Shown one piece after another: positions 1-64,000 of a DNA stretch of 64,000 bases. The notes beneath the pieces were generated by a model. That model was not told where the DNA came from, searched no databases, and was given only the letters and a program-made list of their open reading frames with translations. The first letter of the stretch is position 1; each line of letters starts with the position of its first letter. The DNA lies in NCBI GenBank assembly GCA_905147135.1, contig LR990056.1, positions 72,001 through 136,000 on the forward strand, given 5' to 3'. The translations under genes and the position numbers were made by a program. This DNA is from Blastobasis lacticolella. Its lineage: Eukaryota; Arthropoda; Insecta; Lepidoptera; Blastobasidae.

Positions 1-30
1 GTCTAATAATTTTGTGGAGAGAAAAGAATT

Positions 31-1000
31 TGTTACAGTGGAGCGACTACCATCTGACCTCCATGACCCTGCTACCAGGGGAACCTGACTCGATTGGATC
101 ATGGTTAGGTTAGGTCCCTCACCATAGGAGCATCGGTTAATTTCAACTAATGTACATAACTCAGACAGTGGCGTGCCTAGGGGTTCAGAGTAAGGCAAGC
201 CGAGAGATGAAGTTTGTGTAGTTTTTACGGTTATTAAAAATAAATCCATCCCCTTGCCACATTACGGAAATAATTTGTTATTTTCTGAGAAATGATTATA
301 AACTTTACCTTTTCCATGCAAATCAAAACTTGTGCACATTTTAAACCATCACAAGGGACTCTACTTCATCTATTGTTAATCAATCTAATTAAATCACTTT
401 TACTACAAAACACAACACAAACACAACAAAAAACTAATTACTTATCCGCCCAAACGGCTCAAACAAAACAATAGTGAAGTTGGTACGTATTACAGCATTC
501 AACAAACGTACCTACTGCGCATGCGCGAAGTTGCCAATTTCAAAGATCCGTGTACAACTTCATACGCATGCAGTGTATAGTTATATCTCATTATAGGACA
601 GTTTTCATATGTAAGAAAGAGACATACCGGCCGGAATCAAAGCCCGCTTACAACCCAGCGCGTGCGAGCGAGATGACTGACCGAGTCTCAATTTCCTCAA
701 CTTGCGTGTGCGTTCGGATCGTGTTTCGTAACCTGGGCGCACGATGGCGCTGCTTTGCGGCGCGGCAGTTTGAAATGCATAAGGAGCGCGAACTTTAAAT
801 AGTTCGCGCTCGCATTATCTTTGATTTTTTATCGATAATTATTTTTATAAGGCAAGCCCGGCTTTTGGGCTTGTATGACAGTAACGCCACTGAACTCAGA
901 AAAGAGTCATTGGTACATTGCCACAGCGGAATTCGAACCCGGCACCTCTCTCGCTTACGTCGGATACTCAACCGCCCAGCCACCAACGTTCTTGAAAAAC
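31..1000. repeat. tRNA-headed SINE, split by a hAT-type element
   Basis: Both flanks belong to the SINE family also seen at 12.84-13.05, 13.55-13.73 and 43.64-44.05 kb. On the minus strand, 930-995 reads like a tRNA B box (GGGTTCGAATTCC-like) preceded by an A-box-like segment. The two halves (31-165 and 893-1000) join cleanly when the element at 166-892 is removed, so this is an insertion into an older SINE. There is no intact tRNA gene. Confidence 0.6.
166..892. mobile_element. hAT-type non-autonomous DNA transposon
   Basis: The ends are inverted repeats (CAGTGGCGT ... ACGCCACTG). They are flanked by a perfect 8-bp direct repeat AACTCAGA at 158-165 and 893-900, the target-site size used by hAT transposases. 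There is no transposase ORF. Inside, taaggcaagcc occurs at 191-201 and 848-858 in direct orientation, so most of the length (202-847) may itself be a later insertion with an 11-bp duplication into a 70-bp MITE. Confidence 0.7.
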
Positions 1001-3900
1001 ATACTAAAGATAGCTACGTAACTAAAACAGAATTCGTTCAATTGATAAATCGTTCTACACAAATAAGTAGGTACTATGTCCTACTAAAATGGTTCACTCA
1101 TCTAGGGACCTACGTAGCGTAGGGAACCACTTATGACACTAGTTTTGTTGAAACAGATTACAGACAGGTTTTACTAAATACCTACATGTTTTCATGAACA
1201 GATAAAAGCGTTGTCTTCTCTGCCTATTTCCCGTCGGAAAAGAACCTCCTAACTTTACGATTAGGTACTAGCTAGCATATCTTAAAGTCTAGCTAGAACC
1301 TAGACCTTTAAAGCATGTAGGTACGTACCTTTTTAAAGTTATTTTATGAAAACAAACAGCGTCAGGTGCCATACTTTCTTGCTTTCTTGTGGCTCGGATG
1401 ACTGATAGGTATTAACTATCAAGTAAGCTTGCACTCGTATCGTAGCGTAGCTAGGTAGGTACACTCCATACACACAGATACACAACACTACGCAGGCTCT
1501 GGTTGCTATGCAATACGTAAATAGGTAGGTACCATGGTGTTTGGCCTACTGCTTGCTTGCATTCATACACAGAATAATGATTATCACAATACTTAAACGT
1601 TGAACGCTGAACACAGACAAGACTACGTTAATACTGGTACCTGAAGCTATAAATCATTCGTTCACATCGTTAACACTCTTATCACAGTTATCTTCACAAT
1701 AGGTACTTAGGTATCCTACAACTACAACGCAACAATCATTTCGGTCACGCGAAAAGCTAAAAACTGAATGAACGAATACGACGCGAAAGTAGGCAAATTT
1801 CGTCAATGGAAGTCGCGCCGTGGGTCAAACCACAAAATAAAGAACGGCCCGCCAAAGTATTCTATTTTTAGATTTTGTAGCTTTCAGTTTCTATTTTGAT
1901 GTCAAAATCGCCGCCACAGCTCCGGCGCCGGCCTTGACCTTGACGGCACGTGCAAAAGGATTCGTACTTAGGGATCCTTGTTTTAGGGGTCTAACTTATT
2001 TCGCCTTTTATGTTCTCTCGTTTTATGTTCTCCTGGTAGTTGCACCATAATGTTGATTTTTTTTTTATTTGTTAAAGTGAGTCTCAAGCGAATCCAACTG
2101 TGGGCTTAATAATAATCCTTATGGCGATGGCCTACATTTGCTTATCACGATTTTATCGGGTAGTTTGGTACAATGACAGTAACCTAGACAGTAATTTCTA
2201 AAATTGTGTTTGGGTCCGTGCTCCACCTAGGTGACCTAGGTTCTCCAATTGGGTGAAGCATGGGATATTTACAGGTAAAGCTCCATCAACTAAGAATCAT
2301 TAAGTTAATTTTAGTTGATAAGAAATGTTCGTGAAAACGATAGGTACGATTACCTACGCGACACTGAAACATGACTGACAGACATGACATGAGAAAGCAA
2401 ACTCGTAAAAAGACAAAGATGTTACATTAATTAGAGTTTGCTACATTAATATGCTACAGTAATTTGAATAAGACTACTTTGCTATTAGTTAGGTGGTGGT
2501 GCACTTTCGTAAAAACTATGAATGAACCTTTTGAATTAAAATCATAATTGATTACAATATTTTTTTGTACAGAACCCTCGAAACCAAAAAATACAAAACG
2601 GATTATTTAGACCTCCTTAATATTGCGCCTTGTACGTGGGGTGTCCATAAAATAAGCCAGTGCAAATACAGGCATGACGCATTTCATCTTAGTCCTCACA
2701 GTGACAACGCATCTGCTGTTCTGCATGTTTGTTGCCTGCAACCTAAATGCTTAAATCCTAGTACGTAAATAGTGTTGCTAGGTATTTTTTCAGCTATTCA
2801 AATTTAATATTCACCTTCTTGAATTCAAACATGAGTAGAATTTAATAATTACTATTAGATAGGTACTAAAATGACATCTTTCCTTATTTCGGAGCTGGCG
2901 GAAAAGTTCAACGAGAAATGCATAAACTTGTGCCAAGACTCACCACATGCATTCAACAGGATGTAAACTGAGTGAAAAAATAGACAACAAAGTATAACAA
3001 CAATATCGTGTAGTTTTGCTGCACTTTCCAAAAATATTAAAATCTAGTGAATGTACTTTATGGACACCCTGTGATATCAGTATCCCGTACATAGTCCACC
3101 TGCTTCAGTCATGACTGCCTAGTACAATAGAAGATATGGCGCAGACGCGAAATCAAGCTGTAACTTTTTTGCCTATTAATGTTTATTGTGTTTTCGCAAT
3201 TAGTTTGAAGACTATGTACCTAGGTGCAACATTGTGTTGAAGGCAAGAAAAAACAAATAAATTAAAGTAGAAACAAACATCGAAATGTCTTGTTTTTGTG
3301 CCGGACTGCTCACGAGCTGCTTGTAATAATAATTTTATTAACCAGCCACTTGAGGTATTGATCGTAGTGATCTTTAGATTTAATTTTAAAACTCATATGA
3401 AATAGTAGGTAGAAAAGACTTAAAGGCACAAAACCTATATCCTATCTGTAACTGGTAAAATTGTATTATTCAGTTGATTGACCTGATTATGAACTTGAGT
3501 GATCTATTACAACTGATTTCTAGAGATGCGGTCTTTCGTTTTCAAAATGTGATTATCGACATTGAAAAAGAAAAAGTTCGATAGTCATTTTCTCGGTAAC
3601 TATTCCACGCACGAAAAAAATAATTGTACCTATCGTTTTAATACGTTTAGCACTCCATCCAGTTCACGGCTTTATACATGTATTATGAAACACCCTGTAT
3701 TATTATAGTATAGAAGTATAGATTAGACGGGACTTGGACGCGACGTAACAAAACGAAAAGGTTTATAGGGTTTTAGGTCTTTGATGTGCGCAGTATAGCT
3801 CTTTTTGGTCTCTTTGTGTTGCAGAAAATATATTACTGGTGATTTACGATTCATTATCGTATACGGGCCTGAGTATTTGGGGGCTAACTTGGCACAAAAC
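1001..3900. other. gene-free AT-rich stretch
   Basis: No coding potential beyond chance ORFs. taggtac-type motifs are scattered through it. About 2640-2765 is a fragment of the interspersed repeat also seen at 26.05-26.24 and 31.23-31.68 kb (shared words: catttcatctTAGTCCT, CACAGTGACA, CTGCAACCTAA). Confidence 0.5.
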
Positions 3901-3914
3901 GCCTTTGGTGCGCT

Positions 3915-4230
3915 TTATATGGGGTAGTCCTTTTTTAGCACTTGATCATATAATTTGGAATTGGAATGCAAATTTATGCCGTATGAAGTGTTGGTTATTT
4001 CCCGATATAGGTTGCCGTCCTTCATGCAATAATCGGGATGTGCTTTAGGATTTTTATTAATGGTGTGTTTTTGGCGTTCGTACCACTCTGTAGTTTGTTC
4101 AATTGCATTTACTGGGTTTCTAGATAGCTCGTCTACTACTGTATTTTGAGCCCCACTTTTATACGTTACGACGAAGTCGTATTGTTGTAATTCTAGTGCC
4201 CATCTAGCCACCTTAGTGCCTGATGGTCTG
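3915..4230 (-). pseudogene. Ty3/gypsy polyprotein fragment (RNase H to integrase linker)
   Basis: The minus-strand frame reads RWALELQQYDFVVTYKSG, then a D-E-L-S-R-N block. This matches the conserved C-terminal RNase H segment (RWAL-LQ-YDF-V-Y--G--N-V-D-LSR) of Ty3/gypsy Pol, followed by the spacer before integrase. Only about 100 codons survive. No LTRs were recognised nearby, so it is a relic. Confidence 0.8.
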
Positions 4231-4876
4231 TTATGAGTGTGAACTAGAAGCCCTCATGGAATGCTTTCATGCTTTCATTTTTCTTATTCCCCATTCCACT
4301 GTACAATATTTTATAGATAATTTATGACAAGGAAAGAAATCGCACACTGGCACATGCAATGCATGCACAACAATGGGAAGTAATGCCTGAAATGTGTAAA
4401 TAAACATATTTAGGACCTCTGATTCACGCATCTACCACGTATTGGACAACATAAAAGAATAAGTGTAATGTAAGATGTAAGTTTAACCTATTTTCCAATA
4501 TTCATAAATTCTTTAATTTCATAATATTTCTATAATTAATATTACAATATGTCAATTGCGTATTAATTTCTTATTGATAGACAGATAACTCAATGTATCT
4601 ATTATTGCTATTACATAATAATATGTCAATTGTATACTATATTAAATAATTGAATTGAAATGATGTAAAGATATGAAAGTCAAAGTATAAATATAACTAA
4701 TTAATGAAAATAATAATACTCATTTCAGGTTACAGATAAAACCCTGACGGTTAGTCTACCACCTTCAAATTAATACCCAGGGATGTTTGTCTTCAATGTA
4801 ATCATTAACTCTATACTATGCCTTCCTCAGTAACTTTTTCTTAATACATGATTTAAATTCATTGAAGGGTAATTTA

Positions 4877-5624
4877 CGAAACAACGAAGGTCTGGTCCTT
4901 CCTTAAATCCCTTGGTATTAGTAAAAACAATGCTTTCTCTATCCCTAACCTACATATCGAATCCTTAAATCAACATTTCACCTTCTCTTGTCAACGACCG
5001 GTCCCCACTAAGCAGGCTACATTGCGGGCACTGTCTTCTGTGAGCCCTCCTTCGTATGCACCTTTCCACTTCAGTGCCGTGTCGGAGCGAGATATTGAGA
5101 AACATATTATGTCTATTTCATCGAATGCTGAGGGGTGTGATGGGATCTGTCAGAAAATGATTATTTTGTCCCTTGAGGTCGTCCTTCCAATCTTCAGTCA
5201 TATATTTAATTTCTCGCTTGACAATGGCATGTTCCCTGACTGTTGGCGACAGGCTGCTGTTATCCCGATCCCAAAATCCAGCAACCCTGTTTCTCCTTCC
5301 CAGTACCGTCCGATCTCTATCCTGCCATTCCTTTCTAAGGTCTTGGAACGTCTTGTACACCAACAACTGTGTTCATTTCTAAACATTAATTTCCTCCTCA
5401 GTCCTCTCCAATTTGGCTTCCGTCCGGGGCACAGTACAGTGACAGCTCTTGTTAAGGTGTCTGATGACATCCGCGTGGGAATGTCAAATCAACAGATCAC
5501 TATTCTCGCACTGCTTGATTTTAGTAACGCCTTCAATACGGTAAATTTTGATATTCTTCTTGCGATGTTACAGTCACTTGGGGTGTCTCTTGTAGCGGTG
5601 GAGTGGTTTCGTAGCTACCTATAG
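4877..5624 (+). pseudogene. Jockey/CR1-type LINE reverse transcriptase, truncated
   Basis: An open frame runs from about 4877 with no stop to 5624. It contains the RT block around P-S-Q-Y-R-P-I-S-I-L-P (domain 1), LQFGFRPGHST (domain 2) and the motif A region LLDFSNAFNTVN. The catalytic F-x-DD block is absent: the protein stops at ...EWFRSYL, where motif A-B spacing should continue. The 5' end and the C-terminal half are missing. It is followed by a 3' tail containing GCAATAAAGAG and a (TTAC)n run ending near 5890, a tail type repeated at 19.55-19.67 kb. Confidence 0.85.
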
Positions 5625-6124
5625 ATATGTGTGTGAGATAGATGTAATAAACGATTTTTAAATATTTATTTATGTTGACATGTGTAAGAACATCTTTTAG
5701 TTTTTTCCCCTTATTTGCTCTTGCACTACTATGAGATACTGTGATAACTTACCTCTTCCCAAAGGTTGTCTGGAAGAGATCGCTTAAAGTGATAAGGCCG
5801 CCTTTGCGCGCATATAAATTGTTTTTATTTTTATTTCTTGTTATGTATAATTTTTTATGTGTGCAATAAAGAGTTTTTACTTACTTACTTACTCTTTTTT
5901 GCAAGATAAATATGTCTTGAATATCTGCTGCAGTACACCATAACATTAGACCGTAGGACATGATGCTATGGAAGTACCTATAATATCAGTTCTAGCTGTT
6001 TCAATGTCAGTAAGGCTCTTTATTTTTGTTATTGCGAAGATCGCGGAACTTAGTCTTTTGCCCAATGTGGCTAACTGGCTCTTCCACTGTAGTTTGCTAT
6101 CCATCGTTATTCCTAAAAATACTG

Positions 6125-6960
6125 TGGAATCAGAAAATTATTAATTCGTTTTGTCCAGGAGAAGGTCAATTTTACTAGTCCTTACATTGGGCATCTGAAA
6201 TAGTAGGCATTTTGTTTTACTTGGGTTTAAAAATAAATTATTAATTTGGAACCATTTATGCAGCTGCGAGAGAGCACTATTTACATCGTCAAAATTCTTT
6301 ATTTCTGTCAAGCTTAGAAAGTAAAGAAGTGTCATCTGCAAATAGTACTATCTCGCAGCGCTTACTGATCATCACAGCTCGTAACAGTCCACTGCAGGAC
6401 TTAGGGCCTCTCCCACGAAAGGGGAGGTTATTGCCATAATCTCCACGCTTGGCAGGCGGGTTGGAGATCGCAGTGTTTAAATATAACAATGGAAAATGCT
6501 GCTGCCCATTTTCCAGACTACGGTAACTTTTGATATTTTGCCTCGAAAACATTAGTCGCCCTGTACGACACCCATGTGTGTAAGGGGTTGGTGCTATTCT
6601 ACTCTGCCGGACACCACACGGCCAGCTTACTGATATAAAATGGTAAATCGTTTATATAAACGAGGAATAGGAAAGGTCCTAAAATAGAGCCTTAAGCACC
6701 CCTTTAGCAACAGGACACTCACGGGATGTAGAGTAGTTAATTTTGACTTTTTGTGCGCTGTCACTCAGATAAGATCTTAATATTAAAAGAGCGTTACCAT
6801 TTACACCGTAATGCTTCAATTTCCTCAGTATTATACTATGATTGACACAATCAAAAGCCTTGGAAAGGTCACAGAAAATACCAATGGCGTTTTGTGAACT
6901 TTCCCAGGCATCATAAATATGTTTTATCAATTCTATACCAGCATAAATAGTGGATCTACC
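6125..6960 (-). pseudogene. LINE reverse transcriptase fragment interrupted by a SINE
   Basis: The minus-strand segments at 6930-6679 (F-C-D-L-S-K-A-F-D-C-V-N, motif A) and 6350-6141 (FADDTSLL, the catalytic Y/FADD box, then the linker ...NPSKTKCLLF) belong to one Jockey/CR1-like RT. They are separated by the SINE at 6370-6624. Both ends are truncated. Confidence 0.85.
6370..6624 (-). mobile_element. SINE with target-site duplication inside a LINE
   Basis: The 10-bp duplication gcttactgat at 6360-6369 and 6625-6634 brackets a 255-bp element. It is the reverse complement of the element at 26605-26850: shared words include cctcccctttcgtgggag, GCGATCTCCAACCCGCC and the catcatcac/gtgatgatg end. 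Confidence 0.8.
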
Positions 6961-7678
6961 CTTTGTAAAACCAAGCGAAATATACCCACAAGTCAGATTT
7001 GTTTATGTTCGTTACGGGTAGAAATCCGTAGCAAAATATAACTTATCTGCAGATGGGCTGCCTTGTTCCATGCCTGCATTTGCATTAGAGTGTGTGTTAT
7101 AGAGATGTGTGACATTTTGTCACGAATGAGGAGTTTACCAGTAGGTATTGATAGTTGGTTTCAAAAATCATCAATAGATGGCGCTCCTACAATTTTGGTA
7201 ATCTTTTTATAATCTGTATGATGGTGGCAGTGATTACATGCAACTAACTAATACTAAACTTAAAAATAAAATGTTTATTAATATAAACATAACTGTTAAA
7301 GGTAGAAAGAACTGTATAAAGAAATATTTATATAAGTTGGCACTATGTTCCATTATTATTACAACCTCTAAAATGGTTTAAAACTATTGATAAATACAAT
7401 ATTATCCAATATAACGTACCCAGTGTTTATATCCTCTTTGCTAAGAACCTATTTCATGCGATTATCAATTACCAAAATTGTCGGGGCGCCATCTAGTGAG
7501 TGGTTAAGAATGCTTTAGATACCTACTGGAAAACTCCTCATTGAAACTCGGTATGTACCTACTCTCTGCTTCTGCAGATAACATTTTTTCTCTATGCAGT
7601 TAGTAAACAGAAAAAGTGTGGTTTGACGTGTTTCACTAGATGGCGTTGCTTTAAGGAGATTCCAAAGCGTTTGATTTA

Positions 7679-9144
7679 CACCCGGTTTCTGAAACGCTTG
7701 TCAACGCAAAAATTACGTAACAGCTTGTTAATCTCTGATTAAATGCAATTTGGGTTTCTGAAAGGGCCAACTGACAGTTTGTTAACAGCTTGTCAACGGA
7801 TTGTCAAATCTCCAATTAACGGCTGATTAATGTAATTTTGGGTTTCCGGAAAGCTTTTTCTCATGTTAACTGTATGTTATCGCCTTGTTATTTTAATTGG
7901 CGAAAATCGACCAATTAACCGATTGTCAAAAGACATTATATCCAATTTTCTTGGTCTAGGTCTTGGCCCTGGCCCTGGTCTGGGTCCTAGTTTTGGTCCA
8001 AGGCAAAGTCCAGGTCTAGGGTCCTGGTTCTGGTCCAGGATCATGACCAAAACTGCAACCTTGATCACAATTTGAGCTTGAACCAGAACCAGGACCTAGA
8101 CCAGTGCCAGCACATAGACCATAAACATTAGCTGGACCAGGACCTGGTTCGAGGCCAGGACATGGACCTGAACCAGGACCAGGACCTGAACCACGGACAT
8201 GTTGGGGTCCAGGACCTTGACCTGAACTAGAATATGGTCCCGGGCCAGGGCCTGAACCTGATCCAGGACCTGGTCCGAAGCCAGGACCTGGACCTGAATC
8301 ACAAACTGGTCTGGGTCCAGGACCTGGACCTGAACCAGTACCTGGTCCGGGGCCAGTACCTGGACCTGAACCAGGACCTGGTCCAAAGCCTGGACCTGGA
8401 CCTGGACCTGAACCAGTACCTGGTCCGGGGCCAGTACCTGGACCTGAACCAGGACCTGGTCCGAAGCCTGGACCTGGACCTGAACCAGGACCTGATCCGG
8501 GGCCAAGACCTGCACCTGAACCACGAACCGGCTCGTGTCCAGGACTTGAACCAGGATTTAACTAATGGGATTATTGGGAGAAACTCACAGAATCGATAGC
8601 CGATGGGGCGGATGTTGTTAAGTGGCTTTCTCTGGATAGCCTCCCAAAAGATGGACGGATGACCTCTTTAAGGTCCAAGGGAGTAGACCAGAGTGTAAGC
8701 CGTGGGAGGTCTGTATTCCGACCGGGACCCACCTAACTGGCTAAAGATGATGATGATGGGATTACTGATCCACTGGAACCCGTGACCCTATAACATAAAT
8801 ATTGTTATATTTTCTCTTTTCTCGCTCTGTAGATTTTTATTTACACGAAAACTATGCAATCGCTATCAGTTTCATCTAAAAGTTGAATATCCCGCCACTA
8901 TTAAAAGGCCGCTAGGGACAGAGACAAATCAATGCGTTAGACAGAAACAAAACATGTATGAGTGAATGAATGTGACTGATTTTAGCAGGGGTAGCCAAAC
9001 GAAAAAATTGATCTCTTGTTAATGGTCGATTAGCTAACAATAGATTGATTGGCCTTTCAGAAACCCACGGTGATTTAACTGCTTGTTAAATGTGACAGTC
9101 TGTTAGCTAATCAATGATTTGACAAGCGTTTCAGAAACCGGGTG
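7679..9144. mobile_element. PIF/Harbinger-type MITE carrying a minisatellite (copy 1)
   Basis: Terminal inverted repeats CACCCGGTTTCTGAAACGC... and ...GCGTTTCAGAAACCGGGTG extend over more than 20 bp and are flanked by TTA at 7676-7678 and 9145-9147. A 3-bp TWA target site is the PIF/Harbinger signature. There is no transposase. The centre (about 7955-8560) is a degenerate minisatellite built from CCAGGACCTGGACCTGAA-like units, followed by a LINE-tail-like segment ending in (GAT)n. Confidence 0.8.
7955..8560. repeat. GGACCTG-rich minisatellite
   Basis: Imperfect tandem units of six-base blocks (ggacct, gaacca, ggtccg) make up 18-36-bp higher periods. Long open frames on both strands (V-Q-V-Q-V-L on minus, D-L-D-L-N-Q on plus) are by-products of the repeat period and are not proposed as genes. 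Confidence 0.85.
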
Positions 9145-10359
9145 TTAGTTAGCCAAAGTAACTTGATATTAACAAAAATGCAAACGTCCAAAGGCTGCGG
9201 TGACTGCTTACCATCAGGCCGTAAGTTGTTTTTTCACCTTAGTGGAAAAAAATAAAATGCTTTTTTATAATTTATATATTTTTATTAATTTTGTGCCCTT
9301 ATTTTAATTGGTTTTGGGTAGGTATATTGTACATCAACGCCATATTTTTAATTGGCTATTGGAAAACTCACATTATATCACGGCGTTGTCGAGTGGCAAG
9401 AAAACGAACTATTTTTGATAGTTGTTTATTTTATTGCGTTGTGTACTTGGCCACGAGCAAGCGAGGATGAAGAAAGGAGAGGGCGCCGCCATTGCAAAAC
9501 CAACTTACTTGGCAAATTATTCAGTACGCATCAGGAAACAACAAAGATGGTCTCGATGCATTAATATTTGTAAAAAACAATAAACACTGATTCCCAAAAC
9601 ATTCCTGAGCTGTAAGCTTAAGACCGCACTACAAACTCACCAAATTAAGATCTCAACTTGAGTGGGGGGGGGACGACAACAGCGATGCTGGCTTGAAATC
9701 ATGAGCGTAGCAATAAATTCCGTTCTACTAAAATTTACATATTGCCTTCTTCTGGTGATCCTTAAATACAATGCAATACAAGGAACTAAGGTAATTCATT
9801 GAATGAGCGAGCATAGCGAGCTCCGTATTTTTAACGAAATTTCGATTTTTTTTAGCGCCTAGAAGCTGGGATAAATAGTACTTACCTATTATAAATAACA
9901 TAAATCAAGAAATAAGCGAGCGGAGCGAGCACGAAATTTTTAATATTTTGCCATTTAAAAGCTGGGAGTACCAAATGATAAGAAAACCAATCATGGCGCC
10001 TTCGTCCACTTTCCCATCTCGTTTACTTCCTTACTGATCAGTCCATTTTCTTAAATGCAATTAACAATAAAATACACCCAGGTATGTCTTGAAGAAGCGA
10101 ACACAGTAAGCTAAAAAATTTTAATGAGCGAGCGCAGATAGTGTAAATAAAAGAAGTACAAGATTAATATGTTTTGTATTTTGTCTTTCGTAAAAACTTT
10201 ATTTTTCCTTGGTCAAAACGGTAGTTATACTTATATCGCGCACCTTGGCTTAAAAATTTTACAAATTACTAACCTACATGTCACTCTGCAGTGCTGACGA
10301 ATGATTTGATAATAAAACGTCACAACCTTATCTGACCCGGTGGCCAAAACTGAAACTAA

Positions 10360-11355
10360 CACCCGGTTTCTGAAACGCTTGTCAACGCAAAAATCACGTA
10401 ACAGCTTGTTAAACTCTGATTAAATGCAGTTTGGGTTTCTGAAAGGGCCAATTGACGGCTTGTTAACAGCTTGTCAACGGATTGTCAAATCTCCAATTAA
10501 CGGCTGATTAATGTAATTTTGGGTTTCCGGAAAGCTTTTTCTCATGTTAACTGTATGTTATCGCCTTGTTATTTTAATTAGCGAAAATCGACCAATTAAC
10601 CGATTGTCAAAAGAAATTATATCCGATTTTCTTGGTCTAGGTCTTGGTCCTGGCCCTGGTCCAGGTCCTAGTTTTGGTCAAAGGCAAAGTTCAGGTCTAG
10701 GGTCCAGGTTCTGGTCCAGGATCATGACCAAAACTGCAACCTTAATCACAATTTGAGCTTGAACCAGAACCAGGACCTAGACCAGTGCCAGCACATAGAC
10801 CATAAATATTAGCTGGACCAGGACCTGAACCACGGATATGTCAGGGTCCAGGGCCTGGACCTGAACTAGGAGCTGGTCCGGGGCCAGGGCCTGAACCTGA
10901 ACCAGGACCTGGTGCGGGGCCAGCACCTGGTCCGAAGCCAGGATCTGGACCTGAACCACGAAGTGGTCCGGTTCCAGGACCTGGACCTGAACCAGTACCA
11001 GGTCCGGGGCCAGTACCTAGACCTGAACCAGGACCTGGTCCGAAGCCGTGGGAGGACTGTATTCAGCAGTGGACCGGGACCCACCTAACTGCCTAAAGAT
11101 GATGATGATGGGATTACTGATTCACTGGACAGAGACAAATCAATGCGTTAGACAGAAACAAAACATATATGAGTGAATGACTGTGACTGATTTTAGCAGG
11201 GGTAGCCAGACGAAAAAATTGATCTCTTGTTAATGGTCGATTAGCTAACAATAGATTGATTGGCCTTTCAGAAACCCACGGTGATTTAACAGCTTGTTAA
11301 ATGTGACAGTCTGTTAGCTAATCAATGATTTGACAAGCGTTTCAGAAACCGGGTG
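10360..11355. mobile_element. PIF/Harbinger-type MITE carrying a minisatellite (copy 2)
   Basis: Same family and orientation as the element at 7679-9144: identical termini, near-identical subterminal 200 bp, flanked by TAA at 10357-10359 and 11356-11358. The minisatellite core (about 10640-11045) is shorter. Since the two insertions have different target triplets, they are independent insertions rather than a segmental duplication. Confidence 0.8.
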
Positions 11356-11483
11356 TAAGTGTCGCCATTTAGAAACGTCATTTTGTTGTTAACAAAAGCG
11401 TCACTTTTAATGGGTCAGATCTGGCATTGTTCGGGTTTTTTACTTTAACTTTTCTATACTCGCACTCGCAGAAAAAAATCCCC

Positions 11484-11632
11484 GTATAATAGGTCCGAAA
11501 CTTTATGATAACCTACCCACGTCTATCAAGAAAGAACAAACTGACGAAACGTTTGCCCGCCGGCTGAGAAACTTTTTATTGTACAATGTATTCTATTCTG
11601 TAAATGAATACCTTTCATATATGGAAGATTAA
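11484..11632 (+). pseudogene. LINE reverse transcriptase C-terminal tail
   Basis: The plus frame reads G-P-K-L-Y-D-N-L-P-T-S-I-K, then ARRLRNFLLYNVFYSVNEYL, then stop. This is the typical extreme C-terminus of CR1/Jockey-like RTs. An AT-rich 3' UTR-like stretch (to about 12125) with recurring TTGACATT words follows. Confidence 0.6.
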
Positions 11633-12125
11633 ATTGTATTTGTTTGACATTCAATGTGGTTATTACATGTATAAAATACAATTAATTTTACTTTTGACAT
11701 ATAAATTAATCTATTGACATTGTTGCAGTTATTGTTATTATTATTATTGACATTTGATGATATATCACATTCATTGTATTCATTATTTTGATATTTAATC
11801 TTCTGGGTAACTAATTAATATACTTTTAAAGGTGATTATATGTATTATTAATTGTATTTTGACATATCCATTGATTTTGTTATTGACATTGTTGTAGTTA
11901 TTTTTGTTACAGACATTTAATCTTAAATATTGAATTTCTTATTTGCATTTTTGATATTTGATTGTGTAATTTACCATTTTTTTTTTTTTTAATTGAATAT
12001 TTTACCTCCTGGGTAATTTATTAATTAGAGGAAATCCTTATCTATATTTTATATAAAACTTCGGACCATTAATTTATTTTTTGACATTTCTACATTTTTA
12101 AATAAGTTTTACAATTATGTAATCT

Positions 12126-12417
12126 TCTTCTTCTATCTTCTAATATATAAAATTCTAGTGTCACAGTTTTCGTTGCCATACTCCTCCGAAACGGCTTGAC
12201 CGATTTTGATGAAATTTTTTGTGCTTATCCGGTATCTATGAGAATCGGCCAACATCTATTTTTCATCCCCCTAAATGTTAGGGGTAGTCCACCCCTAAAT
12301 TTTTTTATTTATTTTTTAGACGTAGGTGTAGGGTAGGTGTAGGGTAAGTGTACGGTAGGTGTAGGGTAGGTGTAGGGTTAGAACGCTACGCGAACGAAGT
12401 CGCGCCGGGTCAGCTAG
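12126..12417 (+). mobile_element. non-autonomous Helitron-like element
   Basis: The element begins TCTTCTATCTTC and ends GAAGTCGCGCCGGGTCAGCTAG followed by T, with CGCG arms forming a 3' hairpin just before CTAG. This 5'-TC ... CTRR-3' layout, with the words CTCCTCCGAAACGGCTTGACCGA and the GTAGGGTAGG run, is a common lepidopteran Helitron arrangement. It has no ORF. Confidence 0.6.
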
Positions 12418-12419
12418 TT

Positions 12420-12840
12420 TTCTATAATATTGTATTCATTTTGACGATCTCTTTTATAGATATATGATGATAAATGTAATATTATTATGTAAACTGAAGA
12501 AGAGTAATAAATAAATCTAAATCTAAATCTATACAACGTTGGACCTACTTAGGGTTTTGGGCATGCCCATCGCGCCCACAACGATGGATCCGCGCTTGCC
12601 CCTGGTGTTGCCGATGTCCATAGGCGGCGGTGACCTCTTTCCATCAGGTGGTCTGCCGTATAACATTAAAAAAAATCGTTAAAATATGCGCAGATGGAAA
12701 TAATGAATAAATGCTAAAAATATGTTATAGCCTTGTAATTCAATATTTAGTGCATATTAGAGATAAATAAGGCCAGCTGAAGCTAGGGCGGACACCGTTT
12801 TTTAGCGGATGGTGTATTTCGTATTTATGTATATGATTTC
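12420..12840. other. AT-rich intergenic stretch with a SINE fragment
   Basis: About 12560-12670 (GCGGTGACCTCTTTCCATCAGG...) matches segments at 24805-24905 and, reversed, 60470-60610. It is a dispersed repeat. Nothing else is seen. Confidence 0.5.
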
Positions 12841-12841
12841 A

Positions 12842-13052
12842 CTGCTACTAGGGAAACCTGACCTGATTGGATCACGGTTACACATTCAGTCGCCTGAATG
12901 TGCAGGTTTCATCGCGATGTTTTTCCACACCGTTAGTATTCAACTCATAGCACATAACTCAGAAAAAAGTCATTGGTACATCGCCGCAATGGGATTCGAA
13001 CCCGGTATCTCTCGCTTACGAGTTGGATACCTTAAGCACTCGGCCACCGACG
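12842..13052 (-). repeat. tRNA-headed SINE
   Basis: The minus strand starts with a tRNA-like head (GGTGGCCGAGTGCTTAAGG as A box, GGGTTCGAATCCC as B box) followed by the family body (CACATTCAG-CTGAATGTG hairpin). The head cannot form a full acceptor stem with a CCA-adjacent end, so I read it as a SINE and not a tRNA gene. Confidence 0.65.
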
Positions 13053-13554
13053 CTTGGGTAGATTTATTAGTTAAAACGGTGAATTTAAAAAAATCAAAAG
13101 TACATACTTATCTTTGCAACACACAGGGGTAGGGGAAACTACCGAGTGCCACGAGCTGCGATTCTGGCAGACCTCTGTCGACTCCGCACTTTTGGCTCTT
13201 CATTGCCTGAACTGGTCAATATTTTGTAAATGGTTTGAGAAGTTGAGACCCGCGGTGGAAAGAAGATTAAACTTATGGAGCCATATTTATCGGTAACAAA
13301 GTAGCATGAATAATTTGTTCATATTGCACGTGACTAAAAAGTTTTATTGAGCGTATCGGTCTACGATATTCATACACTATAATTATCAGAGCAGTCAGTC
13401 TCTATTTTAACTACAACTACAACTCGTACTTAATTATAAATACAACTCTTGCCTAATTAATCAAAAGTAAATACTAGGTAGGTGCCCAAGCGCCGCCATG
13501 TACTAATTACTCTTTTCTAAGTTATTACCTACATAACATTAGTTGTACGGAGCT

Positions 13555-13735
13555 ATACGGTGAGGGAAAACTTCGTGATGAAATCTGCACATTCAGACGA
13601 CTGAATGTGTAACCATGATCCAATCTGGTCAGGATCCCTTGGTAGCAGGGTCACGGAGGTCAGCGCTCCACTGTAATTACCTGATCTGCCAAATCCTGGA
13701 TCATGATCAAGGCGGACCCCGGGCCCTCGTACGCG
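13555..13735 (+). repeat. SINE body fragment
   Basis: Shares GTGAGGGAAAACTTCGTGATGAAA, the ACATTCAG/CTGAATGTGT hairpin and GATCCAATCTGGTCAGG with the copies at 31-165, 12842 and 43.7-44.0 kb. Confidence 0.6.
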
Positions 13736-13899
13736 TGAGCATTACCGGGACATTAACGTCAAGATTATGTAGGTAAGAGGTAGGTATCAACCCAACAGAG
13801 ACAGTTACTTTTCCTTATCACAATATTTTAAAACGATACTAAAAGGTCAAAGTGTAAGTAAACAGAAGCGAAAACTACTAGATAGATGAAAAAATGTAC

Positions 13900-13905
13900 T
13901 TTATT
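13900..13905 (-). terminator. polyadenylation signal of apolipophorin III
   Basis: AATAAA on the minus strand, 49 bases past the stop codon, a normal position for the mRNA 3' end. Confidence 0.6.
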
Positions 13906-13953
13906 ATAAATAGGCATAGTGATGAGGCGGATTGGTTGTATTAGGTCAGTATC

Positions 13954-16731
13954 CTACTGCTTGTTGGCGGCCTCGTGCAGGCTCTGCTGGACCTGCGCGG
14001 CCTGCTTGGCGAAGTCCTCGTAGGCCTCCTTGATCTTGGGCGCGAGTTTCTTGTTGGTCTCCTCCATGTTGGCGGCGACTTCCTTGGCCAGCTTCTGCGT
14101 CTCCTGCACGGTGGTGGCGACGGCCTGCTGCAGCTTCTCGCGCAGCTGCGAGGCGTTGGCCTCCAGCTCGGGGTGCGCGGCGCGCAGCTCGGCCGCCGCG
14201 CGGTCCAGGCTGGCGCGCGACGCCTCCACCTGCTCCTTCACCTTGCCGTTCGCGTCGCTCAGCTGACGGGACATAGACGGGACAGAGATCGTTACTTTCA
14301 GTTTACCACCTATACACTAATACACTACCTACGGGAAGCCATAGCTGGCGATTATGAAATATAGGTACGAGTCGGTAAGTTTGATGCGGAGAGATGCGTT
14401 GTTAAAAGTTAAGTTTTACTTAAAAGTTTTACAGGACATTTAGGTGCCTTACTGATTCAAAACTTGTTAAAAAGAGACTTGGATCATGAAAAGTTTCAAG
14501 GCATCCAAATAATATCCAAAACAGATATTAATTAACCTAATCCTAATTCAATAAATACTTTTTTCATTTTCATTTTCATGGGTCAAGTTTTCGACGACCA
14601 CTCTGTTGATCAGGCGCAGGGAAGGCACTCCCCGGTCACGGTACCTACTTCGAAAACTACGTATGTAAAAGTAAGCCTTTCTACACACAAAACTAGCTAT
14701 CACTGGAAATAGAAGCGACACAATCGCAGTGAACATCACCCGGCGACCGCGACCCTGACCCGGCGATATCGCGCGGACCATTCGCGATATGCGGCCGCAC
14801 GGGACCATGTGCACACTCGAGACAATGTAACATCAGGGTTTACGTAACGGTACGTGTAGCCGATATTATCTACCATATTATAATAATCCCAACGACAGTT
14901 TACATTGTTTTTAAAAATAACCCAATACTTCATTAGATTTAGCGCGTAAGCAACTTTGAGAATCCTTGTTGATTTATCGCAGTGACGAACGGACAAATGA
15001 TGACAGCCACACAAAAGACGTTTCATAAGTAGAATATACGGACTATGCCACAAGCAAAAGCTACTGACTAAAATAAAATACTTAGATGAACTTAAAGTAA
15101 TGTTTACCAGTCCATGGCTGCAGTGTGACAATACTCTAATTAGTAGGTAAGATACTCGTATATGGAAAGTCGAGAGACCTACCCGACTAAACTATCTGGT
15201 CAAATCAACACACAAGAAACCCTGTGTTTGTGTCCTGTGGTGACCGGTAGAATGTCGCACCAATGTAAAGGGCGACTGCGATGTCATCTATGACCATCTA
15301 TTGTCTCCGTATACCCGAAAATTAATAGGCATGCTGATGCCTATTTTCGGGTATACGGAGACAATACTTTTCTTGAATATTTTCAACACCGCGATTATCA
15401 AGCTGCCTAACGTGCGGGGAGATGACGGTAATGCTCTCCGCTAATGCGGCAGGGAGCTGCGGTTGTGTGTGTGTTTGGGTCTCACCGCGTTCTGTAGGCT
15501 GGCGGAGAAGGCGGAGAGCTGTTGCAGCACCGACTCGGATCCATCCTTGAAGGCCTTGTTCAGGTCCTGGGTATTCTTCGAGTTGACGAGAGCGTTCAGC
15601 TGCTCGCTGAAGGTCTTGCTAAACTCGGCCGCGTGCTTCTCCACGTCCTGGAGCGGAGTAGGCGCGTCGCGACGCACCGTCGCTGCCGAGCTCTGGAAAT
15701 AGAAGGGCTAGTTACGACTACTTAAGCGGCACTTTTCCAGCGTGCTCGCGAGACCGATAAGCAACGCTCGTAGAGCCCGGGAACTGGATGGGTGACTTTC
15801 GTATTTTGAGGCTAGTCCAAGTCCAGCACTGCAACGAGCTCGCCACTCGTTAGGTGTGCCTCCTATATCGTTGATGAAGCGAGGTTGACCAAAGTCTTCC
15901 GCTTGGGGCCCTGAGACACTCAATATTAAAGCGGTTATAAACTACTAACACCCTCTCTACATTGGGGCTTAATAACAACGACAAAGCAGTCACACAATAT
16001 AATTGATAGATGATTATAAAAGGACTGGCTCACGAATAATATAGGTACCTCGTATGTCCCATTGTTGGGCATGGGCCCTATTTGTCAAACAACTTTGATT
16101 CATAGTCGTTAATACTAATGGCACGCGCTTCCTTGAACGATTTTATATAATAAGACAAAGACTTTTTCACCATGATTTTAGACCACGTCTTTGTTTATGA
16201 TTTTTTAAGTGACAAATGATGTACGTTTTGAGTGTCAACAAAATATCTGTCTTACAAAGTTACTTATTACAGAAGAAACAGGGCTCAAATAACGACGTCA
16301 AATAATATATTATTCAAGAGCACTGGAATATAACTGGATAGATAACTGGAAATTGAGATAGCTGATTCTATACATGACAACAATAAAGCCAAATGATGCT
16401 CGCATATTATCACTGAGTTGGTTGACTGAAAAAAGGATTTGGTATGGACGGAGCTGCGTACTGTGCAACTAAACTAGTACCAACACTTCGAACCTCATTG
16501 AGCTGATTCGTCGTCATGATTTACAATACACACTGATTGAAAATACCATGGAATTTAGTAAAGTTTTACTTAGGGGCGTATTTTTATTTTTCATGCCACT
16601 AAGGTGGCAAACAAGCTTATTATGGGGATCCCGGTCCTACACTAAGAATAGGAAGTAGAATTACTGATCCTGAGTAGTGGAGTACTCACCAGAGCGACGC
16701 AGACGGCGAATACGATCAGGGATCGGGCCAT
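13954..16731 (-). CDS. apoLp-III: apolipophorin III precursor
   Basis: Exchangeable haemolymph apolipoprotein. It binds lipophorin when diacylglycerol is loaded for flight or transport, and binds microbial surface glycans. Three coding exons on the minus strand: 16731-16690 (14 codons), 15692-15486 (69 codons), 14262-13954 (102 codons and stop). All junctions are GT-AG and phase 0, giving 185 aa, close to the 186-189 usual in moths. Residues 1-18 or so form the signal peptide (MARSLIVFAVCVAL, then SSA). A short pro-like R-R-D-A-P follows. The mature part is amphipathic helices: VEKHAAEFSKTFSEQLN, the conserved block LVNSKNTQDLNKAFKDGS, and the C-terminal KLAPKIKEAYEDF and HEAANKQ. No cysteines in the mature protein, as expected. 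A TATA box lies upstream and AATAAA downstream. Family assignment is by recognised conserved blocks; I see no disabling change. Confidence 0.95.
15301..15364. repeat. 64-bp near-perfect hairpin flanked by TA, in apoLp-III intron 2
   Basis: The 29-base right arm (15337-15365) pairs fully with the left arm from 15300 apart from a 4-base TTAA bulge, around a 4-base loop. TA precedes and follows (15299-15300, 15365-15366), which is compatible with a minimal Tc1/mariner-type MITE. Confidence 0.7.
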
Positions 16732-16819
16732 GGTGCTGATTTGTCTGTGTGGAGAAGCGGAGAGGTCTGGACGTGGCGGCTGTCAGCGGGGGACTGTGCA
16801 GCGGGACGGCGCGTGCTGC

Positions 16820-16827
16820 TATATATA
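16820..16827 (-). promoter_or_regulatory. TATA box of apoLp-III
   Basis: TATATATA on the minus strand, about 90 bases upstream of the ATG. This puts a start site near 16790-16795 and gives a roughly 60-base leader with no upstream ATG noticed. Confidence 0.65.
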
Positions 16828-16899
16828 CGGCCGGGAGCTGCGCGCGAGTATCGCAGGGGAAATTTCCTGGTACTGTTTACAAACAAACGCGCACCCCCC

Positions 16900-19370
16900 G
16901 ACCCCGCCGGGGTGCGCCCTTTATCGCAGGTGACTAAGTCGTGCTGTTATAGAAGATATCCGTTTAGAAGTCCGAGATCGAATAAAATCTAAACCAATAA
17001 CGACTGTAACTAGATTTTCCAGCAAACTTGTTCCGCGTGCATAGGTTTTTTAATTACTACAACCTATACGTCGACCGACGTGGAAGGCTTGTAGGAGACC
17101 TACGCCCAGCAGTGGACGCTACGTCCTAGGGATGAGTTGATGATGATTTCCAAGGAAAATCATCATATACACATTTCCCTGTCTCGGGAAATAGTGTAGC
17201 TTAGATTCCGTTAAATAATTTTCAATATCGGTTGAGCTGTTTCCGAGACAAACAAACAAAGTTTCCTCATAATTATATTGGTATACGTAGTCAGGGAGTT
17301 GCGTATTTCTTACGTTTCATATTAATACTTCACTTAGTTACGGATAAAAATAAAATGATTGAACGGATACGGATGAAATGTGTAATTGATTGAAATAATA
17401 TCCTTTATTGTACGACTTTTTGTTACCTAAATAAGTAAAATAAAGGGACTTAAGCTAATTGTGCTCGTCGAGTGCAGATTGGCAACGAGGAGCAGACCTA
17501 GCGGTGGTGTATGCTCCACTTTGGAATAGGGCCCACATTCAGACCTTAACGCGTTGAGAATGAACGAGGCGAGAACCTTGTCCATAACTCCTATTCAGCA
17601 GATACACTGTAGGTGTATCTATGTCTATTCTAAACATGGTCTTTACATAGTTTAAAACAAAGTCTCTTCCCACCGTCTGTCTTTATGTAATTGGGTACGC
17701 CTCTAAACTACGCAACGGATTGTAATACGGTTTTCAACAATAGATAGAGTGATTCAATGGGTAGGTTTATACGCAAGAAGAAAAAGGGTAGGTTGTGGTA
17801 CAGTAGGTATAGGTTGGGGTAGGGTAGGATAGGATAGGAGTAGGTCACCAAGCGAACGAAGTCGCGTCGGGTCCACTAGTAAAGAAACCTACTTGCTTAA
17901 TTTTATGTTAGGTACTTTGACATTTAAAAAAATGTCTTACATCATTCTGTACCTAATTACTAAAAATGAGGTGTTGTAAAATATCGCTTAAATACTGTCG
18001 TTTTGTGTGTGTTTTTGACCGTGAAGGTGACTAGTAGTGCTATCATGCCTGACTCTCGGATTATGGTTAGTGTCGTATGTCAAACCGATTCTACTATAAC
18101 ATATATTCTACATTAAAACATTAAGTTGGGCAAATCGTAATTTTCCACTGCCGGAGCTGAGCTTTCTCCACATCCTCCTCCAGTTCTGGCAGAGCTGGAG
18201 AAAGCCGTGTTAAATAACCAACAGAAAACGCCCATGGTCTGGTCTTCGGAGGTCTTAGTGGCTCTATGTTTAACTAAATGATTCTAATAAGATGACGTCT
18301 TATACGACATCAGCTGTAAAGGGCGGAATCTACACCTATGAGACCTCCTGAATGAGCGAACAGTTATTCCGGCAGCCACTTTATGGCTACATATATATCT
18401 ATAGGTACTATTCTTATAATAAGAAAAGGTTTGAGTGTTTGTTTGTAATGGTTACACTCAAAAACTACATAACAGATTTAAAAAAAAATTCACCTATAGA
18501 AAGCTGCACTATCACGCATATAGTTCTTCCATAAATCTTTGTGGTTTTTACAGAAACGGGTTCGGAATTAAGTAACTGAATTTTGCGCGGTCGAATTCGC
18601 GAAAAAAAAGAATAGTACGTATATGATTAAACACCATACTTTGTAGTGCTTCCATAACGCATTGGAGTTGCATCCTAGCGGGTCTTTGTTCGGGCGTATT
18701 GTGTGCGGCCAGGGCCATGGCGGGCAATATAGTTCAATCATCAATGACTATTTACTTTAATAATAGCACCAGATGTTGTAGTTCGGAAGCTACACTATTA
18801 CACACTGGAAAAATGATTTTTTTCCATAGGGAGAATTTTTTCCATATGTTACTTAAATAGGCGAAATCGCAGGCAGTGTCTGCTCTACCTATCTATATTG
18901 CATATCGTTCTATAAATAAAAAATACGGGCTAGACGAATTACGGCTTATCTGGTGATCGAAGGCGCAGGTAGAGCGGCGCAGGGCAGGTAGCGTTCTTTG
19001 TCACGGCGCGGCGGCGCTGCGCAGCGTTCAGGTGAGTCAGTACAATAGGGACAGCGGGTTGGCCTCAGTCGTAATCTGATATTTTTTACCAAACAGGTAG
19101 GTACCTCAGTATTCCTCGAGCCCCTTAATTTGATGTAAAAATCATAACTTAAACCAGATAATTCGAGAGAAATATCTCCGAATAAACCTACTTACACACT
19201 ATCTTTTACACTTGTACACTTACGTATCCTCCAGTATCATCACGATCAAATTAATTAATCTGTGTAGTAAATTAATGTAGGTACTGTTAATTAGTTTGGT
19301 GACGATTAGCGACTCAGTAATGTGCATATGAATAAACAAAGAAATAATTTCTAGTCATCATCATCACCCG
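16900..19370. other. gene-free stretch with repeat debris
   Basis: About 17060-17150 resembles a LINE 3' tail (CCTACGCCCAGCAGTGGAC then GATGATGAT). About 17700-17879 ends GCGAACGAAGTCGCG...CACTAG before T, a second Helitron-like 3' end. Nothing coding is supported. Confidence 0.5.
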
Positions 19371-19374
19371 AGCG

Positions 19375-19672
19375 CTCAATCCCGGCTTCGGCCAGGGTCC
19401 GCTTTCCTACTCATCCTTCTCCACTTCGCTCGGTCCTCGGCGTCCTCGTTGGCTCTCGCACCCACATACCTGGGGCTGCGAGCCTCTTCAGCCATCCGCT
19501 GTGTTTCTCGCAAGCCAACACTGCCGCGAATGAACTTGCTTGTCTAAGGTTAGCTGGAAGAGATCCCGTTGTGGGATAAGTTCGCCTTTGCTTTGTAAGT
19601 GTTTCCTTTTGAAATGTACTATGTTGTTGCAATAAAGAGTTTACATACATACATACATACAACTCGTTACGC
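19375..19672 (-). repeat. LINE tail fragments
   Basis: 19545-19672 matches the tail at 5750-5890: AGCTGGAAGAGATCCC..., GCAATAAAGAG, then a (CATA)n run in place of (TTAC)n. The preceding GC-rich piece is another LINE scrap. Confidence 0.5.
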
Positions 19673-19679
19673 GCTCTGT

Positions 19680-21460
19680 CTAGCGCCGTCCTAGAGAATT
19701 CTTTAAATGTTGAAATAAGATTTTAAGAAGGCATTTGGGATGCACCTGATTGGAAGCGATGATGCGGCCGAAGGTGGAGCATGTCTGTCCATTCGGAAGT
19801 AGGAAACACTGTCTTTCCTACTCCTGTAGAGAAATAGTGGGACACAGCCCCGTATAGATACCTGTCTAGAAACAGTCTATTCACTCTGGCCTTGAAGGAG
19901 TCCAGAACATTTCTGCATGTGGTACTTCATCTAAAGTCCACCGCAGGGTTTGCCAGCCTTAAAGGTACTTAGATAAGTACCTTTTGTATTTATGTTCATA
20001 AGAGGTTGTGTCAAACTAAAACATCCTATAAACTGATCTGACCCATAAAATGACATAAATTAGTCACACCTATCTAATACGGGAAACATAATATTGAAGA
20101 TAAGACCTGTCTCCGTGGGTCACCACGGGGCTCGGCACAACAACAAATCCTATCAAAAACATTTTTGTGTGAAAATTAGCCAAGTCTCGTGATTCTCCCG
20201 TAAAAATGTATGAGATCTAAGATGGAGCCAGTACCAAGTCTGAAAGTATTTTATTAAAATCAATATTCAACTGTAATAAGTTCCATGGTTCTCTTTTAAA
20301 TATATTGGGGAAATAATTATACTTAAACTTATACTCAATATATTCTATGCATCTTTGTTGTCTTGAACATTATTTGATCTCATTTATAAATATATTTTTC
20401 TGACTTGGTAATCATGGTATTAATTTATTTGTATGTGCACTTTGGCTAATCATTTTCGTTAAGTTATTTGTTTTTGTTAGTTTTTTGACATGATTTCGGC
20501 TTTCCAAATTCGATATAGAAAAATATCTTTATTATAATTATATCCATAGAGAAAAAAAATTAATACAGGATGTAATAAATATAGGATATATATTTAAATA
20601 CAGGACATATATAATAAAATTCTAGACAACAAAGATGCATAAAATATATTGATCATAAATCAAGTATTAATTTGCCTTTTTTTCTTTGGCGGTTCTGATA
20701 TTCTTGTACGATGGCTATTGGGCTTTATTGGTTTTTCAACTAGATTTCGTCTTATCCAATTTAGATAAGTGGTATGGGCACCGGGAATGACAAAAAGTTA
20801 TTACATTAAGACGAAGTAATGTACTTACAAATATTTAGTTTTAACATTAAACTTCTAAAATACTTATTTGTGACACTAATAACGTGATTGTATCCACATC
20901 TTGTTTTATAACTCAGTACTTATGTTTAAAATTGAGTGAAACATAAATTAAAATAAAATGTAGTGTTATTTCACGTCATATATTGTTTGATTTAGACTAG
21001 TATGGACGGTAAATACTTCTTGTATTATATCATGTAGATGCTTCCGAAGTCTATATTTATTAGATGCAACCCGTCCAGGCTTGCCATCCTGATAGTGCCA
21101 CGTAGGCTTGAGCGCACGAGAACACAGCAGAAACTATGTTTATAAGAGCATTACATTATGCCTCGACTTTTATGTATTTTTATAGCATACGCTAAACGTA
21201 TTGGGAATTGTTCACGGTGAACATAGACTCTGTTAATAATTACAAAATTTGTTTTAACGGGGGTGAGTTCGTGAGTAGCGTTCTTGAATTTTACCCCCCT
21301 TAAGGGCGAAGTTTCGAAAAACGAATTAACAGTTTCATATACATATCTAACCATAAGCATGTATCAGTTATACATGTGCTCGTAATACTCCAAGTTTATT
21401 TGAAAGTGTCGGACTTCCATACAAACTGTCAACGCCTATTTCACCCCCTCAGGGGTGTTT
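19680..21460. other. gene-free AT-rich stretch
   Basis: No supportable gene or structured element. TTATAT-rich segments dominate 20.3-20.65 kb. Confidence 0.5.
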
Positions 21461-21469
21461 TCAGACTTT

Positions 21470-21945
21470 TCCCTTTATACACTCCCAATTTCCAATCGTT
21501 CTCTTATACGACAGCGAGACTTGGCCTCTACTAGAGCGACACAAGTAGGAGTTGCGAGTGATGGCTGCCAATGAAGATGCTGCGGTGGATATTATGGGTT
21601 TCCCGCACAAATCGCGTGCGGAACGCCCACATCCGCGGTAGCCATCATGTCCGTGACATCGCGGACAAGCTACAAAAGTGCCGCCTCCGATGGTACGGCC
21701 ACGTCTTGCGCAGATCGGCAAATTATGTGGACAACAGATGTCTGGCCATGTCACCCCCGCCAGGTACGGAAAGGAGACGCTGGCCCAAGAAGCGATGGCT
21801 GGACGTCGTTAAGAGTGGCATGCGTGCCAACAGACTCATCACAAAGGATGCCGAAGACCGAGCAAAGTGGACTAAGAAAAGCAGGAAGGCGGACCCCGGG
21901 CCCCCGCGTGTTGCGCAGAAGTGCAACCGGGATTTAACGCCGTGA
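21470..21945 (+). pseudogene. LINE C-terminal region (CRLRWYGHV block)
   Basis: The frame from about 21500 reads YDSETW, later MKMLRWI, then DIADKLQKCRLRWYGHVLRR, RRWPKKRWLDVVKSGM and DRAKWTKKSRKADPG. This is the conserved C-terminus of a LINE family abundant in moths, and it is repeated at 33.62-33.93 kb (minus) and 41.26-41.48 kb (plus). A frameshift or stop lies before MKML, and the 3' end is a GATGATGATG run. It is a 5'-truncated dead copy. Confidence 0.8.
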
Positions 21946-22841
21946 TGATGATGATAATGACTCCCAATTGCCTATCTTCATGCTAAATTTCAACTTTCTA
22001 AGTCACCTGGAAGTGGTCTATCTTTTTGATGATCAGTCAGTCAGCAGTGACGAAATATTGAAACTTAGATAAACGATATTGTAAAAACATTAAAGATAGA
22101 AACTTATAATTTTTAACATAAGCTGCAATATTTTTAGGCACCTGCTTGGACTCGAGGTATTAAAATTGTCATTATGCATTGAGAAATAATAAATAAATAA
22201 ATAAATATAAAATTCAGCCTGTTTCTTCAATCCCTAACGAAGATATAAATAGCTCGAAAATGCGTTGACTTTCTTCGAGAATAGTGTGTACGGCCGTGCT
22301 TGTCCGCTCGACTTGGCGAGGGGCACTGCCGTGCCCCCTGAAATTGTTTACTTTGATCGTGTTTATTAGGACTGGGGCCTGTGGGATCGGGCTGGGGGGC
22401 GAGGGGCGGGGGGCTGCGTATGCGCCCACAGGAATGCCTCCAACCTGCGTGACTGCCTTTGTTGATGTCCCTACTGTCGTCTTTTTTTCATTTTTATTAT
22501 TTTTAAACAGCTGACCCGGTCGTGTCCTTTTACCGAGAGCGTTCTTTAGTTGATAGAAATAGCTTAAAGAAAAAAATTACCGACAATCTTTGTTTCTCTA
22601 AGAGTATACAGCTTTTTTGTTACATGAAACCTAAGCGTTTGAGATGTAGACGTCATAGGCGACAGTTATCGCTTGCCATCAGGTGGGCTGTCTGCTTGTT
22701 CCTTACTGAGTGGTATAATAATTAGTCACTCGAAGGATCGAAGTTTGAAGTAGGTACCTACTCGGTACAATAGGCTTCGGCTACGATGCAGCCGGTGTGT
22801 TTGTATGGCTGTATTTGTATAAAGCGTGTTCCTATCGTAGC

Positions 22842-23078
22842 GAATAATAATAATAATAATAAATAAATATTCGTGAACAAATTCACACAGCGCCATTTAG
22901 CCCCAAACTAAGCAAAGCTTGTACTACTTTTTTAAATACATACTTATTATACATAGAACAGTAACCCGTAACAGAAATTAAAATTAATCATTTCAAATTT
23001 TGCCCGGCCGGGAATCGAACCTGGGACCTCTTGCGTGGCAGACCTGGCATGTTGACCATTGAACTACTCAGGTCGTCA
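22842..23078 (-). repeat. tRNA-headed SINE with (AATA)n tail
   Basis: On the minus strand, a tRNA-Gly-like head (AGGTTCGATTCCCGGCC B box) at 23074-22995 is followed by the body and an (ATAA)n tail at 22842-22865. Same family as 25768-26037. Confidence 0.65.
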
Positions 23079-23079
23079 A

Positions 23080-25765
23080 ATAACAAATCACTCAACAAAA
23101 CAATTTTTTCAAAGGTTTATAATATAAAAACATTCTATTCAACCTTTCGATGGATTTAACATACAAAGCAAGCATTGAATTTGAAAGCAACAGGTGATAT
23201 TTTTTCCTCCATTCAGATGGTCCATACACTCACGTAGCATTTGTTGGTCCGTGTAATATAAAGGGAGTTATTTTCCCGGGATGCGTAATTGCGCACTGAG
23301 AAAAATTTACGTAGGAAACATACTCAAAATACGTAAGTTGTGAGTGACCCGTAAAAATAATGGTTCCGTCTACGTATTGTACGCGGCAACGCAACTCAGT
23401 GCATAAAATGGAAGCGGTCAAGTGCGCAGGATAATGAAGGTATACAAGGGTTCGCGCAGACGCACTCGTCCTCCCTCTCGTTGGCTGAAGAGGGAGGGCG
23501 AGTGCAAGGGGAACGGAGAACCGCTACTACTGAGGAGAGGTCGATGTGTCTGGCCGACGGGAGCTATACCTACTTATTTTATTTTATGTTATTTATTTTA
23601 TTTGTTGTATGTGAATTACTTATACGCTAGCATGCTGGCTATTTACTAAACGTAGGCACCTTTCCTGTATAGCTATCTACAATGTAGACGAACTACATGT
23701 AATGGTGCTACAGATATTTTTTGAAGTATATTTTGCAAAGCTACCGATATCACGTATCAAATGCTTTATAATAGGAGGCGTACGTAAAATGAATTGAATA
23801 TGGTACCAGAGCAGGTATGAATAATGGTGTTTTTAAGATAGCGGTGACCAGTTTCCATCTGGTATTGGCATCTGGCCCGCTTGGCTGTTTGTCTACCGTG
23901 TGACTTAAAAAAAGAGGTTCGAGACTCGTAGCAAGTGGAACAATGTGATCGCTAATGCCTATGCGACTTGACGTTGTGTACGCACGCACAGTCTAGAGGT
24001 AAGAAGGCAGAGTCGCCAAAGGCTACAACAGAGGCTCTATTAAAGCGCGTCGTTTTGCGTGCAGCCCGTGTATGGGTAGTCTTAGGTATTTGTATGACAG
24101 TGATCGTACATAAAAGAAGTCAGTTTCCAAAAAGAAACACCTTTTGAATCTAGGTCATACAACGTGCTGCTAAGAAATGATCACCGTAGACATTTTAATA
24201 TGTCAAAAGGTGCAAGCTAACTTAGACCTTGGGGTGCCTTTTCATTTCGCAATTGTACATTTATAGTGTAGAGTTATTTAACATTAATAAAAAACGCTTA
24301 TATAAATCTAATTAGAAGAGATAGGTACCATCTGCTTCGTGCTAAATATGTACATATCGGTAATAGGTAAGTAAGCCATCTGCGAGTCCTTATCGGGGTT
24401 GGGAACTTGGGAGTCACGGACAGCCACGGGGTAGTGATGCCACTCGGTTCAGGAATATTGAAGGTTATCGATGTCGATTAGACACACTTGTTTCTATTGC
24501 ATTTACATCGACAGCCCATAACAATCCAACGCTGGACTTGAGCCTCCTTCACATTAGTATTTTGGTATTGCTAAAATCTCCACGCTTGGTAGGCGGGTTG
24601 AACATCGAAGTATTAAAAATACTCAACAGAAAGCCTGAGTCAGCAGGAGTCTGCCTGGGTGAAAACCACCGCCTTATCTATTTCTGCCACAATGCAACAA
24701 TGCTTGCATTGTTGCGTTCAGGTTTAAATAAATAAATAAACGTGGACAAATTCACACACAGCGCCATCTAGCCCCAAAGTAAGGAATGCTTGTGTTATGG
24801 GTGCATTGCACCGCATGGGACAACGCATTGGTGATACCCCTGGTGTTACTAACGCCCATAGGCAGCTGTGACTACGTTCCATCAAGTGGCCCGCTTTCCT
24901 GTATGTCTGCCGATCAACATAAAAAAGACGTTTTACTTCATTCGTAAAACCACTTGCAACTTTGAAAACTGTGTATAGTACTATAGTTATCTGTTCATTC
25001 TCTCCAATTTCTCTCTCCCTCCAATTTGAAACTAGATAAGTATGAATAAATGAAAATTTTGCTTACACACAAATAATACATAGCAAAAGCAAAGGCCAAA
25101 TAGAATAAGCAACCGGTGGCCTTACCGCAAACAAAATATACTCTAAGATACTTATATCTAGCAGTAGATAGGTAAGTCTGTCTACAGAACATTACTGTGT
25201 CATAATTTCAACAATAGTAATAAACCTATATCACTAAAATACAATATTAAAAATACATTATACTTATTCAACATCACCAAACAATATCAAGATGACTAAA
25301 ATATTAAATTTTTATATTTATCATGTATCTGTCGCAGCCGGATGGTTAAATAAGCCGGTTAATTAAACGGCTAGAATTTTGAGCAATTATTTATATTAAA
25401 AATTTGCCAATTGCATAAGATTTTAACGTAATGTTAAAAAAACAGTATTGTCCCGAGTTTACGGAGCTCCTTCATACATTGTTACAACGCTAACCTTACC
25501 GCAATAACCTCAAACTATAATAATAATTCACTTTAGGTTTTAATTCGGTTAAGTTAATTTAATGTTGTGACAATGCATGGAGGAGCTCCGTAAAGTAGGG
25601 AAAATATGGTTAATTAGACGTTACTTTCAAAGTTCATGAAATTAGACAATTTTCAATTAAATTACTGCTTAGAAAGCTAGCCGTTTAATGAAACGGCTAA
25701 TTTAACCATTTGGCTGCGACATATCCAACTTGAGCGAGACGATGATGAGGGATCTCTGTGACAGT
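23080..25765. other. gene-free stretch with SINE pieces
   Basis: 24725-24805 is the tail half of the SINE at 22842. 24805-24905 is the dispersed repeat shared with 12560 and 60470. About 24570-24625 holds a piece of the SINE at 26605. No gene is supported. Confidence 0.5.
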
Positions 25766-25767
25766 TG

Positions 25768-26037
25768 CAATAAAATAAATAAATAAATAAATAATCGTGG
25801 ACAAATTCACACAGCGTTATCTAGCCCCAAACTAAGCAAAGCTTGTACTGTGGGTGCTAACTAACTGATATACTACTTATATACTTTTAAATACATACTT
25901 ATTATACATAGAACACCCAGACCCGTAACAGAAATTAAAATTCATCATTCTAATTTCTGCCCGGCCGGCAATCGAACCCGGGACCTCTTGCGTGGCAGAC
26001 CGGTGTTGTTGACCAGTGAACCACTCAGGTCGTCAGG
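25768..26037 (-). repeat. tRNA-headed SINE, longer copy
   Basis: Minus-strand head with B box GGGTTCGATTGCCGG at 26035-25960, body with AGTACAAGCTTTGCTTAGT, and a (ATAA)n tail at 25768-25792. It carries about 30 bases in the middle that are missing from the 22842 copy. Confidence 0.65.
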
Positions 26038-26604
26038 TCGGGTTTGAAGGATAAGGTAGCCAGCACAATTACAGGCATGACATGAGGCATTTCATCTTTA
26101 GTCCTTACAGTGACAGGTCACGGCTCTGCATTTTTGCCTTGTTGCTCTGCAACCTAATGATTGCATGAATCGTAGCTGTTATGGGCGACAGTTAGGTACC
26201 GCTTACAGTCAGGTGGGCTGTCGTCTCGTATGTCGACGAATAAACAAGGAATGTGGTACGTTCTGGTTGACGGGTATCACAGATGTAATGGATGGTCTGG
26301 AATGGCCTTAGTCGCCTTATAAGACACTCGGTAGTATCGACGGATCGTTACTATATTCTACACCGCCGGTCACCACACGGCATTTTATTCTGTAGATTTC
26401 AGGGCAAAAATTACTAATTACCTAGGGGAGGCATAGCTAAACCAAAAATGCAACCATCATCAAAGGCACATACATTTTTCAGTAGTGATGAGATACCTAC
26501 CGATCAAATGTCAAACTCAAACTCAAAGTTTAGTTATGATCAATATATAATCTCTTATCAAACGTCAAAATGTCTGCGTAATAACTAAGAACCATCTCGA
26601 TTAT

Positions 26605-26850
26605 GTCCGTGTGGTGGCCGTGTTGTGTTTGTCAGAGTAGAATAGCACCAACCCCTTACGCTCGTGGGTGTCGTACAAGGCGACTAATGTTTTCGAGGCA
26701 AAAGATCAAGAGTCTCCGTAGATTTACCATTGTTATATTTAAACACTGCGATCTCCAACCCGCCAGCCAAGCGTGGAAATTATGGCAATAACCTCCCCTT
26801 TCGTGGGAGGCCCTAAGTCCTGCAGTGGACTGTTACGGGCTGTGATGATG
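26605..26850 (+). mobile_element. SINE with 11-bp target-site duplication
   Basis: The direct repeat atctcgattat at 26594-26604 and 26851-26861 brackets the same element found in reverse at 6370-6624. It starts GTCCGTGTGGTGGCCGTG and ends GTGATGATG. Confidence 0.8.
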
Positions 26851-26869
26851 ATCTCGATTATACTGGCTA

Positions 26870-29800
26870 TCAAATAAAGAAAACCGCATCGAAATAGATA
26901 TATCCGTTCGAGAGCTCCGATGCCACAGACAGACACACAGACCTACAAGTGTACACGTCAATCTTATAACATCTCCCTTCGCATTGTAAAGGCAAGTTTG
27001 TTGTTTGAACCATCCAAGTTGGATAGTCTTTCGTTCGTGTTTTATACTGCATACGATAATGTAGCATCACTACGGGCGCCCGGGCGGGGCACACCCGGGT
27101 CGACGGCCGGCTATCGCTGCACCCGGGCGCTCGCACTCCGCCGGGGATTTGCTGCCAGATGTTAGAGAGAACTCCTTCAAGACGTTCTTCGATGGCGTCT
27201 GAGCGGTAGATCCCTCTGAACATTTCACTAACATGTACACCCTGGTCTATAACAACTTTAGGAGTTACTTTTTATCGACTTACAGGTACTCAAAGAGATT
27301 TTTATCCCTAAGAAAATAGATTATCACAGGTATTCTGTGTCACAGGTATGTGGTACTTGCTACGTTCCTGACCTCTTGCTTCTTCCACATTCATCAACCT
27401 TTTCATTCATGCTCGTTGACCTGACCTTTCTTTAGAATACCTACATCTTTTATAAATATTATTAGGTGTATGTAGTGGCACAGGCACAGGTAAATCTAGC
27501 CTAAACAGGGAGTGGTGTAAAAATAAATACAGGAAATAAAATACAATCTCACTTCCTTGGAGCACAGAGGGACAAAGCCGTGAATTTTATGTTTGTACCT
27601 ATCTATTTTTATGAGCTCATAAGTACATACTGTATTGTTTTGTTAATCTGAGGCACAGGAAAATGCAAAAAGCTTACAAGTAGATAGCTAAAAATGTCGA
27701 TAAGTGTAGTTGTTAACGACCACGGGGAGACAGCTTATCTGCACATTTTACGTCGCAATGACGCAAATACATTGCTATTCTATTTTAGAACACAATTGGA
27801 TCCTGCTCCAGTATCACCAACACTAAGATAAGAAGAGATACTGCAAAAATCCTAAACTTGTACAAATAACCTTACACAAAGCTATCGTTGAATGTAAGCT
27901 TTCTTATCATATTGGCAGAGGATGTAAGACGATCAAATATGTGGAATAACTGATATCGCCAAGATTGATGCCTCTCTACATGCTCTCAACAGGGTCACGA
28001 CGGGGGCTAGGTCACTGCAACTCCGTTTAGAGCTGGGGGCACGGGCGGAAGTGCGCCCCAGACGAGCAAAACGTTGCGGGCACTACCAACTAATTCCCGA
28101 AAGGTATCATGTCAAATTTTCAGATTCCCATAACTTTCGTCTGGATATTGCTAGAAAACTCATATGTTCAAGATAAGATGTAACTTACGTAACAGACTTA
28201 TAATACGCATAAAGTTTAGTTTGTCTAGTGTTTCTTTATATACCTATTTATATCTATCGACCCGCTCAGGCTTCGCACGTTCTTTCTCGGAGCTACTCTA
28301 TTATAATATTGTACTAAAACACATGAACCTGCATGTATTATAATTTAATTAGGGTTAACAAATAAGGGTACTTTTGAAAGATTTAATTCTACAAATTTGT
28401 CGACGGGAATAATATGTAGTACTATTATATGTTTTTAGATAAGCTGCGGATAGACTCGCTTGCCTGTTTGTCTGTCGTATAACATATTATTATTATTATT
28501 AATAATATTAACATAAAAAGAAACTAAATTTTGGGCAGAAAATATGACTTGACAACACTTGACAATCAGAGTTCAGTGCTCGACTGACGCGAGGTCGGCT
28601 GCTACTGACATCGTCGGTCGGATCAAGCTAGCGTGTAGTGTACTAGCATCAGCTCTGAACAGTAATTGATCATTGTCACTGATAGAGTTCATAGATGAGT
28701 GAGTACAGTACACATGATACAAGTAAACCGCAATTGAATTGCAACTCCGTCTGACCCTAGACGGCGCCACAATCAGTTCAGAGATGGCGCCCAAACCTGA
28801 CCCTGCACCTTGGACACATGAAGTTGTAGATGAAGTGGAGATAACACTTCTAATACTTACCCACTTGAAGCAACACATTTGTATCGCCCTTTCGCACTCA
28901 GTGGACAAGATCTCCCTTTGTAACTAAGATGTTAGCCTTGTTGTTGTTAGATTGAAAGGTTAGGTAATAAACTTTAGGCAACGCTAGAGTTGATTTAAGA
29001 TATTCCTAACAAAAAAAAGCATTGCACCTTAAGGGAAAGCTAAACTTGCTAAGTCACTCTTCATTTTATTAGGTGCCGATTTTGAAACTCCTAAATGCTT
29101 AGAAATATCTTATGGTGCCAAGAGTCGCCTAAGTTTAGTCATTATAGCGTCCTAGGAAGCGATGGATTGACATCGCCGAATCGGATGCGAGAGCCAATGA
29201 CCTACGACTTGAGGATACTTAAGACCGAGCGATGTAGAGGAAGAAAAGTGTAAAAGCGGACCCTGGCATAAGCCGGGATATACGGTAGGATGCTGATGAG
29301 TTGCCTAAATTTAGTGCAACCGGGAATGAAAGTGAGACAGAGATATAAATATTTTGGTATAGACAAAATTTATATATCTGAACGAAAAAACACACAACAA
29401 ACAATTTTAAACATTAAATATTTGAAAAAGAAATTGTTGGATGTGTTCCCTCCGCCTTTATCTATACCTTCATCATTAGACATTGCCGACGAGTGAGTAA
29501 CAAGCGCTAGATTAGGCCGCGGTCGCCAGGCGGGCTGACCTGCGCCCGCGCCGATAACACCGCAGGCCTATCTGCATCCTGGATCGCGGGTTGACTCGCC
29601 TCTGGAGATCGTACTGTGAGTTTATGCATCACATACACACAATGGCCGTGCGGTATCCAGCAGAGTAGGACCTCCTTTGTAGCCAGGATCTGCAGCGGCG
29701 GCCCATAATAGTTTACTACTTACCTACTGAGTTTTGACACCCAGGCCTACTCGAGAGCAATCTAATACTATCTTGTAACCCGCAATAAATGTATCAAAAA

Positions 29801-31225
29801 TATTTATTTATGGACAAGAAGAAAGGGTAAACAAATTATTTAAGAGGTAGCAGGAGGAAACAAGTTCTGGCGAGAATCGGGTGTTGTACAAGTCGATTAG
29901 GCGAGGCAGATCAATTAGGTTCATCTCAATGAACAGCAATATTTTTTGTTGTATGTTTTAACACCGTGTTCCTAAATCAGATCGCGAAGAGCAGAAATTG
30001 TGGCAGTGATCGAGAGGAGGATTTGATTTGATGTGATCTGATCTCATTTGGAGGTTACTTTTCACAGAGTTGGGCCATTGTAAAAGTTGTTTGTTAACAC
30101 GAGTACATGCATGCCCATTGGTAGGTATATACTTTTAATAATTCCCACGGTTATCCATTTCTACATTTTATACTAACTATAGAATTTGATAAAGTGTCAT
30201 CTTTGTTCCTGCACCGAACAGTCAACGAGATTATGAAAATAAATAACAAACTATTAGGGCAAGTTGTTTATGTGTGCGTACGAGTAGCCAAACATCGACC
30301 GAGAAATGGGACGACGTATTTTTCCACCACTAGTAGATAACTGATGGTAACCGCGATACAGGCGGCGGGGCGGTGTCCGGTTCCTATCCCTTACACTCTC
30401 AGGGGAGTAATAATGACTTCGGGGCAGACCACCAATCACCTCCGTAGACCAAACATGGCAACGCTAATCGTCACCTATGAAACACCGCGATCTCCAACCC
30501 GCCTGACTCGCGTGGAGATTGCCTACGGCAAATCTCTTCACGGAGCCTTATCCAACATATAAACTTTTCCTTATTTGGGATATTGCCGATGAGAAGTAGG
30601 TACCTTAATAAAATCTAGAAATCCTCTTTCTTCTAATTCCCCTTTTTGAGAAATCCCCCTTACGTTACTAAAGGAATGTATCTCGACAGTGACATAGAAA
30701 ACTCTATCAGACGCACTTGAACAAAATTATTCGATAAATCGCACACTTGGATATAGGAAGTAAACAAAGGGAGATCCTAACAATAGCAGGCGGGCGACAC
30801 GCCGCCCATACCGATGCGCCGGCGCACGCCGCCATGCGCCAGTCCAGCGCCGCGCCGGGACCAAATATCACCCGCCATAAACGGAGACTCCTAAATAAAG
30901 ATGCGCTTTACAACCTTTGCCTAACTAATCAGTCGATGACAATGTATTAAATTGTTATTATAGATGTAGACTAGCATATCCGCGTGACTTCGTGATGACC
31001 AGTTTTTGTAAATTAATTTCTAATACCTATTTTTCACGTAATAGTATTATTGATACCTATGTGGCCCTATTTGGAGATCGTGATTATGGCGATGATTCCC
31101 AATATTGATTCATAGTTATAGTGTGGCTTCCGAATGTTATAAATTGGTAGAACTCTGACAATAGGAGTTCGCCTGGGTGCGTACAACCGCCTTATTTCTA
31201 GCTGCCGCCAAGCAGCGATGTTTTT
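26870..31225. other. gene-free stretch
   Basis: Only repeat scraps are seen. A GC-rich island at 27075-27150 (cccgggcg-type) and divergent SINE pieces at 29510-29700 and 30330-30560 (GCGATCTCCAACCCGCC) have no coding support. The frame at 28908-28573 shows no recognisable domain. Confidence 0.4.
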
Positions 31226-31229
31226 TCTT

Positions 31230-31685
31230 ATTGTATTCCGGTTTAAAGAATAAGGTAGGCTACGTAATTACAGATAGACTGCGAGGGCGCCGGAGGTTAT
31301 CATATGTTGTCGAGTACAAGAAAAAATTCACTTTGTAGCGATAGTAGAGTAGGAGTCCCACAAACCGTTGGTTTACCTGACTGCATCTTGGCAGTTTCGC
31401 TTTTCAGCCACATAATAATAATTTTCCTTGTTGTTCACAAAAAAAAATGTATGGGTCTCCTAAACCTCTACTATTGCTACAAAGTGGAGTTTTTCTTGCA
31501 CTGACGTAGGATAACCTACGGCGCCCTCACAGTCTAAGACATGAAACATTTCAACTTAGTTCTCACAGTGACAATACACATGCGATTCTGGATTTTGTTA
31601 CACGGAACTTAAGTGCATAAATCGTTAATATTGTGGGCGACAGTTACTGCTTTCCAATGGGCTGTCAGCTCATTTGTCGCTTCTT
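31230..31685 (+). repeat. dispersed repeat split by a TA-flanked MITE
   Basis: 31230-31276 and 31535-31685 align with the continuous copy at 26040-26240 (AAGGTAG..., CACAGTGACA, GGGCGACAGTTA, GGGCTGTC). Confidence 0.55.
31277..31534. mobile_element. Tc1/mariner-type foldback MITE
   Basis: The arms of about 70 bases are inverted copies (GACTGCGAGGGCGCCGGAGG... against the reverse complement GACTGTGAGGGCGCCGTAGG...). TA lies at 31275-31276 and 31535-31536. Removing it restores the host repeat, so the boundaries are firm. Its short ORF is not a gene. Confidence 0.8.
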
Positions 31686-31689
31686 AAAT

Positions 31690-33600
31690 TATAGAAGGAA
31701 ATCTCGGAGATTACAGCAACACACAATCTTACAAACACATATCTATAGTCATAGGGAGTCAGACTAGGAAGCGAGTCACCTGATGGTAAGGTGAGTGGGG
31801 ATTGGGACGTCAATGAAAGGCCGAAATCGATAGCTGACTGCGTTTATTAAGTAAATGTGCATCGCATCTACCATCATTTACAGTATTATTTAGACAAATA
31901 CCATACAGGGATCACCACTACCCGAGGAAGCAAGTCAAGTAATTACATACGAGTAGAAAAGAAAATTAGGATACCTTTTCTCCCGCTTTCGACATTCAAA
32001 TTCGGCATTTTAACAAGCCACATATTTTTATTAAAAAGTGACTGAAATCTATTGCAGGCTATATTCTCAACTACGTTCTCCAATCCTATATTGAAGAAGA
32101 ACGTTTTTAATGACATTTTTAGCTACAGATATTTGACGAGAAAAAATGTCAAATTCGAGATTTCGCCTCGCCTTCGCTTTCGAGATTCGGAATAGCCTCC
32201 CTGTTCAGTTGTTTGACATTTATCGTTGGTGTTAGATAGTAGTTGACCGAAGTTTACAAACAAGCAAATCTATGACACTTCGTGTTGTGCATTCGTGATG
32301 GAACTCCATTACATTACAAATAAAAACACCAAAAAAGCAATTCTTTGATATAAAAATAAAAACCCATTCCGTAATTCTTCTGAGAAAAAGATTGTCCCAA
32401 TCATTCGATTTTATTTCTGGAAAAGCCGGGCATTATCTCAAAGGTCGCGCTGTTGTTTGTTCGTCCTCAACAATTTTCTCGGAATACCATTATCACTTTT
32501 GTGTTACTGGTTCACTGACTTTTGCTTGATAGATAAACCCACGTAACTTTATAGTAATTTCTACAATACTTTATTGAAATAAAATCACATTGTTCATGTG
32601 TTCTTTCGGTATTTAAACTTATCTTATTTAAACATAATCTTCGACCTTTGGGTCGGAGAGATATTATCAGTTTAACATGTAGGTCTGTTTGTGGTATCTT
32701 TATTCGCTCAAGGGTTGCCAGATTAAGAATAAGAAATATTTATTTACACAAACAGAAACACCACAACACAAAAATTTGGAAAACACGATATTTTGTAACA
32801 TAGAATAAAAGAAAAAGTACCTACCTACGCAATAATTTACAAAAAGCATATAAAAGCAAAGGCAAAAAAAGCTAGCATAGTGTCGATGCGTATGGTAGTA
32901 CATAAGTGGTGCAATGTATGTGTAAAAGGGACCTCACTCAGCATTTTGCCCAGGTGCGAACAGAAGCGCCGTGGGTTTGAGATATCAATACTTATCATTT
33001 ACACTCATTGTTTTTGTTTTATGAAAAACTAGCGATTTATTTTTATGCGAATCGCAAAAATCGTTAAAATGGCAAACTTTGGAAATTTGCGTAAAAATCA
33101 GTAGAATAAGACCACGCTAAGTCTGAATCGTTAATTAAAACATTTTAAATAAAAATCTCTGTATGGCAACTTATGCCAAGATTTTTAAACGTCATAGAAA
33201 GTCATTCATAAAAGTCATAACAAACAATTTGATTTCTGTAGGATTGTTTATTTTCGTGAGTTGTGAAAAATATAATTAAGTAATGGGCAAAACAATTAAA
33301 AAGGAAGTGCGGGAATAATTTTCAGCAGGATTAATAATTTAGACAAAAGTTCAAGCTAATAGTGACCAAATAACTGAATGTGTAAACATTGAAGAAGGAC
33401 TGACAAGGATAGATTATCCCCAGATTATTGCCATACCCACACTTTATAATTTTTACTACTGTCAGTCAATACAGACTTATCATGGTCCTTCTTAAGGTGT
33501 TGGTGTTCTTCTTTGGCCTTGCTTTATTATTCCCATATTATTTGGGATCAGCACTCCTTGTACATATTCGCCACAAGGTTATATTTTGGGTCATATCCGT
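31690..33600. other. gene-free AT-rich stretch
   Basis: Nothing supportable. Short hydrophobic frames occur by chance in AT-rich sequence. Confidence 0.5.
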
Positions 33601-33622
33601 ATCAATATTTGCCGCTCGCATA

Positions 33623-34364
33623 TCAGTCTGTAAAGTCATCATCCAAGTCGGCGGTGGTCGTCCGCGGCCTCTCTTTCCCCTCCTCCATCTCTAATACTGT
33701 CCTTGTCATGTGGCTTTTTTCTCGCCTCATTACGTGGCCATACCATCGCAATCGGTTTTTCTTAAGTTTATCCCTAATGTCTTTAACTTTAAATGTTCCT
33801 CTAATGTAATTGTTTTTCACTTTATCTAGTTTAGTGACACCACCAGCCCCTTGGAGTATCTTCATTTCCGCGGTATGCAGATTCTGTTCGTCGGCTTTCC
33901 TCATTGGCGAGTACTCGGAGCCGTAAGGCAATGCAGATCGTATAGCTTGCTTATATACCTTCCCTTTCGTTTTTATGGTCGCACAGAACGCCCGATAGAG
34001 CTCTCCATTTCAGCCAGGCTGATGTAATTCTGTGTTGGATGTCTTTCTCAGTGCAAAGCTTCGGTGAGACTATAGAGCAAAGATATTTAAAGGAATCCAA
34101 GATCTTAAGAGACGTTCCATCGATTTTTGGGACTACATTAGGATCCGGCTTTCGTTTCGAGAAGTTGCATAGCATGTACTCGGACTTCTGCCGACTAACC
34201 TTCAATCCATGCCTCTCCAAGGCACCTAGCCACTCATCTATGCCTTTTTGCACTTCCTGAACAGACTCCGCAGTAAGGACTATATCATCTGCATATAAAA
34301 GTGACCATGGTGCAGGCTTCTGGAGGCTCTTTGTGATATAGTCCATAACGATATTAAACAGCAT
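33623..34364 (-). pseudogene. LINE reverse transcriptase, C-terminal half
   Basis: Minus frames carry LLYADDIVLTAES (catalytic box), the linker HGLKVSRQKSEYM and FKYLCSIV. After a frameshift near 33950 they carry the C-terminal KLKKNRLRWYGHVMRR block. It is 5'-truncated and abuts the Toll 3' end, so it sits just downstream of the Toll transcript. Confidence 0.85.
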
Positions 34365-34377
34365 TATTTTATTTTAT

Positions 34378-34390
34378 TTGTTTCTTGTTC
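34378..34390 (-). terminator. possible polyadenylation signals of Toll
   Basis: The minus strand reads AAATAAAATAAAATAAT about 50-60 bases past the Toll stop. GCATTATTTTATTTT and AAAATAAAATAATGC here are also inverted repeats, so the signal may come from a repeat end. Confidence 0.4.
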
Positions 34391-34437
34391 CAAAAAAATA
34401 AAATAATGCGGAGAGAGGCGTTTGCCACACTACACTA

Positions 34438-35232
34438 CTATACACTTTGTTCTGTGATATCTAAAACAGCAGGTTGAGAGGTGGTGTCTGCAGCCGTGCC
34501 GCGGTAGAGGTCGGCGGCGGCGCGCAGTTGCGGCAGCGCCGCGGCCGGCGCCGGTGCCGCGGCCGCGGCGGGCGCGTCCACGTGCCGCGGCATCGCGTAC
34601 CGCAGCTTGTCGAAGAACCACGGATCCCCCCACCGCAGGTACGTATTGGTGGCGAGGTAGCTCCGCAACTCGGCGTCGACCTTCGCGTCGCCGCGCACGT
34701 CGTCCAGCATCACGACCACGACCCTCGCGCGACCCTCCTCCAGCGTGCTCGCGTGCGCCATGCGGAACTCCATCAGACTCCACTGCGACTCCAGGAACGC
34801 CTTCGACAGGACTATGATGGTCCGCCGCGAAGTGTCGACCGAGTGTGCGATCTGTTCCGGGATCCAGCCGCCCGCCGCCCAGTCGCGGTAGTGGATGCAC
34901 AGCCGGTACTCCTCCAGCGCCGGCAGCAGCTGCTCCGTGACGAACTCGTCGTCCTGGTGGCAGAAGGAGACGAACGCGTCGTACGGCCGCTCGGAGTCCA
35001 AGTCGTTTTCCTGGAGCCACCAGAGACACCAGCCGCGAGCGAACAGAAACACTTTGATGTGTCGCTGGTACCGGCTGTAGAGGAGGACGATGGTGGCTAC
35101 GGAGGCCACCGGGGCGCTCACAGCGGCCAGCACCGCCCACGCCGCCACCGTTTGGTCGCACAACATATCTAGGTCCACCTCGCCCAGCGCCCGACTATCC
35201 GCCTCGCATCGCAACTCTTCGTAATCTAACAC
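34438..35232 (-). CDS. Toll: Toll exon 12: membrane helix and TIR domain
   Basis: Encodes 264 aa. After LDYEELRC...DLDMLCDQ comes a hydrophobic helix ([19 protein letters not shown]...), then basic SRYQRH. TIR box 1 is [15 protein letters not shown] and box 2 is [10 protein letters not shown]; the [17 protein letters not shown] block follows. Box 3 reads PWFFDKL, where most Tolls have F-W-D-K-L. The tail is rich in Ala and Pro. The GC-rich antisense and shifted frames over this exon are shadows. Confidence 0.93.
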   Translation of the reverse strand: MLDYEELRCEADSRALGEVDLDMLCDQTVAAWAVLAAVSAPVASVATIVLLYSRYQRHIKVFLFARGWCLWWLQENDLDSERPYDAFVSFCHQDDEFVTEQLLPALEEYRLCIHYRDWAAGGWIPEQIAHSVDTSRRTIIVLSKAFLESQWSLMEFRMAHASTLEEGRARVVVVMLDDVRGDAKVDAELRSYLATNTYLRWGDPWFFDKLRYAMPRHVDAPAAAAAPAPAAALPQLRAAADLYRGTAADTTSQPAVLDITEQSV

Positions 35233-38200
35233 CTGTGAATATTATGCATCATTGTTATTCAAACGTCAGCACCACCAAAGACCTTCCATCTTCTCAGACG
35301 GGGGTTAAGCCAATAGTCTGGTCAAAGATCATGTATCTGAGACACGAAACCGACTGTCCCAGAGGTCATAAGGTTACCATAAGTCTGTTCTCGTGCAGCG
35401 CGGTGAGGAATGGCAGCGCGTCGCAGGTGCAGGGCACGCGCGCGCCGCCGAGCCGGAAGATGCGCGGGAGCCCGAACAGCCGCCGCACCGCCGCCTCGTC
35501 CGCGCGCAGCACGCCGTTGTCGCGCAGGTCCACGTGCTGAACAGGTAATCATCATCATCAACATCATTAGCCTATACTAGTCCAGTGCTGGACACAGGCC
35601 TCCCCCAATGAGCGCCAATGCACCCTGTCCTCACCTTGCCGCATCCAGCATCCACCCGCAGCCTTTCGATCGTAACTCCATCTGGCCGGAGGGCGTCCTA
35701 CACTATGCTTGCCGAGTCGCGGTCTCCACTCAAGAACTCGTTTACGCCAGCGGTTGTCGGTTAGTCGGCAGATAAATTTCCTTCCTTTCCCACACATAGT
35801 GACTTCTGCCTGCGGTTTGGTAGGGGTAGGGTAGTAGTTAAAATAGAGGTAGGGTAGGGGTAAGATAGTGGTAGGGTAGGGGTAAGATAGTGGTAGGGTA
35901 GGGGTAGGATAGTGGTAGGGTAGGGGTAAGATAGTGGTAGGGTAGGGGTAAGATAGTGGTAGGGTAGGGGTAAGATAGTGGTAGGGTAGGGGTAGGATAG
36001 GGTAGGGTAGGGATAAGGCAGTAGGAGAATATGGTAGGGGTAAGCTAGGGGTAGGGTAGGGATAGGATAGAGTAGGGTGGGAGCAGCTACCTATCACATG
36101 CAGCATGTGTAATGCACGCTCACTTAAAAGTCTGTCTGGCGGTGGCGTGGGGGCCGGGTCGCTCTTTTCCCTCAAATATGGTTGAAGTGGACGATGGCTG
36201 GGCCCTGCGTTATACTTGTGAACGGGTGCTGCCTTGGAAGACCGTAAGTGTCATAACGGGTAGGACGCACTGACTGAAAAGCTCGGTTTTTAAGCATTGT
36301 GCGTGACGCCCAGCCCAGCTGAATCCGCCTCTTGGCCTCTTTCTCAAAATTGCCTCTACCTAACTGCAAGGTTTGACCAAGATATGTATATTCAGAAACA
36401 ATTTCAAGGCAAAGGCCATTCACGACGACAGGTCTCGGGTTAATGTGGGCATTAATCATGACTTTCGTTTTGTCTAGATTCATGCCGAGACCTATCCGCT
36501 GCGAGGCTGATGCTAGGTCGGCCAGCATCCGCTGCAGCTCCTCCAGCGACTCCGCCACTAGCACTATGCCATATGCAAATCTTATGTGCGTCAGATGTTC
36601 GCCGTTTATGGTAATGACCATATATTTCCAGTCCAGCGTCTTGAACATATCCTCCAATGCATTTGTGAACATTTTCAGGGAAATAACATCCCCTTGCCTC
36701 ACTCATCTGTGCAATTGGATGGGTTAAAGTCTGCTCCTGTACTTGGACAATCATGTTGGCGCCTTCATACAAGCTTTTCAGCACTTCGATGTAACGATAG
36801 TCCACTTGACATCGCTGTAGGGATTCCAGAACAGCCCAGGTCTCCACGGAGTCACTCATTTCTCATAGTCCACAAAAGCCAGACACAGGAGCTGATTATA
36901 CTCCTCGAATTTCTGTATAACCTGCCTCACTGTGTGAATGTGGTCTACGGTGTTTTATCATCCTCGAAACCCGGCCTGCTCTGGTGGTTGAAACTCGTCG
37001 ATCGTCCGAGCGAGGCGATTTGTGATGACTCTGGAAAACAGCTTATAGACGTGGCTCAGGAGTGAGATGGGCCTGTAATTTTTTTGTAGTGTATTTTCTC
37101 AATTAAAAGAAAAGAGAATTACCAAGCTCCAGTTCCACGCCTTAGGAGTTCTCCCGCAGTGTAAGACGGAGTTGAAGAGCGTTTGTAACTCCTGTATTAC
37201 AGGAGCTCCTCCCGCCTTTAGAAGCTCGGATGTAATTTCGTCTTCACCCGGGGCTTTTCCATTTTAAAGCTGCCCCAGAGCCAACACGATATCTTCTAGA
37301 CTGATGTCCGGCAGTTCGTCGGTATAGTGTCGCGTCAGGGTGGCTCTAGGATCGTGGTTGTCTCGCCGGGAACAAGCTAGCTGTATAGCTGGTCGTAAAA
37401 GTCCTGAATCTCATAGAAAATCTCAGTCTTTGACATTACGGTTCTGCCGTCATGTGTGATGAGCTTCGTTAGGTTAGGTTAGGCTCCCTTCAAACTACCG
37501 CATGAACACTCTTTGGACCCTCGGTTTCGCTCTATAGCCTATTTAATCAGGCGTGTATTTGTGCTCCGAAGGTTACGCTGTACCATATTTTTAATCCGCT
37601 TGTTAAGGTCTGACCTCTCTGACGAATTGGCTCGAGTGGCTTCCAGTCTTTGTGCCATTAGTCGTAGGGTCTCCTCGGAGAGTTTGGACTTTCTACCCTT
37701 ACGCTGTTTCTGGCAAAATTTGATGCCCCCGTCTCTCAGCGTTTCAACCACGTTGTGTAGGACTTCGTTCACATCGTTTGGGGTAGCCATCGTGGCAAAT
37801 TTATCGTCGAGAATCCGTTGGAATTTCTCGGTGCCTGCTATGGTTTGGAGTGGATTTGGATGGAGCATGGACTTCATCAGGCGGTTTCTTTCAAGCCTGA
37901 GATTGATTTTAAGAGATGCTCGGACAAGGCGGTGATCAGACCCGGTATTGAACCTATTGATCACGGAGAAATATCTAAATATTTGCTTTCTGTCTCTGTC
38001 TGATCTCATTTCTGGTCACACCGTCGGGGCTTCGCCATGTCTACTTCCTGAGTGGCTTAATTTTAAAGAATGATTAAGAAGTTCATTAAGAAGTGTCCCT
38101 CCTTCTCGAGGAAGTTGACCAGCATTTGCCCCCCATGCCATACTAAATCGACATATATATTATCAAACAAAATCATTTATCTGCTTATATCGTTGGCGAC

Positions 38201-41200
38201 TATTACGTTGAAGGCAATTGACGGTTTGACTGTATGATAACTTCACATAACTTTGCAAGAAGCTCAATTTGGATTCAGAATACAGCTGTCAACTGAGTGT
38301 ATCTATTAAACATACTGTCAGGTACAACATTGATAGGAGGATTGCGGTATGCGCAGCTTTTTACATGCCTCCTCCTTCTGCACAACTGTTGTTCCTTGGG
38401 CATTTTAATGGCCGCTGTGGCGAATGGCTCCTCCCATACAAGGACATGGAACATGCTAGGATTGGCAGATCTTCACGCTGGCCTTAACGCTAAATCTTTC
38501 ACAACTTGTTCCAGACGTCAACCAGGATACCGAACATTGACTGTCACACACCGTATTGCTTGAACATTCTACTGACTCCCGTTCTGGACCGATACTCAGT
38601 GTTGGTGTCCTCACCCATCGGTAGGTCGTTGTTGTCGGTTCGTCGCTTCTTGTTGTGATCGAAGGTCACGCATCCGACACTTTCATCAGACCTAAACTGC
38701 AGACCATATGTAGAGTCAAGGGCCAAATTGGCTGCTCAAAGACCTCAAGATCCTCGGCAAGGTGCGGAAGAATTTCACACTAGGACAGCTTCTCAATTTG
38801 TATCATGCACAAGTCCGGTCGTGTATGAAGTACTGTGGTCACCTCCGGGATTGGACAGTCAAGTATCAGTTTGAAGCTCTTAACTTTATCGATGATTGGC
38901 TGATTCGCTGATCGAGTCCCGTCTTCTCGATCTAAGACTTCGACGTAAGATAGCCGGCCTGTCGGTTTTCTACAGTTTCTTAGAAGAGTGCGGGGAAGCG
39001 CCACTATTAAGACGGTTCGACACCCATGCTAAATTTCTCTCGACATTCTTTCATTCGTTTGAGTGTTTAGTAATTATACTCTTAATAAAAGTATTCAATG
39101 GTGCGCAAAATGGGTTTCTATAAATTAATGATTTATAATAAAGCAGTTAAATCGAAAAAGTACAAGTCGCCGCTAGATGGTGTTGTTTTGAGATTTCATT
39201 ATTTTTCTTTTTCATTGCTTTGTTTTATATTATTAACATGTAGAAATCTATTTCGCGCACAATTGGACACATTTACTAACGGCCAATTGCACAAACTTAC
39301 ATTAAAAACATCAAACCTTTGAAGGAATGTCGATCAAACGTTACATAAATTGTGTATGAAAATCGTACCGCCTTAAGAGCTAACACTAACGAAAATAAGT
39401 TAAAAGATTACTGGTCTGCATAGAAAACACTCGTAAGTCGAAGGGTTGGTGCAATATTCAGCTACACTGGACACTAAATGGCAAAGAATTTTAGAAAGGT
39501 TTCGTAATATTAAGTAGGTACTACTGTATCTACGGCATTACCAAGTATACAATCTTTCCTATCTTCGTATGAGGCATCACCTCTGCGTCGATTTCTTTGT
39601 ATTGGATTATGGCTCTAACTTTTTCATTTTACTTACCACTAAAGTGTTGGGGAAGTCCTCAGCGTGCAGCCTGTGGAGGCGGTTTCCCTTCGCCATCAAC
39701 TTGGTGAGGTCAACCGTGGCGGCCACCGCGCGAGGGACCCTCTCCAGCTCGCGGCCTTCGCAGTGCGCCGCCGTCGTGTTGTCGCTCCAATCTTGCCGAC
39801 ACTGGCACGGCCCGCACTCGGAGAGGTCGCATTGCACGCTGGCAGCCGTCACGTTCGCCAACTCACCGCCACTGACACACTTCGCGCCCACCACTTGCGA
39901 ACTCCTGCGAACAGATGAAAGTCCACGTAATACATTACATAGGTTGCAGAACACGTTGACGGTGCCGTCACCGTCGCGCTGGCTATGTTGGTCATTAAGC
40001 GTCCTTTACTATGGTCCGGCGACGTGTGCATGATGAAGATGTCCCACAAATTCCAACCGCAAGGCATTGCGCGGTGTTAATACGAAATTTTGTTTCGTAT
40101 TTCCACCGCTTAAGGTCCTCCGCTGCGGAGACACCAGTGCCCTGCCACGTTGCCAAGCAATCATGCCAGCGAGCCTCCTGCCACTGTCGCGTACCTACGA
40201 CACCTTTGACTCCAATACCAATGGTACAGTTGAATGAACAACTGCGAATCAAATTAGTTTTAAGTATGCTTTTTACGAGTAAATGTCATCCCGCACCTTA
40301 ATTCCCGCAATATGATCGCCGCACAGCCGTATCGGCAGTCGCATTTGAGTGTGAGGTCTACGAGAACGGTGACGTTGGCCTGCACGAGCGCCGCGGTGGC
40401 GGGTGCGCGCGCGCCGCAGCCGCGCTCGTCTTCCGACGCCAGCTGCAGCGGGTTCTGCAGCAGCTCCACCTCGACGCGGTGCCCGCGCGGCGACGGCAGC
40501 CCGGTCCACTGGACGGTATGGGGATACAGTCGTTACAGTTTTAAAAGTAAATACTTAGACTTAGCAGAAACTTGTCTGAAGAGCAAAGCAAAAATCCTGA
40601 CATCGCTTATTCTTCAGATGAAAACACAGCAACGCAAGCGCTATTTGCTCGAAATAAACGTCAATCGCCAGTAATTAAAGTAAAAGTATCAACACGTGCA
40701 GATGCCAAAGGCTGTCCTGTTATAATGAGATTAATAAAAATAATTAATTTTATTGTGTATGTAATTTTGTGGAATTTAAGCCGATATTTCCTTTGTATAG
40801 ATTGACATACAATTGCATTGAATTGACGTACTTAATTATGGATTGTATTGACATTTATTTATAATTGTACTGATATTTATTTTGTATTGAATAATATAAT
40901 CCATTTGCCAAGATACTAAATTAGTTAATAAGACCTTTGATTCTAATACAATATGCACAAAAACATTCTGAAATAAATGATTTTTAATGCCTATGGCATT
41001 TGTCTTATGATAATATTAGTTTGAACAGGTATGGTTAAGAGAAGCTGCTCTACCTCCAGCAAGGTGATACTGTTCCCGGCGAGCCGCAGCCGCCGCAGCC
41101 GCGGCCAGTTCACTCCGAAGCACAGCCCCGTGATCCCCGCGCGTTGCAGGGACAGCTCCTCCAGCGCTTCCGCTTGGTTTTGGAGCTCGTATTCCTCTGT

Positions 41201-44200
41201 TAATACACATGTACATCAATATTGGCATGGCCTCGATTCGCACCTAGCAAATTAAGTAGGGCAAAGATGTCTCCCCATGCCACCCGGTCCATGCACAGGA
41301 AGGAGAGGCCGGACCGAGAAGCGATGACTTGACGCCGTTAAGGATGACATGCGTGTCAACAAACTCACCACCAAGGATGCCAAACAGCTAGACAAGTGGA
41401 CAAGGAGAATTATAAAGATGGGCCCTAAGCCCTCGCCCGCGACATCACAATTCCGATATGATGATGATGATGATGATAACATCTAGATACTTACATAATT
41501 TATCTTCACGAAAAACAACAATCCTCTGTTGGGTTTGCGCATTCTAACGCTCTAAAAATCCCTTCATTGGATGTTCTGTCACTGAAATGATGACCATAAT
41601 CAATGAAATGCGTCCACTTGATAGCATTTTAAAGTAAACATCATCATTATCATAATAAAAAAGGCAAAAGTCGAAATTTCTTAATTGAGTAGGACTTATA
41701 TAGTGGATCTTCCAGCTATCCGCACGAGCCGCTTTAGTTCAACCTGTCGCTTGCGGACAGTAAGGCTTGTGTCGAATGAGTGCGTCGTGGGGTAGTGCTC
41801 AGGCCCTCTCGTGATAACAAATAATATTCTTACATTGCTACTAGTTAATATTTACGGTGTTTGTTATTGTAATGGCTTATAACGCACTTCTCAATGTGTA
41901 TTACCAAAATGCGAGGGGCCTGCGCACTAAGACCACAATGTTTTATCGTAATGTGTGCATGAATAGTTATGATTTAATTTTAATAACGGAAACCTGGTTG
42001 TTGGATGGCATTTTGAATAGCGAACTGTTTGATAATAGGTACGTAGTTTGGCGTCGGGACCGAGACTATAGTGCGACTGGCCAGGGGAAGGGAGGTGGTG
42101 TACTCATTGCAGCGCGTAGAGAGTTATGTGTTATAGCCCAGCCTAGGTATCACTCATCCGCGGAGGATTTATGGATTACGGTAGGATGTAGCAACAAACG
42201 ACCACTTCAACCATATTTGAGAGAAAAGGGTGACCCGGCCCCCACGCCACCACCAGACAGACTTTAAAGCGAGCGACTTACCCCACCTTATTCTACCCCT
42301 ACCCACCATGGGGGAAAGAAACGGCAAAAAATCCACAAAGCCTACGTTAATTTTATTTTAATACTTATGTCATAAGTACTTATGAACTAATGTGTGTAGT
42401 AATTTTTCGATGAGAAAATTCAAAATTATTTGCAATGTTCGGATCGTTTGACTAAAATTAATATTAATATTTCATTTACTTTTATTCGTTTTTGCCTATT
42501 TGTCCCAAAATTTACATACACTATTCGGTGCTGTCAGCTCTGTAAACATCTGGATATTATTCAAAGAATTGACAACATCATTAAGAATACTTTGGCTGTA
42601 ATTTTGAATATACGTTTAGGAGAGAGTGAGTGGGTGGTTACAGGCTTCACTTCCAGTGCGTATGGGAGGCCTGGACATAAGATCAATATCCGGTGTTGCC
42701 CTGCCAAGGTTCCTGTCGTCGATTCATGGTACTGCAACTTTAATTAATAAAGTCCTTGTGAACTCGACTTGGGGTACATAAATAAGCCTGCCCAAATTTG
42801 GACCTGCCCATAACTCTCTCTTCGCAGAGGCTATAGGACGGGCCGCTCTGCGAGCACGTACGAAATAATCTCCTTAATACTGCGTAAGCTCAGCGGATCG
42901 TGCCCGTCTCTTAGCCGTTGCTGAATGGAATTCCGGTTTGTGGCTACAAGTCCTTTCTTCGGCGAACACCGGAACATTAATAGATAACACATTGCTGCAT
43001 CACTTTGTTTGGGTTCTTCCTGCTGTGTTCCACACCAGTGTGGCGTTGCTGTTGATCGGCTCGGTCACCACGGCTTATCATGTGTCAGAAGTGCTGGGCG
43101 ATTTTCTCGCCACTCTAGCCTCAACGATATCATTCGTCGGGCCTTTACTAGCGCCAAATGTGCGGCCGTTTTAGTCCGTGGGGACTGGGATGGGCTCCCC
43201 CATCGAAATTTTAAAGATGTCTCAGCACGTCGCGTCGAGGCAAGTTATGATCAAAATGGTGGCCTTTATTTAGCACAGCGTTTGAGCATTGCCATTCAAC
43301 GAGGCAATGCCGCCAGCATTTTGGGCACCTTGCCTAACGGCAGCGGTTTATTAGAATAGCTTCTTAATATATTTTTTTGTTTCTTTAGTTTTAAATAAAT
43401 TTAGTCTTAGATTAACCTAGTTTTAGTTAGTTATGTTATCTTCCACTTGTTTATTATTTCCAGTACTAATACATTATTGAATCCTACGTACTAACTTAAA
43501 AGTAGATAAATACCTGTATAGAACAGCAGTTCAGTCCCGTGGACTTTTGTCATTTGCTATTTCAGATATACGAGTATATACATTTACATTAAATGACAAA
43601 AGTCCATGGGACTGAACGGCTGTTCTATACAGGTATTTGGTTTGAATCCCACTGCCGCCAAGTACCAATAACTCTTTTCTGAGTTATGTACATTAGGTGA
43701 ACACTAACCGACGCTTTCATGGTGAGGGAAAACATCGTGATGAAACCTGCACATTCACGCGACTAATTGTGTAACAAAAAGTACAGATTAGTTACGTCAC
43801 AACAAGCACTATTTATCTCTAAAAAATATCTGCCAGTAGGCTTACAACAGTGGGATGTGATAATAAAACGCATATAAGACATGCACTATAATTATAAGTA
43901 TGATCCAATCTGGTCAGGTTCCCCTGGTAGCAGAGGCACGGAGGTCAGATGGCAGTTGCTCCACTATAATTACCTGATCTGCGGAATCCTGGATTATAGT
44001 CATGGCGGCCTCATGCGCGAGAGCACAATCGGGATAGTAACGCCAAGATGATCATCACCATCGTCACTAATGTATAGAGTACTTTTAAAATTGCGGACGT
44101 TTTAGTTCCACGACTACTTCAATTGCGGACATTATGTAACAAGGACATTTTGCTTTTTTAATGCAGTGCCTTTTCAATTGAGGACGTTTTGCTCCCATAC

Positions 44201-47200
44201 CATTTTACGCTATGGACGTTTTAGCAACGAAGACATTTTGCTCTGAGTACCACCTACTCCGAATTACTACTAATTACTTTTTCTTTGTTTTATTTCAATT
44301 TGAAGTTCTCCGCCTCTAAAAACACCTTTATATTTGCTTTCCTATTCTTTTTTTCCACTACATCCGGTCTTCGGCATCATCACGTCGTAAGGCTTTAGCG
44401 TCCAGCTTCCGGTATATTTTCACTTTTCCTGATAGGTACCTACTGTAATAGCTACCTTTAGCCCGTCACCGTGGGCTGGCAGAAAACCATATTAGCAATA
44501 TTCTAAACCTACAGAAAACAAGGAGCCTACCGCAGAAGTCTGCGCGGTTGGAGAGTGGGTTGTCGTCGAGGCTGAGCGAGCGCAGCGCCCGCAGCCGCGC
44601 GCGCGCCAGCGCCGGCACCAGCGCCGCGCCGCCCAGCGCGTTGCGTGACAGCGCCAGCGACTGCAGCGCCACCGGCGCGCGCAGCGCCATCCTGCGGTAC
44701 ACGACATCACTCAAGTAATGGTCTGTGCGCCCTATGATCAGAAAACCCACCTGGCAAACGTGGACATGATGGGAAAACTCTCCACTGGTATTTAGGAAGC
44801 TCAATGTCAGCAGTGGACTGTAGCGGACTGTGGCTTGGGCGGACCGTTTATAAATTGTCTAGGCTATAGGTAGTGATGAGTTAGGACTCTTCGATTTACT
44901 ATTATCGCGAGTAACCCTGGCTATTTTTTCGTGATATAAAGTAGTCTGACACTCGGAAATATCGTTGGTAGCTTCATGGTAGTATTAGCATTTTGAAATG
45001 AATTCTAGTTTCGGAGATTGTCTCCTACATACAATCATACAAACATTTATCTTTGTGATATTATATTAAGTACCAATAGATGTTCAGAATGACGCTGATC
45101 ACTTTCCATCGGGTGTCTGTCAGTTTCTATATCTCTATAGCAAAATAAAAGCCTCACGGATCTATCCGGCTGAGCTGGTTGTCGGAGAGGTCCAGATGTT
45201 CTAGATTCTCGGCGTCGGCCAGCAGGCTAGCGCCGAGGTACACCAGCTCGCAGCGAGTCACCACGAGCTTTCGCAGCCGCTGCGTGGCGCCCGCCAGCAC
45301 GCGCGGCACCGCACCGGGATTCACCGCCTCCAGGATCAGACTCTGCGGGCACGAGTACGATAGCAATCCTTGGCGAGTACGGTTAGAATGAATTCAATAT
45401 ACTTATATACCTGCCCATTAAAGACTAGTTTCAAAGCCAAAGTGAATGAGCTGTTTTTAGCCACACTGCTACAACTTCTACAATGCCATTGGACTAAACC
45501 GAAAAGAACTGGCTCCCTTAACCTACCTACCTGTAAAGCCCCACAGCCTTTCAGGAAATGGTTGGCGTCAGTCGGGATCGTCCATTCTCTTAGCGCGAGG
45601 TGCCGCAGGGCTCCACAGCCACCCATCCCGTAAGCCGTGACTCCGCCCGTCAGCGAAGCCTGCTCGACGGCGGAGGCGGCTGCGAACGGCGGCAGCTGCA
45701 CGCTACCCAAACTCAGCTCGGAGATGCCGCTTAGCGCATTCATCATTGAACCTGACAGCCGGTGCTGCGGATGAGTGACATTTATTTGTAAGTAAGCAGT
45801 CTGAAGAGTCAGAGTAAACTTAGATGGGTATCGCCGCCTCATTCCATTACAAGTAGTGTATTGGTTTTCTTTTATTTATTAACTCTTTTTAAATGCCTGT
45901 AAACAACAATGCCTACCTTTGTTCCGGTAGGTATGAGGAATAATGTTTAAATATTACGTAAAGAAAAAAAAATCTATGTACAGCATGAAGCACTTCAGTT
46001 TCGTCCTCACACATCTGCGGTTCAGCATACTCACGTTACGTTCGTTACTATTAAAGTCGAGATGGAATAGTTTGAGGTTCAGATCGCTGAAGTGCGTGCC
46101 TCGCAGCGGTCGGATAGCCCACATGTCGCGCAATGAAAGGCTGATCACTGCGGAGGGGTCTGCGATGGCGGCGAAGGCCTGGCCTAGACTTCCATTGGCT
46201 GGCGCATCGCATTCCCTCAGCTCAACGGTGTTTCCGCGTACAGGCCGCCCGAGAGGCGTAGGCGCGTCCGACAGCTCCGCGCCGTGTGTCAGACACCACA
46301 CCAGCACGGTTTCTGGTTCCTCTAGCCGTATGGGACCTGGAAACGGAACAATGTACAGCTGTGAATGATTTATTTTATTTTAATTGGAAAGCTTACAGCT
46401 TATATTTTACATTGTTTTATAAACATGTGGGTAAGATGTCACCATATTAGTCGTAGGACAATGCTGGGGCCTAACTCTCGCACTGTAATATTTCGAATTC
46501 AACATTTTTTCTAGCCCCAAATCTCAATAAATAATGAATTTGAAATGTCTATTGCAGCCAAAAAATATTTTCTCAGCTATCTTCGACAGTTGTTTATTTA
46601 CAAAGATCAATTAAAGTTTTTGGCAAAAAAACATGTCGAAGTTGAAATGTCACAGCGCGAGAATCGCCCCCTGGACACATATCTCACGGGGAACTCACGG
46701 CCGTCCGTCGATGTTCGATGTCATAATGAGAAACTTGGATCTTGATTATCTGAATGACTAAATTCATAATCCAAGCTGTGCAAACCTCACATTGACGGTG
46801 AGTTTACGCACCCGCGGGATAGACGAGCGTCACGGTGTGTTTGCTTTCGTGGTGCTTCTTGATGTTTAGTCTCACGGGCGGCAAGCCGGCGAACATGGCG
46901 TCTGTTAGCGGCGGCGTGGGCTGCGGGTTAAAGATGTGCAGCTCGGGCGTCACCGCCAGCGCCGCTCCGAGCGGCCTCAGCGCCGCGGCGTAGCCCTCGG
47001 CCGGCGGCACGCAGTACCGCACCTGTAATTACCATCGTTGTCGTCATCGTAAGCTCATAACCATCCACTCCTGCACTCCAGCCTACGGAGAAACTACCTG
47101 GGGCTGCAGTCTCGACAAAGGTAGCGATCGCAAACTTGTCGATTTCGGTCTTTATGTCATAATGGTTAGATTTTAGCGATGTTCCGGAGTCTGTACCTTA

Positions 47201-50200
47201 GAGACAAAACGTCAAATAAAGAAGAAAAGGAAGTCTTTCATGGACTTCATCATCATCATAATCATCATATTAGCCAGAAAACGTCCACTGCTGTCCATAG
47301 GCCATTTAGGTCCATTTAGTCCATTTTTTTAATTAATTAAATAAATAAATAAATAGGCGTCCCCCAGAGATCTCCACAAAGGCCGGTCCTGTGCCTTGTG
47401 CCCACCTTGTGGGAGGCCTACCCACGCTGCGTCTTCCGGTACGTGGCCGCCACTCGAGAACTTTACTGTCCCATCGGCCATCTGTTCTTCGAGCTATGTG
47501 CCCTAACCTTGGTTCGCTTACGGATCTCCTCATTTCTGATTCGATCGCGCAAAGAAACTTCGAGCCTAGCTCTTTCCATTGTCCTTTGTCATGACATTTT
47601 TTTTTGTCATGGACTTAGGTACTACCCAAGAAAGTCCATGGCGTCTGTACACTCGAAGCTATCGGCTTCGAAGAATTCGGCTACTCGAAGAATTCGGCTG
47701 TCAACTTATCGAGAAGCAAGGTAGACTTATCGAGCTTTGATAATATTTATTGACTTTTTTTGAAATTCTTATAACATGGCAAAAGCATATTTGGCGTATG
47801 ATTTGTTACTCATCGAACATCGACGCGAAATGGTGAGGTGAACAGGAAGAGTTTCGAACTTGAAAGTTGGGACAAATTTTGAAAGTTATTAACGAACTTT
47901 ACTAGTGTATCAATTGTTGATTAAGAATTTATTTCGTAAGATCTATGCATTACTTAATGTCAATAATTTAAGCTTTTTTAATACTGAACTAAAATAGTGA
48001 ACAAAATAGAGTTTGTATGTCTCTAGGTACATTTATTCTTTACTTTCTATAAACTGGCGGTTTTATTAACATTGTAGTCCAACATGAACGTTATTTAGCT
48101 CTTGATGGATTCAAATAAATTACAGAGAAGAGTTTCAACATTAATTACTTAATACTATATTGATAGAAGCAGGAAAAATATTGTGAAGAAATATTGTAGG
48201 CTAATAATTTCAGTTTAAAACCACATACAGCCGATTATTATTGAATATATTTATCTGGTTTTCCTTTTTTAACATTATCCTAGTTAGTAACATTTTACAT
48301 GAACCAGTTTTAAATCAATCTTTATGCAGGACGTGAGTGTTTCTTTGTTCCCTATTTCGAAGACAATGCGCAAGAGGTTACATGCTTTCTGCGCCTGTTG
48401 CAATCGAGGGATGTAAGTACAAATTTTCTATTTCAAACCTTAAGCTTTTCTGTTAGATTATAAAACTGGTCTTTGTTCTAGAGTTCCACATCGACTAGAA
48501 AAATCCAAAACAAAATCGCTTCCAGATTTGCGTAAAGATCCAGAGAAGAAACAAGATCTAATAAGGCGAGATAGCATTTAAAGTCGATATTTATTAGATT
48601 CAATATTGTAAAAAGTTATTAAAACGATGTTATTCTAAAAAATAGTTTTAATTATAGGTCTAATTACAATTAAATACAATCTATTAAAGTACAAACTTAA
48701 TATTACAGATTTAGAGACACGGTAGTGTCTTGCGCCAAGTAGACGTTTAACATATGTTACAAATTTAATTTACTAAGTCAAAGTTTGTCATTTTTCGACG
48801 ATAATACTTGACAATTTTCACTATAAATTATAGTTTGACTCAGTATGACTCACTGTTGTCAACTATTATGAGACTACTGAGAGTTTGCCTTTGGTGGGGC
48901 ATGGGAATCATAGGTTGATTGAGGTATCGGAAAGGGAACACTTTCAGTAGTCCGACAATAAAGCTTCACAAGCTGTCATCAGATAAGCCATTAGATATAA
49001 AATTGACGTAAGCTGCGTCATTGATCCTTAGCAGTTGCATCATCTTGAAATCTCTTGCCTTGAATGCTATTCTGTAAGGAGTTTCGTAATTAAAGTTTAT
49101 TGCTCCTTTCTGGACACTAGCTTGCCTGCAAAGCCACTCAGCAAGTTGGTAATTTTTAGTTTTTGCGGCGATATGCAGCAAAGTATTCCCTGTTATAAGC
49201 TCTCTTGCGTTCATATCTTCGCCATTTTCCACGAGGGATTTTATTTTCTTTATAGCATTATCCTGATCTTGAATAGCAACAATATGAATGTATTTTCTTC
49301 CGAAATGATCATAAGTATCAGATTCAATCAACCTCGTACTTTCTTCATCTCTGATGTTACTTCCCATCGCAATGCAGATTGTTACTGATCTCGAAAGTGC
49401 GATCCTGAAATAGAATAAAACTAAATTACGCAATATGTAACATCTGTGCCAACTCATGATGCGCGCGCATGAACACGTTTTTATTTATACAATGTAGGAA
49501 ATTTTAGGCCTTCTGTGTGATACTGAGGTCTAGTGTCAAACTTAATGGATGTTATTACATCATCCTCGGGATCAAAAGACTTGCACTTATTATATAAACA
49601 ATATAACAATGATAATATGATTGAAAACATTTCCGAGCATGTGTGCGATGAAACTTGGCACACATTTTCTAGCTTACCACGTGTTTACGATTCATTCAAG
49701 CCCTTTACTATGCCAAGGTTACTACGCGTGACATAACACGTGTGTCACAGGCCAACGGCTTCAAAAGTGTTTATCAAGTTTTCACTAATTAGTTGGTGTA
49801 GATAACAAAAAAAGTCCGTAACTGATCTATCTTAACGTGTAATGAACCAACGACCTACAGTTGTTTGCTCAAGACGATTGACGTCAATGTTGATCAGAGT
49901 TTACGTGCGTAGTAGGCAGGTGAATGCACTGGAGTTCTTGGTTGGTAACTGAAGGTCAGTGATGGCTATAAACTATCGATTTTATTGATGTGTATTTTGG
50001 ATTTGGGCCAAAGATATATTCGTATCAATTTGAATTTTAGTGGATTTATATTTTGAATGTATGACACCTCCCCTTTAGTTTTCACTAGACTTCATAAAAA
50101 TCTAACTATTGTATTTGTCCTTGTTACAAGACTTTTTCCAAATTTGCTGGATATGGTATATACAAAATACATATAGTTTAAAAGTTTGTATATATACGCG

Positions 50201-53200
50201 AATTTGAAATAACTTTTGAACGTCTAAAAATATTTTATTTATGTAAAATGCATGCTACTTCCAGAAGAAAAAAACTTTTGTTATCTACTCCCTGTTGGTA
50301 ATTTTGTGACCTACTATGCGAACTGTGATAAGTGTACTGTATAATCAACACTCATAAAATTGCCACAGATTTGCGCTGTCATTTCATAAGACATATTCTT
50401 TCGGGCACTAGCAGTCGCTTTTTTTTAAATCAAAATGCCTATAGTGTAAGTTAAATAGTGTAAGTTAAATTATTTAAAAACTAATCAGTGGGTTTAGTAT
50501 CAGAAAATAAACTCCATGTATTGTTACAGAGTGAAAGTAGAACCTGAACAGCAAAAGAAGAATAGACTCTTCTGTTCAAGCTCGGAGTATCCTATGGCTT
50601 GTCTTCCTTTGATCGTTATTACGATCATGTTTTTTTTCATAATAGGCTGTGGTTATCTTAGTTTTCATATCGCGCAGTATTTTTGTCATGTATTTAAAGC
50701 ATTGTTATCATATCTGTTAATTTCGTAAAAGATTATTTGTAAATATTAAAATATAAGCATTCCCAAATATTTGTTTCTTTTTCTATTATTAGAAACGTAA
50801 ACACCACGTGGGTGTTTCGTTTGCAAACAATTTCAGCGAACTAATCATAAAAGTAAACACTTAGACATGCGTGAATACGCCCACGAGGCTACTGGAAGCT
50901 CAAAATGTCGTCAGTTTGTCTGATACAATTGTGCTACCTGTTCGTTTTTTCTGCTGGGCTTCAAATGGAGGCATATTATGCTGAAATTGTTTACGTGGAA
51001 TTGAAACGTAACATCTATATTCCCAACGAATGGCCAATTCAAGGAATAGAACGACTTGTGCTCTGTTTAGTAGAGAAGATTATCAGTGATCCTGGACCCT
51101 CGTACGTTCTGCAGGTCAAGAACATACCTGCTAAGCTGATACGACATCAAACGGAAAGTGGCTGTGTTAATGTGTTCCAAAAAATACCTCATAGGTAAGT
51201 GTCACTATAATTTTAATTTGCTAAAGAAGAAATATATATTTAATATAGAATTTCATTTCAGAAAAATGAAAAATACTCACCTGTATAACGTCGTATTTCC
51301 GATAGACGATCATGAAATCAGGGTGGAAATTTTCAGCGAAGAATATCAAGAACCCTGGACAAATTATTGTGCAATCGCTTTATCGAGAGAAGAGGCAATG
51401 TCTTATCACACAATACCTCTGTGCTTTAAGTAAGCATTTGTTTGATCAATTTGGCGTCATATGCTACTGATTGTTTTTTCAGGTGTAATACAGTAAATAT
51501 TTTGATTTCAGACAAAAGCTTTGCAGTACTGTCAATAACCCTGTTCCACCTCACTGCATGTTACGCAGAATTAAGCGGTCAGTACCCTAGTTATTGCAAA
51601 ATATTTACTTTAAAAACGCATCACTTATGCTTATACTTTTTTTTCAGGATTTTCAAACGGACACCAAAACGCAGGATGTTCCAACCGTAGGAAAAACGAA
51701 ATGGTAAGAAATTTGAACTTCACTATTTTTTAAAGATTTTTTTCATAGGGATTTCTTCTCATCAGAATACAAAATAAAATTATTTGTTGCAGGTTATCAT
51801 CCAGCGACACCTATACTTACAATAGTGATATCTGTTTTGTTTACATATTAACAATTTAAAGTTAACTATGTAGAGATAAGTTAATTAACCTATTTTGTAA
51901 TACGTAATCGTCAGTATAAGGTCAAGAAATAAAACAAATCATAGCATTGTTTACTTTTTTATTGAAAAGTCAATACAACAGGTGCTAAATACCTCATTCA
52001 TCAATTTCTTACCTCCAGACAAACATTACTCTGAACACCTGTAGCTTCAAGACCAAAGTTCGTTGATCGATAGCCTAAACTAGTTGTATAACCTCTAAAC
52101 TTAAGGTTTGTTTATATAAAGTTCATTTTCGCAGTATTTGCTATCACAAAATTAAACGCTAAGGTTTTTAGAGATACTTTAAAGTCAAACTTATCAAAGT
52201 TACAAACATATACCACAAATAGGACAAGTTTAAATTCCTGAATCCATTTCTTCTATGTCTTTTAAAGGTCTTCTGAAATTCTTTGATTCATAGAAATCTA
52301 TTTCGAACACACAATATTTGAATGGGTTCGGCTCAGTACTGGGATCATTAATCTTCTTGAACCACGCGCGATATTTTATCATCATAAATTCTGCAGTAAC
52401 ACCGTTCAAGGACCCTCTAAGACCTTGCATTGATCTGTGAGTAGTTTGCCAAATTGTCATCATTTCGGTCAATTCTTTCTGTAGGGTCATCAGTGATATT
52501 GTCTTCCACTCTTTTGGAATTATCAACTCCAAGGACATGATGAAAAGTGAAGCACTGGGTCAGAACACATGTAAACACTAATTACAAATGACAAGTCTTA
52601 CAAAACTTAAATTTATAATTTATATTTAAAAATACGTCCGTAGACGACAGCTGCGCGATTTATTGTGAATAACTTGGACAACGCAATAATATGATAATTT
52701 GAAGACGGATGAGGTATCGGTCTTTGTTTCGCGAAATATAAATATTTTTTAATTGCTATGTGATAACACTTGATGAAACTTGTTAGCTAATCAGTAATGA
52801 AGTTGAGGTTACTACCAATTAAATGTTTTTTTTGTAATTATCATATTTGAAGCCAATTCAATTAATTTGCTTCATTCATTAAAACTCCGCCCAAAGGTTA
52901 AAGGTTCATACACATCGAACTGATTGACCAGAGAAAGTCATGATAATAAATATTTATAGTTATTAGCGATACAAGAGAGGAATATATTATTATATATAAA
53001 TATATATATCCCCTTAATGATATCTAATAGAATAAAATATTTACAAAAAAAAAAAACAGTATCTTTTTGCAGAAGAGATAGAAACTCCTGTGAGTTTACA
53101 AGAATTTGATGTCAATTGCTTCAGTCCTGCCATCTTTATTTGTGGGGAGGAGTTAGTTTCTGGTCAGTGTGTGACTTTGAGGTTATACTTTTAGGATTCT

Positions 53201-56200
53201 AAAAAAATTGGCTAAGTATTGTTAGGATATTTGATATTGTTACAAAAGAAATTTTTTAAAATATTTTCTTTTATTAGATATGATTAAGGGGATATATATA
53301 TTTATATATAATAATATATATCTTCTCTATGTCATTACTAATAATAGATAATATTTTTATAAACAATTATTTAAATGACATTAAAAAAATTTGCTTTAAT
53401 ACCTACCTACAAATTATTAGTCGTCAAATCGTTGATAGCTGGACCTAATACAAGGATTAGATTGTTCCAAAAATATTAATCACTCACTCAATTAATTTCC
53501 GTGGGGCAGAGCTAGAACCAATGAGATCGCGCGAATAATCTGTGAGCTAATATTAGGCGAGGAGTCTTTTTATGTTTGAACTGTACAGAACATGGGTTTT
53601 AATTATCTCCTGTAGAGCTGAATGTGACCCATTGAGGGCTTTACTACTTATATGAAGTATTAATGAGCTGTCTACTGATTTGTGAAATATTTCCATTAAC
53701 ACTTTTTTTTAATAAATTAAGTGCTTTGCACACGGAGAACATCTACTGCGCTCGTGAAACATATCTCGCGCACGTGGAACCGTTCACGCGCAGATGAAGC
53801 TCAAATATTAAGAAACCAAGAATTTTCCTAACTATTATTGAATTATAAAATAAAACGACCCATAAACAAAAATAATTTTATTTAAAAATAGAAAAAAATG
53901 AGTATCCAGCGAATTTATAATTAATTTAGATCACGTCCTCACAGCACATGGTTTCTGTCCAAAACTAATGGAATTCTTTGGAATACTTAATTCAAATACT
54001 ACTAAAATCTAAACTTAGACATGTAACTTTGATTTTTTTAAAAAGTAACCGAATCAATACTTTATCGCGAGATCAAGGACTAATTTTAAAAAAATGGGTC
54101 TTTTGCATTCTCTTGATAAACTTCCGTTGGAACATTGTTACCATTCGAAGAGGGAATTTTCCGAAGGACACCACCGTCGCTTGTCCTTATCCAAAGGGCT
54201 TCATAACTTTGCTGAAAAAAATATTTTTAATGTTAAATTTTATCCTAATACTGTTCCGAGACAAAATTTGAAAATAATCCAAAATTTTGACTCGGAATCG
54301 CTTTGATATAAATAAATTTACCTTAAGGTTATGAAGATTGTAAATCATGCAACTTAGATCCTTATTTTAACGTACCCCGTCAGTTGGTCTTGCTTGTACT
54401 GCCATCAAAATCACCGCGCAGACCATAAAGTACAGTAATAGCTTAACGCAGCCCATTTTTTAATTGATATCTGCAAATCAAAAATTACTTTTGTAACACC
54501 TCTAATGAGAAAAAATCAAATTATTCTGAACTCAGAAACTTATTAAAAATAAAAACTCACGTGAATATGAGATCGATCTGAGCACTATAACATGAGATAA
54601 AAAACTAAAAGTCTAGACAAAATTGTCGGCCATTATATACCCAGCGAGCGCCAGAATTTTTTTTGAAGCACAAAAAAATGATTGGGGTGACATTGTTATC
54701 TCTTATCCCAAAATTTTATTACTTTTCCATTTTTAAAATTCTATTCTTGCTTAATATTTCAATTAATTCATTAATTTCCTTCTTAATTCATTTTTTGAAA
54801 CCGGTATTTCGTTAATGTGTTCGACTACTACGCTGCTAATCCTTCGTTACTCGCGTAATGAGTGCTGTGTCAAACTGATATTTTGATATTTTAAGATATT
54901 TCCTAAAAATTTTTTGTTCAAAACTTAAATACAAAGTGCAGCATCTTTTAAATTATTTTATTTTGAAATCTATTGTATTTTTGATGTCTAAGAAACTGAT
55001 GGATTTCAATAAATTTATCAAACTATTTGTAAACAATATAAATAATTTTAACTACGTCTCAATAATATTTTAGTTGGAACTTATAAAACATTTGTATCTA
55101 TATTTTATCCCGAAAAAATGTGCTTCAATTTTTGGACACCCTAGTGCGTTAGTAGACGGAATTAATTTATAGAGCTCAGTGCTCTGTACTACTATTAATA
55201 AAAAACCGGCTGACCGAACTATTAAACGTTGCTATGTGGGAATAAAATGATTTTAGCTCGATACCATGCGGTTTTACTGGCGTCAAAATTAGTTTGACCT
55301 ATATTTAATGTAATAAGGGTCTTGGTAAAGGTCAATTTTTACTTCCGACAGCTTAAGATATTTAAAAAAAAATTATTATACAGGAAACTTATTAATAAGA
55401 TTCAAAATTACTAAGGAATTGTACGAAAATTGATTTTTGAGGTTAAACACGTCCCACATGTTCGAGCGTGATGTTTTACAACAGATTCCTAATGGACAGT
55501 ATCAAATGCCAATTTATTTCTTTTAGACAACTTCTTGGCAGTATTAGGACTGGCAGAAAGCCATAGAAAATTATTCTTGTATTCTTTTCTTCTACAGTTT
55601 ACAATTTAAAATATGTAAGACGTTTAATTTTGGAATTTACTTTTGTTTAATTGGGAAACAATTTAATGCGCATATACGAAAAATTTGATCATATCTTCAT
55701 TTAACAATTTTTTTCATTAGTAAGTTTTGAATGTAAATCATGAAGTCAATAAATAAATAAATAGTTCGAAAAATATTGCGCTTTATACGTGTCAAAGTAA
55801 ATAAAAAAATACACATGGTTACATATCACAATTATTACAATTGTTTGAATAACTTAAATATTAATTTAAATCTAGTTTTTTCACAACGTGTCAGTCTAAC
55901 CTTAAAATTACAAATGAAACAGCTGATGTAATAATCAATCAGCGACATCAGGTAAAGTATACTTTACCTATTAGTTTATTAATGTTTTACAATTTTTTAT
56001 CAGTAAAGGTTGCGCCCAAAAATTTCACTCAGTGTAACAAGTACAGAAAATCTTATTATGTTACGTAATATCAGATAAGCTGAAATTTTTGAGTTCAATA
56101 ATTGTATAAAATGTAAAACAAACATCAAAATTTCAGTATAATGAACTTATTTCAAATTCGGTAAATTGTGATTAAAGTCATCCTTCAACCAAAAAATGCA

Positions 56201-59200
56201 GACAAAATACAATGACATATAAAATTGGACAACCAGTTGCATATATTGTAGATGACGATTCCTTTTTTGTTGGTTTTAAATATAAACGCGAAACAGAAGC
56301 CCAGTATGTTTTCTTCCGTTCTTCAAAATTAGTGCTACTCCAATTTGTAGCTAGGGTTATGTATTCCTCAAAATTTTCAATGGTTTCATTAATTTCACAT
56401 CTTCCATGTCCAAATTTAAAGCACGTTGCTGGCCTCGTGGGATAACCACTACAACGAGCTGGGCAGCAAGGGAGTTTTGAATTCAAACACTAAAAAAATA
56501 ACGATGTTCATTACTTAAATTCGCTAAGGGTAAATTGCACACCCCAAAAGATTAAATTAACTCACAGTTTCTCCCAATGGCAGGCACGTTTTTCGGATTC
56601 TCAGAGGCTTGATCAGATACCTTGCGGCTATAGGCTGGTTAATTAATGTCACAATTATTATATAACTAATCATCATGTTGATTTACTGTTTGATCTAAAA
56701 CCGGTAAAATAAAATCCGATGAAAGACGTCCTACGGCTGGAAAATTCGAAGAGATATAATTTCTGATTATGGCTTGTTATGGATCTTAATATGGGTTGCT
56801 GAATACATTTATTTTTGTCTACCTGAATGGACAAAGATGTAGGCGGATTGTCGGTGAAGGGTCTAAGTAACGAAGAAAATTCTAACCTAATCATTATTAG
56901 CGATTTCTGTTCTATCGAATTGATATTCTCGGAAGAAATATACCTGTTTTAACACATCAAGAATATGTATACTGCCTACAAAAAATCAAAGCTTTTTTTG
57001 TAGGCAGTATAATATTATTAAAGTGCTTTTGAATGCTTGAAACCCTTAACAATCGCTACCTTTCTAAAATTAAGCCAAACTTATATTCTATTTGACGTCA
57101 TAGCATCTGATTATAGGAAAACGTCGACTCTATTCTGAGAAATCCATGCAAAATTAATTTGGCTGATACTATCTCTCAAGAGATAGTATAGAAGGGTATA
57201 ATATAGTAAGGGTAATATTATCTCCCAAGAAATAGTACTAAAAATAATTTTAAGGATTAACAATTAAAATCTCCAATTTCTGTTGAAAACTTATGCATGA
57301 AAATTATATTTATCACTTGACATCTAATAAGGTCCGCGTTTCATAAAATATTATATTTGTTTTATCATTTATTACTAACATATATGTGATACGATATAGC
57401 TTGCACTATTTCATTAGTTATAAGAGCACTTAAAAACCAAAGTGGACTGCCATAACTGTTTTTAGAAAAAACGTTACGTTGCGTTGTTAAGTATTTGATA
57501 ATTAAGGATTCACGATTATATTTTATTTCTCATGATGCATTACTAACTAGTATTATAATATTGATATTATTTGCACTATTCCATTAGTTATAAAAGCACC
57601 TAGAAGCTAGAATTGGCAGCTGTAACTGTTCTAAGAACGCTCTTCTAAGGTTGTTAATTTGTTAAAGTATTTGAGATTTTAAAATTTAATATTTGTACCA
57701 AAGGTATTCTTTCCATGACAATTTATTGTTATATTAGTTTTTAAAAATGATACTTAATTATGTTTAGAATTTTACTGAGTGAATGTTTAAAAATTTTGAA
57801 TTGCCGACCCACTGTAATTTTTGTTAAAGCTTAATCCGGAGACATCGCAGTGTCTCGCGCCAAGTACACGTCCAACATATGTTTTATTACAATTTTCGTT
57901 TGTTGTTTATCTTATTAATATAATGCATTTATTACTCTTGTAAATATTGTTTTATTTTTAATTTGTAATTTAATTTTTATGTGACAAAAGTTCGCAGTGA
58001 TTTGTAAATTTCGACATGAAAAACTTTCCTTGTGACGGCAAATCGCTAGGATCCAGCGAGATTACCAAAATCCACTTCTTTTAGAGGAAGACGAGTTTTT
58101 GAGGTTGTATAGAGTATCTAAGGATTTTTTTGCTAAACTCTTGCATGAATTAAGGCAATCTCTTTAAAGACGACGACCTTACGGACTTTCCACGGAATCC
58201 CAAATATTGACCGCACTCCGTTTTTATGCGTCTGAATGCAACCAACTCCCAATTTGTCTACAATGGGGTTGCAGCATGAGATTTGTTTCATTTTCAATTT
58301 AAATAATAAATTTAATTTGTTTATTTGTCGGTAATTCTTCTTTATTTTAATTCAATCTCCTTTCTAAAAATAGTGTAACCCCGAGAAAAACCGTGCGTAA
58401 CCGGGGCCGGTCGATATGCAATTGTAAAATTAGCGCTATCTGCTGATAAGTAGCGTACTACGTAATAAAACACACTCAAAGTAGTAATTCTACTTGCCGA
58501 AAGGTGGAGCTTGCAGTATAAAACTAACTCAAAACACGCCTACAAAGTCACGGCGGACCAGCTAGTTAAGAAATAAAACCGACTTAGAAATAAGCTTTTT
58601 AATCAATACAGTAAGTACGAGTTTATAGGAGTATGAAGAAAGGGTAATGAAGTCTATGATTAAGGGTATATATTTATATAGTATACCTCTACCCGTTTCA
58701 CCGTCCCGACGACCAGAGCGGAGCGCCAGGGGCCGATCTCGTGCTGCAGCCCGTCCAGCGTCTCGTTCTGCCGGTCGCACTGCACCGACACATGCCCCGA
58801 GCCGGGCAGCCACGACACTCGTACTAGAACACGGTACTATCAATATTCTGTGCCAGAACGACATACAAGGCGCTTTAATTATTTTTTCATTATAATAATA
58901 ATGTTGACATAGACATAGACATAGACATAATATTTATTTGGCAATTTCTACAATATAAGTTAACAAAATATTTCTTACTAACATAAATTAGGTTAAATAT
59001 TGTAGTGTCATGCCAAACTAGGGCTCAGCTCAGCATATGCTGTAGGTAGCGAGACCACAGCGCTGATTTTCAGCTGACCCCTACAGTTAGTGCGTGAATT
59101 ACTCGCCAAGTGGTCAGATAGGTAACGTAGTGCTGTACATTTTGCGGTGTGTTTATAACTAATAATATAAATATGTATAAAACCATATGGAGCTATTATT

Positions 59201-62200
59201 GTGTAATTTTAGTGTATAACTGATAATTAATTTAGATATGTTGGAACAACTCTGCAGCCTATAGGGAGTGATTTTTGGTGTTCATAAAGGTATAGTTTTA
59301 TGTTCGATTTAAAAGATGTAATCGTTTTCGATTCCTTGATGGGAGGCGGCAGGTTGTTCCAACATTTGGTTGCCGCATATCTAAAACTGCCACGAAAGCC
59401 AGCCGTCCTGGGAGCAGATATCCTGAGAGGATAGCTAACCCTCCGCGCATTTCGCGAGCCGGCTCCACTACGCCAACTTAGTTTCCTGTACAGGTACTCT
59501 GGGATACCAGTATTTATTATACCATACAGTAAAGAGGCCAGATGCAGCTCTTGACGTAGGGACATTTTTAATATTTTTGCATCATTGATGAAAGGTGTTA
59601 CATGCGTACGGGGGGAACCTTAAAACAAAAACGAGCACAGGCATTTTGAACCCTCTGAATCAACCTCGCGGACCGAGCTAGCAGTCTAGGACCATACACT
59701 ACATCGGCGTAACCTAAAATCGATAATACCAAGGAATCGCATAATTTAATACGCAGATCCTCAGCAAGAAAGTCTCTTATCTGATACAATAACTTAATTT
59801 TATAAAAACCTTTTCGCACCATGCCGACAATATGATTTTCAAAATGAAGGGTTGAGTCCATTAACACACCTAAGTTACGAGCTTCAGTCACTCGCTCCTC
59901 TTGAGCCCCCAGCAATGTCAAAACGGGCATAGTGCGAGAGATTTCCACGACCTGACGGTCAGATCCAAGAATCATGTACTTTGTTTTATTTGGGTTAAGT
60001 ACAAGAGTATTTCACTCGGCCCACACACCAAAACTTGTCAAATCCTCGCTTAATTTCTCGATAGCTAACCTCGCTTCCCCTGGGTTAAAAGAGATGTATA
60101 GTTGCGTGTCATCGGCATAAATATGATAACTGCAGTATTTAATAACCTTAGGCATATCGGCGGTATATAGTATGAATAATAGAGGGCCAAGTATCGAGCC
60201 CTGAGGCACCCCGCGCGATAATGCCATTGGCCGGGACAAAATGGGATTGCCGTCTTCACCGTCTATTTTTACAATTTGTTATGAATGTGCAGGTTTCATC
60301 ACGGTGTTTTGCTTCTTTTTAATTTTTTTTTGTACTTTACGATCTCTTTAATTTAACTAATGTAATATGTAATCTAAAGTGTGTGAATTTTATTCAAATA
60401 TGTTCTAAACTACTGAAAAATAAGTATTAAATAACCTTTATCAACAGAAAAAAGACCTTTTTTATTTTTATGTACTACAGCAGACAAACAGGCGTGGGGG
60501 CCACCTGATGGTAAGTGGTCATCGACGTCTACGGACATCAGCAACACCTGGGGTGCCACCAATGCGTTGTCCGCCTCTAAGGAGACCCCTAATATACCTC
60601 CTGAAGGATCCCATGTCATAGGTGTATCGCATTTAAGGTTGTGTCATTGAAGGATCGTCGTTGGATTGCTGATATGACATTGTTGTTCAAGATCGCCAAT
60701 AATCTAGTAAACTGTTCACAATTGCTGGAACAGTTAATCTTCAATGATCCGCGGATAAACAGTCGTATCAGGGACAGCAGAACCTTTGCCATTAAGTTTT
60801 ACAGGACTAATCTGGGATTTTATTCCCCAATTCCCCGTATTTGTCGAGAGTATAATATTTTGTGTGGGGTGGCGGATGTAGACCTTTTCCACAACAAAAG
60901 CACAACCTTTAAAACCATCTTATTCAGGCGTATTTCTGATGGGCTCTGATCTTGTAGGCGTAAATTTAAGTACCTACCTATTTAAAAATGTATTGTTCAC
61001 TTTCTTAAATCGTTTATTTACTTTGTTAATCAGTCACATAATTTGTTAACTTTGGTTTTTATTTCTTTGCATTTGAACAATGTTAAAACTTTAAAAAATA
61101 TAATTTCCTTTTTGCACTCTGTACAGTAACATGATTTCCAGTTGTGATAACAATTAATTGTAAACGCATGCAGTGTTTACCTATCATTGGTTTTATACTT
61201 AAAACTAGATAAATGCTGTTACTTTACATACTATAAGATTTTATGTAGTGTATAAACTGTTGGTGAACCTAATAAATAAAATAAAATAAAATAAAATAAT
61301 AGTTCAAAGGAAACACTGCGGCTGGGAGCTCATTCCACATCCGAATCGTACGAGCAAAAAACGTTCTATCGAATCTTCGCGTGGACACCACTAGAGGGTT
61401 CACGTAGTGTGAATGAGTACCCAGCCCACGGCTTGTGGTGCGATGGCAGAATTGTGCTGTGGGCACCAGACCAAACAATTCCTCAGAACACTCCTTATTG
61501 TACAGCCGGAAGTCCATTCGGTCCGCCAGTGGTTGTTTGTCGAGATGTATGAGTATGAGGTCGTCGACAATTCGTACGGCGCCCCTCTGGAGCGGTACCG
61601 CCGATCTCTGTCTGATGTGCCATCCCTCTGGAATGACGTCAGAAAATGCATTTCGGATAGGCCCTATCATAGCCTCCTTCATACGCTCATGTATCTATCT
61701 GTGAAATGGACTGAAATGTACGATTTTGAACGACCACAAAGTAGAGAAGAGAAGATTTAATGGCAAATTTTAGCTGGCCCATATTAACCTTGCACCGATT
61801 TAATTAATTACAATAATTTGTACATACATTATACATACCATGGTATACTTTTCAAACTTTTTTGTTCTTAGCAGAAAAATAACCATAGTCGGTTTGGCGG
61901 TGCAGGATAAGGTTGCCGCCAATGTTGAGTAGGTGGAAAAGGGTAATTACCCACCTGGACGGGTGTTGTGGACCAGGGGACCAAGGGTCCGACAGTTGAT
62001 CGTCGGAAGTTGCATATATTCCGTGGAAGTTGGCACATTTCTCTAGCGCGATGCAGGACGGTTAGCGCCATCTATGTGCGGATGCTTGCCAACCTTGTGT
62101 TCGTGTACTCGTAATGTGAGTATCGTTGAGTTTCCCTAGTGGAGCGATAGATGTCGCTACAGTACTCCCCCCGGAGACTGGAGGTCGATACCGAAGCGAG

Positions 62201-63900
62201 AAACGCTGACGCTGTCGTATGAAGCGTAATCAGTTTAGCGATGCGGTGAGTAATGGCGTAGCTCTGGCGTGAAGTTGCGCTGTGAGCTGTGCTGAAGCGA
62301 TGCTGTTCCCAAGTCTGCAGTGAGTCGAGACTGGGTGGGGACAGTGAGATGCCGCAGGTGATCGACTAGGAAGCACGCGTTGTGCCGACTATGGTCAAGG
62401 CTGTGACTGCTGTGTGCGAGAGTCAGGTAGGGAAGACGTAAGGATCACGTCGGGGTCACCACTTTGGCGGTGCAGGATAAGGTTGCCGCCAATGTTGAGA
62501 AGGTGGAAAAGGGTAATTACCCACCTGGCCGGGTGTTGTGACCAAGGGACCAAGGGTCCGACAGTTGATCGTCGGAAGTTGCATATATGCCGTGGAAGTT
62601 GGCACATTTCTCTAGCGCGATGCAGGACGGTTAGCGCCATCTATGTGCGGATGCTTGCCAACCTTGTGTTCGTGTACTCGTAATGTGAGTATCGTTGAGT
62701 TTCCCTAGTGGAGCGATAGATGTCACTACAGTCGGCCATGGACTACATAGAGGAAAGAACGTCCGAAAACAACAATATAACGATGCAGATTATATTTGAT
62801 TTACTAAAAATGACAAAGTACGAAAATAATTTAAAAATATTCTATTATAATGTACAATTCTAGCATCCCAACTCCTCATTCATTTCGTTCATTTTGCCGG
62901 CGGTACGAATTCTGTGACGTCATTTCAGAGGGCTGGTATCATGCGGTATAGTAGTATAGGATAGGCGGTACCATCCCTGTACGGAGTCCAAAGGATACCT
63001 TACTTAACCTAATTAATAATAAAGTTAAAAAATTTGCCCCTAAATTGCGGGAAAATGCCGCCGCGTTACCCCGCTGGAAAGCGAGGCTTAAACGCTGACC
63101 CAAGTAGAGGCCAGTTTCTGGTCATTACTAATATCGACCAGGCGCTTGGCTAGTTCCTGATATAAGGAATGTGGTACCCACGGCCCAAGGGTTTCCACTC
63201 TAAATGGTGCAAATATGTAATCGCCACCTAGATAAGCATATTTGCGCCGTTTGGCACTTTTAGCAGAGGCGGCACCCGCCCCTGCTCGATACGCGGTGGC
63301 TGGAAGATGGGACGGCGTGAGGGTGTCGATGCACGTAGCATCCCAGACCAGGGGCCGTCCCAGCTTTCAAGGAGTTATTGTCATTCCGTCGGATCTTTTA
63401 CCATCATCGCGGGCTAAACCGTAGGGTTCCAGCATCGCGGATGCGCCAGCGGAGGTAAAGGCCCAACGGATGACATCGTTAATGTACTTGTGAAGTGGAA
63501 TGCGTCCGCCGCTCCTGTTGCACGACAAACCATGGTGGCCGAGCCGGTCAACAGGACGGACACATAGGCAGTCATGCGGAGCATTGCAGGGAGCGCCAAG
63601 ACCAGGGCCGTGAAAATTCTGAAAGTGGCACGGTCGAGCAAAATGCCGAAGTTTTTTTAAACTGGAGCCAGAGGCCCGACTTCTACTCACCAGCAGCCAG
63701 AAGGCGAGAAAAGCGCTTCAGAGTTGTTTCGTAATCTAATCTTATCGTTTTGTAATCTATAATTTTGTAATTATAATATATAAGAACTTTATGGGAGAAA
63801 TAAATAAATTTAAATATAAATAATGGTTGCAAGAGAGGTGGCACCCACCCGCGGCGGCCACCGACCCCGCCAGCAGCAGCAGCGCGCGCCACACCGACAT
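34438..63900 (-). CDS. Toll: Toll receptor, 12 coding exons, about 950 aa
   Basis: Type I membrane receptor of the Toll/NF-kappaB pathway. It binds a cysteine-knot ligand outside and recruits a MyD88-type adaptor through its TIR domain. Coding exons (minus): 63900-63849, 58823-58693, 47022-46812, 46336-46035, 45764-45531, 45342-45158, 44691-44531, 41196-41054, 40508-40297, 39904-39637, 35536-35378, 35232-34438. Every junction is GT-AG and reading phase is kept through all twelve. Order: signal peptide (1-17), LRR ectodomain, a first cysteine cluster, LRRNT ([10 protein letters not shown]), one or two LRRs, LRRCT ([10 protein letters not shown]), membrane helix about 714-738, TIR about 770-905, Ala/Pro-rich tail. 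Two cysteine clusters mark the multiple-cysteine-cluster class of Drosophila Toll, though it is shorter than the fly protein. It is at least 29 kb long because of intronic transposons and the virus-like island in intron 2. Which Toll paralogue it is cannot be settled here. Confidence 0.9.
35378..35536 (-). CDS. Toll: Toll exon 11: last LRR and C-terminal cap
   Basis: 53 codons: [10 protein letters not shown] (LRR) and [14 protein letters not shown] (LRRCT). The donor is the weak GTAACC after ...NRLM. Confidence 0.85.
35567..38010 (-). pseudogene. RTE-like LINE in Toll intron 11, frameshifted
   Basis: Read on minus: 38009-37539 carries the endonuclease end and linker ([17 protein letters not shown]). 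37480-36860 is broken RT. 36859-36172 carries motifs around [13 protein letters not shown] (the ADD box decayed to A-Y-G), [12 protein letters not shown] and YLGQTLQ. 35800-35567 carries [13 protein letters not shown] and [10 protein letters not shown] then stop. Several frameshifts and a foreign minisatellite block at 35815-36190 make it inactive. Confidence 0.85.
35815..36190. repeat. (GGTAGGGTAGGG)-type minisatellite with a shared flanking module
   Basis: Irregular GGTAGGGTAGGGGTAAGATAGT units run to about 36085. They are followed by a unique module ending GGGCCGGGTCGCTCTTTTCC, whose reverse complement recurs at 42190-42280. It interrupts the LINE, so it is a separate insertion. Confidence 0.7.
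38020..39600. other. Toll intron 11, unassigned part
   Basis: 38.3-38.75 kb may be decayed LINE endonuclease sequence (weak). The rest shows no recognisable feature. Confidence 0.4.
39637..39904 (-). CDS. Toll: Toll exon 10: LRRNT cysteine cluster
   Basis: Carries [17 protein letters not shown], with a further C in TTAAHC, then the first LRR after the cap ([16 protein letters not shown]). Starts with one base completing an Arg codon from exon 9. Confidence 0.88.
40297..40508 (-). CDS. Toll: Toll exon 9: first C-terminal cysteine cluster
   Basis: Starts [10 protein letters not shown] in phase 0. Carries NPLQL then spaced cysteines ([15 protein letters not shown]) of an LRRCT. Ends with two bases of the next codon before GTGCGG. 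Confidence 0.85.
41054..41196 (-). CDS. Toll: Toll exon 8: LRRs
   Basis: [20 protein letters not shown] and [17 protein letters not shown] are LRR consensus lines. The donor is GTAGAG after GAG. Confidence 0.85.
41264..41480 (+). pseudogene. LINE C-terminal scrap in Toll intron 8
   Basis: The plus frame GRRGRTEKR, stop, [19 protein letters not shown], then WTRR matches the 21.8 kb fragment. Ends in a GATGATGATG run. Confidence 0.7.
41857..42195 (+). pseudogene. LINE AP-endonuclease domain, truncated
   Basis: Reads [23 protein letters not shown] and [12 protein letters not shown], the first blocks of the Jockey/CR1 endonuclease. It breaks off after ...TVGCSNKR, where the repeat module at 42190 begins. 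Confidence 0.85.
42190..42305 (+). repeat. module shared with 36.1-36.2 kb
   Basis: CCACTTCAACCATATTTGAG, then GACCCGGCCCCCACGCCACC, then a short CTACCCCTACCC run. It matches the reverse complement of 36105-36190, and in both places it cuts a LINE. Confidence 0.65.
42870..43362 (+). pseudogene. LINE C-terminal domain with C/H motif
   Basis: Blocks [20 protein letters not shown] and [12 protein letters not shown], ending with [20 protein letters not shown]. The same protein family is on minus at 63690-63060. Frameshifts are present around 43000-43180, so it is inactive. Confidence 0.75.
43508..43638. repeat. foldback element with 48-base arms
   Basis: The left arm 43508-43555 and right arm 43591-43638 are inverted copies with about two mismatches, separated by 35 bases. 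No clear target-site duplication. It sits at the edge of a SINE. Confidence 0.75.
43640..44050 (+). repeat. SINE copy with internal insertion
   Basis: 43650-43775 and 43905-44050 match the 13555 family (GTGAGGGAAAACATCGTGATG, GATCCAATCTGGTCAGG). About 130 unrelated bases lie between them. Confidence 0.55.
44531..44691 (-). CDS. Toll: Toll exon 7: LRRs
   Basis: [15 protein letters not shown] and [16 protein letters not shown] are LRR lines. Begins with one base completing Pro from exon 6, ends one base into Glu. Confidence 0.87.
45158..45342 (-). CDS. Toll: Toll exon 6: LRRs
   Basis: [19 protein letters not shown] and [15 protein letters not shown] follow the LRR spacing. Phase 0 at the start, two bases over at the donor GTGAGG. 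Confidence 0.87.
45531..45764 (-). CDS. Toll: Toll exon 5: LRRs
   Basis: 78 codons: [20 protein letters not shown] and [10 protein letters not shown]. Phase 0 at both ends; donor GTAGGT. Confidence 0.85.
46035..46336 (-). CDS. Toll: Toll exon 4: N-terminal ectodomain and LRR
   Basis: Begins with two bases completing Gly. Contains [29 protein letters not shown] and [14 protein letters not shown]. Donor GTGAGT. Confidence 0.85.
46812..47022 (-). CDS. Toll: Toll exon 3: N-terminal ectodomain
   Basis: [15 protein letters not shown], then [18 protein letters not shown] (LRR-like). It joins in phase 0 to exon 2 across the 11.7-kb intron that holds the virus-like island. Confidence 0.85.
47333..47600 (-). 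pseudogene. LINE C-terminal tail in Toll intron 2
   Basis: The minus frame [20 protein letters not shown] then [11 protein letters not shown] matches the end of RTE-like LINEs (compare 35.7 kb). Tail (ATAA)n at 47340. It is the last clear moth repeat before the island. Confidence 0.7.
47776..48581 (+). CDS. unrecognised small basic protein, three exons
   Basis: Model: 47776-47832 (19 codons, donor GTGAGG), 48330-48412 (acceptor TTTATGCAG, donor GTAAGT), 48482-48581 (acceptor TTGTTCTAG). Phase is kept and the product is 79 aa. No signal peptide. The middle exon has a cysteine cluster FCACCNRG after basic KTMRKRLH. The C-terminal third is rich in Lys, Arg, Asp and Pro and ends RRDSI. The strength of all four splice sites and the open frame across them argue for a real gene. 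I do not recognise the family. The 497-base first intron is longer than others in the island. A broken end of a longer wasp or virus gene is an alternative. Confidence 0.5.
48714..48760 (+). repeat. 45-bp motif, left copy
   Basis: GAGACACGGTAGTGTCTTGC, then GCCAAGTAGACG..AACATATGTT. It contains the inverted repeat GACAC/GTGTC. The same motif recurs in the same orientation at 57839-57884. Confidence 0.7.
48966..49367 (-). CDS. vankyrin (IkappaB-like ankyrin protein), bracovirus ank family
   Basis: 133 aa from the ATG at 49367-49365. The frame continues upstream to 49457, but the TATA box at 49482-49489 puts the start site near that upstream ATG, which favours the downstream one. About three ankyrin repeats: YIHIVAIQD...VENGEDMN, then [20 protein letters not shown], then [19 protein letters not shown]. 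The GNT-LHIA and AEWLC blocks are the hallmark of polydnavirus vankyrins, which resemble IkappaB but lack its N-terminal phosphodegron and PEST tail. Known vankyrins bind Rel proteins and block NF-kappaB signalling in the parasitised caterpillar. No stop or frameshift. It is transcribed in the same direction as Toll, in which it is nested. Confidence 0.85.
   Translation of the reverse strand: MGSNIRDEESTRLIESDTYDHFGRKYIHIVAIQDQDNAIKKIKSLVENGEDMNARELITGNTLLHIAAKTKNYQLAEWLCRQASVQKGAINFNYETPYRIAFKARDFKMMQLLRINDAAYVNFISNGLSDDSL
49482..49489 (-). promoter_or_regulatory. TATA box of the vankyrin gene
   Basis: TATAAATA on the minus strand, 115 bases upstream of the chosen start codon. Confidence 0.6.
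49533..50430. other. intergenic region of the island
   Basis: Opposed short frames at 49533-49736 (+) and 49663-49481 (-) overlap each other. The minus one has a hydrophobic stretch but no convincing promoter or splice sites. Neither is called as a gene. Confidence 0.4.
50435..50728 (+). CDS. small membrane protein with an 11-base first exon
   Basis: Proposed: 50435-50445 (ATG CCT ATA GT), intron 50446-50529 with GTAAGT and TTGTTACAG, then 50530-50728; 69 aa. After a short polar start ([11 protein letters not shown]), a cysteine-containing strongly hydrophobic region ([19 protein letters not shown]) and a second hydrophobic stretch follow, so it is probably membrane-bound. The donor lies in a tandem copy: tagtgtaagttaaa occurs twice, giving two GTAAGT sites; only the first keeps the frame. 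No family recognised. An unspliced start within the intron (50516) is the alternative. Confidence 0.45.
50905..51825 (+). CDS. secreted protein, five exons, unrecognised
   Basis: Model: 50905-51194, 51262-51429, 51483-51577, 51648-51703, 51793-51825; introns of 53-89 bases, all GT-AG, phase kept, 213 aa. The first 18-20 residues ([18 protein letters not shown]) form a signal peptide. The mature chain has about seven scattered cysteines, acidic [16 protein letters not shown], and a second hydrophobic stretch ([17 protein letters not shown]) late in exon 3. Exon 3 could instead read through to a stop at 51690. AATAAA at 51928-51933 suits its 3' end. Organisation (secreted, several tiny introns) fits bracovirus virulence genes, but I cannot name a family. 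Confidence 0.55.
51928..51963. terminator. paired polyadenylation signals of convergent genes
   Basis: AATAAA on plus at 51928-51933 serves the gene ending at 51825. AATAAA on minus at 51963-51958 may serve the gene ending at 52230, 267 bases beyond its stop. Confidence 0.45.
52230..52538 (-). CDS. unrecognised 102-aa protein
   Basis: Single open frame, ATG at 52538-52536. TATAAAT-like sequence at 52611-52626 upstream on the same strand. No signal peptide or membrane helix; mostly helical, polar sequence ([17 protein letters not shown] near residue 18, then AWFKKINDP) with one cysteine ([11 protein letters not shown]) and an acidic end. Convergent with the gene at 50905. Family unknown; taken as a gene because of length, promoter-like spacing and island context. 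Confidence 0.5.
   Translation of the reverse strand: MSLELIIPKEWKTISLMTLQKELTEMMTIWQTTHRSMQGLRGSLNGVTAEFMMIKYRAWFKKINDPSTEPNPFKYCVFEIDFYESKNFRRPLKDIEEMDSGI
52955..53360. repeat. large inverted repeat
   Basis: The left arm about 52955-53046 and right arm about 53263-53360 are inverted copies (both contain the ATATATATCCCCTTAAT block next to a TATATAA run). A 215-base unique centre separates them. AT-rich arms could extrude a cruciform or be ends of a foldback element. Confidence 0.7.
54086..54456 (-). CDS. small secreted protein, 68 aa
   Basis: Coding exons 54456-54376 (27 codons) and 54211-54086 (41 codons and stop) join in phase 0 (donor GTACGT; acceptor TTTTTTTCAG). Upstream, TATATAA at 54639-54633, a GTGAGT donor after 54561 and a TTTGCAG acceptor before 54470 suggest a 5' UTR exon and intron. 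Residues 1-22 are a clear signal peptide ([10 protein letters not shown]...VQA), leaving a mature chain of about 45 residues without cysteines, beginning RPTDG. A complete promoter, UTR intron, signal peptide and stop make this a convincing gene. I know no match; frames on the plus strand here (53978-54306) are its shadows. Confidence 0.65.
54633..54639 (-). promoter_or_regulatory. TATA box of the 68-aa secreted protein gene
   Basis: TATATAA on minus inside GGGTATATAATGG, about 70 bases before the UTR donor. Confidence 0.55.
54650..56170. other. AT-rich non-coding part of the island
   Basis: No gene or splice-linked frame found. Homopolymer A/T runs dominate. Confidence 0.45.
56178..56676 (-). 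CDS. secreted cysteine-motif protein (cystine-knot-like), bracovirus CRP type
   Basis: Two exons: 56676-56566 (37 codons; tandem ATG at 56676 and 56673) and 56489-56178 (103 codons and stop); phase 0, donor GTGAGT, acceptor TTTTTTTAG; 140 aa. A signal peptide ([18 protein letters not shown]) precedes the cysteine motif. Six cysteines are spaced C-x6-C-x6-CC-x3-C-x9-C, the inhibitor-cystine-knot order of cysteine-motif proteins from polydnaviruses. The intron splits the motif between its first and second cysteine; introns within or next to the motif are typical of these genes. The C-terminal part is longer than the knot, with a hydrophobic end ([18 protein letters not shown]). Known relatives act on caterpillar haemocytes or translation; the target here is unknown. 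Intact. Confidence 0.7.
56968..57011. repeat. perfect hairpin, 18-bp arms
   Basis: TATACTGCCTACAAAAAA and its exact complement flank a 7-8-base loop, about 290 bases upstream of the cysteine-motif gene. Confidence 0.7.
57365..57700. repeat. two-copy degenerate tandem repeat, period about 167
   Basis: Shared words: TTGCACTAT-CATTAGTTATAA, AGCAC, AACTGTT, GTTAA--TATTTGA. No coding potential. Confidence 0.6.
57839..57884 (+). repeat. 45-bp motif, right copy
   Basis: GAGACATCGCAGTGTCTCGC, then GCCAAGTACACG..AACATATGTT; about 80 percent like 48714-48760 and in the same orientation. Confidence 0.7.
58070..58280 (+). pseudogene. Harbinger transposase fragment
   Basis: The frame reads [19 protein letters not shown], one stop, [19 protein letters not shown] and [10 protein letters not shown]. 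This matches the N-terminal part of HARBI1-like transposases (the Y-R-S-K and L--ALRFYA--Q-P blocks). No DDE catalytic part remains. It marks the right edge of the island or a scrap in the moth intron. Confidence 0.75.
58693..58823 (-). CDS. Toll: Toll exon 2
   Basis: Starts with two bases completing Val after the signal peptide; reads [18 protein letters not shown] and [14 protein letters not shown]. Donor GTAGAG. One cysteine of the N-terminal cap. Confidence 0.8.
58905..60270 (-). pseudogene. Jockey/CR1-type LINE, RT half, in Toll intron 1
   Basis: Minus: 60239-60012 has [18 protein letters not shown] and IYADDTQLY (catalytic box). 59975-59598 has the linker [14 protein letters not shown] and YADVVYGP. 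59565-59227 has [19 protein letters not shown] then stop. A stop codon splits the first two pieces and a frameshift the last. The 3' UTR ends at a (GACATA)n run near 58905. Confidence 0.88.
60470..60612 (-). repeat. dispersed SINE-like repeat
   Basis: Reverse of the 12560 and 24805 family (CACCTGATGGTAAGTGGTCA, CCTGGGGTGCCACCAATGCG). Confidence 0.55.
60630..61298 (+). pseudogene. LINE RT C-terminus with 3' UTR and (AAAAT)n tail
   Basis: [33 protein letters not shown] and LFRRISDGL then stop. The tail ends in a (taaaa)n run at 61268-61298. Confidence 0.75.
61300..61690 (-). pseudogene. LINE RT C-terminus, opposite orientation
   Basis: The minus frame includes [17 protein letters not shown] and [18 protein letters not shown], which is the end of an R1/Jockey-like ORF2. 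It meets the tail of the preceding LINE at the shared A/T-rich run. Confidence 0.75.
61893..62730 (-). mobile_element. complete non-autonomous LTR retrotransposon (TRIM-like)
   Basis: LTRs at 61893-62161 and 62463-62730 differ at roughly 7 of 269 positions. Read on the minus strand, the 5' LTR (TGTAG start) is followed one base on by a primer-binding site TGGTGACCCCGACGTGA (62461-62445). The internal region is only about 300 bases, and a polypurine tract CCGGGGGGAGTA lies just before the 3' LTR. A 5-bp duplication GTCGG flanks the whole (61888-61892, 62731-62735). No gag or pol, so it depended on a partner element. Confidence 0.85.
63060..63690 (-). pseudogene. LINE C-terminal domain with C/H motif
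   Basis: [37 protein letters not shown] and [11 protein letters not shown], then in a shifted frame [20 protein letters not shown]. Same family as 42870-43362. Frameshifted and partial, in Toll intron 1. Confidence 0.75.
63849..63900 (-). CDS. Toll: Toll exon 1: signal peptide
   Basis: ATG at 63900-63898; [17 protein letters not shown] (17 codons) plus one base, then GTGGGT. A basic-hydrophobic-small-residue signal peptide. The 100 bases upstream to the window end are 5' UTR or promoter; no TATA box is seen. Confidence 0.78.
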
Positions 63901-64000
63901 CGCAGTTCGCGGCCGAACCCGCCGACTGCTGAAACGGAAAAAAAAGTAAGGTATATAGCGAAAACAAGGTAGAGTGAAGGCCACGAGACTTTGCGCACGG

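Follow-up and report, generated by a model that had tools for sequence, protein, structure and literature searches.

Bracovirus circles integrate into the DNA of parasitised caterpillars through host integration motifs (HIMs), and the reports on this process describe a fixed opening site, insertion of the whole circle, and the two arms of that site at the ends of the insert (PMC8549517, PMC8460044), features that the moth element analysed here would share. In the C. vestalis bracovirus, the five ankyrin genes are described as lying on HIM circles (PMC8549517, PMC8460044). The moth element differs from these caterpillar integrations in being germline, multi-copy, and of ages that range from old to recent, and also in its uniform 2-bp target duplication, whereas the main texts of both reports contain neither 'target site' nor 'TSD'. 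Bracovirus-derived insertions of Lepidoptera (Gasmi 2015, PMC4574769) would share with our case the fixation of wasp-virus DNA in moth genomes; complete circles are not found in the account given there, whereas the copies described here run end to end. Ichnovirus segments, as portrayed in PMC7379367, have similar gene families (vankyrins and cysteine-motif genes), but the ichnovirus HIM motif does not occur at the ends of the element.

Here, we analyse a window of 64,000 nucleotides from the moth Blastobasis lacticolella (GenBank assembly GCA_905147135.1, contig LR990056.1, positions 72,001 to 136,000 of the forward strand), for which a preliminary description proposed a bracovirus-like gene island inside a Toll receptor gene. 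The same kind of event, polydnavirus DNA entering the germline through HIMs, was reportedly found across many Lepidoptera in a 2023 study by Heisserer, and the B. lacticolella case may belong to its data set.

A dispersed element and its neighbourhood

The gene island was initially drawn at 47700 to 58370; it stands as a low-GC block with compact open frames, and its limits are corrected to 47841 to 58032 because of where other copies begin and stop, namely, the start of 13 other fetched copies and the stop of the 10 copies in which the right end was read (Table 1). The GC content of the element is about 0.30 with sharp bounds (in 400-bp steps, about 0.23-0.41 vs 0.36-0.58 in the adjoining flanks shown).

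Table 1. Coordinates of the features in and around the element (positions in the window).
Feature	Position	Strand	Basis or remark
TG, left half of 2-bp target duplication	47839..47840	+	junction sequence
Whole inserted element	47841..58032	+	10,192 bp; end positions common to other copies
Left end arm, AACAGG...GAAAGTTG	47841..47869	+	copy alignment
Small basic protein, candidate exons	48327..48581	+	putative splicing; sequence
45-bp direct repeat, left copy	48714..48758	+	no AGCT beside
Ankyrin-repeat (vankyrin-like) ORF, 133 aa	48966..49367	-	Pfam Ank_2 7e-14
ORF, 70 aa, with hydrophobic stretch	50516..50728	+	ORF list
Putative secreted protein, exon	50905..51195	+	second-family frame homologous, 52/73 aa identical
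Putative secreted protein, next exon, putative splice	51266..51430	+	sequence
ORF, 102 aa	52230..52538	-	second-family homologue, 72/102 aa identical
Inverted repeat pair within element	52943..53360	.	matches second family too
Small secreted protein, candidate second exon, putative splice	54089..54208	-	sequence
Small secreted protein, candidate signal-peptide exon	54379..54456	-	sequence
Cysteine-motif exon	about 56178..56489	-	Pfam PF08008, below cut-off
Cysteine-motif protein, candidate first exon, putative splice	56570..56676	-	sequence
45-bp direct repeat, right copy	57839..57883	+	AGCT just upstream
Right end arm, TAAATTTC...CCTTG	58005..58032	+	contains bracovirus HIM 8-mer
TG, right half of 2-bp target duplication	58033..58034	+	junction sequence

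The left end of the element was found at 16 places in the moth's own 577-Mb genome, of which at least 13 are independent insertions. This end is identical in 11 of the 13 other fetched copies (the first base differs in C1a, and C8b is altered), and the right end is identical in all 10 copies read there; the independent integrations share one opening point, as circles integrated through a HIM would. At all eight sites with two standard ends, the insert is bordered by a 2-bp target duplication, with a ninth site consistent, and the comparison of filled and empty sites indicates clean insertion, the best pair having lost no target DNA. A second family, colinear with the element and about 71% identical to it (70-87% in pieces), occupies 12 places; the seven fetched loci all have the same sharp start, with a start arm that, read by eye, resembles the left arm of the element.

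The impression that the block lacks the moth repeats is not confirmed because the block itself is a dispersed repeat of this genome. In place of the proposed single segment within an immune gene, there is a set of 13 or more independent insertions to which the block belongs, along with a related second family. Heritable integration in a moth is supported, as is a recent arrival of the window copy, the terminal branch of which is 0.40%. The supposed location in a Toll receptor intron is not supported: Pfam detects Toll-like domains on the minus strand at 35241-34441 (TIR, 1e-15) and 45366-45157 (LRR_8, 6.4e-7) and no Toll or LRR domain on that strand at 58-64 kb, so a position 5' of the Toll-like gene is possible for the block. 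A putative Harbinger transposase is located around the window insertion; Pfam gives no match for its right part.

Gene content and selection

Seven gene models with compact open frames can be drawn in the element, as many as originally listed, with splice sites that are putative. The ankyrin gene is a single frame without introns, as in polydnavirus segment genes, and 8 of the 13 other copies match the candidate exons at 48327-48581 with 100% identity. The proposed polydnavirus-like gene content is supported by the ankyrin match (Ank_2, 7e-14) together with the cysteine-motif exon, which resembles Pfam PF08008 (Viral_cys_rich), presumably a polydnavirus family, at E 2.4e-4 and 21.5 bits, under the 25-bit cut-off. 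The exons at 50905 and 52538 were considered as paralogues and rejected, the match between them covering 5 residues only.

Among 5.8 billion proteins, the ankyrin protein has one unnamed relative and none that is named, and in IMG/VR it has no relative; searches of the protein database with the 102-aa frame and the 50905 exon found no homologue. The two structure models were of low confidence (mean pLDDT 50.5 and 63.3): Foldseek with them yielded no match that reached E 0.001, and the search of BFVD yielded no significant match, the best one for the ankyrin protein being the unnamed F4ZGY8 (43% over 70 columns, E 0.15, weak model). The protein, IMG/VR, and BFVD searches, then, returned no named polydnavirus relative, and no integrase, transposase, or replication domain occurs in the frames scanned, a subset of the element's six-frame translation.

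At the codon level, three genes show purifying selection during the divergence of the two families, with between-family dN/dS of 0.20, 0.14, and 0.25 (pooled 0.19; 0.12-0.27). Changes private to the moth copies have a dN/dS of 0.93 (0.63-1.52), with 98 non-synonymous changes, 6 of them stops, to 27 synonymous ones, against a site ratio of 3.9 that comes from an earlier count (private vs between-family changes, Fisher p 2e-6). These private changes look neutral, without detectable constraint, a pattern of decay in the moth and constraint elsewhere, and all six older copies carry gene lesions. Selection on the block, which had been suggested, is therefore not supported; constraint in the source vs neutrality in the moth argues that the moth did not adopt the copies, which are not kept by selection.

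End arms and the 45-bp repeat

At 20 nt inward of its right end, the element contains GAAATTTA, an 8-mer described in Cotesia bracovirus HIMs (PMC8460044, PMC7843510). The preliminary description had proposed looking for an integration motif at both ends, and the answer is a partial yes; the 8-nt box, which a HIM circle would have in both arms, TAAATTTC/GAAATTTA, is exact in the right arm, and the left arm has GAAAGTTG, with 2 mismatches. The 5-nt HIM border, CTGGT/ACCAG in Cotesia or CTAGT/ACTAG in Microplitis, is absent, the element ending in AACAGG and CCTTG. Reverse-complementarity of the two arms, expected of a HIM circle, is imperfect: of 2000 pairs drawn at random from the block, 7.5% do as well. 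The 2-bp stagger would speak against a simple tyrosine recombination.

The 45-bp direct repeats, first considered as the ends of the block, were rejected in this role since the copies extend 0.15-0.87 kb beyond them. A bracovirus circle integrated through a HIM would hold one internal direct-repeat junction with AGCT. AGCT stands beside the right repeat in all 11 covering copies (three further copies have no coverage there); the element has two copies of the repeat, however, of which the left lacks AGCT, and the motif has no AGCT beside it at any of its 12 other occurrences. The motif is found without the rest of the element at 12 other places in the genome and is present in three further repeat families. 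A scan of IMG/VR with part of it gave 4 matches, an estimated chance level.

Origin and spread of the copies

We favour, with moderate confidence, a polydnavirus circle of bracovirus type that was opened at one fixed site and integrated into the germline repeatedly. The constrained source would be a virus maintained in parasitoid wasps and injected repeatedly over a long time; its circles would get to the germ cells of the moth, an integrase would cut them at the end arms, and the whole opened circle would be inserted, with a 2-bp stagger, at random targets. A bracovirus, rather than an ichnovirus, is suggested because of the end motif only. One odd insertion becomes a dated series, from which the timing of waves of wasp attack could be read; the integration reaction becomes readable from the genome because full-length copies retain their target duplications, and one can ask whether wasp-injected genes entered the germline repeatedly or spread there by themselves.

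Relations among the copies bear on that question. The tree is star-like, and two identical copies in it sit on different contigs. In the models checked, no gene lesion is clearly common to independent sites except for deletions of 63 and 67 bp in C25 and C1b, which have nearly the same start in the 50905 exon, and the copy comparison revealed no common stop codon; only 1-2 shared lesions are expected on the backbone by a rough hand estimate, so this absence is weak evidence. C8a and C1b have a common 31-bp non-coding deletion.

Several observations run against repeated viral integration. The deletions of C25/C1b and C8a/C1b could mean descent inside the moth, and C18 and C1a, identical across the compared sites, also fit recent transposition. 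The ankyrin protein matches 150 places in the moth genome, the weaker of which may be ordinary ankyrins, and this is many for accidental transfer alone; the protein, IMG/VR, and BFVD searches gave no named polydnavirus relative, the 5-bp HIM border is lacking, and the AGCT pattern at the 45-bp repeats gives no clear sign of a circle junction. A slower source lineage, considered as proof of an outside source, was dropped given mixed relative rates vs C2 (outgroup C8b): of five old copies, three have non-coding counts that are close to equal (C8c 54:47, C8a 50:49, C21a 37:39), and two have unequal ones (C1b 72:40, C22 62:39). Such rates do not separate repeated delivery from moth-internal transposition.

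More tentatively, wasp-virus circles may have become, or may act as, transposon-like elements in moths, with several families made multi-copy in one moth genome by repeated injection or mobilisation inside the moth and, jointly with this, integration of a transposition type, in which the ends are fixed, any target can be joined with a 2-bp stagger, and no target DNA is lost. It is possible, if rather doubtful, that germline entry was limited to one or a few circles, which subsequently multiplied inside the moth genome as a transposon because a host transposase or integrase recognised their end arms. The uniform ends and 2-bp duplications, the star-like tree with its identical pair, the high copy number of several families, the near-coincident C25/C1b deletions and the one common to C8a and C1b, as well as the P. 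xylostella integrases of retroviral origin that are described as acting on Cotesia circles (PMC8460044), all agree with such spread; the frames scanned in part of the element, however, contain no transposase domain, common gene lesions are not evident beyond C25/C1b (a weak point, given the 1-2 expected), and the between-family constraint still calls for a functional source, which neutral moth copies would not provide.

It appears improbable that the block is not a polydnavirus but a hitherto unknown mobile element, or an integrating virus, of moths with ankyrin and cysteine-motif genes: the lack of a named viral relative and of the 5-bp border and the 45-bp motif in three further repeat families are compatible with it, but the frames scanned encode no replication or integration domain, the gene set resembles injected effectors, the cysteine-motif exon matches, below cut-off, a polydnavirus family (PF08008), and the HIM 8-mer is located at the right end. 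A similarly small chance attaches to an ichnovirus circle as a variant of the favoured explanation, in which vankyrins and cysteine-motif genes would be expected as conserved ichnovirus families, according to PMC7379367; however, the ichnovirus HIM 11-mer given in PMC7843510 (CCGTACGCTCT/AGAGCGTACGG) has its best match, with 2 mismatches, inside the block (51100) and none at its ends, one of which has the bracovirus 8-mer. An assembly chimera from a parasitised specimen, for which no evidence was found, is very unlikely because copies with differing flanks, 2-bp duplications, and later internal insertions sit on nine contigs of the 45-contig assembly; the independent sites number at least 13, each site read at both standard ends has its target duplication, and the older copies show private decay.

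Copies, ends and target duplication

The block, initially described as free of the moth repeats found around it, is itself a repeat. In the moth's genome (577,033,349 bases in 45 contigs, with the window at C17:72001-136000), a 201-base probe from it found 14 places at 95-100% identity, and a left-end probe found 28, of which 16 match at 95-100% and 12, all without the first 53 bases of the probe, at 81-85%; the right-end probe added one fragment, on C6. Our comparison of this first family took in 13 copies besides that in the window, and two further copies, C8:3916231 and C8:9286249, were examined at the left end only. Three copies on C21 have identical flanks and therefore represent one insertion, duplicated afterwards, which leaves 14 sites including the window. 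Because C8:9286249 and copy C8b have left-end variants in common and may derive from one event, we count at least 13 independent insertions.

Except in the C21 trio, all flanks of the first-family copies differ, and the ends of the element are sharply defined. AACAGG stands at the left start in 11 of the 13 other copies (C1a begins TACAGG, and the first bases of C8b are altered), and the right end coincides with that of the window in all 10 other copies where it was read. At all eight sites with two standard ends, the last two bases on the left equal the first two on the right (window TG, C25 AC, C18 TG, C2 CC, C8c TA, C11 AA, C21 TT, C22 TT), a 2-bp target duplication with a chance probability of about 2e-10, at 1/16 per site. 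C1a has either TG, with the first base of the element changed, or TGT. The count leaves out C8a, C1b and C8b, where the right end is lost or beyond the stretches compared; the right-end probe places that of C1b at C1:24888376. Among the genome stretches compared, uninterrupted relatives were found for two of the nine joined host flanks. The relative of the C25 flank, in the stretch L034, is continuous across the site and has AC just once (38/40 bases identical on the left; 26/40 on the right, then an indel), and that of C22, in the window, matches 31/40 bases on each side. Together, the duplications and the uninterrupted relatives show clean joining with a 2-bp stagger.

Germline integration through host integration motifs (HIMs) was reportedly found in many species by Heisserer in 2023. 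In parasitised hosts, circles are known to integrate by way of HIMs (PMC8549517, PMC8460044), and polydnavirus fragments have been described in moth genomes (PMC4574769). Neither PMC8460044 nor PMC8549517 uses 'target site' or 'TSD' in its main text, and 'target site duplication' is absent from the four papers on polydnavirus circle integration among 20 listed, whereas the window element has a 2-bp duplication; accordingly, we view it as a variant of a known phenomenon.

Proposed viral affinity of the arms

According to PMC8460044, the HIM arms of bracoviruses consist of 8 nt (TAAATTTC/GAAATTTA) plus 5 nt (CTGGT/ACCAG); for ichnoviruses, 11 plus 6 nt of other sequence are given (PMC7843510). 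An integration motif at both ends was recovered in part: the bracovirus 8-mer is exact in the right arm and has two mismatches in the left, and the 5-nt border is not matched at the block ends. A search of these ends for the ichnovirus motif was negative, and the similarity of the arms compared as inverted repeats was not significant. A bracovirus is the likelier source of the block than an ichnovirus, short of proof.

Near its ends the block carries a 45-bp direct repeat that recurs at 12 other genome places, in three repeat families unrelated outside this core, so that the motif is common to different families. These lie on C26, C11, C2, C8, C25, C27, C13, C20, C16 and C17 (stretches L049-L060). 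AGCT, a mark of bracovirus junctions (PMC4169385, PMC1919376), adjoins the right copy only, and the 45-bp repeat is at most a candidate for the bracovirus junction.

Gene content and codon change

Seven gene models can be drawn in the low-GC block, as the preliminary description had it, and open frames are present; the splice sites are putative readings of the sequence. Of the two proposed polydnavirus hallmarks, the ankyrin ORF has a Pfam Ank_2 match and the cysteine-rich exon a PF08008 match under the curated cut-off (see table). A search of 5.8 billion proteins returned a single, unnamed relative of the ankyrin ORF (73% identical across 86% of the query) and zero homologues of the 102-aa ORF and the 50905 exon.

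Features of the block and its surroundings (window positions)
Feature	Position	Strand	Remarks
TIR and LRR domains	34.4-45.4 kb		Toll-type
Presumed Harbinger-type frame, left part	47770-47838		
Inserted block	47841-58032		10,192 bp
Candidate exons	48327-48581		100% identical in 8/13 other copies
45-bp direct repeat	48714 and 57839		
Ankyrin ORF	49367-48966	-	Pfam Ank_2, 7e-14
Cysteine-rich exon	56486-56178	-	PF08008 Viral_cys_rich, 2.4e-4, under curated cut-off
Presumed Harbinger-type frame, right part	58035-58300		
Direct repeats	61893-62163 and 62463-62732		~271 bp each, 98% identical

A second, related family was compared at the ends of 7 of its 12 places. All seven loci have a common start point, each after different flanks, and the start arm resembles that of the first family by eye (ACAGTAAGAG...CGAAAGTTGG versus ACAGGAAGAG...TGAAAGTTGG). 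One 8-kb stretch, L061, follows the order of the window block throughout, at an identity of 70-87% from piece to piece; its frames of the ankyrin (129 aa), 102-aa and 50905 types are open. Between the two, NG86 dN/dS in three genes is 0.20, 0.14 and 0.25 (pooled 0.19, bootstrap 0.12-0.27), at a dS of 0.87.

Inside the first family, of the codon changes private to a single independent copy, 92 are missense and 27 synonymous, and 6 create stops. For these private changes omega is 0.93 (interval 0.63-1.52; site ratio 3.9), which differs from the between-family ratio at a Fisher p of 2e-6; changes common to at least two copies number 15 N to 7 S, too small a sample for a verdict. Gene lesions occur at all six older sites (C21, C22, C8a, C8b, C8c, C1b), and of the young copies, C25 lacks 63 bp in the 50905 exon, while the ankyrin frame of C1a is interrupted. 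Selection, suggested at first as one reason for the open models, is not supported within the moth. Such a pattern would be expected of DNA maintained in working order elsewhere and neutral once landed in the moth.

The majority of lesions are private to one site; the C25 and C1b deletions (63 and 67 bp) start at 50919 and 50920, and a 31-bp non-coding deletion is common to C8a and C1b. Older copies also contain later insertions and deletions. The tree is star-like, with terminal branches of 0 to 2.0% and zero differences between C18 and C1a. With C8b as outgroup, three of five comparisons gave nearly equal relative rates, so that the pattern does not discriminate repeated delivery from copying within the moth. 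In the C21 copies, the left kilobase (47841-48868) is closer to the window than the remainder (99.2-99.4% in two, 98.9% in the third).

Host setting and genomic distribution

The host DNA split by the insertion resembles the beginning of a presumed transposase frame of Harbinger type, for the right part of which Pfam gave no match. Placement of the block inside a Toll receptor intron is not supported: TIR and LRR domains lie at 34.4-45.4 kb, and Pfam detected none at 58-64 kb. That region has a reverse-transcriptase match on the minus strand.

The ankyrin protein scored at 150 places among 384 candidates in the moth genome, comprising the two families and then sets at 31-58% identity, many of which are open and score equally from one contig to another. 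By coordinate comparison, the distance between the 45-bp motif and matches at 35-36% is ~7.8 kb at four places and 5-7 kb at three. Some of the weaker matches may be ordinary ankyrin proteins. Counted by eye, about 44 of the 150 are on C8, a contig with 3.8% of the bases, and several older first-family copies are likewise there; a non-recombining chromosome, perhaps the W, might explain this excess. Four of the 14 first-family sites (C17:119841, C18:17854917, C11:20618981, C8:21637463) are less than 300 kb from a contig end, a clustering with p ~8e-4, assuming 31 chromosomes and that contig ends are chromosome ends.
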